Positions 1 to 64,000 of a DNA stretch of 64,000 bases are shown here, in pieces (position 1 is the first letter of the stretch; every line of letters starts with the position of its first letter). The notes beneath the pieces are model-generated. The model was not told the DNA's origin and made no database searches. It worked only from the letters and a program-made list of their open reading frames with translations. The translations under genes were made by a program, and so were the position numbers. The stretch is from Gluconacetobacter johannae (GTDB lineage: Bacteria > Pseudomonadota > Alphaproteobacteria > Acetobacterales > Acetobacteraceae), in NCBI RefSeq assembly GCF_014174305.1, contig NZ_JABEQH010000008.1, forward strand, positions 1 to 64,000, given 5' to 3'.

Positions 1-1
1 C

Positions 2-139
2 CCCATGACCCTGCCCGACCGCTTCATCGACCACAACACCCAGGACGCCCAGTATCACGAGGCCGGACTCGACGCCGCCGCCATCGCCCATACCGCGCTT
101 CACGCCCTGGGGGTCGCCGCGTCCCAGCAGACGGCCTGA
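2..139 (+). CDS. dxs: 1-deoxy-D-xylulose-5-phosphate synthase, C-terminal end (partial)
   Basis: Only the last 45 or so codons are inside the window; the start lies upstream. The visible peptide carries LPDRFIDH and then an EAGLDA segment, which is the typical end of Dxs, the thiamine-diphosphate enzyme that condenses pyruvate and glyceraldehyde 3-phosphate in the first step of the non-mevalonate isoprenoid pathway. It is followed 31 bp later by a tlyA gene, a common dxs neighbour in alphaproteobacteria, and this supports the call. The short visible segment limits certainty; no catalytic motif is in view. Confidence 0.82.
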   Translation, partial: PMTLPDRFIDHNTQDAQYHEAGLDAAAIAHTALHALGVAASQQTA

Positions 140-170
140 TCCGGACGACAGGGACAGGGGGACCGGCGGG

Positions 171-911
171 ATGGCCAAGCGGCGCGTGGACCAGATGCTG
201 GTCGATCGGGGGCTGGTGGAGACACGCAGCCGCGCGCAGGCGCTGATCCTGGCCGGCGTGGTGTTTTCGGGCGAACAGCGCGTCGCGAAGGCCGGTGACC
301 AGTTGCCCGAGGACGCGCCGCTGACGCTGCGGGGGCAGGACCATCCCTGGGTGTCGCGCGGCGGGGTCAAGCTGGCCCACGCGCTGGAGCATTTCGGCCT
401 GTCGCCCGAGGGCGGCATATGCCTGGATGTCGGCGCATCGACCGGCGGCTTCACCGACGTTCTGCTGACCCACGGCGTGCGGAAAGTCTACGCGGTCGAT
501 GTCGGGCATGGACAACTGGCATGGAAGCTGCGGAGCGACCCGCGCGTGGTCGTGCTGGAAAAATGCAACGCCCGCACGCTGGACCACACGATCATCCCCG
601 ATCCGATCGACGTGCTGGTCTGTGACGCCAGCTTCATCGGCCTGCGTACCGTCCTGCCCGCCGGGCTGGACCTGTGCCGTCCGGGCGCCTGGGCCGTGGC
701 GCTCATCAAGCCGCAATTCGAGGCCGGACGGGCCGCCGTCGGCCCCAAGGGCGTGGTGCGCGACCCGGCCGTCCATGACGAGGTCTGCCAGACCGTTCGC
801 GCCTGGTGGGACGCCCTGCCCGGCTGGCAGGTCCTGGGCGTCGAACCCAGCCCGATCACCGGGCCGGAAGGAAACCGCGAGTTCCTCATCGCCGCCCGGC
901 GGAACGCCTGA
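171..911 (+). CDS. tlyA: TlyA family rRNA (cytidine-2'-O)-methyltransferase
   Basis: 246 residues. An N-terminal S4 RNA-binding domain (about residues 1-65, starting [15 protein letters not shown]) precedes an FtsJ-like Rossmann methyltransferase domain with the SAM-binding stretch [12 protein letters not shown] near residue 85. The family 2'-O-methylates cytidines in 16S and 23S rRNA; older annotations call it hemolysin A. A purine-rich stretch (AGGGGGACCGGCGGG) precedes the ATG. It follows dxs closely and is probably cotranscribed with it. Length and domain order are normal for the family. Confidence 0.93.
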
Positions 912-1015
912 CCCAAATCCCCGGCCCCACGGGCGCAGGTATTTCCCCTTTTGCCGCGCGAATGTGTTACGCAGCGCGGATTCAGCCATGCCCCCAACCG
1001 GATGATTATCTGTCC

Positions 1016-2233
1016 ATGACCGCCGCCTCCGCCCCCGCGACCCCGCACACCGCCGACACCGGTCTGGCCGCCGCCCTGACGGATGCGGAACGCCAGCGGA
1101 TCCTGGCGAAATCCGCGCTGTTCGCGCCACCTAGCGGCATGCTGCCCGATGGCAGGCGCGAACTGGTGGGCCTGTCGCGTGAGGAAATGACCCAGGCGCT
1201 TCTGGAAATCGGCGAAAAGCCGTTCCGGACCAAGCAGCTCTGGCACTGGATCTATCACCAGGGCGTCACCGATTTCGAGCGGATGAGCACGATCGCCCGC
1301 CCATTGCAGGCCAAGCTGGCCGAACGGTTCGTCATCGGCCGGCCCGAGGCCGCGACGGTGCAGACATCCACCGACGAGACGCGCAAATTCCTGTTCCGCT
1401 TCCGCGACGGGCAGGAAGCCGAGACCGTCTACATCCCCGACCGGCGCGAGGATCGCGGGGCGGTATGCATTTCCTCGCAGGTCGGCTGCACCCTGTCCTG
1501 CACCTTCTGCCATACCGGCACCCAGAAGCTGGTCCGCAACCTGGGCGCCGCCGAAATCGTCGGCCAGTTCATGGCGGCGCGCGACAGCTATGGCGAATGG
1601 CCCAGCCCCCGGGGCGAGACCCCGCGCCTGCTGTCGACCATCGTGCTGATGGGCATGGGCGAGCCGCTGTACAATTACGAAAACATCGCCAAGGCCATGA
1701 AAATCATCATGGATGGCGAGGGGATCGGCCTGTCGCGCCGGCGCATCACCCTGTCCACCTCGGGGGTGATCCCGATGATGGACCAGTGCGGCAGCGAACT
1801 GGGCATCAATCTGGCGATTTCGCTGCATGCGGTCCGCAACGACCTGCGCGACGAAATCGTGCCGCTGAACCGCAAATACCCGATCGAGGAGCTGATCGCG
1901 GCCTGCCGGCGCTATCCGGCCGCCAGCAACGCGCGGCGGATCACGTTCGAGTACATCATGCTGCGCGGCGTGAATGACAGCGAGGCCGAGGCCCGCGAAC
2001 TGGTGCGCCTGATCGCGGGGATTCCGGCCAAGGTCAACCTGATCCCGTTCAACCCCTGGCCGGGCAGCGCCTACAAGCCCTCGACGCGCGAGCAGTTGGC
2101 GAAATTCGCCCAGATCGTGATGGACGCGGGCTTCGCCTCGCCCATCCGCATGCCGCGCGGGCGCGACATCCTGGCGGCGTGTGGGCAGTTGCGTACCGAA
2201 AGCCAGCGCGAACGCCGCACCCAGCCGGCCTGA
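1016..2233 (+). CDS. rlmN: 23S rRNA (adenine2503-C2)-methyltransferase RlmN
   Basis: 405 residues from the ATG at 1016. This radical-SAM enzyme makes m2A2503 in 23S rRNA and m2A37 in some tRNAs. The radical-SAM CxxxCxxC motif is C158, C162 and C165 (GCTLSCTFC); the GMGEPLYN glycine motif follows, and C389 in LAACGQL is the cysteine that is methylated in the mechanism. The frame is open to 806, but the upstream residues do not look like RlmN and overlap tlyA, so 1016 is preferred. It lies 104 bp after tlyA. Confidence 0.95.
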
Positions 2234-2360
2234 CCCGAACGGGGTGCGCCTGAAATATAGGCGCACCCGCTGGCACCGCCCGCCATCCAATGCTAGGACG
2301 CGGGAACCCTACAGGCGGGCCCGCCCGCGCTTCAGCTTCGACGACAGGAGACCTTTTCCC

Positions 2361-3590
2361 ATGGCCGCAAAGGACGTCAAGAAGGTCGTGCTCGCCTATT
2401 CAGGCGGTCTCGACACGTCCGTGATCCTGCGCTGGTTGCAGACCAGCTACGGGTGCGAGGTCGTGACCTTCACGGCCGACCTGGGACAGGGAGAGGAACT
2501 GGAGCCCGCCCGCAAGAAGGCCGAGATGTTCGGCGTGAAGGAAATCTTCGTCGAAGACCTGCGCGAGACCTTCGTGAAGGACTTCGTCTTCCCGATGTTC
2601 CGCGCGAACACGCTGTATGAAGGCCAGTACCTGCTGGGCACCTCCATCGCCCGCCCGCTGATCGCCCAGCGCCAGATCGAGATCGCCGAGGCGGTCGGCG
2701 CGGACGCCGTCGCCCACGGGGCCACCGGCAAGGGCAACGACCAAGTCCGCTTCGAACTGGCCTATTACGCGCTGAAGCCCGACGTCACCGTCATCTCGCC
2801 CTGGCGCGAATGGGACCTGACCTCGCGCACGCGCCTGCTGGCCTTTGCCGAGGAACATCAGATCCCCATCGCCAAGGACAAGCGCGGCGAGGCCCCGTTC
2901 TCGGTCGATGCCAACCTGCTGCATTCGTCGTCCGAAGGAAAACTGCTGGAAGACCCGGCGGTGGCGCCCGATGAGATCGTGTTCCAGCGCACGATCTCGC
3001 CTGAAAACGCCCCGGACGTCGCGACCGAGATCGCGATCGACTTCGTTTCGGGCGATCCGGTGGCGCTGAACGGCGTGACCCTGTCGCCCGCGACCCTGCT
3101 GACCCGCCTGAACGAACTGGGCCGGGCGAACGGGATCGGACGGCTGGACCTGGTGGAAAACCGCTTCGTGGGCATGAAGTCGCGCGGCATCTACGAAACG
3201 CCCGGCGGCACCATCCTGCTGGCCGCCCATCGCAGCATGGAGACCATCACCCTAGATCGCGAGGCCGGCCACCTGAAGGACAGCCTGATGCCCCGCTATG
3301 CGGAGTTGATCTATAACGGGTTCTGGTTCTCGCCCGAGCGCCGGATGCTGCAGGCCCTGATCGACGAGAGCCAGCATTCGGTGACCGGTCGCGTGCGCCT
3401 GAAGCTGTACAAGGGCAACGTCATCTGCGTCGGGCGTGAAAGCCCGAACAGCCTGTACGACACGCGCGTGGTCACCTTCGAGGATGACGAAGGCGCCTAT
3501 AACCAGGCCGATGCCCAGGGCTTCATCAAGCTGAACGCGCTGCGGCTGCGGCTCGGCGCGCAGATCGGGCGGCGCGGCGGCGCGCTGTGA
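2361..3590 (+). CDS. argG: argininosuccinate synthase
   Basis: 409 residues. ATP-dependent condensation of citrulline and aspartate, the penultimate step of arginine synthesis, in the cytosol. The N-terminal PP-loop [10 protein letters not shown] (about residues 12-21) binds ATP pyrophosphate, and sequence similarity to ArgG runs the whole length (for example [13 protein letters not shown] and [10 protein letters not shown]). The ATG at 2361 has ACAGGAGA about 10 nt upstream; the frame is open further upstream to 2181, but that part is not ArgG-like. No other arginine gene is in the window. Confidence 0.97.
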
Positions 3591-3639
3591 CCGTGGCGCA
3601 CCCGCGTCCCCTTTTCCGCCACTCTTCGATCGAGGTGTC

Positions 3640-4140
3640 ATGAAACGTCTGTCCCGCTTCATTCCCCTCCTTGTCGCGTCCGCGCTGGCCCTGCCGATGG
3701 TGGCCTGCAGCCAGAGAGCCGGCACGGGCGATGACGAACCGGACCTGACGCCGGCGCAGTTCATGGCGAAGATGCGCGCCCAGCCGGGGGTCAAGTCCCT
3801 GCCGGACGGTCTGGCCTACAAGATTCTGGAATCCGGCCCCAAGGACGGCCAGAGTCCTTCGCCGGGCGACACGATGATGGTCATCTACGAAGGCCGCCTG
3901 CCGGATGGCGGCATTTTCGACAGTTCGGACCAGCATGGCCACGGCGCCTACATGCAGATGCCGCTCGATGGCGTCATCAAGGGATGGATGGAAGCCCTGC
4001 CGATGATGCACGTCGGGGACACCTGGATGCTCTATGTCCCGCCCGAACTGGGATATGGCCATCGCTCGATGGGCATCATTCCGTCGGACAGCCCGCTGGT
4101 CTTCAAGATCCAGCTTCTGGGCGTGTCCAAAAGCCAGTAA
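3640..4140 (+). CDS. FKBP-type peptidyl-prolyl isomerase lipoprotein
   Basis: 166 residues. A hydrophobic signal ends in the lipobox-like MVAC with C23 as probable lipidation site, so the protein is likely an envelope lipoprotein. The C-terminal 90 residues form an FKBP domain (GDTMMVIYEGRLPDGGIFDSS, then GVIKGWMEALPMMHVGD and YVPPELGYG), which speeds proline isomerisation during folding of exported proteins; the arrangement resembles Mip/FkpA but with a short N-terminal part. It starts 49 bp after argG and ends at a strong hairpin. Specific clients are unknown. Confidence 0.88.
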   Translation: MKRLSRFIPLLVASALALPMVACSQRAGTGDDEPDLTPAQFMAKMRAQPGVKSLPDGLAYKILESGPKDGQSPSPGDTMMVIYEGRLPDGGIFDSSDQHGHGAYMQMPLDGVIKGWMEALPMMHVGDTWMLYVPPELGYGHRSMGIIPSDSPLVFKIQLLGVSKSQ

Positions 4141-4153
4141 CTGCGGCGTTCGG

Positions 4154-4185
4154 ACCGTGCGATGGGATAGGTCCCATCGCACGGT
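4154..4185. terminator. perfect 14-bp hairpin between convergent genes
   Basis: The arm at 4154-4167 (ACCGTGCGATGGGA) is exactly complementary to 4172-4185 with a 4-nt loop TAGG. It sits between the stops of the FKBP gene (plus) and the Cys-rich gene (minus). There is no long T run on either strand, so it may slow polymerase or protect 3' ends rather than act as a classical intrinsic terminator. Confidence 0.65.
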
Positions 4186-4190
4186 TCGTC

Positions 4191-4493
4191 CTATCTTCCT
4201 GTCTTGCCCGTCCTGTGTCCGCCTTTGCCGAACATGGCCCGGCAGCGGGGCGAGAGCTTGTCGATTTTCTTCTCCATGCAGGCCTGCACCTTGCGCTCGT
4301 TCGGAATGGCGAAAGCGCACAGCTTGACCGCGTCGCCACGGCACGCGGCGGACTGTTGGTCGCGCGTGGGGGCCGCCCCGCGTGCTGGCAGCATGTAGAG
4401 GCCCAGGGCGGCCAGCACCGCGACGGACCATGAAACGGGCGATAAAATGCGGCGCACCGAAATCTCCCTCATCTTCGGCATCAGGACTGCCAT
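4191..4493 (-). CDS. small exported cysteine-containing protein
   Basis: 100 residues from the ATG at 4491-4493 (in-frame ATGs at 4481 and 4472 are alternatives). A hydrophobic stretch ending PARGAA looks like a signal peptide. The mature part holds four cysteines in the pattern AACRGDAVKLCA...VQACMEKK...LSPRCRAMF, which resembles the short Cys-rich repeat (Cys_rich_FGFR type) common in small exported proteins of alphaproteobacteria. The ending is basic. Function is unknown. It is convergent with the FKBP gene and divergent from trpS. Confidence 0.72.
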   Translation of the reverse strand: MAVLMPKMREISVRRILSPVSWSVAVLAALGLYMLPARGAAPTRDQQSAACRGDAVKLCAFAIPNERKVQACMEKKIDKLSPRCRAMFGKGGHRTGKTGR

Positions 4494-4589
4494 GATATAA
4501 CGTCGTCTGCGACCAGCCGTTTCCCGCATCGCTCCGCCAGCCGCCTTGACCCTTGACCGATTGGGGGCGGACGACCGAAAAGAACGCTC

Positions 4590-5585
4590 ATGCAACGCAT
4601 ATTTTCCGGCATCCAGCCGACCGGTATCCCGCAACTGGGCAACTATCTCGGCGCGATCCGCAACTGGGTCGCCCTGCAACGCGACCACGAGTGCATTTTC
4701 TGCCTGGTGGACCTGCACGCGATCACGGTGTGGCAAGACCCGGCCGCCCTGCGCCAGCAGACGCTGGCCCAGACCGCCGTCCTTCTGGCGTCCGGGATCG
4801 ACCCGCAGGCCCATATCCTGTTCAACCAGTCCGCCGTGTCGGCGCATGCCCGGCTGGGATGGATCTTCAACTGCGTGTCGCGCCTCGGCTGGCTGAACCG
4901 GATGACGCAGTTCAAGGACAAGGCCGGCAAGGACCGCGAAAACCATTCCGCCGGCCTGTACGTCTATCCCAACCTGATGGCGGCCGACATCCTGGCCTAC
5001 AAGGCGACACGGGTACCGGTAGGCGACGACCAGCGCCAGCACCTGGAACTGGCCAACGACATCGCGCAGAAATTCAACCACGATTACGGCGTGGAGTTCT
5101 TTCCGGCGATCGAAGCCCTGATCCCGCCCGGCGCGGCCCGGGTCATGAGCCTGCGCGACGGCACGAAGAAGATGTCCAAATCCGACCCGTCGGCCCAGAG
5201 CCGGATCGAGATGACGGACGACGCCGACACCATCGCGCTCAAGATCCGGCGCGCGAAGACCGACCCCGAGCCCCTGCCCACCGACCCGGCCGAGCTGGCG
5301 GCGCGGCCCGAAGCCCGCAATCTGGTTGAAATCTATGCCGTGATGGCAAACATGACGGTCGCGGACGTCCTGGCGCGCCATGGCGGCGAAGGGTTCGGCC
5401 CCTTCAAGTCGGCGCTGGCCGATGTCCTGATCGCGGCGGTCGGGCCGATCGCCGCCGAAACCCGGCGGCTGCTGGACGACCCGGCGCATCTGCAGGCCGT
5501 GCTGCGCGACGGCGCCGCCCGCGCCCAGGCCATCGCGGAACCGGTGGTCAGCGAGGTCGAGCGCCTCGTCGGCTTCCTGAAGTAG
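4590..5585 (+). CDS. trpS: tryptophan--tRNA ligase
   Basis: 331 residues, the usual bacterial TrpRS length. A class I aminoacyl-tRNA synthetase: the HIGH-equivalent is QLGN in [12 protein letters not shown] (residues 10-21) and the KMSKS loop is exact at residues 194-198. It charges tRNA-Trp in the cytosol. The yjbQ gene starts 4 nt after its stop, so the two are probably cotranscribed. The frame is clean throughout and the start follows family alignments ([12 protein letters not shown]). Confidence 0.97.
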
Positions 5586-5589
5586 GACC

Positions 5590-6015
5590 ATGCCCATGCG
5601 CCAGGCCATGCACCGTCTGAGGATCGCCACGCATGGCAAGGGGCTGGTGCCCTTCACCCACGATGTGCTGGCCTGGGTGGCCTCCACCAGGATCAAGATG
5701 GGTGTGCTGACCCTGTGGTGCCGGCATACCTCGGCATCCCTGACCGTTCAGGAAAATGCCGACCCGACGGTGCTGGAGGACATCAAGCGCTATTTCGAGG
5801 CGCTGGTGCCCGAGGCGCACGGACGCTACATCCACGACGACGAAGGGCCGGACGACATGCCCGCCCATCTTCGGACCATGCTGACCCAGACCCAGCTTTC
5901 GATTCCCGTTGCCGACGGACGGCCCGTTCTGGGGACGTGGCAGGGCCTGTACCTGTTCGAACACCGGCGTCACCCCCACCAGCGGGACATCGTCCTGCAC
6001 CTGATCGGCGAATAA
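5590..6015 (+). CDS. YjbQ family protein (UPF0047)
   Basis: 141 residues spanning the whole YjbQ/UPF0047 fold, with the hallmark WCRHTSASLTVQENADP (about residues 44-60), IHDDEGPDDMPAH and GTWQGLYLFEHR near the end. The histidines and acidic residues of these motifs line the putative active site. Members have been reported to have weak thiamine-phosphate synthase activity, but the physiological role is not settled. An ATG six bases further in (5596) is an alternative start. It is coupled to trpS by a 4-nt gap. Confidence 0.9.
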   Translation: MPMRQAMHRLRIATHGKGLVPFTHDVLAWVASTRIKMGVLTLWCRHTSASLTVQENADPTVLEDIKRYFEALVPEAHGRYIHDDEGPDDMPAHLRTMLTQTQLSIPVADGRPVLGTWQGLYLFEHRRHPHQRDIVLHLIGE

Positions 6016-6022
6016 GGGTCTC

Positions 6023-6820
6023 CTATTGCGCGAGGCGCGGCCAGTCCGGGACCGTGAAGCGCGCGGGGCAGTTGTCCTGTGGTTCCGGCGACCTCATGAA
6101 CGATTCCGGCCGGGGAAAGGATGCGACGGCCCCGGTCCGGATGGTGAACCAGAGCTGGGTCAGGATGGTGCGGCCGTGATCGGTTTCGCAGTGGATCTGC
6201 AACGCCCGGTCGACATCGGTTCCGAACGTGCGCCGAAACACGTCCAGCAGCGCATCGTGGGTGATGTCCTGGCCGATATGCGCGCCCAAATACGCCGCCA
6301 GCGGCGAATCCGCGACCGTCGCCCGCATGGCCAGGGCGGTCCGGAAGAAGGATTCGGCCGGCATCCCGAAACACTGCACATGCTTGCGGTATTCGTGCGT
6401 CACCAGATCGTCGTGCAGATGCGCCACGGCCTCGCCCAACGCGCGGCGTGTGCCGTCGGTGAGCACGATCGGCGCATTCCTGTCCTGGCCGGGATAGATG
6501 TCGCACCCGGCGGCCCACCATTGCGGCGGGGTCACGCCCTGCTCGATCAGCTTCCGGGGGCGCGACGCCCATAGCCCGTGCAGGCCGATCAGCGGCGCCT
6601 TCGGCTGGTCGGCCAGGCAGCCGGGTCCGCTGGCGCAAAAGCCCGGCTGCCATGTCAGGGCCAGCGTATAATGGCCGAAGTCGCCATGCGCGGACGGCTG
6701 CAATGCCGGCAGGCCACGGGTGGCCTCGGGCAGCGGGGACGGAACGGGTCGGGGCGCGCAGGCGGCAAGGCCCAGCGTCAGCACCGCCGCCAAGGCCACC
6801 CCGGTCACATGTCGGAACAT
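6023..6820 (-). CDS. ribonuclease T2 family lipoprotein
   Basis: 265 residues. A signal peptide ends in LAAC with C21 as likely lipid site, or a cleavage near it, so the product is periplasmic or membrane-anchored. RNase T2 active-site segments are present: CAS I as GLHGLWAS (H81) and CAS II as THEYRKH (H142, E143, K146, H147). The enzyme would cleave single-stranded RNA through 2',3'-cyclic intermediates. It begins 5 nt after the S-formylglutathione hydrolase stop, making it the last gene of the adhC operon, an unexpected partner for formaldehyde detoxification. Confidence 0.88.
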   Translation of the reverse strand: MFRHVTGVALAAVLTLGLAACAPRPVPSPLPEATRGLPALQPSAHGDFGHYTLALTWQPGFCASGPGCLADQPKAPLIGLHGLWASRPRKLIEQGVTPPQWWAAGCDIYPGQDRNAPIVLTDGTRRALGEAVAHLHDDLVTHEYRKHVQCFGMPAESFFRTALAMRATVADSPLAAYLGAHIGQDITHDALLDVFRRTFGTDVDRALQIHCETDHGRTILTQLWFTIRTGAVASFPRPESFMRSPEPQDNCPARFTVPDWPRLAQ

Positions 6821-6825
6821 CGCCC

Positions 6826-7674
6826 CTAACCCCTGAGGATCGCGGCGTGGTGGGTCAGGTGGTCCTGGATGAAGGACTGGATGAACCAGTACGAATGGTC
6901 GTAGCCGGGATGGCGTCGTAAAATCAGCCCCTGCCCCGCCGCCTTCGCCGCCTCGTCCAGATACCAGGGCTGCAACTGCTCGGCCAGGAACTGGTCCGCG
7001 TCCCCCTGATCGACCAGGATGGTCGTCGGATGGCGATGTCCGGCCCGTAGCAGCAGGGTCGCGTCCTGCGCCGCCCAGCTTGCCCGGTCCGGCCCCAGAT
7101 AGCCGGAAAACGCCTTTTCGCCCCAGGGCACGGCGGCCGGATGGACGATCGGAGCGAAGGCCGAGACCGACTTCCAGCGATCCGGCGCGCGTAGCGCGTG
7201 GACCAGCGCCCCGTGCCCGCCCATCGAGTGACCCATGATCCCGCGTCGGGTCCCGTCCAGGGGAAAATGGGCCTCGGTCAGGGCAGGCAGTTCCGTGCCG
7301 ATATAAGACCCCATGCGGTAATGGGTGTTCCAGGGGGCCTGGGTGGCGTCCAGGTAGAAGCCGGCGCCACTGCCGAAATCGTAGGAGTCGTCCTCGCCCG
7401 CGATGCCCGCGCCCCTCGGCGAGGTGTCGGTGGCGACCAGCGCAATGCCGAATTCCGCGGCGAATCGGATGGCGTTCGCCTTTATCAGGAACGTCTCCTC
7501 GGTGCAGGTCAGGCCCGCCAGGACATGGACCACCGGCACGCGCGCCGCATCCGACGCCCCGTCGGGCAGGAAGACGGCAAAGCGCGCTTCCAGCCCCAGG
7601 GACGCCGACATGTGGCTGTAAAAACCCACCCTGCCGCCGCAGCACGCATGTTCGGATCGCGTGGTGATGCTCAT
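6826..7674 (-). CDS. fghA: S-formylglutathione hydrolase
   Basis: 282 residues from the ATG at 7672-7674, 4 nt after the adhC stop; the frame is open to 7713 but that would overlap adhC. An alpha/beta-hydrolase of the esterase D type: the nucleophile is S150 in GHSMGG, the acid is in the VDQGDADQF stretch and the histidine is H260 in YDHSYWF. It hydrolyses S-formylglutathione to formate and glutathione, the second step of glutathione-dependent formaldehyde oxidation. The substrate comes from the enzyme encoded by the preceding gene. Confidence 0.95.
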   Translation of the reverse strand: MSITTRSEHACCGGRVGFYSHMSASLGLEARFAVFLPDGASDAARVPVVHVLAGLTCTEETFLIKANAIRFAAEFGIALVATDTSPRGAGIAGEDDSYDFGSGAGFYLDATQAPWNTHYRMGSYIGTELPALTEAHFPLDGTRRGIMGHSMGGHGALVHALRAPDRWKSVSAFAPIVHPAAVPWGEKAFSGYLGPDRASWAAQDATLLLRAGHRHPTTILVDQGDADQFLAEQLQPWYLDEAAKAAGQGLILRRHPGYDHSYWFIQSFIQDHLTHHAAILRG

Positions 7675-7678
7675 CGGC

Positions 7679-8794
7679 TCAGAACTCGACGACGGTGCGG
7701 ATGCTTTCGCCACGGGTCATCAGGTCGAAGCCTTCGTTGATCTTCTCCAGCGGCAGCTTATGGGTAATCAGGCTGTCGATGTCGATCTTGCCGTCCATGT
7801 ACCAATCGACGATCTTCGGCACGTCGGTCCGCCCGCGCGCGCCGCCGAAGGCCGAACCGATCCAGCGCCGCCCGGTGACCAGCTGGAACGGGCGGGTGCT
7901 GATTTCCTGACCCGCGCCGGCCACCCCGATGATGGTCGAGACCCCCCAGCCCCGATGCGAGCATTCCAGCGCCTGGCGCATCAGCGTGGGGTTGCCCACG
8001 CATTCGAACGAATAATCCGCGCCGCCGCCCGTCAACTCCACCAGATGGCCCACGACGTCGCCGTCCGGCCCCAGGTCCTTGGGGTTGACGAAATGGGTCA
8101 TGCCGAACTTGCGCGCCATCTCCTCGCGCGCCGGATTGATGTCGACGCCGACGATCATGTCGGCCCCCACCATCCGCGCGCCCTGGATGACGTTCAGCCC
8201 GATACCGCCCAGGCCGAACACCACCACGGTCGATCCGGTCTCGACCTTCGCGGTGAACAGCACGGCGCCGATGCCCGTCGTCACCCCGCAGCCGATATAG
8301 CAGACCTTGTCGAACGGCGCGTCGGGGCGGATCTTGGCCAGGGCGATCTCCGGCAGGACCGTGTAGTTCGCGAACGTCGAACAGCCCATGTAATGGTGGA
8401 TCGGCCGCCCCTTGTAGGAAAAGCGCGACGTGCCGTCGGGCATCAGCCCGCGGCCCTGCGTCGCGCGGATCGAGGTGCACAGGTTCGTCTTGCGCGACAG
8501 GCAGGACTTACACTCCCGGCATTCCGGCGTGTACAGCGGAATCACATGATCGCCGGGCTTGAGGTGGGTCACCCCCGGCCCGACCTCGACCACCACGCCC
8601 GCGCCCTCATGACCCAGGATGGCGGGGAACAGCCCTTCCGGGTCCGCGCCCGACAGCGTGTATTTATCGGTGTGGCACAGGCCCGTCGCCTTCACTTCGA
8701 CCAGGACCTCGCCCGCGCGCGGCCCATCAAGCTGGACCGTTTCGATCTCCAGCGGACGTCCCGCCTCGAATGCCACTGCCGCTCTTACGTCCAT
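7679..8794 (-). CDS. adhC: S-(hydroxymethyl)glutathione dehydrogenase (class III alcohol dehydrogenase)
   Basis: 371 residues. A zinc-dependent, NAD-using medium-chain dehydrogenase. Catalytic zinc ligands are C40, H62 and C169; structural zinc ligands are C92, C95, C98 and C106; the NAD-binding glycine motif is GLGGIG (194-199). It oxidises the formaldehyde-glutathione adduct and also fits the family role of S-nitrosoglutathione reduction. First gene of the adhC-fghA-RNase T2 operon. Formaldehyde removal would also serve the amine dehydrogenase at 55 kb if that enzyme accepts methylamine, though that link is inference. Confidence 0.96.
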
Positions 8795-9051
8795 GCCCGT
8801 GCCCCGCGTCCGTCAGGTTAGAAATCGTGTACGAAATAAAGACGCGCGTTGCCGGGGCGGTCAATGTCCGCCCGCGCATTATGGTCGCGCGGTTGCATCC
8901 GTCCCGAATACTTTCCTGATTGCGACAGAAAATGTCGGCATCGTCACAAATTTCATCATGAATGCCGGGGCATTGTCTTTCCTTTGGCACCGTGCGAGCC
9001 ACTATGCCTGCACGGCATGCCTGTCCGGACCAGGAGGAGGAGAATCATACG

Positions 9052-9927
9052 ATGATCGTCGACCGGAAGATCGGCCTGTTCATCCTTATGCGGGAAAGCC
9101 TGCTGTCGCTGACGCTGCTATGCGCGTGGGACGTCTTCGTCGTCGTCATGTTCCAGATCTTCCACCAGGACTGGATGGAGCAGCCCAGCCTTCCCGTCTC
9201 GCTGATCGGCTCTGCCCTGGTGCTGTTCATGAGCGTGCGGAACAGCACCGCCTACAACCGCTGGTGGGAGGCGCGGACCCTGTGGGGCGCGATCACCAAC
9301 AATTGCCGGTCGTTCGGGCGGCAGGCCGGCACGCTGCTGGGCGGACGGCCGGACCTGGCGCGCGCCATGGCCGCCTACCCCTACGCGCTGCGCGGCGCGC
9401 TGGGCCGGTGGGACGCCTCGGCCGACGTGAACCGCCTGCTGCCGCCGGCGATGAAGGACGCGATTTCCGGCTGGTCGAACCAGCCGAACGCCATCCTCTA
9501 CCAGATCGGGCGCGAGGTGAACGCCGAGGTCGCGCGCCAGGGAATCGACGGCGCGGTGCATGGGCAGATCGACCGCATCCTGTCCGACCTGGCCAACGCG
9601 CAGGGCGGGCTGGAGCGGATACGCAATACGCCACTGGCCATCCAGTTCTCGTTGATCCCGCGGTTGGTCGCCAATGTCTTCTGCATCGTCCTGCCGCTGT
9701 CCATGGTCCAGACCCTGGGGTGGATCACGCCGCTGGGGTCATCCCTGGTGGGGCTTTTGTTCGTGGCGCTGGACAAGATCGGCAGCGACCTGCAGGAACC
9801 GTTCATCCACTCGCCTCACGCCATGCCGATGCTGACCATGGCGCGGACGATCGAGATCGACCTGCTGCAACCCGACCGACAGCCCGTCGAGGGGCCGATC
9901 GCCCCGGTGCGCGGGGTCCAATCCTGA
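9052..9927 (+). CDS. bestrophin family (UPF0187) ion channel
   Basis: 291 residues starting at the ATG preceded by a strong ribosome site (AGGAGGAGGAGA at 9032-9043). Several hydrophobic helices (about residues 20-40, 48-65 and 210-255) and the signatures SVRNSTAYNRWWEARTLWG and DKIGSDLQEPF are those of bacterial bestrophins, pentameric inner-membrane channels; bacterial members studied conduct cations or anions depending on the protein. The role here is unknown. It stands alone, with 257 bp of non-coding DNA between it and the divergent adhC. Confidence 0.93.
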   Translation: MIVDRKIGLFILMRESLLSLTLLCAWDVFVVVMFQIFHQDWMEQPSLPVSLIGSALVLFMSVRNSTAYNRWWEARTLWGAITNNCRSFGRQAGTLLGGRPDLARAMAAYPYALRGALGRWDASADVNRLLPPAMKDAISGWSNQPNAILYQIGREVNAEVARQGIDGAVHGQIDRILSDLANAQGGLERIRNTPLAIQFSLIPRLVANVFCIVLPLSMVQTLGWITPLGSSLVGLLFVALDKIGSDLQEPFIHSPHAMPMLTMARTIEIDLLQPDRQPVEGPIAPVRGVQS

Positions 9928-9999
9928 CCGCGGCGGCCGGCGCCGCCCGGTTTTCGAGGGATCAAGACAGAATATGAAAAATGTGGTAGACAATGCCCC

Positions 10000-10590
10000 A
10001 TGAGCATGTTCAGAACGACCCCTAAGGGCGGCGTGACCGACGCAATGGCGCGGACCGCTGCCGCCGTAACTGCCGCGCAAGCCAAGACGAAGGTCAAGGA
10101 CGAGGACCCGTTCCGCGAGGGAGACGCTATCGTCTATGCGGCTCATGGGGTCGGGCGCGTGGACCGTATCGGCGTTGACGAGATCGCGGGCACGAAACTG
10201 GAAATGATCCAGATTTCTTTCCCCGGCAACCAGATGACCCTGCGTATTCCGCTGTCGAAGGCGCGCAAGGCCGGCCTGCGTAAGATCGTCTCGCGTGAGA
10301 TCGTGGACAAGGCGATGGCCATCATCAAGGGCAAGCCGCATGTCAGCCGCGGCATGTGGGCCCGCCGGGCCGTCGCCTACCAGGAAAAAATCAATTCCGG
10401 CGACCTGGTGCAGATCGCCGAGGTGCTGCGCGACCTGCGCCGCAATGTCGACAGCCTGGACGGCAGCTTCAGCGAACGCAAGCTGTTCGAGGCCGCCCAG
10501 GAACGCTTCGTGGCCGAAGTCGCGGTGCTGGAAGGCAAGGAACCCGCCGCGGTTCTGGAAACCCTGACGGCGGCGATGAAGGCCGCATGA
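10000..10590 (+). CDS. carD: CarD family transcriptional regulator
   Basis: 196 residues. About 37 Ala/Thr-rich N-terminal residues precede a CarD_CdnL domain: an RNA-polymerase-interacting Tudor-like part (FREGDAIVYAAHGVGRVDRI, about residues 38-57) and a helical DNA-contacting part (DLVQIAEVLRDL, FSERKLFEAAQERF). The family binds the RNA polymerase beta subunit and stabilises open complexes, notably at rRNA promoters. An in-frame ATG at 10006 is an alternative start. A good intrinsic terminator follows directly, so it is probably monocistronic. Confidence 0.95.
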   Translation: MSMFRTTPKGGVTDAMARTAAAVTAAQAKTKVKDEDPFREGDAIVYAAHGVGRVDRIGVDEIAGTKLEMIQISFPGNQMTLRIPLSKARKAGLRKIVSREIVDKAMAIIKGKPHVSRGMWARRAVAYQEKINSGDLVQIAEVLRDLRRNVDSLDGSFSERKLFEAAQERFVAEVAVLEGKEPAAVLETLTAAMKAA

Positions 10591-10596
10591 CCCAAA

Positions 10597-10632
10597 GGCC
10601 CTGGAAGGAGATCGTCCTCCAGGGCTTTTTTT
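10597..10632 (+). terminator. intrinsic terminator after carD
   Basis: Stem GCCCTGGA (10598-10605) pairs with TCCAGGGC (10618-10625), followed by seven T residues (10626-10632). It lies just after the carD stop. The T run touches the stop codon of the convergent PACE gene (TAA, 10631-10633). On the minus strand the hairpin is followed only by a short T stretch, so termination should be strongest for carD. Confidence 0.9.
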
Positions 10633-11077
10633 ACGTCCCGTGCGCCTCCTCGCCGTCCATGCCCGTGAACGGGACGGGGAAGGCCAGGTCGTAGGCCCAT
10701 GTGAAGACGAAATTATATACGAGGTAGAACAGGGTCAGGCTGATGTTCGCCAGGAATGCCGCCCGCAATCCCTGGCCCAGATACAGCGCGATCGCCGGCA
10801 CAAGCAGGCCGATCAGGCCGACCTGAAACAGCACCGCATGCGCGACCCGGTCGGTCAGGCTCTTGCGGGCCGATCCCCTTCGCCACAGCACGAACCGGTC
10901 GAACAGGCGGTTGAACGCATAATTCCACAGCACCGCGACCACGGACGACCCCACGCCGATGGCCCCCATGTCGACCAGCCGGATACCCAGCAACAGCCGG
11001 CCGCCCGGCAGGACCATCGCCAGTCCCAGTGCCTCGAACATGATCGTGTAGCGGAGCCTGTCCGCCGTCGTACGCAC
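10631..11077 (-). CDS. PACE (proteobacterial antimicrobial compound efflux) family transporter
   Basis: 148 residues from a GTG at 11075-11077 with AAAGGGG just upstream. The start VRTTADRLRYTIMFEALGL and the four hydrophobic helices arranged as two bacterial transmembrane pair (BTP) repeats (N-terminal half with VLWNYAFNRLFDR, C-terminal half with FYLVYNFVFTWAYD) are those of PACE pumps such as AceI, which export chlorhexidine and polyamine-like biocides. It begins 5 nt after the membrane hydroxylase gene and is probably translationally coupled to it. The physiological substrate cannot be read from sequence. Confidence 0.85.
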   Translation of the reverse strand: MRTTADRLRYTIMFEALGLAMVLPGGRLLLGIRLVDMGAIGVGSSVVAVLWNYAFNRLFDRFVLWRRGSARKSLTDRVAHAVLFQVGLIGLLVPAIALYLGQGLRAAFLANISLTLFYLVYNFVFTWAYDLAFPVPFTGMDGEEAHGT

Positions 11078-11082
11078 CCCCT

Positions 11083-12060
11083 TTACCGCGTCATCGGGCG
11101 GGACCCGCTGGCCGAGGAAGGCGAACGCCGCCAGCGCCGTGTCGCCAGGCGCCAGGACAGGCGCAGCCCGGCCACCTGCTGGGCGCCCCACCCCCCGCTG
11201 ACCAGCGCGGGCTCGGCCTTCGGATCGCCGGTTTCCACCACCTTGTGCGAAAAATTGGCCGTCCGCAGGATCATGTCCCACCACGGGAAGACCGCCCCGT
11301 AGTTGCATGAATTCCGTCCCGCCGACCGCAGGCCGTGATGCACCCGATGGAATTGCGGCGACACCAGCAGGCGTTCGCCCAACCAGCCGAACCCGACAGT
11401 GGTATTGGCATGCGACAGGCTTTCGACCAGGCGCAGCAGCAGGATCAGCAGCGGAAACTGCAACGGCGGCACCCCGATCAGCAGGCCGACGGCGATGGCC
11501 CAGACATAGGACATGACATCGTCGAGCAGATGATTGCGGTCGTCCGACCAGAACGTCATCTGGGTCTGGGCATGATGCAGGGCATGAAGGCCGTACCACC
11601 ACGCAAAGACATGGGACAGCCGATGCCGCCAGTAATCGGCGAAATCCAGAATCACGGCATAGATGAAGAAGGTCAGGACCGGCCAGTCCATCAGCGTCGG
11701 GAACAGGCTTTCGAGCGTCGGCGGGATATAGCCCCGATCGGTCAGGAAGCCATTCATCCAGGTCTGGATTTCATAGAATCCGAAAAACGTCACCAACGGG
11801 AACAGCCCGACCCGCGCGACGAGGGTATAGAGAACATCCATCGTCACATTGTCGCGGTTTTCCCATTTCTGCAGCGGCCGGAACCGTTCCAGCGGAACGC
11901 AGATCGCCAGGTTCAGCACCACCTGCAACACGCCATAGATCGCGAACATCGCCCACAGGAACGATGTGTCCTCCCACTCCATCCATCCGAAGCGGTAGAG
12001 GACCGGAATCAGCCAGTTTTCCTGGATCCATCCGGCAAGCCATGTAAACGGGTCGATCAT
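11083..12060 (-). CDS. sterol desaturase / fatty acid hydroxylase superfamily membrane protein
   Basis: 325 residues with several hydrophobic helices and the histidine clusters of membrane di-iron hydroxylases: DYWRHRLSH (HxxxH), GLHALHHAQ (HxxHH), a later SHAN and SPQFHRVHHG (HxxHH). Such enzymes hydroxylate or desaturate lipids using O2. The substrate is unknown; a hopanoid, fatty acyl or sphingolipid target is possible. The last 20 or so residues (basic, Ser-rich) may be a non-functional extension. First gene of a two-gene unit with the PACE transporter. Confidence 0.88.
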   Translation of the reverse strand: MIDPFTWLAGWIQENWLIPVLYRFGWMEWEDTSFLWAMFAIYGVLQVVLNLAICVPLERFRPLQKWENRDNVTMDVLYTLVARVGLFPLVTFFGFYEIQTWMNGFLTDRGYIPPTLESLFPTLMDWPVLTFFIYAVILDFADYWRHRLSHVFAWWYGLHALHHAQTQMTFWSDDRNHLLDDVMSYVWAIAVGLLIGVPPLQFPLLILLLRLVESLSHANTTVGFGWLGERLLVSPQFHRVHHGLRSAGRNSCNYGAVFPWWDMILRTANFSHKVVETGDPKAEPALVSGGWGAQQVAGLRLSWRLATRRWRRSPSSASGSRPMTR

Positions 12061-12238
12061 TCCGGCCTTCCTGTCGTGGGTCGTGCGGGTGCGACGCCCG
12101 ATCCTATCGTATCATGACGGACGGCATCAGCCTGTCCCCGGCATAGCCGATACGTGAACCCCTGGCCGCGCCCCGCGTTGGACAGGGCATGCGAAAATTT
12201 CCCTGCCCGCGCCCTCGCACGCGCCCGATTCCTGTTCC

Positions 12239-12613
12239 ATGACTATAGCGCCCATTGTCCTGGTCGAGGACGAATTCCTGATCCGCACGGCGCTGGCGGG
12301 CTATCTGCGCCTGCGCGGTGGCTTCACGGTCATCGAGGCCGAGACCGCCCCGGAGGCCCTGGCCGCCATGGACACCCAGAACGACATCGCGATTCTGCTG
12401 ACCGATATCCGGATCCCCGGCGGCCTGGATGGTTCGGAAATCGCGGCACTGGCGCGGCGGAAATGGCCCGACCTGCCGGTGGTCTATATCAGCGGCCATG
12501 CAACGGCGCCCGACGGCCCGGCCCCGGATGGAACGCGCGATAGCCATATCGCCAAACCGTACGAGCTTTCGGCGGTCCTGGAGCGGGTCCGGTCCATCCT
12601 CGGACAGGCCTGA
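12239..12613 (+). CDS. receiver-only response regulator
   Basis: 124 residues, all one CheY-like receiver: acidic pocket E10-D11, phosphoacceptor D56 in LLTDIRIPGG, and the conserved Lys in IAKPYEL near residue 105. It has no output domain, so it would act by protein contact or pass phosphate on. No histidine kinase lies beside it: the neighbours are the divergent membrane hydroxylase and the convergent tamB, whose stop lies 13 bp away. The IAKPY form is frequent in receivers paired with HWE/HisKA2-type kinases in alphaproteobacteria. Confidence 0.9.
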   Translation: MTIAPIVLVEDEFLIRTALAGYLRLRGGFTVIEAETAPEALAAMDTQNDIAILLTDIRIPGGLDGSEIAALARRKWPDLPVVYISGHATAPDGPAPDGTRDSHIAKPYELSAVLERVRSILGQA

Positions 12614-12626
12614 GAGACGGACGGCC

Positions 12627-15600
12627 TCAGTACTGGTACTGGTAGGACAGGCCGACGCTGCTGCCCGGATCGTTTTCCGGCGTGGTGAAGCCGGTGACGT
12701 TGCCCCCGGTGCCGACCGTCGTGTTCAGCTTCAGCCGCCGCGTCAGATCCACCTGGACCTGGGCCTGCGTGCCGGAACCCGACGTCGCCTGCTTGGCCCC
12801 GACATAGACGCCGCGCATGACATATTTCCCGGCCTCGACACTGGTGCCGCCGCCATTGCCGACCCCGGAGCCGCCCGCCACTTGCAGCCGGTCCAGGCCC
12901 AGTCTGTTGCGGATCGTGCCGATGGGATCGAACCCGCTCCCCCCGGTCAGCGTCGCGACGGCCGCCGCGATCTCGGCCATCTGGGTCGGCGACAGCGATT
13001 GCGCGTCGGTGCCGAACAGCAGCATCGCCATGATCTGGTCCTGCGACAGGGGCGGCGAGGACGAAAAGCTGATCTTGGGGGCGCTGGCATATCCGCTGAC
13101 CGTCAGGCGCGCCGTCCCGGCGTTGGTGCCGCGCTCGGCCTCGAAATCCAGGGTCGGGTCGATCGCCTGCGTGACGCCGGTGCCGTTGAACGCCACGCGC
13201 CCCTTTGTGAAATCGAGCGAGATCCCCGCCAGGTTGAAGTTGCCGCGCCGCATGGTGAATCCGCCGGTGACCAGCGGCGCATCCGCCGTGCCGCCCACGT
13301 GCAGGCGCCCGCGCATCTCGGCGTCCAGGCCATGCCCGCGAATGAACATCTGCCCCGGCGAGGAGGCCGTGATATCCAGCCCCACGACCATGCCGCCGCC
13401 CCCATCCTGCGCGGCCTTGGCGTCATCGCCCGGACGAATGACGTCCAGCCGCGCGACGGAGGTCGGCAGGGAACTGGGAATATTGATTTCGGCATGCGGA
13501 ATCGCGACCGACCCCGCGACGTCGATACGCGAGGCCAGAAGCCCCCGGACGGTCAGGTCGCTGTCGATCGTCGCCGTGACCAGGTCGCTGGCCAGCGGCC
13601 GCGCCTTGGCCGCCATAATCCGCAGGTCGATCGGCAGGCCGGGCTGGAACGCGCCGACCGTCCCGCTGACCGTAATCTGGCCCGATCCCGCGGCGGCGGT
13701 CAGGCGGTCGATCGTCAACCGGTCGTCATGGGCCACGATCGAACCGTTTATGCTGGAAAGCTGGATTCCCTGGGCGAAATCATGGACCTGCCCGTTGGCC
13801 AGGGTCACGGTGCCGTTGGCGCGCGGGGCCGAGAACGGCCCCGTCAGCGCCAGGGCGAACCGTGCCACGCCTTCCGCCTGGCGTCCCTGCGCGCCCAGAT
13901 AGGCGTTGGCCGCAGACAGGTCGATCTTCCCGTCGGCCTGCAGGGCCATGCCGCCGGCAGCCCCGGTCGGCACAGTTCCCCGCACCGTCAGGTCCAGCAT
14001 CGACCCGGCATGGGCCGTGGCGTCCAGCCGTGCCTGCGTGCCCGCCAGTTGCGCTTTGGCGTCCAGGCTGGCCGCGGGCAGCGCCCCGCTGACGTCGGAA
14101 TGATATTTCATGTCGCGGGCGGTCAGCGTCACCGTGCCCTGCGGCCTGGCCAGCGTCCCCGAAAGTTTCGCCCGCGCCGAGATCACGCCGCTGGCGTCCA
14201 GGGACGGCATGAACGGCCGGGCGATGGCCGGCGTCAGCCCGTCGATCGCGACGTTCAGGGACAAGGCGGGCCTGACGCTTCCGGCAATGTCGATCTGCGC
14301 CGGGCTGACACCCGGCGGCGCCACTGTCGCCCGCAGCCGATCGACGGCGATTGTGGCGCCGAAGCCGATTCGGGCCGGCGCCAGCAGGCGCAACGTCTCG
14401 CCCTTCGCGTTCGCCTGCAGCGTACGCAGGGCCACGGCCCGGCCGGGCAGGTCGAGGACGAAATCCGTCGACAGCCCGGCCGGTGCGCCGGCCAGGTTCT
14501 GCAACGCCGACGTCGCCGTGACGGCCAGCGCATTCCGTGGGCCGCGGGCCGTGATGCGGGCATTGCCGGTCACCCCGCGCGCGGCCACCCCGTCGATCGC
14601 CAGCGTCAGGTCCGATCGCGCCGCCCCCGCCGGATCGGCGACGCTGCCGGCCAGGACGACATGGCGGACGCTGGCCGCGCTGCTGGAGACGTTGCCATCC
14701 AGATGCAGCGTCACCGTGGGGGGAACGGCGGCATTCGCGGTATCCGATGTCCGCACCGACGCCACGACCGCGCCCGAGATCGCCTGGCCCAGCAGAGAGG
14801 ACAGGTCGGCCAGGCGCGTCATCTGGAAATCGAGGGTCCCCAGCGGAATCGCCTTGCCGGCGGCCAGGGTCAGGTGGCCCTTGCCGGACGCGCTTTTCCA
14901 GTCGAGATGGTCCAGATCCAGCGTCCGCGTGCCCTGGGCATCCTGCTCCAGGTCCGCCGCGATGGACAGCGGCGCGCCGTCCACGGTGCCCTGCGCCATC
15001 ACCGTGCCCTGGGGAGTCGTGGGCAGGTGGTGAAAAACCGCGTCCAGCATGACCGGACCGGCCGGCATGCCGCTGGTCCCCAATTGTCCGTCCAGATGCG
15101 CCGTCGCCGACAGGTCGTCCATCGGACCGGTCACGGCCAGCCCCAGGTCGCTGCGGCCGCGCAAGGCAGGCAGGACCCGATTCAGATCGTCCAGGGCCAG
15201 CTTCAGGCGAGCATCCAGTATTTTCGCGCCTGCCCCGCCGGTCTGGCTGCCGGACAGGGCCAGATGCATCGCCTGCCCGTCAAATGTCAGGCTGTCGATC
15301 CGGATCGCCCGCCCCCCTGCGGTCCCTTGCGCCGGCCCCAGCCTGCCCCGCAGCGCCAGACGTCCGTCCGGCCCGACCAGGCCGACCGCCTGGGGCTGGC
15401 CCCCGGTCAGCCCGACGGTGCCGTCAAGCGCCAGCGTCGTGTCGCCACCGGGATGGGCCGGCAGGGCAAACGCACCGTGCAGACCGGCCTGCCCCGTCAG
15501 CGCGACCGATCCGATGGCCGCCAGGGGTGCCAGTTGGGGCACCGTCAGGTCGAACGTGCCATGCGCCGGGGTGGCGGTCGCGACCCGGCCGACCAGATGG

Positions 15601-16853
15601 AGCAGGGCATGGGAGAGGTCGATGTCCAGCGGCGCTTGCGCGTCGTCGGGGTGCAGGAGCAGGTCCAGCGTGATCGGCGCCGCAGCGAACACCGCCGGAC
15701 GCGGCCCCGGTATCGTCAGCCCATCGAGCGTGGCGCGCAGGTGCGCCAGGGCCGGCTGACCCGCCACCCCTTCATGCCCGTCGAAATTCACCGCGATCCG
15801 GCTGGCGCTGGTGCCGGCCGCCGACAGCCGGTCGAGAACCAGTTGCCCGCTTCCTACCGGGTGATGCAGATCGCCCGAGACATGGGCGTCGAGCGCGACC
15901 TCGTGCCAGCCGATGCCGTCACGCACCACCATTCCGGGTGCATGCGCCGTCAGGGCCAGTTGCGTCTTTCCATCAAGAAAATTGACGACACCATTTATAT
16001 TGGAGGAAATTTCCCCTGCCTTCAGTGCAAAATCCAGACGGTTCGCATCGCGTGGCCCCTCAAGGTCGAGAGTCAGGTGAAGCGGGTCCAGCGCCGCCAT
16101 GCCGGCGACCGTCGCAAACCCGCCCGCCTTTTCGTCGGCGGTCAGATGCAGGGCCAGCCGTCCCGGCGACACCATCGTATGCAGGGCCAGGGCGCCTTCG
16201 CGATCCAGGCGTTTCAGGCTCAGGGTAATGGCCGCGTCGGGCAGGGTGGCGACGCTCACCCCCTTCAGCACCGGCGCGATATGGGCCAGCCGCGCCTGCC
16301 CGTCGAGGGCGAAGGACGCCGCGGCGCCGGCGATGTCAGGCCCGACATCAATCCGCCCGACATGGATGGTCCGGATATCGACGCCGAGATCCAGCCCTCC
16401 CCCCTGGGACGACGACTTGCCCGAATTGTCCGTCTGGCCGGCCGGCAGGCGCGGGATGGCGAGGCGGTCCATCGCGATGCTGTCGACCCGCGCGGTCCGG
16501 AACAGCAGGTGCGTGGGGCGCCAGTCCAGCGACAGGCCGTCGATCGAAAGCCACGTGCCCTTGCTGTCGGCCAGGGCGATATGGCGAATCCGCAGCGCAT
16601 CGGGAAAGCGGCCCGAAATGCCCTGCACCTGGACGGTGCCGTCGGTCAGGGCGGCCGTCTGCCGTTCGATGAAGTGACGGCCCGGCCCGGTATTGGCGGC
16701 GATCAGGATGCCGGCGAGGGCCAGCAGGACCAGCCCCGCCGGCACGCCCACCATCAGGCCGGCCGCCCATAGCGCGATCCTGGGCCACCGCCGCCCGGCT
16801 GGTGCCGGGGGGTGGGAATTGCGCGGGTCGGGGGTGCGTGGGTCCGGCGCCAT
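12627..16853 (-). CDS. tamB: translocation and assembly module inner-membrane protein TamB
   Basis: 1408 residues from the ATG that overlaps the tamA stop (ATGA, 16853-16850). An N-terminal transmembrane anchor (about residues 28-52, after a Pro-rich start) is followed by roughly 1000 residues of repetitive beta structure, with many short Leu-Asp/Thr-Val strands, and a C-terminal TamB (DUF490) domain (about the last 350 residues; LSQDQIMAMLLFG and ARLTVSGYA). It spans the periplasm and works with TamA in outer-membrane protein insertion and phospholipid traffic. The end SYQYQY resembles a beta-signal. Confidence 0.95.
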   Translation of the reverse strand: MAPDPRTPDPRNSHPPAPAGRRWPRIALWAAGLMVGVPAGLVLLALAGILIAANTGPGRHFIERQTAALTDGTVQVQGISGRFPDALRIRHIALADSKGTWLSIDGLSLDWRPTHLLFRTARVDSIAMDRLAIPRLPAGQTDNSGKSSSQGGGLDLGVDIRTIHVGRIDVGPDIAGAAASFALDGQARLAHIAPVLKGVSVATLPDAAITLSLKRLDREGALALHTMVSPGRLALHLTADEKAGGFATVAGMAALDPLHLTLDLEGPRDANRLDFALKAGEISSNINGVVNFLDGKTQLALTAHAPGMVVRDGIGWHEVALDAHVSGDLHHPVGSGQLVLDRLSAAGTSASRIAVNFDGHEGVAGQPALAHLRATLDGLTIPGPRPAVFAAAPITLDLLLHPDDAQAPLDIDLSHALLHLVGRVATATPAHGTFDLTVPQLAPLAAIGSVALTGQAGLHGAFALPAHPGGDTTLALDGTVGLTGGQPQAVGLVGPDGRLALRGRLGPAQGTAGGRAIRIDSLTFDGQAMHLALSGSQTGGAGAKILDARLKLALDDLNRVLPALRGRSDLGLAVTGPMDDLSATAHLDGQLGTSGMPAGPVMLDAVFHHLPTTPQGTVMAQGTVDGAPLSIAADLEQDAQGTRTLDLDHLDWKSASGKGHLTLAAGKAIPLGTLDFQMTRLADLSSLLGQAISGAVVASVRTSDTANAAVPPTVTLHLDGNVSSSAASVRHVVLAGSVADPAGAARSDLTLAIDGVAARGVTGNARITARGPRNALAVTATSALQNLAGAPAGLSTDFVLDLPGRAVALRTLQANAKGETLRLLAPARIGFGATIAVDRLRATVAPPGVSPAQIDIAGSVRPALSLNVAIDGLTPAIARPFMPSLDASGVISARAKLSGTLARPQGTVTLTARDMKYHSDVSGALPAASLDAKAQLAGTQARLDATAHAGSMLDLTVRGTVPTGAAGGMALQADGKIDLSAANAYLGAQGRQAEGVARFALALTGPFSAPRANGTVTLANGQVHDFAQGIQLSSINGSIVAHDDRLTIDRLTAAAGSGQITVSGTVGAFQPGLPIDLRIMAAKARPLASDLVTATIDSDLTVRGLLASRIDVAGSVAIPHAEINIPSSLPTSVARLDVIRPGDDAKAAQDGGGGMVVGLDITASSPGQMFIRGHGLDAEMRGRLHVGGTADAPLVTGGFTMRRGNFNLAGISLDFTKGRVAFNGTGVTQAIDPTLDFEAERGTNAGTARLTVSGYASAPKISFSSSPPLSQDQIMAMLLFGTDAQSLSPTQMAEIAAAVATLTGGSGFDPIGTIRNRLGLDRLQVAGGSGVGNGGGTSVEAGKYVMRGVYVGAKQATSGSGTQAQVQVDLTRRLKLNTTVGTGGNVTGFTTPENDPGSSVGLSYQYQY

Positions 16854-18856
16854 CAGAACGTCTCCCCCAGGCCGATATAAAGCTCCCACGTGTCGCCCTG
16901 CGCCGGGCGGTTGAGCGGCACGGCCACGTCCACCCGGACCGGGCCGATCGGGGTATAGTACCGCACGCCGGCCCCCGCGCCGACCCGCAGCGTGCCCTCG
17001 AACGGGCGGCTGCTGGTGCCCACCTGCCCTGCGTCGGCGAACAGCGCCGCGCCGAAACTGCGGAACAGGCGCTGGCGGAATTCGAACGATCCGGCATCCA
17101 TCGACGTTCCGCCGATCGCATATTTGCTGTTGGGGAATTGCGGACCCACACCCTGGTAGCGGAATCCCCGCACAGTGGCGCTGCCACCGGCATAGAGGCG
17201 CTGATCCGGCGGAATATCGAAGGTCGAGGCCCCCTGCACATTGCCGATGATGCCGCGAAACGCCAGGACGCTGCGTCCGGGGCGCGACAGCCCCAGGTGC
17301 GTCAGGTCGAAATAGGTCGAGGCGTTGGCCTGCAGGATGGTGAAGAAGGACGTCCCGTTGACCAGCGAGGCCGACGGCGTGGCGCTCAGCGCCAGGCGCA
17401 CGCCATGGGTCGCGGGGTCGATGGGGTTGCTGACCCCCGTGCCGTCATAGGTCGCCGACAGGGGCAGCGAGACGATCGTGTAATCGTTCGTCCGGCCCAT
17501 CTGGTCGATCTGTTCCTGTTCCGCCTGGCCCCCGTACGACACGCTCCAGCGCCGTCCCAGCCGCCGGACCAGCCCGGCACGGACCAGCAGCGCGGTCTGG
17601 CGATAGGAATAGAGCAACTGCCGGATGCCTTCGACGCGCACGCTGAGGTTCTGGTTGCGGGAGCCGAAATCCGGCTTCATCAGATCGGCATAGACATCGT
17701 AGCCCAACCCCTGCTGCGCGGATCCGCCCAGACCGGTGACCAGCGCCGTCAGCCGCAGTTTCTCGGCATTGCCGAAGATATTGTTGTGCGTCCAGCTCAC
17801 GCCCCCCCGGCCGCCCAGGTCGGTCGAATAGCCGCCTTGCAGTTCCACCATCCGCCGCTTGCCCTCGGTGAACCCGAAATCGAGTGGCATGCGCTCGCCC
17901 GCCGTCAGCGGCGGCACGTCACGCACCTGCACGTCGGAAAACACCCCCAGCGACGCCAGGTCCTGCCGCGCCGCCTCGATGCGCGAGGGCTGGTAGAGCA
18001 TGCCGGGGCGAATCGTCAGCCTGCGCGCGATATACGACGGGTGTACCCGCGTGAGCCCGGTCAGCGTGATGGCGCCGATATCGACGACCGGTCCGCGCCG
18101 CACGGTGAACACCAGGTCGAGCGTGCGCGTCTCGGGACGCAGCCACGCCTTGGGCGGCGCAACCGCCGCCAGGGCATAGCCTTCCTCCTTCAGTTCCGCC
18201 TGCAGATGCGTGGCGGCCGCCAGCACGTCCGATGCAACGGCCGGCTGGCCGACGCGCAGCCCCAGCGCCTTGGCTTCCGGACCATTCAGGACCACATCCC
18301 CCGGCCCATCCTGCGGGGCACGTTGCAGGGTCAGGCGCCCCAGCCGAAACAGTTCGCCGCGCGTGGGTGTGACGGTGATCTGCACGTTCTGCCCTTTCGG
18401 GACCGACAGCAGCCATTCCGGCAGGCGCGGATCGCGGCCATCGAGCATGGGGCCGGCCGGCGCCCCCTTGCCGGGCCGCATTCCCACCTCGATCCGGACG
18501 ATCGGCGCATAATAGCCAAAACTTTCCAGGGCGGTGCGAATGCGGTCGTACTCGTTGCGGATGCGCCCCGCCAGCGCGAACGGGCTGACGGCCTGGGTCT
18601 TCTGAAGGGCCAGAAGATCGGAGGATGAACTGATCGCGGCGTCCAGGTCGCCGTCGCCCGTGGCGCGAATCGTAGTGACGTAGGCTTGCGGGTCGGCCCC
18701 GCGCGCGGTGACGGTCATCCAGGCCGACAGTGCCGACACCGCGATCCCGGTGGCCAGCAGGCCCGTGCGCCGCCGCCCCCCCCGCCCCTGATCGCCGCCC
18801 CCAGCCCCTGCCGCGTTTTCCCGTGAAATCGCCTTGGGGTGCCGTGACGCTGTCAA
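16853..18856 (-). CDS. tamA: translocation and assembly module outer-membrane protein TamA (Omp85/BamA family)
   Basis: 667 residues. A basic start and hydrophobic segment ending VTARGA act as signal peptide. POTRA-like domains follow (about residues 60-330; GYYAPIVRIEVG, GYALAAVAPPKAW), then a C-terminal 16-strand barrel with Omp85 motifs (IGGTSMDAGSFEFRQRLF; a closing strand with WELYIGLGETF). It inserts outer-membrane proteins together with TamB, encoded directly downstream with a 4-nt overlap, so the two are translationally coupled. The annotated start is the outermost ATG; a slightly later start is possible. Confidence 0.94.
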   Translation of the reverse strand: MTASRHPKAISRENAAGAGGGDQGRGGRRRTGLLATGIAVSALSAWMTVTARGADPQAYVTTIRATGDGDLDAAISSSSDLLALQKTQAVSPFALAGRIRNEYDRIRTALESFGYYAPIVRIEVGMRPGKGAPAGPMLDGRDPRLPEWLLSVPKGQNVQITVTPTRGELFRLGRLTLQRAPQDGPGDVVLNGPEAKALGLRVGQPAVASDVLAAATHLQAELKEEGYALAAVAPPKAWLRPETRTLDLVFTVRRGPVVDIGAITLTGLTRVHPSYIARRLTIRPGMLYQPSRIEAARQDLASLGVFSDVQVRDVPPLTAGERMPLDFGFTEGKRRMVELQGGYSTDLGGRGGVSWTHNNIFGNAEKLRLTALVTGLGGSAQQGLGYDVYADLMKPDFGSRNQNLSVRVEGIRQLLYSYRQTALLVRAGLVRRLGRRWSVSYGGQAEQEQIDQMGRTNDYTIVSLPLSATYDGTGVSNPIDPATHGVRLALSATPSASLVNGTSFFTILQANASTYFDLTHLGLSRPGRSVLAFRGIIGNVQGASTFDIPPDQRLYAGGSATVRGFRYQGVGPQFPNSKYAIGGTSMDAGSFEFRQRLFRSFGAALFADAGQVGTSSRPFEGTLRVGAGAGVRYYTPIGPVRVDVAVPLNRPAQGDTWELYIGLGETF

Positions 18857-19227
18857 TGTGTCCGAGCCCTGCCTCTGTGCTTTCCGACGGTCGCGTCCCG
18901 CGACGGCCTTCCTGCCTTGTTTATACGGCAGCCATTTGACAAGACGATAAAAAATTGTTGCCCGGCAGGCCGGCCGGATGTTTTTTTGATGCGAGACTCG
19001 GAGAGTTGCCTTGACAAGGGCGGGGCTTCTTTTGCCAGATCATGAACAGGGATGCCGCGGCCACCGGCATCGCCTGATGGAGGTCCGCCACGCGATGATC
19101 CTGCCATATCCCGGTCTGGCGGCTTCCGGCCTTGCAGGTGCCGGGCCTTGACCCGGACCTCCGCGCATATGATGTGTTCCCGCGACCGCGCGGGATGGTC
19201 CGGCGGTGCGCCGAGAAAGTTTCAGCC
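18857..19227. other. divergent intergenic region, tamA / miaB
   Basis: 371 bp with no convincing gene. It is AT-richer than its surroundings near 18935-18995, with runs of A and T, and should hold promoters for tamA (minus) and miaB (plus). TTGACA hexamers occur at 18937-18942 and 19011-19016, but neither has a good -10 at 16-18 bp, so I assign no promoter. Short frames on the minus strand have no protein-like composition. Confidence 0.6.
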
Positions 19228-20637
19228 GTGACCGATCGTTCTGACTGCCCCCCCGCCATGGATGCCGCCCCCGAGGACAGGCGCAAGGGCCTCCATGTCA
19301 TTACGTGGGGCTGCCAGATGAATGTCTATGACAGCGCGCGCATGACCGATGTCCTGCGGCCGCTGGGCTACCGGCCGGTGGACACGCCCGATGCGGCGGA
19401 CATGGTCATCCTCAATACCTGCCACATCCGCGACCGCGCGGCGGAAAAGGTGTTTTCCGAACTCGGCCGGCTGCGCGTGGTCAAGGACGCGCGCGCGACC
19501 GAGGGACACAAGACCGTCCTGGCCGTCGCCGGATGCGTGGCGCAGGCCGAAGGCCGGGAAATCCTGGCGCGAGCCCCGTTTGTGGACATCGTCCTGGGGC
19601 CGCAGACCTATCACCGCCTGCCGGAAATGGTGGCGCGGGCGTCGCGGGCGGCAGGGGCGGTGATCGACACCGACTTCCCGGCCGAACAGAAATTCGACTT
19701 CCTGCCCGACGCCCAGGCCCCGCAGACGCCCGGCGGCGTCACCTCCTTCCTGACGATCCAGGAAGGGTGCGACAAATTCTGCTCGTTCTGTGTCGTGCCG
19801 TACACGCGCGGGGCCGAGGCCAGCCGCCCCGTGGCGTCGGTGCTGGCCGAGGCGCGGCGCATGGTCGATGCCGGGGCGCGGGAAATCACGCTGCTGGGCC
19901 AGAACGTCAACGCCTATCACGGCGCGGCGCCGGACGGGCGCATCTGGGGCCTGGCCCGCCTGGCCGAGGCCCTGTCGGCCATCCCGGGGCTGGCGCGCAT
20001 CCGCTACACCACCTCGCACCCGCGCGACATGGACGACGCGCTGATCGCGGCCCATCGCGACCTGCCGGCGCTGATGCCGTTCCTGCACCTGCCGGTGCAG
20101 TCGGGGTCGGACCGGATCCTGGACGCGATGAACCGGGGCCATACCGCCGCGCAGTATCTGGAACTGGTGCACCGCCTGCGCGAGGCCCGGCCGGATATCG
20201 CCCTGTCGTCCGACTTCATCGTCGGCCATCCCGGCGAGACCGACGCCGATTTCGAGGCCACCATGCAGTTGATCCGCGATGTCGGGTTCGCGCAGGCGTT
20301 CTCGTTCACATATTCCCCCCGTCCCGGCACGCCGGCCGCCGGCGCCGCCCTGCAGGTGCCCGAGCCGGTGAAGGACGCGCGCCTGCAGGCCCTGCAGGCC
20401 CTGCTGCGCACGCAGCAGGACGCCTTCAACGACACGACGGTGGGACGCACCCTTCCGGTCCTGTTTACGGGGCGCGGGCGCAAGCCGGGTCAGATGTCCG
20501 GCCGGTCGCCTTATCTGCAGGCCGTTCACGTCGACGGACCGGACACCCTGATCGGCCAGATCACAGACGTGGAGATCGCTGAAAGATTGACCAATTCACT
20601 GAGTGGAACCCTCGTGCAGGAGAGAGCCTTCGCTTGA
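19228..20637 (+). CDS. miaB: tRNA-2-methylthio-N6-dimethylallyladenosine synthase MiaB
   Basis: 469 residues from the GTG at 19228, which has GAGAAAG 8 nt upstream; the ATG at 19258 has no ribosome site but would also give a normal protein (459 residues). Three regions are clear: the N-terminal UPF0004 domain ([31 protein letters not shown] with its three cluster cysteines), the radical-SAM domain ([16 protein letters not shown]) and a C-terminal TRAM domain. It adds the methylthio group at A37 of tRNAs. First gene of an overlapping set with phoH, ybeY and corC. Confidence 0.95.
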
Positions 20638-21782
20638 GAGAACAGACGGTATCACCGGTCCTGTCCGGCCAGCGCCCGACAGGCGCCCCCCTCCCCCAGG
20701 ATCCGTCGCGGCATGGTTCCGACACCATGCGGACGGTTACCCTTCAGTTCGACGACAATGCCCTGCTGGCGATGCTCGTCGGGGATCATGACCGTCATCT
20801 TCTTCTTCTCGAACGCGGATTCGGCGTGCGGCTGTCCTGCCGCGGCAACCGCATCGCCATCAACGGCGAGGCCGGACGTGTCGAGAGCACCCGCCTCGCC
20901 CTGACCGGCCTCTACCGCAAGCTGGAATCCGGAACCCGGCTGGATACCGCCGAAATCGAGGCGGCAATCCGCATGGCCGCTCCCGCCCGTTCCCCCATGT
21001 CCCATCCGGCGACGGAAGGAAGGTCGAGCATGTCCCCCGAAGGCACGAGCCTGCTGTCCCTCTCCAACCTTCCCGCGATCCGCACGCGGCGGGGCGCCAT
21101 CGCCCCACGCTCGGCGGGCCAGGCCGCCTACATGGAAATGCTGGCCCAGACCGAAATGGTGTTCGGCGTCGGGCCGGCCGGCACCGGCAAGACCTATCTG
21201 GCCGTCGCACAGGCGGTGGCGATGCTCCAGGCCGGTCAGGTCGACCGGATCGTGCTGTCCCGCCCCGCCGTCGAGGCCGGCGAACGGCTGGGCTTCCTGC
21301 CCGGCGACATGAAGGACAAGATCGACCCGTATCTGCGCCCGCTGTACGACGCCCTGCACGACATGATGCCGGGCGATCAGGTGGTGCGCCGCATGGGCAC
21401 CGGCGAAATCGAGGTGGCGCCGCTGGCCTTCATGCGCGGGCGCACCCTGGCGCATTCCTTCGTCATCCTCGACGAGGCGCAGAACACCACCTCGGCGCAG
21501 ATGAAGATGTTCCTGACCCGCATGGGCACGGGCACGCACATGGTGGTGACCGGCGACCTCAGCCAGGTGGACCTGCCCCATGGCGTGCCGTCGGGCCTGC
21601 GCGACGCGGTGGATACGCTGGAGGGCCTGCCCGGAATCGGCATCACGCGCTTCGAATCCCGCGACGTCGTGCGTCACCCGCTGGTCGCGCGCATCGTGGA
21701 CGCCTATGATCAGCGGGCGGCGGCCGAAAGGGATATGTCCCGCAGCAGGGCGCGCCGGGAGAACAATGGAACCTCGAAGTAG
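20634..21782 (+). CDS. phoH: PhoH family ATPase
   Basis: 382 residues from a TTG at 20634 that overlaps the miaB stop (TTGA) and has AGGAGAGA upstream; the ATG at 20727 would give 351 residues but lacks a ribosome site. A KH-like N-terminal part precedes the PhoH P-loop domain with Walker [10 protein letters not shown] (about residue 180) and Walker [12 protein letters not shown]. The family is an ATPase linked to RNA metabolism, and the miaB-phoH-ybeY-corC order is conserved widely among proteobacteria. The C-terminal tail is basic and polar. Confidence 0.93.
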
Positions 21783-22338
21783 CCAGAACTCCGCCAGTCC
21801 TGACGGAGTCCCGGAAATATCGCCGATGGCCGGTCCGGCCGTCGGCTTTTCCCCCCCTTTGCCTCGTGACGAGGCGGAAGTCGACGTGATCGTGGCCGAT
21901 CCGCGCTGGCATGGCGCCGTCCCCCGGGTGGGGGCGCTTGTCCAGCGTGCCGTCCGGGCGGCGTGGGAGGCCGGCGGACCGGCGCCCATCACCATCGTGC
22001 TGGACAGCGATCGCGCCATCCGGCGGCTGAACGCCCGGCACCGGAACAAGAACAAGCCGACCAATGTGCTGACGTTCGAATACCCGGCCGGGCAGCCGGG
22101 GGGCGACGTCATGATCGCGCTGGACACCGTCCGGCGCGAGGCCAGGGCCGCCGGCCGCCCGATCCGCCATCATCTGATGCACCTGGTGGTCCACGGGATC
22201 CTGCATCTGCGCGGCCATGACCATCACCAGGCCGGCGAGGCGCGACAGATGGAAATGGAGGAATCCCGGATTCTCGGACGTCTCGCCGTCCCGAACCCGT
22301 GGAAAAACCGGGCCGGCATGGCGGGGGGCGACCAATGA
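21766..22338 (+). CDS. ybeY: endoribonuclease YbeY
   Basis: 190 residues. The start is the ATG at 21766, 17 nt inside the end of phoH, with GGGAGAA just upstream. The zinc site HGILHLRGHDH (HxxxHxxxxxH pattern) is intact near residue 146. YbeY is a metal-dependent endoribonuclease needed for 16S rRNA 3' maturation and 70S quality control. An N-terminal extension of about 40 residues precedes the family core (VDVIVADPRW). Overlaps on both sides imply translational coupling with phoH and corC. Confidence 0.94.
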   Translation: MEPRSSQNSASPDGVPEISPMAGPAVGFSPPLPRDEAEVDVIVADPRWHGAVPRVGALVQRAVRAAWEAGGPAPITIVLDSDRAIRRLNARHRNKNKPTNVLTFEYPAGQPGGDVMIALDTVRREARAAGRPIRHHLMHLVVHGILHLRGHDHHQAGEARQMEMEESRILGRLAVPNPWKNRAGMAGGDQ

Positions 22339-23276
22339 ACCGCCCTCCGCCCGACCCGGCCCCGCCCGAGAACGGGTCGGCCCGGGCCGACGACGCCGCG
22401 CCGGCCGCCAGACCGCGCAGCCGCGGCCTGCGCGCGCTGTTCGGGCGACGGCGGGTCGAACAGGGGCTGCGCCATTCGATCGCCGCCCTGGTTCAGGAAG
22501 CCGACGAGGCCGAAGGCGACGGCAACGGCGAGGCCTCGGAACTGGACCGTCAGGAACGCGCGCTGATCGCCAATGTGCTGCGCCTGCGCGGGATCACCGC
22601 CGACGACGTGATGATCCCCCGCGCCGACATCGTGGCGATGCCGGTGGCCCTGAGCCTGGACGACGCGCTGGCGCTGATGCGGCGGGAAAACCATTCCCGC
22701 ATGCCCGTCTACCGCGAACAGTTGGACGACATCGTCGGCATGATCCACGTGAAGGATCTGATCGCCTACGCCGGCACCAGCGAAGCCTTCAATGTCGAGT
22801 CCCTGTTGCGCCAGCCCCTGATGGTGGCGCCGCAGATCCCGGTGCTGGACCTGCTGTTGCAGATGCGCCAGCGGCGCGTCCATCTGGCGCTGGTCATCGA
22901 CGAATACGGCGGCGTCGATGGCCTGGTGACGATCGAGGATCTGGTGGAGACCATCGTCGGCGACATTTCCGACGAACATGACGAACCGACCGCCGTGCTG
23001 ATCCAGGAACGTCCGGACGGCACGTTCGACGTCGATGCCCGGATGCCGGTGGCGCAGTTCGAGGCCCGCATGGGCCCGATCCTGACCGAAGCCGAGCGCG
23101 AGGCGGAAATCGAGACGGTCGGCGGACTGGTCTTCTTCCTCGCAGGGCACGTGCCGACGCGCGGCGAGGTCCTGACCCACGGCAGCGGCCTGGTCTTCCG
23201 GGTGCTGGACGCCGATTCGCTGCATATCCGCAAGGTGCGCGTCCGGCTGCCCACGCCGCCGGTCCCGCCCCCCTGA
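22335..23276 (+). CDS. HlyC/CorC family CBS-domain protein
   Basis: 313 residues; the ATG overlaps the ybeY stop (ATGA at 22335-22338). After a Pro/Ala-rich N-terminus come two CBS domains (about residues 85-205; [13 protein letters not shown] and [20 protein letters not shown]) and a C-terminal CorC_HlyC domain ([20 protein letters not shown]). There is no CNNM membrane domain, so this is the soluble CorC type associated with Mg2+/Co2+ homeostasis. In many relatives lnt follows; here a BASS transporter does. Confidence 0.92.
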
Positions 23277-23281
23277 TCCCT

Positions 23282-24280
23282 ATGGCCGGCCGGGCGCGCG
23301 CTCGTCCGGCCCCCACACGCGGACCCTCATTCTTGCAGATCCTCACCCGCCTGTTTCCCCTGTGGGCGATCCTGGTCTCGGCCGCCGCGATCGGCGCGCC
23401 GGGGCCGTTTCTGGCCCTGTCGCCCGCGATCACGCCGCTGCTGGCCTTCGTCATGTTCACGATGGGGGTCACGCTGACGGCGGCGGATTTCCGGCGCATC
23501 GCCGTGCGTCCCGCGCCGGTCCTGGCCGGGATCGGGCTGCATTACACCGTCATGCCGCTGGCGGCGTGGCTGGTGTCGTGGCTGCTGGACATGCCCCCCG
23601 CCCTCAGGGTCGGCATGATCCTGGTCGGCAGCGTCTCCAGCGGAACCGCGTCGAACGTCATGATCTATCTTGCCCGGGGGGATGTCGCGCTATCCGTCAG
23701 CATCAGCACGCTCTCGACCCTGGTGGGCATCGTCGCCACCCCGTTCCTGACCCGCCTGTATGTCTCGACCGACGTCGCGGTGAATGTCTGGGGCCTGCTG
23801 CGTAGCATCGTCGAACTGGTCGCCCTGCCCGTCATCGGCGGCGTCGCGGTCAATGCCTTCGCCGGCCGCCTGGTCCGGCGCGTCGAGCCCGCCTTGCCGC
23901 TGGTCGCCATGGTGGCGATCATGGCGATCATCGGCTCCATCGTCGCGGCGACGCGCCCGGCGCTGGGTTTTGCCGGACCGGTGATCCTGCTGGCCGTGGT
24001 GCTGCACAACGGCATCGGCCTGCTGGGCGGCTATTGGGGCGGCCGCCTGCTGCGCCTGGACGAAAGCACCTGCCGGACGTTGGCGATCGAGGTCGGCATG
24101 CAGAATTCCGGCCTGGCCGCCACGCTGGGGCGCCTGTATTTCGGCCCGCTGGCCGCGTTGCCGGGGGCGATCTTTTCAGTATGGCACAATATCTCGGGCT
24201 CGGCCCTGTCGGCATGGTGGGCCGGGCGGCCGACCGGGGCGACCACGCCGTCGCTGGCCGCCGTTACGCGCGCACCTTGA
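23282..24280 (+). CDS. bile acid:sodium symporter (BASS) family transporter
   Basis: 332 residues with about nine or ten hydrophobic helices. Family marks are [15 protein letters not shown] near residue 60, [25 protein letters not shown] (second crossover region, about 118-142) and [14 protein letters not shown] near residue 280. These are sodium-coupled carriers of organic anions in the inner membrane; bacterial members move bile acids, pantothenate precursors or keto acids, so the substrate is open. It starts 5 nt after the corC-like gene. The basic N-terminus may be shorter in reality (TTG at 23334). Confidence 0.9.
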
Positions 24281-24354
24281 CGTTCACGCGCTTTGTGGGC
24301 TCTGTCCCCTTTCACGCGACCCCTTCGTCCCAGCCTGCCGGAGACCGTTCAGCC

Positions 24355-24975
24355 ATGTCCGTTACGCGCCGCACCCTGCTTGCAACCGCGACCCCCGCCC
24401 TGCTGTTCGGGCCGCAGCTGGTCGCCGGCACGGCCCGGGCGGCCACCGATCCGCGCATGTCCGTCCGCGCGGCGGGCAACCCCGCCGCCCGCGTTCATGT
24501 CGAGGAATGGTTTTCCCTCACCTGCACCCATTGCGCGCGCTTCGCGTCCGAAGTCTTCCCCGAGGTCCGGACCAAGCTGATCGACACCGGGAAGGTCTAT
24601 TACATCTTCCGCGATTTCCCCCTCGACCAGATCGCCCTGATGGCCGCCATGGTCGCCCGCACCCTGCCGCCGGAACGGTACGAGCCCTTCGTGCTGTCAC
24701 TGCTGTCCAGCCAGGACCGCTGGGCCTTCGCGCGCGACGTCAATCCGCAGGACGAGTTGCAGAAGATGGCCGCGCTGGCCGGCATGCCGGCCGACCTGTT
24801 CCAGAAGACGGTCGCCGACGACACGCTGCGCCAGGCCATCATGGACGAGGAAAACCGCGCGCAGGCGCTCTACAAGATCGAGGGCACGCCGACCTTCCGC
24901 TTCAACGACAAGGTCCAGATCGGGCAGGAAATGACCTACGACGCCTTCGCCCAGCAGGTCGCCTCGGCCGCCTGA
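24355..24975 (+). CDS. DsbA family thiol:disulfide interchange protein
   Basis: 206 residues. The N-terminus carries TRRT followed by a hydrophobic stretch ending GTARAA, a Tat-like or Sec signal, so the protein acts in the periplasm. The thioredoxin-fold active site is C57-T-H-C60 in FSLTCTHCARFA, followed by a helical insertion and the cis-Pro loop GTPTF. It probably oxidises or carries disulfides in exported proteins. It stands 16 bp before smc, an arrangement seen in other alphaproteobacteria. Confidence 0.92.
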   Translation: MSVTRRTLLATATPALLFGPQLVAGTARAATDPRMSVRAAGNPAARVHVEEWFSLTCTHCARFASEVFPEVRTKLIDTGKVYYIFRDFPLDQIALMAAMVARTLPPERYEPFVLSLLSSQDRWAFARDVNPQDELQKMAALAGMPADLFQKTVADDTLRQAIMDEENRAQALYKIEGTPTFRFNDKVQIGQEMTYDAFAQQVASAA

Positions 24976-24991
24976 TCCGGCTTCCGGTTCC

Positions 24992-27900
24992 ATGACCGCC
25001 CGTTTCGTCCGGCTGCGTATCGTCGGGTTCAAGAGCTTCGCCGACCCCGTTTCGGTCGAAATCCTGCCGGGGCTGACGGGCATCGTCGGCCCGAACGGGT
25101 GCGGCAAGTCCAACGTCGTCGAGGCCCTGCGCTGGGCGATGGGCGAATCCTCCGCCCGGTCGCTGCGCGGCGGGGAAATGGACGACCTGATCTTCGCCGG
25201 GACAGCCGCCCGCGCGGCGCGCAACCTGGCCGAGGTCACGCTGACGCTGGAAGGCACGACCGGCATTGCCCCGCCGCCGCTGCACGACCAGGACGAATTG
25301 CAGATCAGCCGGCGCGCCGAACGCGGGGCCGGCAGCGACTACCGCGTCAACAGCAAGCCCATTCGCGCGCGCGACGTGCAGACCCTGTTCGCCGACCTGG
25401 CGTCCGGCGCGCGGTCCTCTGCCATGGTCAGCCAGGGACGTGTTTCGGCCCTGGTCAACGCCCGGCCCGAGGAACGGCGTTCGATCCTCGAGGAAGCCGC
25501 CGGGATCACCGGCCTGCACGCCCGCCGGCACGAGGCGGAACTGAAGCTGCGCGCCACCGAAACCAATCTGTCGCGCGCCGACGACCTGCGCGTGCAGTTG
25601 GAAGGCCATCTGGACAATCTGCGCGACCAGTCGCAGCAGGCCCGCCGCTACCGCGAGATATCCTCCGGCCTGCGCGAGGCCGAAACCACGCTGCTGGCCC
25701 TGCTGCATGCCCGCGCCCGGCTGGCGGTCGAACGTGCGGGGGCCACCGCCCGCCAGGCCCGCCAGGCCCTGACCCAGGCTGAGGAATCGGCCGAAAGCGC
25801 CGTCATCGCGGAATTCGAGGCCAATCGCGACATTCCCGCCCTGCGGACCCGGACGGACGAAAGCCGTACGGTGCTGGAACGCCAGAAACTGATCGCCGAA
25901 GGCATCGCGCAGGAAGAACACCGCGCCGCCGAGGCGGCCTCGGCGGCCACCGAACGCCTCCGCCAGGGCGAAAGCGACCATCAGGCCGCCCAGGCCCGGC
26001 AGACCGACGCGCAGGACAATGTGTCGCGCCTTCAGGCGGAACGTCACGCCATCGAGACACGGCTGGCCACCCTGCCGGCCGATATCGCCGACGCCGATGC
26101 GGCATTGCAGGCAGCGACGGCCGGCGTCCGCGCCGCCGAAGACACGCTGGAACGCGCCACCGCCGACGCCGGCACCACGCACAGCCGCATCCGCCAGACC
26201 GCCGAGGCCCACCGGGACGCCCTGGCCCGCCATCAGCGCCTGGAGACGCAATACGGACAGTTGGCGGCGCAACTGGACACGCTACGCCAGTCCCTTCCCG
26301 ACCAGGACACGCTGGACGCCCACGCCGCCGCCCTGGCCGTGGCGTCCGAAACGCTGGCGCAGGCGCGGACCGGGCTGGAACAGGCCACACAGGCGCAGGC
26401 CGACGCCGTACTGGCGGCCGACCTGGCCCGCAACGCGGCCGCCGAGGCCCGACGCCTGCACGGCGACGCGCGACAGAGCCTGACCCAGACAGCGGAACGT
26501 GCGACCGCCCTGCACAGGCAACAGGAGGCCCTGCAACGCCGCCAGGCCGACGCGCTGTCGCAGCAGGTCGCGCAGGATCGGCGCGACGCCCTGCGCGACA
26601 GGCTGACGGCGGCCGAATCGGCCCTGGCGACGGCCCGCGCCGCCCTCGAGCAGGCGGAACTGGACCGGCAGGCCGCGTCGGCCGCGCAGATCGACGCCCG
26701 CGCCCGGGTGCAGGAGGCCGGAACCCGGCGCGCCGGTCTGGCCTCCGCCCTGCAAAACGCCGAATCGGCGCACACCCGCGCGGTGGCGCGGTTCCAGGCG
26801 CTGGACCGCGACCTGGCGCAGGCCCGTGCCGGGGCGGTGGACCCCGACAGGCTGATCGCCGCACGCGTCGCCCGCGAGCAGGCCGAACAGGACGTCGCCC
26901 GCTCCGGGCAGGCGCTGGACACCGCCGAGGCCGATCTGGCCGCCCGCACGGCCGCACGCGACACGGCGGCGCAGCATCTGTCGGACGTCAAGGCCGACCT
27001 CTCGCGGCTCGAGGCCCAGGCCGACGGGCTGACACAGGCGCTGGCAGCCGATGAAGGCGATGCCGGTATCCGGGGGGTCGTGGACGACATCACGGTGCCG
27101 GACGGGCTGGAAGCCGCCCTGGCCGCCGCCCTGGCCGACGGGCTGGATGCGTCGATCCAGCCGGACACCCCGCGCCTGTGGCATCGCCTGCCGGAAATCG
27201 CAACACAGGGGCTTCCGGGCCACGGCACCGTGCCGCTCTCCACGCTGGTCACGGCCCCGCCGGCCCTGGCCCGGGCGCTGGGCGCCATCGGATTGCTGGC
27301 CGACGGCGAGGATGGCGCGCCGTTGCAGGTGCAGTTGCATCCCGGCCAGAGCCTGGTGCGCCGCGATGGCGCCTTCTGGCGCTGGGACGGCTATCGGCTG
27401 GCGCCGGGCCTGCCCAGCCGCGCGGCGCTGCTGCTGCAACAGCGCAACCGCCTGCGCGAAACCACGGCGGCGCTGGCGGCCCGCCGCGCGGATCTGCCGG
27501 CCGCGCAGGCCGATCAGGCCGCGACCGAATCCGCCCGCGCCCAGGCCGCCGAGGCCGTAACCCAGGCCCGGGCAGAGCGCACGCGGATCGAGGCCATCCT
27601 GCGCCAGACCCGCGCGGACGAAGCCGAGATCAGCCGGCTGGACGCCACCGTCCGCGCGCGGCTGGACACCGTGCTGCCGCAACACGAACAGGCCGTCCAG
27701 GCCAGGACCGAATCCGAGGCCGCGCTGGCCGCCGCGCGACAGGCCCTGTCCGACCTTCCGGACGAGGCCCGGTTGCGGCACGACCATGACGCCACCCGCC
27801 AGCGGGAACAGGCCGCGCAGGCGGCGGAAAGCGCGGCCCGCGAGGCCCGTCGCCAGGCCGAAACGACGCTCGAGGCCGCCCGGCGCGACGCCGGAGACGC

Positions 27901-29530
27901 CACGGCCCGCCATGACGAGGCCGAAACCCGCCTGGCCACGATCGTCCCCGAACTGGAGCGCATCGTCCGCGAGGCCGAGCAGGCCGAAGCCGCCCGGCAG
28001 GCGGCCGAACAGGCGCTGTCCGGCCTGCCCCCGGTCCAGGACGCCGAAACCGCCCTGGCCGCCGCCCAGTCGCAGGTGGCGCAGACGACGCAGGCGCTGG
28101 ACGCCGCGCGCCAGTACCGGCTGGACGCCGAGCAGGCGCTGGAACAGGCGCAATCCGCCCAGTCCGCCCTTCAGACCACCCTGATCGAAACCCGCAGCGC
28201 GATCGAGGCCCAGGCGCCGAGGCTGGCGACACTGGCCGAGGAACGGGACGACGCAGCCCAGACCCTGGCGCGGATCGTCACGGAACAGGCGACCCTGCCC
28301 GACCCGGATGCGATCGCCGAACAGATCCGGACCCTGCGCCAGGGGCTGGCGACGGCCCGCCAGGCCGAGGACACCGCCCGCGAACGCCGCGCCGCCCTGG
28401 CCGGCGAGGACCAGACGGCGCAGGCGCGCCTCGCGGGCCTGCGGGACGCCATCGCCGACTGGTCCGCCCGGCACGACGCCGCCGCCGCCGAGGCCGGGCA
28501 AACCGCTGCACGGCTGGACGCCACCCGTGCCGAACATGCGCGCCTGTCCGCCCTGCCCGACGAAGTCGTCCGCACGCGCGAGACGACGCGCGAGGCCCTG
28601 CTGCGGGCCGAGGCCGCGCATGAGGCGGCCACCGGCGCGCTTGCGGCGGCCGAAGCCGCCCTGTCCCAGGCCCAGGCCGGCCGGCGGGACGCCGACGCGG
28701 CGCTGGCGACCGCCCGCGAGGGTCTGCTGCGCGCCGAAGGGCGGCACGAACAGGCCGAAGCCATCCTGACCCAGCTTCTGACCGAAACGCCCGAACCGCC
28801 CGGCGTCGTGCCACCCGACCTGACGGAAGCGGCCGAAAGCAGCCTGCGCCGCAAGATCGCCCGCCTGGCACGCGAACGCGAGGACATGGGGCCGGTCAAT
28901 CTGCGCGCCGAACTGGAAGCCGACGAGGCCGAGACCCGCATCGCCGTCATCCAGACCGAAAAGGACGAGCTGGAAACCGCCATCGCCCGCCTGCGCGGGT
29001 CGATCGGCGCCCTGAACCGCGAGGGGCGCGAGCGGCTGCTGGCGGTGTTCACCGAGGTGGACCAGCATTTCCAGGCCCTGTTCGCCCGCATGTTCAATGG
29101 CGGCCGGGCGCATCTGGGCATGGTGGGCAATGACGATCCGTTGCAGGCTGGCTTGGAAATCTACGCCCAGCCGCCGGGCAAGAAGCTGGCGACCCTGTCG
29201 CTGCTGTCGGGCGGCGAGCAGGCATTGACCGCCCTGTCGCTGATCTTCGCGGTGTTCCGCTGCAACCCCGCACCGATCTGCGTCCTCGACGAAGTGGATG
29301 CGCCGCTGGACGATGCCAACGTAGGCCGGTTCTGCGCCCTGCTGGGCGACATGGTGGCCGAGGCCGGCACGCGCTTCCTGGTCGTCACGCACCATCAACT
29401 GACGATGGCGCATATGGACCGGCTTTATGGCGTGACGATGCAGGAACGCGGGGTCAGCCGTGTCCTGTCCGTCGACCTGGAACACGCCTCGACCATGGCC
29501 GGACAGGCCCGGGCGAACGCCACGGCCTGA
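24992..29530 (+). CDS. smc: chromosome segregation protein SMC
   Basis: 1512 residues, about 300 longer than typical bacterial SMC. N-terminal ATPase half with Walker A GPNGCGKSN (33-41); long Ala/Arg/Glu/Gln-rich coiled coil (about 170-680); hinge region (about 686-825) that begins RGVVDDITVPDGLEAALAAAL; second coiled coil; C-terminal half with signature LLSGGEQA (near 1405) and Walker B ICVLDEVDAPLDD. The protein compacts and segregates the chromosome with ScpA/ScpB, which are not in the window. The hinge is weakly conserved relative to the Bacillus type and shows RRDGAFWRWDGYRL. Confidence 0.96.
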   Translation: MTARFVRLRIVGFKSFADPVSVEILPGLTGIVGPNGCGKSNVVEALRWAMGESSARSLRGGEMDDLIFAGTAARAARNLAEVTLTLEGTTGIAPPPLHDQDELQISRRAERGAGSDYRVNSKPIRARDVQTLFADLASGARSSAMVSQGRVSALVNARPEERRSILEEAAGITGLHARRHEAELKLRATETNLSRADDLRVQLEGHLDNLRDQSQQARRYREISSGLREAETTLLALLHARARLAVERAGATARQARQALTQAEESAESAVIAEFEANRDIPALRTRTDESRTVLERQKLIAEGIAQEEHRAAEAASAATERLRQGESDHQAAQARQTDAQDNVSRLQAERHAIETRLATLPADIADADAALQAATAGVRAAEDTLERATADAGTTHSRIRQTAEAHRDALARHQRLETQYGQLAAQLDTLRQSLPDQDTLDAHAAALAVASETLAQARTGLEQATQAQADAVLAADLARNAAAEARRLHGDARQSLTQTAERATALHRQQEALQRRQADALSQQVAQDRRDALRDRLTAAESALATARAALEQAELDRQAASAAQIDARARVQEAGTRRAGLASALQNAESAHTRAVARFQALDRDLAQARAGAVDPDRLIAARVAREQAEQDVARSGQALDTAEADLAARTAARDTAAQHLSDVKADLSRLEAQADGLTQALAADEGDAGIRGVVDDITVPDGLEAALAAALADGLDASIQPDTPRLWHRLPEIATQGLPGHGTVPLSTLVTAPPALARALGAIGLLADGEDGAPLQVQLHPGQSLVRRDGAFWRWDGYRLAPGLPSRAALLLQQRNRLRETTAALAARRADLPAAQADQAATESARAQAAEAVTQARAERTRIEAILRQTRADEAEISRLDATVRARLDTVLPQHEQAVQARTESEAALAAARQALSDLPDEARLRHDHDATRQREQAAQAAESAAREARRQAETTLEAARRDAGDATARHDEAETRLATIVPELERIVREAEQAEAARQAAEQALSGLPPVQDAETALAAAQSQVAQTTQALDAARQYRLDAEQALEQAQSAQSALQTTLIETRSAIEAQAPRLATLAEERDDAAQTLARIVTEQATLPDPDAIAEQIRTLRQGLATARQAEDTARERRAALAGEDQTAQARLAGLRDAIADWSARHDAAAAEAGQTAARLDATRAEHARLSALPDEVVRTRETTREALLRAEAAHEAATGALAAAEAALSQAQAGRRDADAALATAREGLLRAEGRHEQAEAILTQLLTETPEPPGVVPPDLTEAAESSLRRKIARLAREREDMGPVNLRAELEADEAETRIAVIQTEKDELETAIARLRGSIGALNREGRERLLAVFTEVDQHFQALFARMFNGGRAHLGMVGNDDPLQAGLEIYAQPPGKKLATLSLLSGGEQALTALSLIFAVFRCNPAPICVLDEVDAPLDDANVGRFCALLGDMVAEAGTRFLVVTHHQLTMAHMDRLYGVTMQERGVSRVLSVDLEHASTMAGQARANATA

Positions 29531-29558
29531 GGGCCCGGACCCCGATCGTGGATGGCAT

Positions 29559-29583
29559 CCCCCGACCCGCATGGGGTCGGGGG
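29559..29583. terminator. hairpin between convergent smc and aarC
   Basis: CCCCCGACCC (29559-29568) pairs with GGGTCGGGGG (29574-29583) around a 5-nt loop. It lies between the smc stop (29530) and the aarC stop (29594). There is no T run, so it probably acts as a bidirectional strong stem. Confidence 0.6.
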
Positions 29584-29593
29584 GCGCTGTCCG

Positions 29594-31135
<1,542 letters not shown>

Positions 31136-31312
31136 TCATTTTATGTCGTGGGTAGAGTGCAGAATCCCTGTCCCACGTTCGGCGGCGACGCCTGTCCCGG
31201 TCCGCATCCAACCGGCTGGTCTGACTGGCGGCCCCAACCCGCTCGTTCCTATATGACGCACAATCTCTTCTCTTTCCCGCGCAGCGCGTCACAACAAAAG
31301 AGTGTTACAGCG

Positions 31313-31636
31313 ATGACCTGTTCCGTCGTCTTGACCGCACCGACCGAACGCGAGCGCCGGATCGGCCTGCTGCTGGCGCGTGCGCCGCACCGCCTGCGCG
31401 GGGCGGTGACGTGGCTGCGGGTGCCATCACGCCGGCACTGGCGCCTGCTGTCGGGCGGGCTTCTGATTCTAGGCGGTTTCCTGTTCATCCTTCCGTTTCT
31501 GGGGCTCTGGATGCTGCCGCTGGGCATGCTGCTGCTGTCCGAGGACATCGCCGTCCTGCGTCGCGGCGTGGACCGCTGCCTGGCCTATATCGAACAGAAC
31601 CATCCCGGCTGGATGGGCCTACCCGACCAAAAATGA
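31313..31636 (+). CDS. small membrane protein, uncharacterised
   Basis: 107 residues from the ATG at 31313; an in-frame ATG at 31254 would add 20 residues. A basic N-terminal half (TERERRIGLLLARAPHRLRG) is followed by a hairpin of two hydrophobic segments (about residues 45-75; GGLLILGGFLFILPFLGLWMLPLGMLLLS) and a conserved-looking ending SEDIAVLRRGVDRCLAYIEQNHPGW. Proteins with this LPxLGxWMLPLGxLLLxED pattern occur in other alphaproteobacteria; no function is known to me. It diverges from aarC with about 200 bp between. Confidence 0.75.
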   Translation: MTCSVVLTAPTERERRIGLLLARAPHRLRGAVTWLRVPSRRHWRLLSGGLLILGGFLFILPFLGLWMLPLGMLLLSEDIAVLRRGVDRCLAYIEQNHPGWMGLPDQK

Positions 31637-31791
31637 ATGGCAGGCATGCAAAATTCGTTCCTATTTTCCTGTCCACCCATGACCTGACGCGGCAGTCTGT
31701 TCCAATCATCCCGGACCACGCCCTTTCCGCGTCGCCCACCATTTGCCGGCGCGGACATGGCAAAGGGGGATGTCCATACCAATGTCACGGG

Positions 31792-32649
31792 ATGGAACAT
31801 GCCGTCGCCCCTCTGTCGCCAGAAACGGACATTCGATTGGACCGCAGCCAGCCTTCCGGACCCGCACCGCCCTTCCCCGCCGACGATCTGCCATCGCCCG
31901 GCCTGCCGCCCTCCGCGCCGCCTGATCCGGTGCTCGCCACCTATGACAGCGCCGTCGTCGAACGGCTGATCGCGGGGCGCCCGATTCGGGTGGTGGGCGA
32001 CGTCCATGGCGACCTGCGGGCCTTTCGCCACGCGGTGGCCACCGACCGTTTCGTGATCCAGCTGGGCGACCTTGTGGACCATGGGCCTGACAGCGTGGGC
32101 ACGTTCCGCCTGATGCAGCGCCTGCTGGACGAGGGACGCGGGCTGTTCATCCTGGGCAACCACGACCGCAAGCTGGCCCGTGCGCTGGCGGGCCACAAGC
32201 TGCGCCGCGACGCGCCGTTGACGGAAACGCTGCGGCAGTTCGAGACACCGGAGAACGAGGACGTGCGGCGCAGGGCGTGGCGCGACATCGCCCAGGCCCC
32301 GCCGTGGCTGGTGCTCGGGCGACGGATCTTCGTGCATGGCGGCTTTCATTCCCGGATGCTGACGGAAGCGCCGCCGTCCGGGCTGGGCGCGGTCACCCCC
32401 GTCCTGTCGCGGGCGCTGTTCGGCGAAACGACGGGACGCATGCAGAAAGACGGCTACCCCGAACGCCGCCTGAACTGGGTCGACCATATCCCGGCGGGTT
32501 ACACTGTCTATTGCGGGCACGACCGGCGCTCGACGGACGGGCGCCCGTGGGTTCGCGCGGGTCGCGCGGGGGGCAATTCGGTCTTTACCGATACCGGCGC
32601 CGGCAAGGGCGGGCATCTGGCATGGATCGACCTGCCCGACGACGCCTGA
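31792..32649 (+). CDS. PPP-type metallophosphatase (Ser/Thr phosphatase-like)
   Basis: 285 residues from the ATG at 31792. After a Pro-rich N-terminal tail of about 45 residues come the calcineurin-like metal motifs GDVHGDL, GDLVDHGPDS, GNHD, then FVHGGFHSRM and YCGHDRRS. The second motif has His where protein phosphatases usually have Arg (GDxxDRG), and the third is GNHD instead of GNHE, so ApaH/PrpE-like or other phosphate ester substrates are as likely as phosphoproteins. It lies in the acetate-resistance neighbourhood upstream of chorismate mutase and sixA. Confidence 0.85.
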   Translation: MEHAVAPLSPETDIRLDRSQPSGPAPPFPADDLPSPGLPPSAPPDPVLATYDSAVVERLIAGRPIRVVGDVHGDLRAFRHAVATDRFVIQLGDLVDHGPDSVGTFRLMQRLLDEGRGLFILGNHDRKLARALAGHKLRRDAPLTETLRQFETPENEDVRRRAWRDIAQAPPWLVLGRRIFVHGGFHSRMLTEAPPSGLGAVTPVLSRALFGETTGRMQKDGYPERRLNWVDHIPAGYTVYCGHDRRSTDGRPWVRAGRAGGNSVFTDTGAGKGGHLAWIDLPDDA

Positions 32650-32701
32650 AAACCTGTATGATGATATGATGTTGCCGATCAACATTCAGGAGCATGTTCA
32701 C

Positions 32702-33064
32702 GTGAGCGACAGCACGGCCATCGATACGACAGTCGCGCCCCCCCAGGGCGGCATACAGGAAGGCGCGCGGGAAACCCTGCTGGCGCTGCGCCGGAGCATC
32801 GACAATATCGACGCCGCGCTGATCTACATGCTGGCCGAACGATTCCGCCACACCCAGGCCGTGGGCGAGCTGAAGGCCCGCCACGCCATGCCGGCCGCCG
32901 ATACCGAGCGTGAGGCGCGACAGGTCCGACGGCTGCGCGACCTCGCGGCGGCGGCGCAGCTCGACCCCGATTTCGCCGAGAAGTTCCTGGCCTTCATCAT
33001 CAAGGAAGTCATCCGCCATCACGAGGCGATCGCGCGTAAGACCAACGGAAACGGCGCCCCCTGA
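32702..33064 (+). CDS. chorismate mutase (AroQ type II)
   Basis: 120 residues from the GTG at 32702, chosen because AGGAG lies 9 nt upstream; an ATG at 32666 would add 12 residues without a ribosome site. The AroQ helical fold is clear: LRRSIDNIDAALIYMLAERFRHTQAVGELKA (helix 1), followed by DTEREARQVRRLRDLA and FAEKFLAFIIKEVIRHHEAI. It converts chorismate to prephenate for phenylalanine and tyrosine. No signal peptide, so cytosolic. The stop overlaps the sixA start (TGATG). Confidence 0.9.
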   Translation: MSDSTAIDTTVAPPQGGIQEGARETLLALRRSIDNIDAALIYMLAERFRHTQAVGELKARHAMPAADTEREARQVRRLRDLAAAAQLDPDFAEKFLAFIIKEVIRHHEAIARKTNGNGAP

Positions 33065-33621
33065 TGCAGGACCTGTCCAAACGCGGTGACACCGCCCCGG
33101 GCGCGCGCATGCTGGTCCTGATGCGCCATGCCGAGGCCTTCCACGCCCCGCATGGCGATCTGGGCCGGGCCAGCGACCTGTCCCGTCCCCTGACGCCGTC
33201 GGGACGCCGCAAGGCGGGGCAACGGGGAACACAACTGCGCGAGATCGGCTTCCATCCCGACCTGGTCCTGGTCAGCCCGGCCATCCGCTCCAGCGAGACC
33301 TATACCGCCCTGGGCCCCTTCCCCGCCGCCCCGGCCCCCACCGTCGCGCAAGAGGCCGGCCTTTATGAATCGGGTCCGGACACCATCCTCGACATCATTC
33401 GGCTGATCCCAGATATGTTTAATAATATCATGGTAATAGGCCACAATCCGGACCTGTATCATCTGGTCCTGGACCTGGCGGGACGAGCCATCGATGACCC
33501 GGACAAATCCATCCTGAGCCGGGGTTTTCCCACCGCGTCCGTCGCCTGTTTCCGGATCCACGGTCCCTGGCACGAACTGGCTGCAAAACGGGCCGTTCTT
33601 TCCCTGGTGCTATGCGCCTGA
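33064..33621 (+). CDS. sixA: SixA-type histidine phosphatase
   Basis: 185 residues. A histidine-phosphatase fold with the catalytic LMRHAEA motif (R21, H22), SPAIRSSETYTAL and the second histidine in VIGHNPDL. SixA of E. coli dephosphorylates phosphohistidine in phosphotransferase proteins; the target here is unknown. A SixA-like gene beside citrate synthase is known from the Acetobacter acetate-resistance region, which this repeats. The ATG shares one base with the chorismate mutase stop, so translation is coupled. Confidence 0.9.
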   Translation: MQDLSKRGDTAPGARMLVLMRHAEAFHAPHGDLGRASDLSRPLTPSGRRKAGQRGTQLREIGFHPDLVLVSPAIRSSETYTALGPFPAAPAPTVAQEAGLYESGPDTILDIIRLIPDMFNNIMVIGHNPDLYHLVLDLAGRAIDDPDKSILSRGFPTASVACFRIHGPWHELAAKRAVLSLVLCA

Positions 33622-33818
33622 CGGCATGACGGACCCCGCGTCGGCGGAGTTGCCACATTTGTCGTTTCGTCCTTATCTCGGGCGCATGCCTGCCGTCCCC
33701 GAACGGGGGCGCATCAGTGGGCCACGCGACGAACTGTCACGCAGAGGACAGGGTGCCCGCAGGTTTGGGATGAGATCTGTCGCACCAGAAGGCGGCGAAC
33801 GACCAAGAGGAGAGTTTG

Positions 33819-35117
33819 ATGACCGAGTCAGGAAAAGTGGCCACCGTCTCGCTGGAAGGCAAAACCGCCAGTCTGCCGGTCCTGTCCGGGGTGCTGGGAC
33901 CGGACGTCCTGGATATCCGCAAGATCGCCGCCGACCTCGGCGTCTTCACGTTCGATCCGGGTTATGGCGAAACGGCGTCGTGCGAGAGCAAGATCACGTT
34001 CATCGACGGCGGCAAGGGCGTGCTGCTGCATCGCGGGTATCCGATCTCGCAGCTTGCCGAACAGGCGACGTTCATGGAGGTCGCGCACCTGCTGCTGAAC
34101 GGCGAACTGCCGACCCGGGCACAGAACGATGCGTTCGTCTCCACCATCAAGTCGCATACGCTGCTGCACGAGCAGATCCGGAATTTCTTCAATGGCTTCC
34201 GCCGCGACGCCCATCCGATGGCGATCCTGTGCGGCACCGTCGGCGCCCTGTCGGCCTTCTATCACGAAGGCACCGACATCTCGAACGCCGCCAGCCGCGA
34301 ACTGTCGGCGATGCGCCTGATCGCCAAGCTGCCGACGATCGCGGCCTGGGCCTATAAATACACGCAGGGCGAAGCGTTCGTATATCCGCGCAACGACCTG
34401 AACTATGCCGAAAACTTCCTGTCGATGATGTTCGCGCATCCGTCCGAGCCGTACGTGGTCAACCCCGTCCTGGCGCGCGCGATGGACCGGATCCTGATCC
34501 TGCATGCCGACCACGAACAGAATGCCTCGACCTCGACGGTGCGTCTGGCGGGTTCGACGGGCGCCAATCCGTTCGCCTGTATCGCCGCCGGCATCGCCGC
34601 CCTGTGGGGGCCCGCCCACGGCGGCGCCAACGAGGCCGTGCTGAAGATGCTGGCCGAGATCGGCAGCAAGGACAATATTCCCGACTTCATCTCCAAGGTG
34701 AAGGACAAGAACAGCGGCGTGCGGCTGATGGGATTCGGTCACCGCGTCTACAAGAACTTCGACCCCCGGGCGAAGATCATGCAGGCGACCTGCCACGAGG
34801 TCCTGAGTGAACTCGGCATCAAGGACGACCCCTTGCTGGACCTGGCGATCGAACTGGAAAAGATCGCCATCCACGACGAATATTTCGTCAAGCGCAGCCT
34901 GTATCCGAACGTCGATTTCTATTCGGGGATCATCCTGAAGGCGATGGGCATTCCCACCAGCATGTTCACCGTCCTGTTCGCCGTCGCCCGCACCGTCGGC
35001 TGGATCAGCCAGTGGAAGGAAATGATCGAGGAACCCGGCCAGCGCATCGGCCGTCCGCGCCAGCTTTACACCGGCTCCCCCCAGCGCGACTTCCCGTCCT
35101 ACGACCAGCGCGGCTGA
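33819..35117 (+). CDS. gltA: citrate synthase (aarA type)
   Basis: 432 residues from the ATG at 33819, with AAGAGGAGAG just upstream (the in-frame TTG at 33816 is not needed). A hexameric type II citrate synthase: catalytic His in [11 protein letters not shown], second His in [14 protein letters not shown], Asp in PNVDFYSG. It joins acetyl-CoA, including that made by AarC, to oxaloacetate. In Acetobacter this gene is aarA, needed for acetic acid resistance. The 197 bp upstream gap should carry its own promoter, and a strong terminator follows. Confidence 0.96.
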
Positions 35118-35164
35118 GCGCACATTCCACCATGGGGCTGGCGGCAACGCCACCCCTTCGGCGG

Positions 35165-35197
35165 AAAAGCCGGCCCCCTTTGGGGGCCGGCTTTTTT
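35165..35197 (+). terminator. intrinsic terminator after citrate synthase
   Basis: GCCGGCCCCC (35169-35178) pairs perfectly with GGGGGCCGGC (35182-35191) around a TTT loop, with six T residues after it and four A residues before it. It is 50 bp past the citrate synthase stop. Confidence 0.93.
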
Positions 35198-35269
35198 GTC
35201 TGTCCAATAGATGAGGGCAAGCGGCAGAATATCGGCTATCGACGCCAACGATCCGGATAGGGACTGAAC

Positions 35270-35503
35270 ATGGAAAAAATTCCGAACCGGGCCTGGTTCA
35301 AACCCAAGACATTCGGCTACGGCGCATCGCCTGCCTCATGGCAGGGATGGCTTGCAACGGCGATTTTCGTCGTCGTCTTCCTCGCCGCGACGCTCAGTCT
35401 TCGCGGCGTGGGGCGATGGATCGCCGATGGCGTCCTGCTGGCAGGCTTTGTGGCGTTGGTTTACGCCAAAACAGACGGTGAGTGGCGTTGGCGTGGTTTG
35501 TAG
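35270..35503 (+). CDS. small two-helix membrane protein, uncharacterised
   Basis: 77 residues. The start WFKPKTFGYGASPASWQGW leads into two hydrophobic helices (about residues 29-43 and 51-64), and the protein ends EWRWRGL. Short proteins with the opening pattern KxFGYGAxPxxWQGW occur in many alphaproteobacteria, which supports a real gene; function unknown. The ribosome site is weak (AGGGA 8 nt upstream). It is isolated between the citrate synthase terminator and a minus-strand gene. Confidence 0.72.
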   Translation: MEKIPNRAWFKPKTFGYGASPASWQGWLATAIFVVVFLAATLSLRGVGRWIADGVLLAGFVALVYAKTDGEWRWRGL

Positions 35504-35541
35504 AGCAGGTCGCGTTCAGGCGGTAAAGCGCGCCGCCCCAA

Positions 35542-35796
35542 TCAATCGCACAGGCATCCCGCCGTCGGCCCCTGGTCGCGGCGGATGACATGATGGTCGA
35601 TCCATTCGGACACCAGACGCCGCGCCTCGTTCAACGAGGATTCGGGATGGTGGATCCGGTACAGGGTCGTACACGCATGGAATGCCGACATGTCGCCGGT
35701 CCCAACGTCGCGCAGCTCCTGATAGGCGGTCACCACCGCACGCTCGCAATTCCGCACAATCCTGCCGGTCTCGACATCCACTGCTCTCACCCTCAT
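35542..35796 (-). CDS. hypothetical protein
   Basis: 84 residues, no recognised domain, no signal or membrane segment. Composition is protein-like (AVVTAYQELRDVGTGDMSAFHACTTLYR, then a helix-rich LNEARRLVSEWIDHH). It contains three Cys, two of them in the ending GCLCD. No clear ribosome site precedes the ATG, so the start is uncertain. Longer frames in the same place are arginine- and glycine-rich and look like shadows. It is the only plausible gene between 35504 and 36000. Confidence 0.55.
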   Translation of the reverse strand: MRVRAVDVETGRIVRNCERAVVTAYQELRDVGTGDMSAFHACTTLYRIHHPESSLNEARRLVSEWIDHHVIRRDQGPTAGCLCD

Positions 35797-35999
35797 TTGC
35801 GAACGATTTGCAATTACGTAATGATAGCGTCTTCACCCTATGCAGGCAAGGAAAACCCCTGCCGCAGGACCACGCTTCCCATTTCCGCCCGAGAAGCAGC
35901 AGCATCCCCTGCCCGACCTTTCCCGGAGCATGGATTTTCCAGCCTGTTCCCGCTAAGCCTCATCCACCAGTCACGTAATAATCCGGAGATACAGGCGGC

Positions 36000-36758
36000 A
36001 TGAGCGACATGACAGGAAACGGGGCGGGCCTCTCGACGGGCTCCACAGCCTGGGACCGGGACGCCGCCCTGACGACGGCCAAGTTGCTGCTCGAAATCAA
36101 GGCCGTCAATTTCCGACCCGAGGAGCCGTACACCCTGACGTCGGGGTGGAAATCGCCGGTCTATATCGATTGCCGGCGCATCATTTTCTTCCCGCGCGCC
36201 CGCGCCAAGATCGTCGAACTGGGCGTCGAGAAGATCGGGCGTCATGTGGGCTATGAAAGCATCGACGCCGTGGTCGGCGGCGAAACCGCCGGCATTCCCT
36301 TTGCCGCCTGGATCGCCGACCGGATGATGGCGCCCATGGCCTATGTCCGCAAGAAGCCCAAGGGTTTCGGCCGCAACGCCCAGATCGAGGGCGACGTGCC
36401 CGAAGGCATGCGTACCCTGCTGGTCGAGGACCTGACGACGGACGGGTCGTCCAAGGTCCGGTTCGCCAAGGCGCTGCGCGACGCCGGGGCGATCGTGGAT
36501 CATACGTTCGTGGTCTTCTTCTACGGCGTGTTTCCCGGCGCGCATCGCACCCTGGCGGACATGAACATCTCGTTGCATGCCCTGTGCACCTGGTGGGACG
36601 TGCTGGAAGCCTGTGCGGGGCGGCCCTATTTCTCGGAAAAAGCCGCGGCCGAAGTCCGGCGCTTCCTGGAAGACCCCTGCGGGTGGTCCGCGCGCCACGG
36701 GGGCGTCGGCAGCGCCGAAGAGGCCCTCGCGTTCAAAGGCGCACAAGCCCAGGGGTGA
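36000..36758 (+). CDS. pyrE: orotate phosphoribosyltransferase
   Basis: 252 residues. It transfers phosphoribose from PRPP to orotate, giving OMP in pyrimidine synthesis. The PRPP-binding motif is LLVEDLTTDGSSK (about residues 140-152); the N-terminal TSGWKSPVYIDCR matches the orotate-site region. The first 20 residues and the last 40 extend beyond the family core. GGAG lies upstream of the ATG. Its end folds into a hairpin shared with the convergent murI. Confidence 0.95.
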   Translation: MSDMTGNGAGLSTGSTAWDRDAALTTAKLLLEIKAVNFRPEEPYTLTSGWKSPVYIDCRRIIFFPRARAKIVELGVEKIGRHVGYESIDAVVGGETAGIPFAAWIADRMMAPMAYVRKKPKGFGRNAQIEGDVPEGMRTLLVEDLTTDGSSKVRFAKALRDAGAIVDHTFVVFFYGVFPGAHRTLADMNISLHALCTWWDVLEACAGRPYFSEKAAAEVRRFLEDPCGWSARHGGVGSAEEALAFKGAQAQG

Positions 36759-36773
36759 TCCGCCTGGGCTTTC
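36745..36773. terminator. bidirectional hairpin at the pyrE/murI junction
   Basis: AAGCCCAGG (36745-36753) pairs with CCTGGGCTT (36763-36771). The stem covers the pyrE stop codon and abuts the murI stop at 36772. The T tail is only 3 nt on the plus strand, so termination strength is moderate. Confidence 0.6.
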
Positions 36774-37569
36774 AGAACCGCTCGAACACAGTCAGCCCAA
36801 AACGCGCCAGACTGCCCCGAAAGGCGGCAGTCGGCGCGAAGGGGCCGGTGAAAACGGCAACCCCCGGCGGGGGATCATCAGGCCAGGACTGCCCCTGGGT
36901 CAGGTAGGCCACGCGACGCGCGATGCCGGCGCCCCCATCGACGAAGGCCAGCGGGCGCGGAGCGACGGCGATCAGGCGATCGGCGACCAGCGGAAAATGG
37001 GTGCAGGCCAGGACGATCGTGTCGATGGACGCGCCATCCGGCTGGCCAAGCAGGCCGGCCAGGACCTCGCGATAGGCATCGTCGGGCGTCTCCTCGCCGC
37101 GAAGATGGGCCTCGGCCAGTTCGACCAGCCGCGCCGAGCCATGGCGCAGGACCACGCAATCGGCGGCATAATCGGCACTCAGCCGGTCCACATAGGGCTG
37201 GCGCACCGTGGCCTCGGTGCCCAGCACCCCGATCACACGGGTGCGGGAGGCCAGCGCCGCGGGACGGATCGCGGGCACGGTCCCGACCACGGGCAGGTCC
37301 AGCACCGCCCGCATCGTCCCCAGCGCGATGGTGCAGGCGGTGTTGCAGGCATTGACGACCAGACGGGGACGATAATGCGCCGCCAGCCGGCCCAGCAGGG
37401 CGGGAACGCGGCCGGCGATCTCGGCCTCGGATTTCAGGCCGTAGGGAAAGAAGGCATTGTCGGCCACATAGACGATAGGGGCGCGCGGCAGCAGGGCACG
37501 CGTGGGGGCAAGGACCGACAGCCCGCCGACGCCCGAATCGAAAAAGAGGATGGGACGACGGTCAGCCAT
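36772..37569 (-). CDS. murI: glutamate racemase
   Basis: 265 residues. It makes D-glutamate for peptidoglycan in the cytosol. The two catalytic cysteines are C75 in VNACNTA and C189 in LACTHFPL; the N-terminal FFDSGVGGLSVL motif (D11, S12) is intact. Length matches the family. It ends 13 bp from the pyrE stop. The upstream polyprenyl diphosphate synthase gene ends 53 bp before it on the same strand, so the two may share a transcript that supplies cell wall precursors and carrier lipids. Confidence 0.95.
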   Translation of the reverse strand: MADRRPILFFDSGVGGLSVLAPTRALLPRAPIVYVADNAFFPYGLKSEAEIAGRVPALLGRLAAHYRPRLVVNACNTACTIALGTMRAVLDLPVVGTVPAIRPAALASRTRVIGVLGTEATVRQPYVDRLSADYAADCVVLRHGSARLVELAEAHLRGEETPDDAYREVLAGLLGQPDGASIDTIVLACTHFPLVADRLIAVAPRPLAFVDGGAGIARRVAYLTQGQSWPDDPPPGVAVFTGPFAPTAAFRGSLARFGLTVFERF

Positions 37570-37622
37570 GCGCGGGTCGCGGGTCCGTTTGAAGAAACGT
37601 GTTCCGACGATCGCGGCGTGCC

Positions 37623-38627
37623 CTAGCGGGCACGGCTGACGGTGTAGCCGGCCGTATCCTGCAACAGGCGGCGCAGACGGCTTTCGGGGAAGATCTCCAG
37701 CGCGTCGCGTGCCGCCTGCGCGTAGACGGCGGCACGACTCAGCGTGGTCTCGATCGCATTGGTGGCCTCGATCAGCGACAGGGCCCGATCCAGGTCTTCC
37801 GGGCTCTGCTCGCTGTCCTCGATGACGCGGCGCCAGAAGATCCGGTCCTCGTCGCTGCCGGCGGCGTAGGCCGCCAGGATGGGCAGGGTGATCTTGCCTT
37901 CGCGGAAATCGTCCCCGACCGTCTTGCCCAGGATCGCCTGGTCGGCGGCATAATCCAGCGCGTCATCGACCAGCTGGAAAGCCATGCCCAGGTTGGTGCC
38001 GTAGGATTCAAGCGCCAGTTCCTCGGCCTCGGGCCGACCCGCGACGACCGCGCCGACACGACACGCAGCGGCGAACAGGGCCGCGGTCTTGCCGTGAATG
38101 ACCTCCAGATACTGTTCGATCGACGTCGACAGGTCATTCTGGGTCGACATCTGCAGGACTTCGCCCTCGGCGATCGTCGCGGACGCCGAGGACAGGATGG
38201 CCATGACTTTCAGCGACCCGTCGTCGGTCATCAGCTGGAACGAGCGGGCAAACAGGAAATCGCCCACCAGGACCGACGCCTTGTTGCCGAACACCGCATT
38301 GGCGCTGGCCAGGCCGCGCCGCAGCAGGCTGTCGTCGACCACGTCGTCGTGCAGCAGGGTCGCCGTATGAATGAATTCGACGCAGGCGGCGAGGGAGACA
38401 TGGCGCTGGCGAGTCGGTCCGGGCTCGTATCCGCACAGGCGCGCCGATGCCAGGGTCAGCAGCGGACGCAGGCGCTTGCCGCCCGCCGCGACCAGATGGG
38501 CGGCAAGCTGCGGGATCAGGGCAACCGGGCTGTCCATCCGTTCGACGATCGCGCGGTTGCATGCCGCCATATCGTCGCCAAGATAGTCCGACAATTCCCG
38601 CAGCGCCGCTTCCGTTCCGTCCGCCAT
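37623..38627 (-). CDS. ispB: polyprenyl diphosphate synthase (octaprenyl/decaprenyl type)
   Basis: 334 residues from the ATG at 38625-38627; the frame is open to 38780 but the extra part is not family-like and overlaps the divergent gene. The trans-prenyltransferase motifs are LLHDDVVDDS (first Asp-rich motif), GGKRLRPLL and QLVDDALDYAAD (second Asp-rich motif). It elongates farnesyl or geranylgeranyl diphosphate to the ubiquinone side chain; acetic acid bacteria use Q9 or Q10, so the exact chain length is not assigned. It links with dxs at the window start as part of isoprenoid metabolism. Confidence 0.92.
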   Translation of the reverse strand: MADGTEAALRELSDYLGDDMAACNRAIVERMDSPVALIPQLAAHLVAAGGKRLRPLLTLASARLCGYEPGPTRQRHVSLAACVEFIHTATLLHDDVVDDSLLRRGLASANAVFGNKASVLVGDFLFARSFQLMTDDGSLKVMAILSSASATIAEGEVLQMSTQNDLSTSIEQYLEVIHGKTAALFAAACRVGAVVAGRPEAEELALESYGTNLGMAFQLVDDALDYAADQAILGKTVGDDFREGKITLPILAAYAAGSDEDRIFWRRVIEDSEQSPEDLDRALSLIEATNAIETTLSRAAVYAQAARDALEIFPESRLRRLLQDTAGYTVSRAR

Positions 38628-38742
38628 CGGATTGGTCGCCCCTTTGTCTTTCGCGCTTGCGGTTCGTTCGGATTCCGGCAGGGTGACTGCAACGCCCAAA
38701 AGGTTAAACTCCCCGGCTCCGTAGGATTGGTCTGCTGAACAT

Positions 38743-39588
38743 ATGAGCGGCGCAGGAATGACGGTCAAGCCGAAGGACACGATAGATGAGATCCCGCCGG
38801 ATCAGGCATGCCCGGCGGACAAGCCGGGGTGCGAGGCGACCACGGCGGGAAGCCTGCTGGACGGCCGTATTCGCTACCGGCAGTTCCGGCAGGGATACCG
38901 CACGGGCCTGGAACCTGTCCTGATGGCGGCGCATGTCCCCGCGCGCCCCGGGGACCGGGTTCTGGAAGGCGGGTGCGGCGCCGGCGCGGGCCTGATGTGC
39001 CTTGCCCATCGGGTCGCCGAGGTGACGGGGGTGGGACTTGAACACGACCTCCCGACCGCCGGACTGGCGCAGGCCAATTTCGCCGATAACGGGTTCGACC
39101 GCCTGCATGTCGCGCGGACCACCCTGCCCGCCCTGCCGACGACCCTGTCCACCCTTGCCATGTTCCCGCCCGAGGGGGGATGGTTCGACCACGCCTTCGC
39201 CAATCCGCCCTGGCATCGCCACGACGCCACCGCCTCGCCCGACGCGCGGCGGGACCTGGCGCGCCGCCTCGCGTCCGCCGAGACCATCGCCGCCTGGGTC
39301 GGCAGCCTGGGGCGGCAGGTCCGCCGTCGCGGCACGCTGACGCTCGCCCTGCCGGCCGCCCTTCATGACGTAGCGGTTGCCTCCATGCGTGAACACGGGA
39401 TCGGCGCGATCTCCATCTTCCCGTTCTGGCCCAAGGCCGGGCGGGCAGCCCGGATCGTACTGGTGCAAGGACGAATCGGATCGAAAGGCGACGCCGCCAT
39501 CCTGCCCGGCCTGGTCCTGCACGAGGAGGACGGCCGTTTTACCCCTCGTGCGACATCGGTGCTGCGCGACGGGAGCGCCCTTGCCTAG
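38743..39588 (+). CDS. class I SAM-dependent methyltransferase, TrmN6-like
   Basis: 281 residues. The SAM-binding segment is VLEGGCGAGAGLMCLAHR (about residues 74-91) and the substrate motif is NPPW (about residue 154), the form used by N6-adenine and N5-glutamine methyltransferases. The opening RYRQFRQGYRTGLEPVLMAA resembles tRNA1(Val) A37 N6-methyltransferase, which supports a tRNA target, but glutamine or other targets cannot be excluded. It starts divergently from the polyprenyl synthase gene (115 bp between). Confidence 0.82.
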   Translation: MSGAGMTVKPKDTIDEIPPDQACPADKPGCEATTAGSLLDGRIRYRQFRQGYRTGLEPVLMAAHVPARPGDRVLEGGCGAGAGLMCLAHRVAEVTGVGLEHDLPTAGLAQANFADNGFDRLHVARTTLPALPTTLSTLAMFPPEGGWFDHAFANPPWHRHDATASPDARRDLARRLASAETIAAWVGSLGRQVRRRGTLTLALPAALHDVAVASMREHGIGAISIFPFWPKAGRAARIVLVQGRIGSKGDAAILPGLVLHEEDGRFTPRATSVLRDGSALA

Positions 39589-39621
39589 AGGGCGCCCCGC
39601 CCTCCCTTGCCGGACGGGCGC

Positions 39622-40641
39622 TTACTGGAAAACGCTTTCCTCGAACGCTTCTTCCCACGAACCGGACGTGGACGCCCGGCTGTATTCGGTCGAGCGGTTT
39701 TCGAAGAAATTGGTGTGCTCGACGGCGTTGAGCATGTCGTCCAGCCACGGCAGCGGATTGCTGGGCACATTATACAGTGCGTCCAGCCCCAACTGATTCA
39801 GACGCCGGTCGGCGACGAAGCGGATGTAGGTCTTGACCGTGGCCGCATCCAGCCCCTCGACAGGCCCCATCTCGAACGCCAGATCGATGAAGGCGTCCTC
39901 GTGTTCGAGGATGTCGCGGCAGATCTGGCGGATGTCCTCCTGCAGGGCCTCGGTCCAGATCTCCGGGTTCTCCTGGATGAACACGCGGAACAGGCGCGCC
40001 ATCGACAGGCAATGCAGGGTCTCGTCCCGCACCGACCACGAGACGATCTGCCCCATGCCCTTCAGCTTGTTGAAACGCGGGAAGTTCAGCAGGATCGCGA
40101 AGGATGCAAACAGCTGCAGCCCTTCGGTAAAGGCGCCGAACGCCGCCAGGGTCCGGGCGATCTCATATTTGCTGTCGACCGAGAAGCTCTGCATATAGTC
40201 ATATTTATCCTTCATTTCCTTATATTTAAGGAAAGCCGAATATTCGCTCTCGGGCATGCCGATGGTATCGAGCAGATGACTGTAGGCGGCGATATGAATC
40301 GTCTCGATGTTCGAGAAGGCCGACAGCATCATCAGCACTTCGGTCGGTTTGAAGATCCGGCTGTAGTGCTTCATGTAACAATTGTTCACTTCCACGTCGG
40401 ACTGCGTGAAGAAGCGAAAGATCTGCGTGACCAGGTGGCGCTCGCTTTCGGTCAGCGTGCGGTGCCAGTCCTTCACGTCGTCGGCCAGGGGCACTTCCTC
40501 GGGCAGCCAGTGAACACGCTGCTGGGTCAGCCACGCATCATAGGCCCACGGATAGCGGAACGGCTTGTAGACCGGATTGGCGGTCAGCAGGTCGAAATGC
40601 GGTTCGGCCCCGGATTGGGGCTGCTGTGACGTATCGCTCAT
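39622..40641 (-). CDS. nrdB: ribonucleotide reductase subunit beta (class Ia type)
   Basis: 339 residues. The di-iron radical subunit: metal ligands E113, H116, E173, E207 and H210 fit family spacing (with D82 as the likely first ligand), and the radical tyrosine is Y120 in ETIHIAAYSH. It supplies the tyrosyl radical to NrdA for reduction of NDPs to dNDPs. The C-terminal EEAFEESVFQ is the tail that docks on the large subunit. It follows nrdA by 114 bp on the same strand, and the two form an operon. Confidence 0.95.
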   Translation of the reverse strand: MSDTSQQPQSGAEPHFDLLTANPVYKPFRYPWAYDAWLTQQRVHWLPEEVPLADDVKDWHRTLTESERHLVTQIFRFFTQSDVEVNNCYMKHYSRIFKPTEVLMMLSAFSNIETIHIAAYSHLLDTIGMPESEYSAFLKYKEMKDKYDYMQSFSVDSKYEIARTLAAFGAFTEGLQLFASFAILLNFPRFNKLKGMGQIVSWSVRDETLHCLSMARLFRVFIQENPEIWTEALQEDIRQICRDILEHEDAFIDLAFEMGPVEGLDAATVKTYIRFVADRRLNQLGLDALYNVPSNPLPWLDDMLNAVEHTNFFENRSTEYSRASTSGSWEEAFEESVFQ

Positions 40642-40755
40642 GTCGTATTCTCCGGGAGGCGGAAGGCGCCGATGCGGGCCGGATGGGCCTGGTCCGGACG
40701 CATCTCCGTTCAGGACGGAACGGCGCCGGACCTCATGTGCTTTTACTGGGGGCCG

Positions 40756-42699
40756 TTACTGGCAGGCCAGGCATTCGTCGTAATCGGTCGAGGACGACGT
40801 CGCCGGTACGCCGGCCGGCGCGGCGGGCGTACCTTCCTGTTCCATGACGTCGCTCTTGCCCAGGATATTGCTGACCGTGTCCGCCCGCTGGATCGAGAGC
40901 GAGCGGCAATAATACAGGGATTTCACCCCCCGCTTCCACGCCAGGTAATGGATCTGGTGCAGGTCGCGCTTATGCACGTCCGCCGGCAGGAACAGGTTGA
41001 TCGACTGGGCCTGGCAGATGAACGGGGCGCGATCGGCCGCATGTTCGACCACCCAGCGCTGATCCAGTTCGAAGGCGGTCTTGAACACGTCCTTTTCCTG
41101 CTGCGTCAGGAAGTCGAGATGCTGGACGCTGCCCTTGGTCAGGGTGATCGACGACCAGACCTCGTCCGTGTTCTGTCCCTTGTCGATCAGCAGCTTCAGT
41201 AGATGCCGGTTGCGGACGGTAAAGGACCCGGACAGGGTCTTCTGCAGGAAGACATTGGCCGCGATCGGCTCGATCCCCGGGCTGGCATTGCCCGCGATGA
41301 TCGAGATCGACGCCGTGGGCGCGATGGCCAGCTTGTTGGAAAAGCGTTCCATGATGCCGTATTCCGCGGCATCCGGGCAGGCTCCGCGCAGTTCCGCCAG
41401 CTTACGCGACGCCGCATCGGCCTGTTCGCGAATATGCTTGAAAATCCGCTTGTTCCAGACCTTCGCGATCACGCTTTCGAAGGGAATCTCCTTCGCCTGC
41501 AGGAAGGAATGGAAGCCCATGACCCCCAGTCCCACCGACCGTTCGCGAGCGGCGGCGTATTTCGCCCGCTCCATGTCGTCGGGGGCGCGGTCGATGAAGT
41601 CCTGCAGCACGTTGTCGAGGAACAGCATCACGTCCTCGATGAAAAGCGGATCGTCCTTCCACTCGTCCCAGGTCTCGAGATTCAGGGACGACAGGCAGCA
41701 GACCGCCGTACGCTCCTTGCCATGATGATCCATGCCGGTCGGCAGGGTGATCTCGGCGCACAGGTTCGAGGTCTTGACCTCCAGCCCCGCCATCTTGTGA
41801 TGCTCGGGCCGCGCGTTGTTCACATGGTCCGAATAGATGATGTAGGGCTCGCCCTGCTCCATCCGGGCCGTCAGGATGCGGATCCACAGCGACCGGGCCG
41901 AAATCTTGCGGATATGCGCGCCGTCCTTGGGCGACAGCAGCGCCCATTCGGCGTCGGCGGCGACCGCGCGCATGAAGGCGTCGGACACCAGCACGCCATG
42001 ATGCAGGTTCAGCGCCTTGCGGTTCGGATCGCCGCCCGTGGGGCGTCGGATCTCGATGAATTCCTCGATTTCCGGATGCCAGACCGGCAGGTAGACGGCG
42101 GCGGACCCGCGACGCAGCGAGCCCTGGCTGATGGCCAGGGTCAGGCTGTCCATGACGCGGATGAAGGGGATGACGCCCGACGTCTTGCCGTTGCGCCCCA
42201 CATCCTCGCCGATCGAGCGCAGATTGCCCCAGTACGAGCCGATGCCGCCCCCCTTGGACGCCAGCCAGACATTCTCGTTCCAGAGATCGACGATGCCGCG
42301 CAGGCTGTCGTTCGCTTCGTTCAGGAAGCACGAGATCGGCAGGCCGCGCGTCGTTCCGCCATTCGACAGGACCGGCGTCGCCGGCATGAACCAGTGGCGG
42401 GAAATATAGTCATACAGGCGCTGGGCATGCCCGGCATCGGCGCCGTAATAGGACGCCACCCGGCCGAACAGGTCCTGGTAGCTCTCGCCGTCCAGCAGAT
42501 AGCGGTTATCCAGCGTCGCCTTGCCGAACGGCGTCAGCAGCGCGTCGCGCGACCGGTTCACCCGGACCGGATGATGGCCAGGAAGCTGAACGACGTCGTC
42601 GAACATGTCGGGGGTCTGGTCAACGCCGCGATCCTGGACAGGACCCCGGTCGTCGGCCGGACGATCAGACACAGTTCCGGATACGTCGTCCAGGCTCAT
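40756..42699 (-). CDS. nrdA: ribonucleotide reductase subunit alpha (class Ia type, no ATP cone)
   Basis: 647 residues against about 760 in E. coli NrdA. Catalytic residues are present: C124 in GLPISCFLN, N312-C314-E316 in SNLCAEI, C334/C335 in VCCLSS, and the C-terminal shuttle pair in ECLACQ. The core starts near residue 45, and the first 45 residues are Asp-rich and not ATP-cone-like, so the activity-regulating cone is absent. It reduces ribonucleoside diphosphates with NrdB. Candidate NrdR boxes lie 64-111 bp upstream. Confidence 0.95.
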   Translation of the reverse strand: MSLDDVSGTVSDRPADDRGPVQDRGVDQTPDMFDDVVQLPGHHPVRVNRSRDALLTPFGKATLDNRYLLDGESYQDLFGRVASYYGADAGHAQRLYDYISRHWFMPATPVLSNGGTTRGLPISCFLNEANDSLRGIVDLWNENVWLASKGGGIGSYWGNLRSIGEDVGRNGKTSGVIPFIRVMDSLTLAISQGSLRRGSAAVYLPVWHPEIEEFIEIRRPTGGDPNRKALNLHHGVLVSDAFMRAVAADAEWALLSPKDGAHIRKISARSLWIRILTARMEQGEPYIIYSDHVNNARPEHHKMAGLEVKTSNLCAEITLPTGMDHHGKERTAVCCLSSLNLETWDEWKDDPLFIEDVMLFLDNVLQDFIDRAPDDMERAKYAAARERSVGLGVMGFHSFLQAKEIPFESVIAKVWNKRIFKHIREQADAASRKLAELRGACPDAAEYGIMERFSNKLAIAPTASISIIAGNASPGIEPIAANVFLQKTLSGSFTVRNRHLLKLLIDKGQNTDEVWSSITLTKGSVQHLDFLTQQEKDVFKTAFELDQRWVVEHAADRAPFICQAQSINLFLPADVHKRDLHQIHYLAWKRGVKSLYYCRSLSIQRADTVSNILGKSDVMEQEGTPAAPAGVPATSSSTDYDECLACQ

Positions 42700-42762
42700 C
42701 CATCATCTCCGTGAAAATCGCTGGGACAGGGCTGCGCTCGCTGTCCCGACGTTCTGATTATG

Positions 42763-42778
42763 CCCCTACATATCGCGC
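42763..42778. promoter_or_regulatory. candidate NrdR box, proximal
   Basis: The core CTACATATCG (42766-42775) matches 8 of 10 positions of the NrdR core CWATATATWG. It lies upstream of nrdA, on the nrdA side of a second box whose start is exactly 32 bp away, about three helical turns, the usual tandem spacing. NrdR is a Zn/ATP-cone repressor of ribonucleotide reductase genes. Confidence 0.5.
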
Positions 42779-42794
42779 CCGGGCAATCGAAGAC

Positions 42795-42810
42795 GCACTA
42801 GATATATGAA
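42795..42810. promoter_or_regulatory. candidate NrdR box, distal
   Basis: The core CTAGATATAT (42798-42807) matches 8 of 10 positions of the NrdR core. It lies 32 bp (start to start) from the other box, with 16 bp between the two 16-mers. The spacing is stronger evidence than either box alone. Confidence 0.5.
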
Positions 42811-42943
42811 CCACCGCAGACGGCAAGAGCGCGATCCCGTTGACGGGGAAGGAGTTTCCACGGCTTTCGGAAATCAAGGAAAATCTTTTTTCTCACCCGA
42901 GGGGACCCGGCCGCCGAATCCCCCCTCGCCCGACTCGCACCGA

Positions 42944-43411
42944 TCAGCCGGGTCGGCCGTCCCGTGCCCAGCGGGCCGCGGCGACATCGTCCGCCTCGCG
43001 CGCGTCGACCCAGGCGGTCCGCCCGTCCTCGAATTCCTCGCGCTTCCAGAACGGCGCCCGGGTCTTGAGCCAGTCCATGACGAACGCGGTGGCGTCCAGC
43101 GCCGCCGCGCGATGCGCGGCCAGGCACAGGACCAGCACGATCGGTTCGCCAACCACAAGGCGTCCGACGCGATGGATGACTGTGCAGCCCAACAGGCCGA
43201 ATCGCGCCTGGGCATCGGCGGCGATTCGACCGATCATGGATTCGGTCATGCCGGGATAATGCTCCAGCGTCAGGGCACGCAGCCCCGCCCCGCCCCGTAC
43301 GACACCCAGGAAGGCGCCGACACCGCCGGCCGCGTGCCCGCCCTGCATCAGGCGGGCGTGTTCCGCGTCCATCGAAAACGCGGCGGTCTGTACGCTGACG
43401 CGAATCGCCAT
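42944..43411 (-). CDS. moaE: molybdopterin synthase catalytic subunit
   Basis: 155 residues. MoaE converts precursor Z (cPMP) to molybdopterin with sulfur from MoaD. Typical segments are GAVGAFLGVVRG-like AGGVGAFLGVVRGG, LTLEHYPGM, HRVGRLVVGE and the catalytic lysine region KTRAPFWKREEFEDG near residue 116. It follows moaD with a 6-nt gap, so the two subunits are made together. The molybdenum cofactor would serve the periplasmic oxidoreductases common in these bacteria, though none is in the window. Confidence 0.94.
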   Translation of the reverse strand: MAIRVSVQTAAFSMDAEHARLMQGGHAAGGVGAFLGVVRGGAGLRALTLEHYPGMTESMIGRIAADAQARFGLLGCTVIHRVGRLVVGEPIVLVLCLAAHRAAALDATAFVMDWLKTRAPFWKREEFEDGRTAWVDAREADDVAAARWARDGRPG

Positions 43412-43417
43412 GACGGC

Positions 43418-43675
43418 CTATCCCCCGGTGACGGGGGGAAAGAACGCGACCTCGTCCCCGTCCCGCACCCCGTCATCCGGGCCCGCGAATTCCTGGTTGA
43501 CCGCGCAACGGATGGCGCCCCCCTGCAGCCCGAAGACCGCCCGGTACTCGCCGTCCCGTTCCGCCAAGCTGCGGATCACGTCGCCAACGAACCGCACACC
43601 CTCGGGCAACGGCATCGATTCGCTCGACCGCCCCAGCCGGTCGCGCAGCCAGGCAAAATACAGGATCGTAATCAC
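43418..43675 (-). CDS. moaD: molybdopterin synthase sulfur-carrier subunit
   Basis: 85 residues from a GTG at 43673-43675 (ITILYFAWLRDRLG follows), chosen for family length and a GGAAGG ribosome site; ATGs at 43690 and 43696 would add a few residues. It has the ubiquitin-like fold and the essential C-terminal Gly-Gly (PPVTGG), which is thiocarboxylated and inserted into MoaE. The acidic tail segment VRDGDEVAFFPP is typical. It forms a two-gene unit with moaE. Confidence 0.92.
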   Translation of the reverse strand: MITILYFAWLRDRLGRSSESMPLPEGVRFVGDVIRSLAERDGEYRAVFGLQGGAIRCAVNQEFAGPDDGVRDGDEVAFFPPVTGG

Positions 43676-43768
43676 AGGCACGCCTTCCATCCACACGGCA
43701 GGCCAGGTCGGGCCCTGCCCTGAGGCACGCCGCCGACGAGTCAGTCATAACGCGGATTGCTCTTACCC

Positions 43769-44293
43769 CTATCTGGGGGTGGTCGGCGAATCTTTAACCG
43801 TCCTGACCGTCCCATCAGGTGCGATGATGGTGCTGGTGCCATCCCCGTTGGGAATGACGATGGTCGCGGCCCGCTGGCCCGCACCATAATGCGCGGCATC
43901 ATCCCGTACCGCGGACGGCAGCCCGCCACTGGAAAAATCCTGGACCCCGCCGCGGATCTCGGCCTGCTCGCCGGCACTCATGCTGCCGCCCTCGGGCAAC
44001 TCCGCCCCGCCCGCATCGGCAGGCAGCCCGTCGCCCAACCGGCCGCGGTCCTTCGATACATCACCCAGGGTCGGCAATGGCGCGGGGGGGCCGGGCCATA
44101 GATTTCCAGCTGCTGGAAGAATCGGCAGCTCCACCGCCGCCTCCCCCCGCGCGCGGCGCAGGTTTTCAGCCTCGCCGCCCGGCGCGTTGGGATTGCTCCC
44201 CGGAAAACTCATGCCGTCGCCCGCCAGCTTGCCGAACCCCGCGCACCCGCCGAGCAGGACCAGTGACGACAACAGCGCCGCGTTTCGCATCAT
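43769..44293 (-). CDS. lipoprotein, uncharacterised
   Basis: 174 residues from the ATG at 44291-44293 (a second ATG follows directly), with AGGAGAGG upstream. A short signal with lipobox LLGGC marks a lipoprotein. The mature part is Gly/Pro/Ala-rich and probably disordered; the last 30 residues (ATIVIPNGDGTSTIIAPDGTVRTV) form a repeat of the type GDGTxTxIxPDGTxxTV, seen at the ends of other small envelope proteins of acetic acid bacteria. Function is unknown. It lies after pgsA on the same strand, 92 bp apart. Confidence 0.75.
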   Translation of the reverse strand: MMRNAALLSSLVLLGGCAGFGKLAGDGMSFPGSNPNAPGGEAENLRRARGEAAVELPILPAAGNLWPGPPAPLPTLGDVSKDRGRLGDGLPADAGGAELPEGGSMSAGEQAEIRGGVQDFSSGGLPSAVRDDAAHYGAGQRAATIVIPNGDGTSTIIAPDGTVRTVKDSPTTPR

Positions 44294-44385
44294 GCCTCTC
44301 CTGGCCAGCCACCCCGTTCGCCACCGAAACGGAGTGTGCCTGCCCGAAAGCGCAATCTCAAGTAGCGCGAAACGTTCTGACACAA

Positions 44386-44985
44386 TCAGGACGCGATTTT
44401 TGATGCCGTCCCGCCGTTGCGACCGACATGACGCAGGCCTGTCGCAAGATAGTCCCACCCCGTGACGATCGTCAGCAGGGCGGCAACCCAGAGCATGATC
44501 GCCCCCAGCATGCTGACCGGCAGTCCGTCGAGATGCAGCAGCTTTCCCGTACTGTCGCCGGCCAGCAGGAAGCCGATGGCCGTCATCTGGAACCCGGTCT
44601 TCCATTTCGCCAGGCGCGTCACCGGAAGGCTGATCCGGGTGGAGGCCAGGAATTCGCGCAGGCCGCTGACCAGGATTTCCCGGGCAAGGATGATGATGGC
44701 CGGATACAGCGCCCCGAACGGCAGGCGAGCCGACCCCGCCAGGACCATCAGCGATGCGCCGACCAGCAGCTTGTCGGCAATCGGATCCAGCATCCGCCCC
44801 AGGTCGGAATATTGATGCCATGCGCGGGCCAGCTTGCCGTCCAGATAATCGGTGATGGCCGCGGCGATGAACAGCAGACAGGCCGCGCAATCCGTCACCG
44901 GCGCCCCTATCGCCACGAGCGCCACCAGAACGGGAATCGCCACAATCCGCGACAAGGTCAGGATATTGGGCAGGTCGGTCAGCAT
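44386..44985 (-). CDS. pgsA: CDP-diacylglycerol--glycerol-3-phosphate 3-phosphatidyltransferase
   Basis: 199 residues. Integral membrane enzyme of phosphatidylglycerol synthesis. The CDP-alcohol phosphotransferase motif is intact: DYLDGKLARAWHQYSDLGRM then LDPIAD (about residues 46-71), with all three metal-binding aspartates. Several hydrophobic helices surround it. It starts 76 bp after the uvrC stop on the same strand; uvrC-pgsA is a common order in proteobacteria, and here it appears to continue to the lipoprotein. Confidence 0.94.
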   Translation of the reverse strand: MLTDLPNILTLSRIVAIPVLVALVAIGAPVTDCAACLLFIAAAITDYLDGKLARAWHQYSDLGRMLDPIADKLLVGASLMVLAGSARLPFGALYPAIIILAREILVSGLREFLASTRISLPVTRLAKWKTGFQMTAIGFLLAGDSTGKLLHLDGLPVSMLGAIMLWVAALLTIVTGWDYLATGLRHVGRNGGTASKIAS

Positions 44986-45061
44986 CGCACACAGAATACA
45001 ACAAGATAGAAGGAACAGGAACGCCTCATCACGACGGTCTGATGACGAAATTGCTCAGGGC

Positions 45062-46966
45062 TCACTCCCCGGACCAGCCGGGATGGAAATGACCATAGAC
45101 GATCCGCGCCGTTTCCCGGTTGATCCCCGACGTGGCCTCCAGTTCGGCCAGCCCCGCCTGCTTCACGCCGCGCGCCGAGCCGAACTGGTTCAGCAGCGCG
45201 CGCTTCCGCGCGGCGCCCACACCGGGGATCTCGTCCAGTTCCGACTTGACCAGCGCCTTCGACCGGCCGGCGCGATGGGTGGTGATGGCGAAGCGGTGGG
45301 CCTCGTCGCGCAACCGCTGCAGATAGTACAGCACCGGATCGCGCGGCGGCAGCTGGAACGGCGGCCGGTCCGCGACATGAAACCATTCCCGCCCGGCATC
45401 GCGGTCCGGCCCCTTGGCGATGGCCACCAGCGTCACGTCCGTCACGCCCAGGTCGTCCAGCACCGCGCGGACCGCCGAATACTGGCCCGCGCCACCGTCG
45501 ATCAGGACGACATCCGGCCAGTCCCCGGGGGTCGCCTGTTCCTGGCGATCGCGCAGGCCACGGCTGAATCGCCGCTCCAGGACTTCGCGCATCATCGCGA
45601 AATCGTCGCCCGGCGTAACAGGGCCCCGGATCGAGAATTTGCGATAGGCGCGCTTCTCGAACCCATCCGGGCCGGCCACGACCATGACGCCATAGGCATT
45701 GCTGCCCATGATATGGCTGTTGTCGTAGATTTCGATCCGCTTCGGCGGGGCATCGAGGCCGAACAGCTCGGCCATGCCGTCCAGAAGGCGCGCCTGCGCC
45801 GTGCTTTCGGCCAGCTTGCGTTCCAATGCCTCGCGCGCGTTGGTTTCGGCGTGGTCGACGACCGCCTTCTTCTCGCCGCGGCGGGGGACCAGGATCTCGA
45901 CTTTCCGGCCCCGGCGGATGCTCAGCGCGTCGGCCACCAGGTCGCTCTCGGCGATCTCGTGGTTCAGCAGGATCTGCGGCGGCGGTGGCTTGTCGTCGTA
46001 GAACTGCGCCAGGAAGGCCGTCAGGATGTCGGCGGCGTCCTCATCCTTGGCGTGGGCCGGGAAAAAGGCGCGGTTGCCGTTGTTCCCGCCCCCGCGGATG
46101 AAGAAGACCTGGATGCAGCAATGGCCGGCGGCCTGCCGGATCGCGACCACATCCGCGTCGTCGAGCGAGGCCGGATTGATGACCGACGAATCCTGCATGG
46201 CCGCAAAGCCACGGATGCGATCGCGGATGGTCGCCGCGCGTTCGAATTCCAGGGACTGGGCCGCCGCTTCCATTTCCCGCACCAGTTCGTCGCGAATGCC
46301 GGTGCGCTGGCCCGACAGGAAGGCGCGCGCCTGTTCGACCAGATGCGCGTAATCCTCCCGGCCGATACGCTCGACGCAGGGGGCCGAGCACCGCTTGATC
46401 TGGAACAGCAGGCAGGGACGCGTGCGCGAGGCAAAGACGGAATCGGAGCACGATCGCAGCAGGAACACCCTCTGGATCAGGTTCAGGGTCTGGTTCACCG
46501 CCCACGCCGAGGCGAACGGCCCCCAGTAGGACGCCCCCTTCGCCGGCCGGCCACGATGTTTCGTGACCTGGGGAAACAGGTCGGCATCCGTCATCATGAT
46601 CCACGGATAGCTTTTGTCGTCCCGCAGCAGGATGTTGAAGCGGGGCTTCATCCGCTTGATATAGTTGGCCTCCAGCAGCAGGGCCTCGGCCTCGGTGTGG
46701 GTCGTCACGATTTCCATCGTGACCGTTTCCGACACCATGCGCCGCAGCCGTTCCGGCAATTTTCCAAGCTGGGTGTACGATGTCACGCGCCGCTTCAGGA
46801 TGCGGGCCTTGCCGACGTACAGGACCTCTCCCTTCTCGCCGAGCATCCGGTAGACGCCGGGGGAAAGCGGCATCGTCTGCAAGGCCTGGTGGATGGCCGC
46901 GACCCCCTTGACCATCGCCACGACCGGCATGTCGCCGTCCATCAGCGGCCCCGTCCGTTCATCCAC
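45062..46966 (-). CDS. uvrC: excinuclease ABC subunit C
   Basis: 634 residues. Nucleotide excision repair nuclease that makes both incisions with UvrB. GIY-YIG domain (about residues 34-115; [20 protein letters not shown]), Cys-rich linker, UVR motif ([21 protein letters not shown], about 235-255), RNase H-like endonuclease domain ([24 protein letters not shown]) and C-terminal helix-hairpin-helix pair ([20 protein letters not shown]). The ATG chosen is the outermost; ATGs at codons 9 and 13 are also possible. Confidence 0.96.
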
Positions 46967-47313
46967 CGATCATGTGGATAAGTCTGTGGAACAGCCGCTG
47001 ACAGAATCGTGCGGGTGGCGGTTTCCCTGCGCCCCGCTTGAATTGCCCAAAAAAGAAGCACAACAAATAACCTACTGATATTAAATAATTATATTGCAGA
47101 CGTCCGGGGAGTCACATGTGAAATTCGAGCAATCCTTTGGAAAATAAGGAAGTCAATCCCAAAGGTGGACAAAATTCGCCCGAATCGCCTTTTCCCTTCC
47201 CCGCGACTCGATCCTGTTTTGTTCGTCATTGCGATACCGATTGGTTTCCAATCCCGGCGCTGCGCCGCCGAATCCCCCTTGCCAGGATTCGCCCGATGGG
47301 TAATGCCACCGAT
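46967..47313. other. uvrC/xthA divergent intergenic region with DnaA box, AT-rich block and GANTC sites
   Basis: 347 bp without a convincing gene. It contains TGTGGATAA (46973-46981), an AT-rich block (about 47046-47099) and six GANTC sites: 47004-47008, 47109-47113, 47182-47186, 47205-47209, 47270-47274 and 47286-47290. The xthA frame is open from 47137, but the extra residues are not XthA-like. The region should carry promoters for uvrC and xthA; a replication-linked role is possible but not shown. Confidence 0.55.
46973..46981 (-). promoter_or_regulatory. DnaA box (perfect match)
   Basis: TGTGGATAA is the reverse complement of TTATCCACA, the strongest DnaA box. A second, weaker copy (TGTGGAACA) begins at 46985. 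The site is just upstream of uvrC; it could regulate uvrC, titrate DnaA, or be chance in a single copy. Confidence 0.55.
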
Positions 47314-48123
47314 ATGCGTATCGTCACATGGAATATCAATTCGCTCCGCCTGCGGTTGCCGCTTCTGGCGCGGCTGTGCGCGGAACTGCAGCCCGATATC
47401 GTCTGCCTGCAGGAAACCAAGGTGCCCGACGATCTGTTTCCGGCCGATGCGGTACGCAAGCTGGGCTTCGCCCACATCCAGCACCGGGGAATGAAATCCT
47501 ACAATGGCGTCGCGATCCTGTCCCGGGTCGGGCTGGTCCCGCTGGACGATACGCCGGACTGGTGCACCCGCAGCGACTGCCGCCACATCGCGGCGTCGTT
47601 CGACATGGGCGGCCAGCCGATCGAACTGCACAATTTCTATGTCCCCGCCGGCGGAGACATCCCCGACCCGGAGGCCAATCCGAAATTCGCGCACAAGCTG
47701 GCGTTCGTCGATGAGGCCCATGCCTGGTTCACGGGCCGGGACAATCGCCGCGCGATCCTGGTCGGCGACCTGAACATCGCCCCGCTGGAACAGGATGTCT
47801 GGAACCACAGGCAGCTGCTGAAAATCGTCAGCCATACCCCAGCGGAGACGACCCGCCTGCTGGCCTGGCAGGCCTGTGGCTTCGTCGACGCCATGCGCCA
47901 TTTCGTGCCCGCGGACGAGAAATTGTATACGTGGTGGTCCTATCGCAATCGCAACTGGACCGAGAGCAATCCCGACCGATGGACGCGCGGGCGCCGGCTG
48001 GACCATGTCTGGGTGACGCCCGACCTCACGCCGTCCCTCAAGGACATGATGGTCCTGCGAGAAACACGGGATTGGCCGACCACATCGGATCACGTGCCCG
48101 TGGTGGTCGATTTCGCCCCCTGA
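47314..48123 (+). CDS. xthA: exodeoxyribonuclease III
   Basis: 269 residues from the ATG at 47314 (MRIVTWNINSLR), the canonical start; the ATG at 47296 is an alternative. An AP endonuclease/3' exonuclease of the EEP fold, active in base excision repair. Metal and catalytic motifs: NINS, LQETK, a YNGVAILS core, GDLNIAP and TSDHVPVVVD. Its divergence from uvrC places two DNA-repair genes around one regulatory region. Confidence 0.95.
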   Translation: MRIVTWNINSLRLRLPLLARLCAELQPDIVCLQETKVPDDLFPADAVRKLGFAHIQHRGMKSYNGVAILSRVGLVPLDDTPDWCTRSDCRHIAASFDMGGQPIELHNFYVPAGGDIPDPEANPKFAHKLAFVDEAHAWFTGRDNRRAILVGDLNIAPLEQDVWNHRQLLKIVSHTPAETTRLLAWQACGFVDAMRHFVPADEKLYTWWSYRNRNWTESNPDRWTRGRRLDHVWVTPDLTPSLKDMMVLRETRDWPTTSDHVPVVVDFAP

Positions 48124-48147
48124 CCGCAACCAGGGAATAATGGCGCC

Positions 48148-48162
48148 CGGGCCTGCGGCCCG
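48148..48162. terminator. short hairpin between convergent xthA and response regulator
   Basis: CGGGCC (48148-48153) pairs with GGCCCG (48157-48162) with a TGC loop. No T run is present; it is the only inverted repeat in this 52-bp convergent gap. Confidence 0.4.
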
Positions 48163-48175
48163 AGCCCAGCCTGCG

Positions 48176-48892
48176 TCAGCCGGCGCGCAATCCGCCTTCC
48201 GGGTCCAGGCGATAGCCCCCGCCCTCGGTCACCAGCAGCGACGCATTGGTCGGATCGGGCTCGATCTTCTGCCGCAGGCGATAGATGTGGGTTTCCAGCG
48301 TATGGGTGGTCACGGCGGCATTGTAGCCCCAGACCTCGTTCAGCAGGACCTGGCGCGGCACAGGCCGGGTGCCGGCCCGATACAGGAATTTCAGGATCGC
48401 GGCCTCTTTTTCCGTCAGCCGGATCCGGCGGTTGCGCGTGGGCTCCTGCAGCAGCTTCGCCGACGGCCGGAAGACGTACGGCCCGATGGAGAAAACCGCG
48501 TCCTCGCTGTTCTCGAAGATCCGCATCTGCGCGCGCAGGCGGGCCAGCAGTTCGGCAATGCGAAAGGGCTTGGCGACATAATCGTTCGCCCCGGCATCCA
48601 GGCCGCGCACCACGTCGGTTTCGTCATCCGAACCCGTCAGGATGATGATGGGGATGCGCTTGCCCTGGCGGCGCAGGTCGGCACAGAAATCGCGACCGTC
48701 GCCGTCGGGCAGCGTCACGTCGAGGATGATGGCGTCGAAGCGCGCGCCCGGCGCATTCAGCTTGTCCCAGGCATCGGCGACCGATTCCGCCTCGGTGGCC
48801 AGGAACTCTCCTTCCAGCTGCAATTGTTCGACGAGCATATGACGTAATGTCTGATCGTCATCCACTATCAGAATGGGACGCGCACCTGCCAT
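48176..48892 (-). CDS. OmpR/PhoB-type response regulator
   Basis: 238 residues. A receiver domain (acidic pocket D11-D13, phosphoacceptor D58 in IILDVTLPD, Lys in YVAKPFRI) is followed by a winged-helix DNA-binding domain (about residues 140-232; LTEKEAAILKFLYRAG, VWGYNAAVTTHTLETHIYRLRQKI). No sensor kinase adjoins it, so it is an orphan here. It is divergent from the L,D-transpeptidase gene (178 bp between), which is a possible target. The target genes cannot be read from sequence. Confidence 0.93.
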   Translation of the reverse strand: MAGARPILIVDDDQTLRHMLVEQLQLEGEFLATEAESVADAWDKLNAPGARFDAIILDVTLPDGDGRDFCADLRRQGKRIPIIILTGSDDETDVVRGLDAGANDYVAKPFRIAELLARLRAQMRIFENSEDAVFSIGPYVFRPSAKLLQEPTRNRRIRLTEKEAAILKFLYRAGTRPVPRQVLLNEVWGYNAAVTTHTLETHIYRLRQKIEPDPTNASLLVTEGGGYRLDPEGGLRAG

Positions 48893-49070
48893 CGAACCCT
48901 CTTTATTTTTGACCTCAACCCCGTTTGCAGGGCCGGGTATCCTATATCATTCCCGAAGCGGAAACGGCAGCGTCCGGACCCGTCCGCACGCGACCTCTTC
49001 CCATGGCCGTACTGGTGCCGTCCAGTCTAGGCCCGAATCCCAGCAAAAGGCGACCCGTTTGGAGGCCTCC

Positions 49071-49583
49071 ATGATACGCGCAGTTTTGAGATCGAATACC
49101 GGCCCGGATGCACAACTGCATTGCATGGATCAGAAAATCCCGGCGATCATCGGGGCCGCGGGCATCCGGCGCATCAAGGAGGAAGGCGATCACGCCACGC
49201 CGACCGGAATTCTGCCGTTACGACGGGTCATGTACCGCGCCGACCGTGTCGCGGCCCCGGCCTGCGCCCTGCCGGTGGAACCCCTGGCGCCCAACGACGG
49301 ATGGTGCGACGACCCCTCTCATGCCGATTACAACCGGCGCGTCACCCTCCCCCATCCCGCCCGGCATGAGAAGCTGTGGCGCGACGATGACGTTTACAAT
49401 ATCGTGATAGAGCTTGGATATAACGACGCCCCGCCGATTCCAGGGCGCGGATCGGCCATTTTCCTGCATCTGCAATCGCCCGACGGCCGCCCGACGGAGG
49501 GATGCGTCGCCCTGCGCGAAACCGACCTGCGCCGCCTGCTGGCCGCCGGACTGACGGAAATCGAAATCCTGCCGCCGGCCTGA
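49071..49583 (+). CDS. L,D-transpeptidase family (YkuD) protein
   Basis: 170 residues from the ATG at 49071, with GGAG upstream. It belongs to the small COG3786-type YkuD group: KEEGDHATPTGILPLRR near residue 37, then the active site with H133 and C145 in HLQSPDGRPTEGCVAL. Such enzymes form 3-3 peptidoglycan crosslinks or attach proteins to the wall. No signal peptide or membrane segment is visible, so export or another role is open. It is convergent with the antiporter gene. Confidence 0.87.
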   Translation: MIRAVLRSNTGPDAQLHCMDQKIPAIIGAAGIRRIKEEGDHATPTGILPLRRVMYRADRVAAPACALPVEPLAPNDGWCDDPSHADYNRRVTLPHPARHEKLWRDDDVYNIVIELGYNDAPPIPGRGSAIFLHLQSPDGRPTEGCVALRETDLRRLLAAGLTEIEILPPA

Positions 49584-49600
49584 CGGGCCGGATCGCCGGA

Positions 49601-51415
49601 TCACGATGCACGCGCGGCCTCGGGCGGCAACATCGCGACGATGGTATCGCCCGAGATCGGCTCGATCGGGGCTTCGTCCTCGACCGAGCGGATCCATATC
49701 GCCGTTCCCCTGCGAATTGTCATGATGTTCAGGCGGTTTCCGTCCCGGGCCGCCGCATCGTCGTGCATGTCGCTGCCGAACGGCAGGCTCCTGAACCGCC
49801 ATCCACGCTCGAACAGCGTGTCGATCAGGGTAAAGTTCCAGGCGGGGTCGCCCAGCACCTTGCCGCGCGAATCGCGGCTGAGCCCCCGATAGAGGTCCAG
49901 GCGCGCCACCCCCGGACTGACCTGGAACACGCGCTGCCGTCCGAAATCGGGCGCCATGCGCGCGCAGACCAGCCCGTTGTAGATCGCATCCGGCGTCGCG
50001 GCGATCAGATAGTCCGCCGGCCGTTCCTCCAGGCTTTCCAGACCTTCGTCGGACAGCAGTTCGGCCTTCAGCGTCGGGATGCCGGCCCGGGCCGCCGGCG
50101 CCAGCGCGCCTGCATAGGTATCGACTAGCACGACCGGGCAGCCCAGGCGATGCACGACGCCGGCCAGGTCGGTCGACCATCCGCTGGCGCCCACGATCGC
50201 CAGGGCGGGTTCGTCCGACAGGGTCAGGCGCAGGACCCGCGCCACGGGACGAAGCGAAAATCCATGCAGGATCATGGTGGTGGCGATAAGGGCGAACACA
50301 CCCGGCGTCACCAGGTCGGCGCTGGGATAGCCTGCGTCCTGCAACTGCAGGCCGGCCACGCCGGCGACGGCGGCGGCGACGATGCCGCGCGGCGCGATCC
50401 AGCCGACGAAAAGGCGTTCCTGCCATGACAGGTCCGACCGGATGGTCGAAAGCAGGATGCCCACTGGCCGCACCACGAACAGCACCGTCAGCGTCATCGC
50501 GACGATCGGCAGGGACAGGCGTTCCAGCACCTCGCGATGCAGGTCGGCGGTCAGCATGACGAACAGGCAGGACACGACAAGGACGCCCAGCGACTCCTTG
50601 ATCCGGCGCAATTCGGACATGCCGGTCACATGCATGTTCGTCAGCGCCATGCCGAAGACGGTGGCCGCCATCAGCCCCGCACCTTCCATGATGAAGTTGC
50701 AGACCGAAAAGACGCTCATCGCCAGGGTCAGGATGATGGGAATGCGCAGAATTTCCGGCACCAGATCGCGGGCGGACAGGAAGCGGACCAGAAGGGCGGG
50801 AAAGACCCCGAACCCCATGGCCATCATCGTACTGAACAGCAGGTGCGGCACGATCTCGACCATGAACATGCCGGAATGGCGGTTACCCTGGATCACCAGG
50901 ATTTCCAGCACCAGGGTGGCGAGGATGGCCCCCACGGGATCATTCAGGATGGCTTCCCAGCGCAGGAACGCCGCCACGCGCGGCCGCAGCTTGGTATGGC
51001 GCAGCAGGGGCAGCACGACCGTGGGGCCGGTCACGACGATGATCGCGCCGAACAGCCACGACGCCCCCCAATGCATATGGCCGACGAAATGCGCGGCCAG
51101 CGCGCCCAGGACCCAGTTGATCGGCAGGGCCACCGCCGTCAGGCGCAGCACGCCCTCGCCCGACGCGCGCCATTGCCGGAAATCCAGCGCCAGCCCGCCC
51201 TCGAACACGATGAACGCAACGGCGAGCGAGACGATGGGATGGAAATAGCGGCCGATCGCCGCCGACGGATGCAGAAGGCCGAGACCCGGACCGTAGATCA
51301 GGCCCAACCCGAACAGCAGGACGATGGCCGGTAGCCGGAAACGCCAGGCCACCCATTGGGCGCCGATGCCGCCCCCCAGCACGCACAAGATCCCGATGGC
51401 CAGATTTTCCTGCAT
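49601..51415 (-). CDS. CPA1-type cation:proton antiporter with C-terminal nucleotide-binding domain
   Basis: 604 residues from the ATG at 51413-51415 (GGGAAACGGGGA upstream); an ATG at 51463 has no ribosome site. About twelve hydrophobic helices cover residues 1-380, with the ion-site region WEAILNDPVGAILATLV (N-D pair) of NhaP-like exchangers. A C-terminal half has a TrkA-N/RCK-like Rossmann part (VVLVDTYAGALAPAARAG...) that may sense nucleotides or ions. It exchanges K+ or Na+ for H+; in acid-producing bacteria such a carrier may help pH homeostasis, which is inference. Confidence 0.9.
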   Translation of the reverse strand: MQENLAIGILCVLGGGIGAQWVAWRFRLPAIVLLFGLGLIYGPGLGLLHPSAAIGRYFHPIVSLAVAFIVFEGGLALDFRQWRASGEGVLRLTAVALPINWVLGALAAHFVGHMHWGASWLFGAIIVVTGPTVVLPLLRHTKLRPRVAAFLRWEAILNDPVGAILATLVLEILVIQGNRHSGMFMVEIVPHLLFSTMMAMGFGVFPALLVRFLSARDLVPEILRIPIILTLAMSVFSVCNFIMEGAGLMAATVFGMALTNMHVTGMSELRRIKESLGVLVVSCLFVMLTADLHREVLERLSLPIVAMTLTVLFVVRPVGILLSTIRSDLSWQERLFVGWIAPRGIVAAAVAGVAGLQLQDAGYPSADLVTPGVFALIATTMILHGFSLRPVARVLRLTLSDEPALAIVGASGWSTDLAGVVHRLGCPVVLVDTYAGALAPAARAGIPTLKAELLSDEGLESLEERPADYLIAATPDAIYNGLVCARMAPDFGRQRVFQVSPGVARLDLYRGLSRDSRGKVLGDPAWNFTLIDTLFERGWRFRSLPFGSDMHDDAAARDGNRLNIMTIRRGTAIWIRSVEDEAPIEPISGDTIVAMLPPEAARAS

Positions 51416-51538
51416 TCCCCGTTTCCCGGACTGTTGGCCCGACAGATCGGGCAACCCCATCATACTATGACGATGGCAAAACCGATAATCGGGCGAAACC
51501 AGTCCGTTAACCAGAAAAAACGCCGGGGAAAGCGACCG

Positions 51539-52831
51539 TCAGGCCGCCCGTTCCAGGATCGCGGCGAAGAACCCGTCGGTCCTGTCGCGCAAGGGCGACA
51601 GCGCGATCATGCCCTGTTGCGCCAGTCCCGCCGGCAGGCCGCACTGCGCGTCGGGTTCAGCACGGCGAAAATGCGGCGACGCCCGCAGGAAGGTTTCGAT
51701 GCGGTCCTGATTTTCCTCGCGCAGGATCGAACAGGTCGCATACACCAGCCGCCCCCCCGGCCGGACCAGCGTCGCCGCCGTATCGAGGATTTCGGCCTGC
51801 TTGACCGTCAGTTCGGCCAGATCCTGTTCCGTCAGCCGCAGGCGCGCGTCCGGGTTTCGGCGCCACGTGCCCGTCCCGGTGCATGGCGCATCGACCAGCA
51901 CCCGGTCGAAACTGCCTGCACGCCGCTTGGCCCAGCGGTCGCCCGGCACCAGAAGGTGGCGTTCGGCATTGTGCACGCCCGCCCGCCGCAGCCTGCGGAC
52001 CGCGCCGTCCAGCCGGGCCTCGGAGACGTCGCAGGCCACGATATGACCCCGGTTCTGCATGGTCATGGCCATGCCCAGCGTCTTGCCCGCGGCGCCCGCG
52101 CAGTAATCCAGCACCCGCATGCCCGGCCGGGCATCGGCCGCCGCCACCACCACCTGGCTGCCTTCGTCCTGGATTTCCACCAGCCCGGCCTTGAACGCCG
52201 CCGTCGCCGTGACGGGCTGCCGCCCCGGAACGCGCAGCCCCCAGGGGGACAGCGCGGTGTCTTCGGCCATGATGCCGTCGGCCGCCAGCGATCGCCGCGC
52301 CTCGGCCCGCGTGGTCTTCAGCAGGTTGACGCGCAGATCCAGCGTCGCCTCGCCCGACAAAGCCTCGATTTCCCGCGCCAGATCGTCGCCGAACACCGCC
52401 TCCAGCCGCGGCAGCAGCCAGTCGGGAACTTCCAGGGCGACCGCGCGCGGCATGTCGGGGTGGGTCAGGTCCTGCCCCCGCAACCGCGCGGCCAGGTCGC
52501 GCTCGGCCGCCGACAGGGGGGCCGCCGCGTAGCGGTCGCCGGCAAACAGATCCTGCGGGGCCTCGCCCGGTCGGGGGGACAGGGCCAGCATCGCGATAAT
52601 GCGGCTGCGCGGCGTGGCGGGGACGCCGGCGCGGTCCAGCCACCATTCGATATGTCGCCACTGGCGCAGCACGGACCACACCCGTGTCGAGACAGCCCGC
52701 CGGTCGCCCCCGCCGATATAGCGGCGTTCGCGGAAGAAGGCATTGGCAACGGCATCCGCCGGGCGACGGGGCGTGGCCTCCATCGCCGTCAGCAGATCGA
52801 TGGCGGCGGCAAGCCGCGCACTGGGGGTCAT
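51539..52831 (-). CDS. RsmB/NOP family rRNA (cytosine-5) methyltransferase
   Basis: 430 residues from the ATG at 52829-52831 (AGGA upstream). An N-terminal NusB-like helical domain (about residues 1-130) precedes the SAM domain, with VLDYCAGAAGKTL, the catalytic cysteines in DAPCTGTGTWRRNPD and ATCSILREEN. This layout fits 16S rRNA m5C967 methylation, but other RsmB/NOP targets are possible because these paralogues are hard to separate. It follows guaB by 69 bp on the same strand. Confidence 0.91.
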   Translation of the reverse strand: MTPSARLAAAIDLLTAMEATPRRPADAVANAFFRERRYIGGGDRRAVSTRVWSVLRQWRHIEWWLDRAGVPATPRSRIIAMLALSPRPGEAPQDLFAGDRYAAAPLSAAERDLAARLRGQDLTHPDMPRAVALEVPDWLLPRLEAVFGDDLAREIEALSGEATLDLRVNLLKTTRAEARRSLAADGIMAEDTALSPWGLRVPGRQPVTATAAFKAGLVEIQDEGSQVVVAAADARPGMRVLDYCAGAAGKTLGMAMTMQNRGHIVACDVSEARLDGAVRRLRRAGVHNAERHLLVPGDRWAKRRAGSFDRVLVDAPCTGTGTWRRNPDARLRLTEQDLAELTVKQAEILDTAATLVRPGGRLVYATCSILREENQDRIETFLRASPHFRRAEPDAQCGLPAGLAQQGMIALSPLRDRTDGFFAAILERAA

Positions 52832-52900
52832 GATCGTCCTGTCTGTCGTCCAGCGTCCCGGAACCGGGACCTTATATCGGCGGGTCGGCGGCAATCCCGC

Positions 52901-54418
<1,518 letters not shown>

Positions 54419-54584
54419 TCAACCATTGCAGGGGTCCCTGTGCCTCGGGTACCCGACCGTTGGCGCTTCCACATAAGATGCGAATCGGACCGTGGCAAGA
54501 AAAAGACGCGCGCCACTGAAAAACCTGGGTCCGGGGCCGTCGATGGCCTATCCGGTCCCTTCCTGCGACAGAGGGTGAGTGAAC

Positions 54585-55190
54585 ATGACGACGCGCGGAA
54601 CGGTCTATCTGGCGGGCGACCTGGTGTTTCGGCCCGGCGCGATCGCGATCTTCGATCACCTGCGCGCCCTGTGCGATGCGGCCGGCGTCACGGGCCTGGC
54701 CCCGTTCGACGGCCAGGCCGGGATCGAGGCCCTGCCCCAGGGGCTGGAGACCACGCTGAAGATCGTCAGGGCCGACCGCGATCTGATGGATCGCTGTGAC
54801 GGCGGAATCTTCTGCATCGACCCGTTCCGGCGGTCCGCCGACATGGACCCCGGCACGGCGGTGGAAATCGGATACATGATGGCGCAGGGCAAGCCCCTGG
54901 CCGGCTACACGACGGACGGACGGCTGTATCCCGAAAAGGTCCGGGCCTATTGCCGCGCGGCATGGGGGGACGATCTGCGCCCGCGCACCACGCACGACGC
55001 GCCGGTCGGGTCGGGCGCGGTCGAGGATTGCGACGGTATCCTGGCCCATTCCGACGGCATGCTGCAAAATGGCATGGTCGAAGGCTTCATCCGCCTGTCG
55101 GGCGGCGGCATCGCCGTGCATGACGATTTCTACGAGGCATTCCGCCTGGCGATCACCGACCTGGCGTCGCGCCTGCGGGTCAGAGCCTGA
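54585..55190 (+). CDS. nucleoside 2-deoxyribosyltransferase family protein
   Basis: 201 residues from the ATG at 54585; the in-frame GTG at 54579 is less likely. The family fold is clear from VYLAGDLVFRPGA, DRCDGGIFCIDPFRRSADMD and the catalytic glutamate E94 in DPGTAVEIGYM. These enzymes exchange bases between deoxynucleosides, or hydrolyse modified nucleotides. A long C-terminal part with DGMLQNGMVEGF, also found in family members, is present. It diverges from guaB, suggesting a purine salvage role. Confidence 0.88.
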   Translation: MTTRGTVYLAGDLVFRPGAIAIFDHLRALCDAAGVTGLAPFDGQAGIEALPQGLETTLKIVRADRDLMDRCDGGIFCIDPFRRSADMDPGTAVEIGYMMAQGKPLAGYTTDGRLYPEKVRAYCRAAWGDDLRPRTTHDAPVGSGAVEDCDGILAHSDGMLQNGMVEGFIRLSGGGIAVHDDFYEAFRLAITDLASRLRVRA

Positions 55191-55225
55191 GACCCCGCCC
55201 CCGATCAGGACTAAACGAATGGGAT

Positions 55226-55264
55226 GCAAGGGCCGAGGCCCTTGCCGGGTTCGGGCGGAGCCCG
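55226..55264. repeat. double-hairpin element between convergent genes
   Basis: Two adjacent inverted repeats: GCAAGGGCC/GGCCCTTGC (55226-55234 with 55237-55245) and CGGGC/GCCCG (55252-55256 with 55260-55264). They lie between the stops of the deoxyribosyltransferase gene and the cytochrome gene. The layout resembles REP-like intergenic palindromes that recur in acetic acid bacteria, and it may end transcription in both directions. Copy number cannot be judged from one window. Confidence 0.5.
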
Positions 55265-55290
55265 CCCTTCCCTTACGACCGCGCCCCCGT

Positions 55291-55788
55291 TCAGTAGGCG
55301 CCGGCCGTGTGACCCGCCTGCGCGGCGCAGGCCGTAACCGCCCGGCCCCAGACACCCGCCCGCAATTCCGGCAGGTCGGTCGCCCGCAACGGATGGCCGC
55401 GCAGGGCGTGAACTTCCTCGGCCGTGTACGGACGGGTGCCCTTCGGCGTGCTTGACCCGCCGAGGTCGAACACGACGAAGTTCAGCACCCGCGCCATTTC
55501 CGCGTCGTCGCGGATCAGCGACATCGACACGCCCGGCACCTGGACCAGATAGGACCGGCCTTCCGGCGTGCAGGTCAGGCTGCCGACGCGGTCGCGCAGC
55601 ACCGGGATGTAGGTCTGCCCGGACAGACCCTCGATCCCGTGGCATCCGCCGCATTTGACCAGATAGGTCGTGCGCGTTCCGTCCAGGGCGCGCGCCTGCC
55701 GCGGCGGTGCAAGGAGGCCGGCCAGCGCCAGAAGAACGACGGCCGGCCCCGCGACCCACGCGACCTTAGGGAAGCGGATGTGCCGCAT
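55291..55788 (-). CDS. monohaem c-type cytochrome of the amine dehydrogenase operon (second)
   Basis: 165 residues. A hydrophobic signal or anchor (about residues 10-35, ending QARA) puts it in the periplasm. One haem site, C46-G-G-C49-H50; M89 in PGVSMS and M98 are the candidate sixth ligands. C73 and C154 are additional cysteines that could pair. It overlaps the upstream cytochrome gene by 23 nt and ends the four-gene operon. Role: electron transfer from the TTQ enzyme, or part of TTQ maturation; no MauG-like second haem motif is present. Confidence 0.9.
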   Translation of the reverse strand: MRHIRFPKVAWVAGPAVVLLALAGLLAPPRQARALDGTRTTYLVKCGGCHGIEGLSGQTYIPVLRDRVGSLTCTPEGRSYLVQVPGVSMSLIRDDAEMARVLNFVVFDLGGSSTPKGTRPYTAEEVHALRGHPLRATDLPELRAGVWGRAVTACAAQAGHTAGAY

Positions 55789-56221
55789 TCAGCGCCTTCC
55801 TGGCGGCGGCCACGGCCGACGATGGCATCGGCGCCGCACGGGACGCCGCCAGGTCGGCCGCCGTGAAGGTCGGAGCCGGCTTGGTCGAACCCAGCGACGA
55901 CAGATAGGTCAGGATCGCCGCGATCTGATCGTCGGGCAGGCTCTTGAAGCTGGGCATGAAGCCGACATAGGTCGCGCCGGCAGCCTGGATCGACCCGGCC
56001 AGGCCGTTAATCAGCACCTGGGTCGCATATTTCTTGCCTTCCGGGGTCGACGCGATCTTGTCGATGCGGTTGGCCAGCGGCGGGAATTGCCCCGGCGCGC
56101 CCACGCCGCCGCCCTGGTGGCAGATGCCGCAATTGGCGCCATAGAGGGCCATTCCGTCAGGGGCGGCAAAGGCGGGCGTCGCCCCGGCCAGACACAGGGC
56201 CAGGGTCAGGATCTTCTTCAT
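55766..56221 (-). CDS. monohaem c-type cytochrome of the amine dehydrogenase operon (first)
   Basis: 151 residues from the ATG that overlaps the light-chain stop (ATGA, 56221-56218). Sec signal peptide (KKILTLALCLAGATPAFAA) with cleavage after about residue 20. One class I haem c site, C31-G-I-C34-H35, with M89 in GFMPSFKSLPDDQIAAILTYL as axial ligand. Ala-rich C-terminal extension (about 112-151). It is the likely electron acceptor of the dehydrogenase, in place of amicyanin, which is absent. It is translationally coupled to both neighbours. Confidence 0.93.
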   Translation of the reverse strand: MKKILTLALCLAGATPAFAAPDGMALYGANCGICHQGGGVGAPGQFPPLANRIDKIASTPEGKKYATQVLINGLAGSIQAAGATYVGFMPSFKSLPDDQIAAILTYLSSLGSTKPAPTFTAADLAASRAAPMPSSAVAAARKALNAAHPLP

Positions 56222-56850
56222 TCGGCGGTTCCTACGATTACGGCTGTCGAACAATTATAGAGAAGCGAGCCCGTTCCGAAACACCAGATGATGTCGTTAT
56301 TGGCCTGCGGACGGTAGGTCGGCAGATCCCCATCCATGCCCAGGCAGGTCTGCTCGTTGCAGGCATCCTGTCCACAGCAGTCGCGATAGGCGATCAGGTA
56401 CGCGCGGCGGTCCTGCGGGTTGAAGCATGTGCCGATCCACGATGTCGGCGACGGCCGGGTACCCGGCGGGCAGCTATGAACCCCGCCGCCGCACGTGGTG
56501 CACAGATTGCCGTCAATCGCGCAATACCGCCAGTAATCGCACTTGGTGTCGTCCTTCACCTGGGCCTTGGCGGAAAAGGGCGACGGGGCGCGGGTCGTGG
56601 GGGTGGCCGCGCGGGCATCGCCGCGCCAGACCGGCAGCACCGGGAAAGCCGGGATCGCGGCCGCCCACGCCCCCAGCCGCGCCAGCGCGCTGCGGCGCGA
56701 CGACCGTCCGGCCAGACGGCGGGTCAGCCGCTCGGCCATGCGGTCGAGACCATCGTGTCCGCCGGTCGTACCACGTCCGGGCTCAGGCGTGGCTTCGGCG
56801 CCCGTCGCATGGGACGGGCGGCCGGTCATGTTTCGTGTCATCGCCATCAT
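56218..56850 (-). CDS. mauA: TTQ amine dehydrogenase light chain (MauA/AauA type)
   Basis: 210 residues. A long leader with the twin-arginine motif SSRRSALARLG (about 50-60) and hydrophobic core, as in MauA precursors. The mature chain has 12 cysteines in the family pattern (CDYWRYC, GNLC, SWIGTC, YRDCCG, IIWCFG). TTQ tryptophans W138 and W189 are 51 apart, exactly as W57 and W108 in Paracoccus MauA; D113 and D157 match the catalytic D32 and D76. The loop between W189 and the last cysteine is two residues shorter. Methylamine versus aromatic amine specificity is open. Confidence 0.93.
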   Translation of the reverse strand: MMAMTRNMTGRPSHATGAEATPEPGRGTTGGHDGLDRMAERLTRRLAGRSSRRSALARLGAWAAAIPAFPVLPVWRGDARAATPTTRAPSPFSAKAQVKDDTKCDYWRYCAIDGNLCTTCGGGVHSCPPGTRPSPTSWIGTCFNPQDRRAYLIAYRDCCGQDACNEQTCLGMDGDLPTYRPQANNDIIWCFGTGSLLYNCSTAVIVGTAE

Positions 56851-58055
56851 TCCCCCGCCGCGACCGTGAAGATAAGCGATTCGCCCAGTTTCCTGATCGG
56901 CCGCACCATCTTGCCGGTGGCGCCGTCCAGGACGTTCAGATCACCGGCCTCGTCGGTCACGAAAATACGCGACGCCGCGTCCTGGGTGACGCCGACCATG
57001 GTGCTGGGGGCGGCCAGATGAATGCGGCGCACCAGCTTGCGGGTCGTCAGGTCGACCTCCCACAACTCGGTCCCCGGATCCTTGTGCGTCCAGAACGTGC
57101 CGTTATGCATCAGGATGAACAGGTGCGAATCCCGTGCCCGCACGGCCGCCAGTTGCCAGCCGCCCGGACGCCAGGTGACGTCGAACGGCGCACGGGCGTC
57201 GGACGCGGGCTTAAGGCCCGCGGCTTCCTGAAGGGACCAGGGCTTGCCGATCCGGGCGTCCGAACCCAGGACCGTGTCGTAGACAAGGCCGCTGAAGGAC
57301 ACGAACCAGACATGTCCACTGGCCGCGACGTCCGGGCTGTGCTCGAAGACGGGGTCCCGATCAGGCACGAAGAACGGCGCGGAATGGGTGACGGTGGGCT
57401 TGGCCGACGCGTCGAGGCTGACATTGGCCAGCGAACCATCGCCGCAGATCGACGAAAAACCCGACACCCCCCACGGATAGACCAGCGCGCAGCCCGGAAC
57501 ATCGACGGTCTGCACCACCGCCTTCTTCGCCGTGTCCACGACATGGACCGAATTGGTCGGGCTGGTGTCGTAGACATAGACGTAATGCCCGTCGGCGCCG
57601 ACCGCCAGGTCGGGCTTCTTGGGCGTCACCAGGGCACGACTCGGCAGGTCGATGTCCATCGTCGGTTCGAGCGTCTGGGGATCGTAGGCCGCCAGCATGT
57701 CATGCCGCTTGCCGCGATTTCCACGTTCCCACGTCGTCTCGGCGACATAGAACGCCCGGCCGGCCGGATCGGCGGCGACATTGGCGTTGTACGAGGCCTG
57801 GACCATACCCAGCAGCTTACCGCTGTCGGTATCGACCACATAGACGCGCCCGTCCTTGTTGTGACGGTACACGGCGTCTTCCACCAGGATCCGATGCGGA
57901 CCAGCAGGCGGAAGCTTCACGATGTCGCTTTCCTCGGTCTGCAGGATAGGATCCGCCGCACCGGCCGGGCCGGCGACAAGGACAGACAGGGCGCCCAGAA
58001 GCGTCAGCGGAGCGGCCAGATTACGGGTCATGCTACGACGTCGTTCAACCGCCAT
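56847..58055 (-). CDS. mauB: TTQ amine dehydrogenase heavy chain (MauB/AauB type)
   Basis: 402 residues. A signal peptide (about residues 9-35, ending GPAGAA) leads a beta-propeller chain: repeated blade motifs such as VVDTDSGKLLGMV, AYDPQTLEPTMDIDLP, VVDTAKKAVVQTVDVPGC and VDLTTRKLVRRIHL. The stretch WRPGGWQ is shared with Paracoccus MauB. With the light chain it forms the periplasmic heterotetramer that oxidises primary amines to aldehydes plus ammonia. First gene of the operon; its stop overlaps the light-chain start. A start at the ATG 24 bases later is also possible. Confidence 0.9.
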   Translation of the reverse strand: MAVERRRSMTRNLAAPLTLLGALSVLVAGPAGAADPILQTEESDIVKLPPAGPHRILVEDAVYRHNKDGRVYVVDTDSGKLLGMVQASYNANVAADPAGRAFYVAETTWERGNRGKRHDMLAAYDPQTLEPTMDIDLPSRALVTPKKPDLAVGADGHYVYVYDTSPTNSVHVVDTAKKAVVQTVDVPGCALVYPWGVSGFSSICGDGSLANVSLDASAKPTVTHSAPFFVPDRDPVFEHSPDVAASGHVWFVSFSGLVYDTVLGSDARIGKPWSLQEAAGLKPASDARAPFDVTWRPGGWQLAAVRARDSHLFILMHNGTFWTHKDPGTELWEVDLTTRKLVRRIHLAAPSTMVGVTQDAASRIFVTDEAGDLNVLDGATGKMVRPIRKLGESLIFTVAAGE

Positions 58056-58076
58056 AAGCCCGCCCGACCCCAGGAT

Positions 58077-58095
58077 AGGATAATATATTCATCCT
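58077..58095. promoter_or_regulatory. imperfect palindrome just upstream of mauB
   Basis: AGGAT (58077-58081) and ATCCT (58091-58095) flank an AT-rich centre (AATATATTC). It is 22-40 bp before the mauB start and is AT-rich in a GC-rich genome. A candidate operator or part of the promoter; no regulator gene is adjacent. Confidence 0.35.
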
Positions 58096-58241
58096 GTTAC
58101 CTTATCTTTCGCTCCAGCAACCATCAATCGTCCGGCGTGGCAGCGTCACACGCGGGACGTCGACCCGCCCCGCATTGGCCGGATTCAATAATCTTTCGAT
58201 ACAAATTTTTCCGGGACATGACCAGCCCACGCCACCCCTCG

Positions 58242-58286
58242 GTCCCATGGGACCAGAGGGGGAATTCCCAGTTCTCCGATATCGGA
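58242..58286. promoter_or_regulatory. array of three perfect palindromes, 16 bp centre spacing
   Basis: GGTCCCATGGGACC (58242-58255), GGGAATTCCC (58260-58269) and TCCGATATCGGA (58275-58286) are perfect dyads of 14, 10 and 12 bp. Their centres fall at 58248.5, 58264.5 and 58280.5, exactly 16 bp apart. The half-sites are not the same sequence, so binding by one protein is uncertain. They lie 187-231 bp upstream of mauB. Confidence 0.45.
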
Positions 58287-58366
58287 AAAGGGCCTTTGAG
58301 CGCTGATTATAAAATTATCTTCATTCAGCGATATCATCGCCGGATGCAGCCTGCACGCAATCTGCC

Positions 58367-59923
58367 CTAGCCGGGTGGGTTGACCGCGTGCGTGGTGATG
58401 ACCTCGCCGGTCTGGCTGTCAATTTCCTTCAAGACAACCCCATAACCCCATAATGTTACGAGATAATCCAATGTCTGTCGGGCATCGCCCGGTTGCAGCG
58501 TCTGCCCTTTTCGGCTGCGATGTTCCAGAACCAGGGTCCGGTCGCCCAGCAGATCGACATCGACGATCTCGATCTCGGTATAGAATGTCCCCGGATCATA
58601 GGTCAGGGCCACGCTGCGACGGATATCGCGATAGCCGGCCTCGTCATGGATGGCGTCGACCAGCAGATAGGGCTGGGTGGTGTCGTCACGCAGCCGGAAC
58701 ATGCGAAAGTCCCGGATCACCTTGGGCGACAGGAACTGCTGGATGAAGCTCTCGTCCCGATACTCGGCCCAGGCGTGCCGCAGGGTGCCGACCGGATCGC
58801 CATTGCCGGCAATGTCGGGAAACCAGCGCCGGTCCTCATCCGAAGGATCCACGCAGATCCGGGCGATGTCGGTCATCATCGCGTAGCCCAGTGCGTAGGG
58901 GTTGAAGGACGGCCCGCCGCCCGCCTCGAATCCGGGCTGGTTGATGACGTTCGACGTGGAATGGATGACTTCCAGATACGCGGCGTCGTCGATCCGTCCA
59001 AGTTCGTGCAGGCGGCGCATGATGTAGGCATGAACCCATGTGGCGCAGCCCTCGTTCATCATCTTGACCTGGGGTTGCGGGTAGAAATACTGCGCGACCA
59101 TCCGGACGATGCGAATGATCTCCCGCTCCCACGGCGCCAGGCGCGGGGCATTCTTTTCCAGGAAATAGAGCAGGTTTTCCTCGGGCAGCCCCAGCCGCCG
59201 CCGGGTCGCGGAATCCTGCGGGCCGTCCTTCTCGCCCGGCAGGTCCGACGGCAGGGTCCGCCACAGGTCGTTGAACATGCTGTCTTCATATTCGCGGCGC
59301 TCGCGCGCGCGCTGCTGCTCGGCCTTGAGGTCCAGCTTGCGTGCGCCGGAATGACGATGGACCCCCTGGTTCTGCAGGGCATGTGCGGCATCGAGGATGC
59401 GTTCCACCGCCCGCTGCCCATGCCGCTCCTCGCACCGCGCGATGAAGCCCCGGGCGAATTCCAGATAGTCCAGGATCTGCGACGGGTCGGTCCATTCCCG
59501 GAACAGCCGGTTGTTGCGGAAAAAATGGTTATGGCCGAACGCCGCGTGCGCGATGACCAGCGCCTGCATCGTCGCGGAATTTTCCTCCATCAGATAGCTG
59601 ATGCAGGGGTCGGAATTGATGACGACCTCGTACGCCAGCCCCATCAGTCCACGCCGATAGGCGCTTTCATGCCCGATGAAGCGCTTGCCGAACGACCAGT
59701 GCTTGTAGCCCAGCGGCATGCCGTGCGAGGTGTAGACGTCGAGCATCTGCTCGGACGTGATGATCTCGATCCGGTTGGCATAGATCTCCAGGCCGAGTTC
59801 CTTGTCCGCGATCTCCTGGATCGCGTCGTAGCAGTTCCGGATGATCTGGAAATTCCAGTCATTGCCGGAATAGAGCAGGCCGCCCGGCGTCGCGGACGCC
59901 CCACCCGGAACAATCTGGTCCAT
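58367..59923 (-). CDS. SpoVR family protein
   Basis: 518 residues, similar to YcgB/SpoVR throughout (FQIIRNCYDAIQEIADKELGLEIYANRIEIITSEQMLD... near the start; NEGCATWVHAYIMRRLHELGR in the middle; FRMFRLRDDT). The family was named for a Bacillus cortex-formation gene, but in proteobacteria it sits in a stress and stationary-phase operon with prkA and yeaH and its biochemical role is unknown. The ATG overlaps the yeaH stop (ATGA). It is the last gene of prkA-yeaH-spoVR. Confidence 0.94.
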   Translation of the reverse strand: MDQIVPGGASATPGGLLYSGNDWNFQIIRNCYDAIQEIADKELGLEIYANRIEIITSEQMLDVYTSHGMPLGYKHWSFGKRFIGHESAYRRGLMGLAYEVVINSDPCISYLMEENSATMQALVIAHAAFGHNHFFRNNRLFREWTDPSQILDYLEFARGFIARCEERHGQRAVERILDAAHALQNQGVHRHSGARKLDLKAEQQRARERREYEDSMFNDLWRTLPSDLPGEKDGPQDSATRRRLGLPEENLLYFLEKNAPRLAPWEREIIRIVRMVAQYFYPQPQVKMMNEGCATWVHAYIMRRLHELGRIDDAAYLEVIHSTSNVINQPGFEAGGGPSFNPYALGYAMMTDIARICVDPSDEDRRWFPDIAGNGDPVGTLRHAWAEYRDESFIQQFLSPKVIRDFRMFRLRDDTTQPYLLVDAIHDEAGYRDIRRSVALTYDPGTFYTEIEIVDVDLLGDRTLVLEHRSRKGQTLQPGDARQTLDYLVTLWGYGVVLKEIDSQTGEVITTHAVNPPG

Positions 59924-61233
59924 CAGGCCTCCGCATGGTCATGCTGGCGGGAAAACAGATCGCGGAACACGGGGAAGATCTCCTTGCGGTCGCCGACCTG
60001 GCGGATCGCAAGATGGCCGTTCTGCTCGGCAATCGTCCGATAGCTGCGCCACAGGTCGGTTTCCCCGCGAATGACCGCGCCGGATCCCGAGACCTCGATA
60101 TAGGCGTAGTACTGGACCACCGGCAGGATGTCGTCCTGCAGCAGCGACGCCGTCCGCTGGGTGTCCGACGATGCGTTGTCGCCGTCCGACGCCTGCGCGA
60201 CATAGATGTTCCAGCCCCCCGACGGATAGCGTTCGCGCTGGATGCCGCGCATCAGCTCCAGCGCGGACGACACGATGGTGCCGCCGGTGCGCGGATCGTG
60301 GAAGAACGTCTCCTCGTCCACCTCCTCGGCGCTTTCGGCGTGACGGATGAAGACGATGTCGACCTTCTTGTAGCGCCGTTCCAGAAAGACGTGCAGCAGC
60401 AGGAAGAACTGCTTCGCCAGATCCTTCATCCGCTCGGTCATCGAGCCCGAGACATCCATGATGCAGAACATGACGGCGCGGGTCGATGGCTGGGGCGTCA
60501 TCGTATAGCGGCGGAAGCGCAGATCGACCGGATCGACCCACGGGATGCGCGCCATGCGCTGGCGGATCATCGACCGCCGCTCGCGCTGGCGTTCCAGTTC
60601 CTCGATCTCCTCGGCATCGAGGGGCCGCCGGGCCTCGAGTTCGGCGATCCGCTCGTCGATTTCACGCAGGTCGTCGGGTTTCGGGCGGCCCAGCCCGATC
60701 CGCCGCGCGATCGACCGGCGCATCGTCCGGCCCAGGTCGAGATGCGACGGCGCCCCCTCGTTGCTCAGGCCGCTGCGGCTGGGCACGCTGTTCTCGGTCG
60801 TCGAGATCTCGCGCTTAATCAGGTCCGGCAGTTCCAGGTCGTCGAAGAACAGGTCCAGGAATTCGTCCCGGCTGAGCACGAAGCGGAACGAATCCTCGGC
60901 GCCCCCTTTCTCGCCCCCCTGCCCCGGCCCGCCACCATTGCCCGGCCCGCCCGCCGCGGGCGGACGCTGCAACCGGTCGCCGCGCGAGAATTCGCGATTG
61001 CCGGTCAGGACGATCTCGCGCGTGCCCTCGGTGAAGACGCGATGGAATGTGGGTTCATGCAGCGCGTCGGACGGCACGGAAACGGCATTGCCCTGCCCGA
61101 TTTCCCTGATCTTGCCCCGCGCGACCGAATCGCGAACCGCCTTCTGCACCGCGCCACGCGCCCTTTCGAGCACGCGGCGCCGGTTCTCGATATTCTTCCC
61201 ATGGGGATTGGGACGTCTGTCGATAATATCCAC
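59923..61233 (-). CDS. YeaH/YhbH family protein (DUF444)
   Basis: 436 residues from the GTG at 61231-61233 (DIIDRRPNPHGKN follows), which matches family starts; the frame continues to 61284 inside the end of prkA, without family similarity. It has a DUF444 domain with a von Willebrand A-like part whose metal motif is DVSGSM (in MFCIMDVSGSMTERMKDLA). The Gly/Pro-rich linker and RGDRLQRPP are typical. It is the middle gene of the prkA-yeaH-spoVR set; function unknown. Confidence 0.92.
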   Translation of the reverse strand: MDIIDRRPNPHGKNIENRRRVLERARGAVQKAVRDSVARGKIREIGQGNAVSVPSDALHEPTFHRVFTEGTREIVLTGNREFSRGDRLQRPPAAGGPGNGGGPGQGGEKGGAEDSFRFVLSRDEFLDLFFDDLELPDLIKREISTTENSVPSRSGLSNEGAPSHLDLGRTMRRSIARRIGLGRPKPDDLREIDERIAELEARRPLDAEEIEELERQRERRSMIRQRMARIPWVDPVDLRFRRYTMTPQPSTRAVMFCIMDVSGSMTERMKDLAKQFFLLLHVFLERRYKKVDIVFIRHAESAEEVDEETFFHDPRTGGTIVSSALELMRGIQRERYPSGGWNIYVAQASDGDNASSDTQRTASLLQDDILPVVQYYAYIEVSGSGAVIRGETDLWRSYRTIAEQNGHLAIRQVGDRKEIFPVFRDLFSRQHDHAEA

Positions 61234-61253
61234 TGGGCGACACCATTCCCGTT

Positions 61254-63203
61254 TCAGGCGGACTGCTTCACCCGCATGTACCATTCAACGAGCCTGCGGA
61301 CCTGTCGTTCCGTGTATCCGCGCGATGCCATCCGCTCGACGAACTCGTCGTGCTTGCGTTCGGTTTCGCCATCCTTCTTCGACCCGAAGCTGATGACCGG
61401 CAGCAGGTCCTCCACCTGGCTGAACATCCGCTTCTCGATGACGTCGCGGATCTTCTCGTACGACGTCCAGGACGGATTTCGCCCGCCATTGCTGGCTCGG
61501 GCGCGCAGCGAGAACTTCACGACCTCGTTGCGGAAATCCTTGGGATTGGCGATCCCGGCCGGTTTCTCGATCTTGGTCAGTTCGGCATTCAGCAGCTCCC
61601 GGTTCAGCATCTGGCCGGTGTCGGGGTCCTTGAAATCCTGGTCCTCGATCCAGGCGTCGGCGTAGTCCAGATAACGATCGAACAGGTTCTGGCCGTAGTC
61701 GTTGTAGCTCTCCAGATAGGCCTTCTGGATCTCGTGCCCCAGATATTCGGCATAGCGCCCCGCGAGCTCGGATTTCAGGGTCGCGAGATAGGTGGCCTCG
61801 ACCTCGGGCGGGAACTGCTCGCGCCGGATCGCATGTTCCAGCACATACATCAGATGCACGGGATCGGCCGAAATCTCGTTCGAATCGTGATTGAAGGTCG
61901 CGGACAGCACCTTGTAGGCAAAGCGGGTGGAAATGCCTTCCATCCCCTCGTCCACACCGGCGGCGTCGCGATATTCCTGCATGGTCCGCGCCTTGGGGTC
62001 GGTCTCGCGGATGTTTTCGCCGTCATAGACCCGCATCTTGGCGAACTGCGTCGAGTTCGGATGCGGCTTCAGCCGCGACAGGACCGCGAAGCGCGCCAGC
62101 ATTTCCAGCGTGTTGGGCGCGCAGGGCGCCGCCGCCAGGCTGGAGGACTGGACCAGCTTCTCGTAGATCTTGGTCTCCTCGGTCACGCGGAGGCAGTACG
62201 GCACCTTGATGACGCACACGCGGTCAAGGAAGGCCTCGTTGGTGCGGTTGTTGCGGAAGGTCTGCCACTCGGCCTCGTTGGAATGGGCCAGGATGACGCC
62301 GGTAAACGGAATGGCGCCGATATTCTCGGTGCCCACGTAATTGCCTTCCTGCGTCGCCGTCAGCAGCGGATGCAGCATCTTGATCGGCGCCTTGAACATC
62401 TCGACGAATTCCAGAAGCCCCTGGTTCGCGCGGTTCAGCCCGCCTGAGAAGCTGTAGGCATCGGAATCGTTCTGGCTGTAATGTTCCAGTTGCCGGATAT
62501 CGACCTTGCCGACCAGCGCCGAGACATCCTGGTTGTTGTCGTCGCCCGGTTCGGTCTTGGCGATCGCGATCTGCCGCAGGCGTGAGGGATGGATCTTGAC
62601 CACCGTGAAGCGCGACAGGTCGCCGTCGAATTCCTCCAGCCGTTTCAGCGCCCAGGGGCTTGCGATGCCGGTCAGCAGGCGACGGGGAATGCCGTAGCGC
62701 CCTTCCAGCGCGTCGGCCATGCGATCCGGGTCGAACAGCCCCAGCGGGCTTTCGAACACCGGACTGACATGCCGCCCGGCCTTCAGGACATAGATCGGCT
62801 CCTTTTCCATCAGGGCCTTCAGCCGTTCGCCCAGCGACGATTTGCCGCCGCCGACAGGGCCGAGCAGGTAGAGGATCTGCTTGCGCTCCTCCAGCCCCTG
62901 GGCGGCATGACGGAAGAAGCCGACGATCTGCTCGATCGTTTCCTCCATGCCGTAGAAGTCCGAGAACGCCGGATAGATCCGCAGCGTGCGGTTCATGAAG
63001 ATGCGCGACAGGCGGGGATCGCGGGAGGTATCGACGTTGCGCGGCTCGCCGATCGCCTTGAGCATGCGTTCTGCCGCCGTCGCGTAGCACGACGGGTCCG
63101 TCCGGCAGGATTCGAGATAGTCGGACAGGCTCATCTCAACTTCGCGACGCCCGTCCCGCATCGCGGTAGCCAGGGAAAACACGTTGATATCAGAAGAAGC
63201 CAT
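61254..63203 (-). CDS. prkA: PrkA family serine protein kinase / AAA ATPase
   Basis: 649 residues. An AAA-type module (about residues 80-370) with Walker A GPVGGGKSSLG and a long PrkA C-terminal domain (about 400-630). Homologues phosphorylate serine substrates or act as a AAA protease; E. coli YeaG is induced by nitrogen or sugar stress and works with YeaH. It is the first gene of the set, with a 381-bp upstream region. The C-terminal RGYTERQVRRLVEWYMRVKQ is normal for the family. Confidence 0.95.
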   Translation of the reverse strand: MASSDINVFSLATAMRDGRREVEMSLSDYLESCRTDPSCYATAAERMLKAIGEPRNVDTSRDPRLSRIFMNRTLRIYPAFSDFYGMEETIEQIVGFFRHAAQGLEERKQILYLLGPVGGGKSSLGERLKALMEKEPIYVLKAGRHVSPVFESPLGLFDPDRMADALEGRYGIPRRLLTGIASPWALKRLEEFDGDLSRFTVVKIHPSRLRQIAIAKTEPGDDNNQDVSALVGKVDIRQLEHYSQNDSDAYSFSGGLNRANQGLLEFVEMFKAPIKMLHPLLTATQEGNYVGTENIGAIPFTGVILAHSNEAEWQTFRNNRTNEAFLDRVCVIKVPYCLRVTEETKIYEKLVQSSSLAAAPCAPNTLEMLARFAVLSRLKPHPNSTQFAKMRVYDGENIRETDPKARTMQEYRDAAGVDEGMEGISTRFAYKVLSATFNHDSNEISADPVHLMYVLEHAIRREQFPPEVEATYLATLKSELAGRYAEYLGHEIQKAYLESYNDYGQNLFDRYLDYADAWIEDQDFKDPDTGQMLNRELLNAELTKIEKPAGIANPKDFRNEVVKFSLRARASNGGRNPSWTSYEKIRDVIEKRMFSQVEDLLPVISFGSKKDGETERKHDEFVERMASRGYTERQVRRLVEWYMRVKQSA

Positions 63204-63584
63204 CGACAGATGTCTCCGATCCGTCGCCGGGATCCGTCATGAACCCTGGGCGACCATGCATCATGGACAAGATTTCCCGGGCGGAGACCGTTCCCCGTCC
63301 GGGGAGAAACGTCAGGCTAGCGTTCGCGTATTTCTACCATCCAATGCTCGTCCCCTTTTTCAGATGGCCCTTTCAGATGGGCGGGCACGCCGCGGTCCAT
63401 GGCCCAGGCGCTTCAACGGCATCGCTGTATCGTGAAGCGGCGGGGCACCGGACCTTCAGGGTCGTCTTGTCCAAAGGGTATCGCCGCAGACTGTCGCGAT
63501 TCAACCTAAATCGCGCACCGGCCGCAAACACTTCCCCAGCTTCAACGGATTTTTTCAAACCCGCCTCGCCGGCCCAGGCCCGGA
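63204..63584. other. intergenic region upstream of prkA
   Basis: 381 bp between the prkA start and the stop of the MBL-fold gene, both on the minus strand. It holds a direct repeat TTTCAGATGG (about 63358-63380) but no clear operator. A 61-codon frame at 63373-63558 (minus) begins with an ATG but has no ribosome site and unconvincing composition, so I do not call it. Confidence 0.5.
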
Positions 63585-64000
63585 TTACCGGAATGTCACG
63601 CGCATGCCATCGAAGGCGGGTTCGACCCCCTCGGGCAGGTTGGCCTGCATCCAGGCCCAGTCCATGTCGCCGCCCATATGGGTCAGAATCACCCGCCGGG
63701 GGCGCAGCCGCGCGCGCCAGTGCAACACTCGCTCCAGCCAGGCATGCGCGCTGTGGGCGGCCGCGCGCTGAAAGCAGTCCACCAGCCAGGTCTCGACCCC
63801 CTCAAGGGCCGCGAACGCCTCCTCGGGCAGTTCCACCACGTCCGTGGAATAGGCCAGGGACCCGCAACGCACCCCCAGCGAGAGCGTTCGGCCGTGAATC
63901 TGCTCGAACAAGGACAGGGTCAGACCGGCAATCTCGCAGGTCTGGCCGGCATGGACGATTTCCGGCACCACGACCGGACGATAGAAGCCGGGCGGCGACC
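63585..64000 (-). CDS. MBL-fold metallo-hydrolase (partial, 5' end outside the window)
   Basis: About 138 C-terminal residues are in view; the frame runs open to the window edge, so the start and the HxHxDH metal motif are outside. Visible: VPEIVHAG, FEQIHGRTLSLGVRCGSLAYSTDV, then WLVDCFQRAAAHSAHAWLERVL and RVILTHMGGDMDWAWM, whose TH(M)G..D pattern fits the metal-binding and substrate region. It resembles the PhnP-like hydrolases that often follow tatD in alphaproteobacteria; substrate unknown. Confidence 0.8.
   Translation of the reverse strand, partial: SPPGFYRPVVVPEIVHAGQTCEIAGLTLSLFEQIHGRTLSLGVRCGSLAYSTDVVELPEEAFAALEGVETWLVDCFQRAAAHSAHAWLERVLHWRARLRPRRVILTHMGGDMDWAWMQANLPEGVEPAFDGMRVTFR

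Follow-up and report, generated by a model that had tools for sequence, protein, structure and literature searches.

An aau-type TTQ amine dehydrogenase operon of Gluconacetobacter johannae without mauE and mauD, and a co-inherited cytochrome c as a candidate for TTQ formation

The stretch of Gluconacetobacter johannae DNA analyzed here (the window; 64,000 nucleotides, C8:1-64000 of a 3.63-Mb assembly in 49 contigs that is 99.99% complete) carries genes of a TTQ amine dehydrogenase without the maturation genes known from mau clusters. The methylamine dehydrogenase operon of P. denitrificans, mauRFBEDACJGMN, encodes homologous heavy and light chains with identical TTQ residues. The window operon differs in that mauF, E, D, C, J, G, M and N are missing, while two cytochrome genes, c1 and c2, absent from the three mau clusters examined, are present. 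To our knowledge, the formation of TTQ has been worked out only for systems with MauG. How could the cofactor be made here? According to the original prediction, either the maturation genes are elsewhere, or TTQ is made in another way, possibly with the cytochromes involved.

The window operon and its enzyme

Profile searches confirmed the predicted gene set: four overlapping minus-strand genes between positions 55291 and 58055 encode a heavy chain (H), a light chain (L) and two monohaem cytochromes c (Table 1). ATGA overlaps are found at the H/L and L/c1 junctions, and c1 and c2 overlap by 23 nt. H likely starts in truth at the ATG of position 58031, where a signal peptide begins, and the real start of c1 is probably the ATG at 56221. 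A SpoVR-family gene lies upstream of the operon, and a nucleoside deoxyribosyltransferase-like gene lies downstream on the other strand.

Table 1. Genes of the window operon and composition of the two sister operons
Feature	Position	Strand	Evidence or gene order
H, TTQ amine dehydrogenase heavy chain (aauB/mauB-like)	56847..58055	-	PF06433, E 6.9e-45
L, TTQ amine dehydrogenase light chain (aauA/mauA-like)	56218..56850	-	PF02975, E 1.1e-50
c1, c-552-type monohaem cytochrome c	55766..56221	-	Cytochrom_C PF00034, E 1.2e-10; Thermus c-552, E 3.5e-21
c2, monohaem cytochrome c, c-552 fold, axial-Met loop deleted	55291..55788	-	c-552 homology
C3 operon			H, Dx (MauD-like), L, c2, MauE, MauD
C5 operon			H, MauE, MauD, L, c2, parvulin-type PPIase

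Both chains passed the Pfam cut-offs (H, 153.9 bits with a cut-off of 21 for PF06433; L, 171.2 bits with a cut-off of 25 for PF02975), and the NCBIfam equivalog cut-offs were missed (167 versus 454 bits for TIGR02658; 189 versus 196.85 bits, just under, for TIGR02659). The best PDB match of H was aromatic amine dehydrogenase (2h3x), followed by MADH (2mta). Alignment to the MADH light chain revealed that L, whose nearest named relative is the light chain of Gluconacetobacter azotocaptans (95%), retains the equivalents of Trp57 and Trp108, the TTQ pair, and of the catalytic Asp76. The light-chain cysteine pattern is intact, and the leader is of the MauA, twin-arginine type. Across a survey of 166 light chains, the Trp and Asp motifs were kept in 165-166. 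In aau examples, many light chains read NDINWCMAN or similar where the window L has the MADH-like NDIIWCFG. Judging from these residues, the window-type enzyme is expected to make TTQ.

The mau clusters, which the original prediction took as the yardstick, turned out to be the wrong comparison; the right one is aauBEDA with its cytochromes. Operons of the aau (aralkylamine or aromatic amine dehydrogenase) type have in common H and L, downstream cytochromes c, and the absence of mauF, mauG and amicyanin. In an annotated example, on a plasmid of Pseudomonas aeruginosa RW109, the order is aauB-mauE-mauD-aauA-cyt-cyt. The window operon likewise has H and L with downstream monohaem cytochromes and no MauG, and the adjacent amicyanin, mauF and mauG genes of a mau operon are absent from the locus. 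Neither c1 nor c2 is itself a MauG, each having a single CxxCH and the sequence and fold of the c-552 type. What sets the window operon apart from the aau operon is the absence of aauE and aauD, which lie inside the latter and which the sister operons possess. The Alcaligenes faecalis aau cluster, reported in 2001, reportedly reads orf-1, aauBEDA, orf-2, orf-3, orf-4, hemE, without mauF, G, L, M and N and with a gene for a monohaem cytochrome following aauA; the absence of MauG from that cluster was therefore already known.

MauE and MauD in the sister operons

No genome-wide match to PF07291 (MauE), PF03150 (CCP_MauG) or PF00127 (cupredoxin) lay in the window, and tblastn found no MauF, MauC, MauJ, MauM or MauN in the window locus, in agreement with the claim that mauF, mauE, mauD, mauG and amicyanin are missing from cluster and window. 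The source genome encodes three TTQ light chains. Since the C3 and C5 operons each contain mauE and mauD, MauE and MauD are encoded twice in the genome, outside the window. Two genes of these sister operons are unusual. The Dx gene of C3 (L007 8303-8902), between H and L, is MauD-like and has GCPIS in place of CPVC, and an ordinary MauD follows further along the operon; other acetic acid bacteria also have Dx-like genes close to their window-type operons, frequently on the opposite strand. The PPIase of C5 (L008 12888-13706; PF13145), encoded directly after c2, has an apparent membrane anchor and is possibly an extra folding helper.

In the family, 397 genomes were sampled, and the loci of the 36 with a light chain above the cut-off were fetched and mapped. 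All 13 window-type operons of Gluconacetobacter read H-L-c1-c2. The order in the related genera Acetobacter, Asaia, Gluconobacter, Komagataeibacter, Ameyamaea and others was H-E-D-L-c1-c2, in some cases without a recognised c1. In a tree of heavy and light chains, the 13 E/D-less Gluconacetobacter operons formed one clade (support 1.0), nested in a 42-tip clade (support 0.995) whose remaining members are all H-E-D-L. We conclude that E and D were lost secondarily. The converse loss was seen in Komagataeibacter, where the window-type c1-c2 operon has E and D and two paralogs do not.

In 20 of 20 genomes with at least one E/D-less TTQ operon, MauE was found at 73 bits or more; among them are two distant bins, L134 and L137, in which the second operon is a complete H-E-D-L-c2. 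Another locus, L139, was dropped as an E/D-less operon, as it has D and only missed the E model. Exactly one strong MauE accompanies two light chains in seven Gluconacetobacter genomes, and one strong MauE accompanies three light chains in three Komagataeibacter genomes. With MauE elsewhere in every such genome, the missing genes have an ordinary explanation, namely supply in trans; in the simplest reading of this gene distribution, E and D of the window enzyme would come from the sister operons. Thus, the prediction of maturation genes elsewhere held for mauE and mauD.

MauG, amicyanin and the two cytochromes

The count of MauG covered 153 light-chain loci, each flanked by more than 2.5 kb on either side, a few strains being counted twice. 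Three annotated mau clusters (Paracoccus, Methylobacterium and Indioceanicola), with MauF, MauG, MauJ, MauM and MauN, served as positive controls. MauG, MauF, MauC, MauJ, MauM and MauN were detected in none of the aau-type loci by the same searches that found them in the mau clusters; MauG or MauF was present in 0 of about 150 aau-type operons, the MauF search covering the fetched loci. The idea that TTQ is made in another way is thus supported with respect to mauG and mauF, but as a trait of the whole aau type and not one particular to the window operon. The gene for c2 was present in 145 of the 150 MauG-less loci and in none of the three MauG-bearing ones. In the five remaining MauG-less loci (L016, L023, L134, L137 and L142), H and L stand alone as a pair. 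Another operon with c2 is present in each of the genomes of the first four; the last is from Komagataeibacter europaeus, whose genome encodes MauE. No other accessory gene recurred to this extent beside aau-type operons, as the most widespread neighbour cluster reached at most 42 of 102 loci; shadow frames were present in many of the clusters. A plasmid locus of Thermomicrobium roseum (L170), a distant relative, has several distinct stretches that resemble the light chain, accompanied by genes like MauE and MauD, and no heavy chain was recognised in it.

The NCBIfam TIGR03791 (TTQ_mauG) cut-off proved unsuitable as a test for MauG, since P. denitrificans MauG itself scored 97 versus 444 bits. 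It was replaced by residue checks and by a profile constructed from MauG and related proteins; P. denitrificans MauG, a row of this profile, scored 521 bits. Out of 42 TTQ-positive genomes, four contained no protein with a CCP_MauG domain, and the MauG-based profile had no match in these four or in the distant bins L134 and L137. Two of these six genomes are single-contig assemblies. In G219, c2 is shortened by a TAG before the C-terminal helix; with G219 set aside, at least five firm MauG-less, TTQ-positive genomes remain. Assuming that the conserved light chains carry TTQ, its formation in aau-type enzymes therefore appears to be MauG-independent. There is precedent for such a situation, as the QhpG, LodB and GoxB routes to cysteine tryptophylquinone demonstrate that MauG is not the sole route to a Trp-derived quinone (PMC7876137). 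QhpG, LodB and GoxB are flavoproteins, whereas beside most aau-type operons only H, E, D, L, c1 and c2 recur.

No cupredoxin (amicyanin or azurin; PF00127) was found in the source genome. The absence of amicyanin is normal for the aau type, which has c1 and c2 in its place. Both c1 and c2 are relatives of Thermus cytochrome c-552. The axial Met of c1 is normal (FMPSF) and is retained in 72 of 74 c1 sequences; c1 is probably the electron acceptor.

In contrast to c1 and to Thermus thermophilus c-552, which shares fold and sequence family with both cytochromes and keeps its axial-Met segment, c2 has lost this segment. It has no match in Pfam or NCBIfam and is ca. 17 residues shorter than c-552 between the haem and the C-terminal helix. 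The distance from the haem His to the conserved Asn of that helix is 52-53 residues, versus 70-71 to the corresponding point in c1 and 70 in c-552, and the c2 profile matches c-552 in two stretches that flank the missing segment. Among the c2 sequences, no conserved His, Met or Lys replaces the axial Met; Met occupies position 89 in 55 of 156, and the rest have Phe, His, Gly, Arg or others there. The haem of c2 is therefore likely to be open on one side. Cys73 and Cys154 are both present in 118 and both absent in 21 of 139 sequences, and never occur singly, a pattern that suggests a probable disulfide. An AlphaFold2 model of c2 (mean pLDDT 89) had c-552 as its top fold match, at an E value of only 0.012, and no link between c2 and MauG emerged from the family libraries or from the fold search. 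The invariant Arg78, Asn103 and Glu125 of c2 were considered as catalytic residues and rejected as residues of the fold, being also present in Thermus c-552.

The inheritance of c2 follows that of the enzyme closely. At an E value of 1e-15, the c2 profile matched 37 of the 397 family genomes, namely all 36 TTQ-positive genomes and one of the 361 others, a 66%-complete bin in which c2 begins 279 bases into its contig (Fisher p 2e-50 for the association, a value that ignores shared ancestry). In a phylum-wide sample of 398 genomes, the 11 that contain c2 are the very ones that have a strong light chain (11 of 11 versus 0 of 387). A separate light-chain remnant (L070; G122:C1:1656488-1656691) was noted in a 2.0-Mb genome of the family; it scores 22 bits and contains four stop codons, and c2 is missing there too. 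Together, co-inheritance and the missing ligand loop leave the suggested involvement of the cytochromes in TTQ formation standing for c2, narrowed from both cytochromes to this one. We regard c2 as the prime candidate for a MauG substitute, a dedicated electron acceptor being possible as well. Loss of the axial-Met loop would open the haem to peroxide or oxygen, so that c2 could oxidise the pre-TTQ light chain in place of the di-haem MauG. The likeness between the di-haem MauG and c2, a small monohaem protein of the c-552 type, would lie in this proposed job only, pre-TTQ oxidation by a c-type haem.

Competing explanations and a working model

The source genome does encode three di-haem proteins of the CCP_MauG type, on contigs C1, C24 and C4. 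The axial ligand of the second haem is Met in the C1 protein and the MauG-type Tyr in the C24 and C4 proteins, so that a MauG-like helper in trans is conceivable. The latter two also have the equivalents of Trp93, Pro107 and Glu113, share 35-36% identity with P. denitrificans MauG, and reach 499 and 478 bits against the MauG-based profile, close to MauG itself, although both scores are inflated because the two proteins were rows of that profile. It is nevertheless unlikely that either of them matures all three TTQ enzymes: both genes lie away from the TTQ operons, no protein of this kind is present in at least five other TTQ-positive genomes, of which two are single-contig assemblies, and members of the di-haem superfamily have other functions as well (PMC6405878). 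Less probable still is that the window operon is a decaying or TTQ-less paralog, as the loss of E and D might be taken to indicate. The dN/dS of its genes relative to congeners is 0.09-0.31 (one c1 value, for L040, was omitted, as the match began upstream of a stop codon and gave an out-of-frame alignment), which places them under purifying selection; the operon is kept in all 12 other near-complete Gluconacetobacter genomes of the sample, and both Trp residues, the catalytic Asp and the Cys pattern are intact.

It is quite possible that c2 is instead the obligate electron acceptor of aau-type enzymes, replacing amicyanin, and that TTQ forms autocatalytically or through general periplasmic oxidants. 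In this case c2 would be inherited with the enzyme just as strictly; c2 or c1 occupies the position that mauC (amicyanin) has in mau clusters, and c2 is the only recognised cytochrome beside L in 76 of the 150 MauG-less operons. Yet loss of the sixth-ligand loop with no conserved His, Met or Lys instead is unusual in a pure electron carrier, c2 is kept alongside c1 where c1 exists, and the three mau clusters that have MauG do without c2. Co-inheritance thus fits both a maturation and an acceptor role, while the missing ligand favours a reactive haem. That c2, by itself or with c1 providing a second haem, is the TTQ-forming protein of all MauG-less (aau-type) enzymes is a proposal that we make tentatively.

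As a whole, we consider it likely that the window contains an aau-type operon that has lost its ancestral mauE and mauD, is served by E and D in trans, and yields TTQ without a dedicated MauG, with c2 as the leading candidate. In this model, mauE and mauD were located between H and L of the ancestral operon and were lost in the Gluconacetobacter line. The light chain would most likely be exported via its leader, and its disulfides would be formed and kept by MauE and MauD of the two sister operons. TTQ would then be finished by a route common to all aau-type operons, in which the adjacent c2 may act, and substrate electrons would most likely exit via c1, given that the genome encodes no amicyanin or azurin.

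Our literature search, partial in coverage, returned no paper on a TTQ or aau cluster of Gluconacetobacter and no published account of E/D loss with supply by paralogs, of c2 co-inheritance or of the loss of the c2 ligand loop; the E/D loss, the co-inheritance and the anatomy of c2 appear to be new. The distribution of MauE and MauD suggests that they are a shared service, since, where a genome has several TTQ enzymes, at least one set is retained while others are lost. Most TTQ operons in the sample are without MauG, and in several genomes the searches used here could find no gene of the MauG type. The survey narrows the missing TTQ factor to a single cytochrome that is co-inherited, belongs to no family and appears to have an open haem site.
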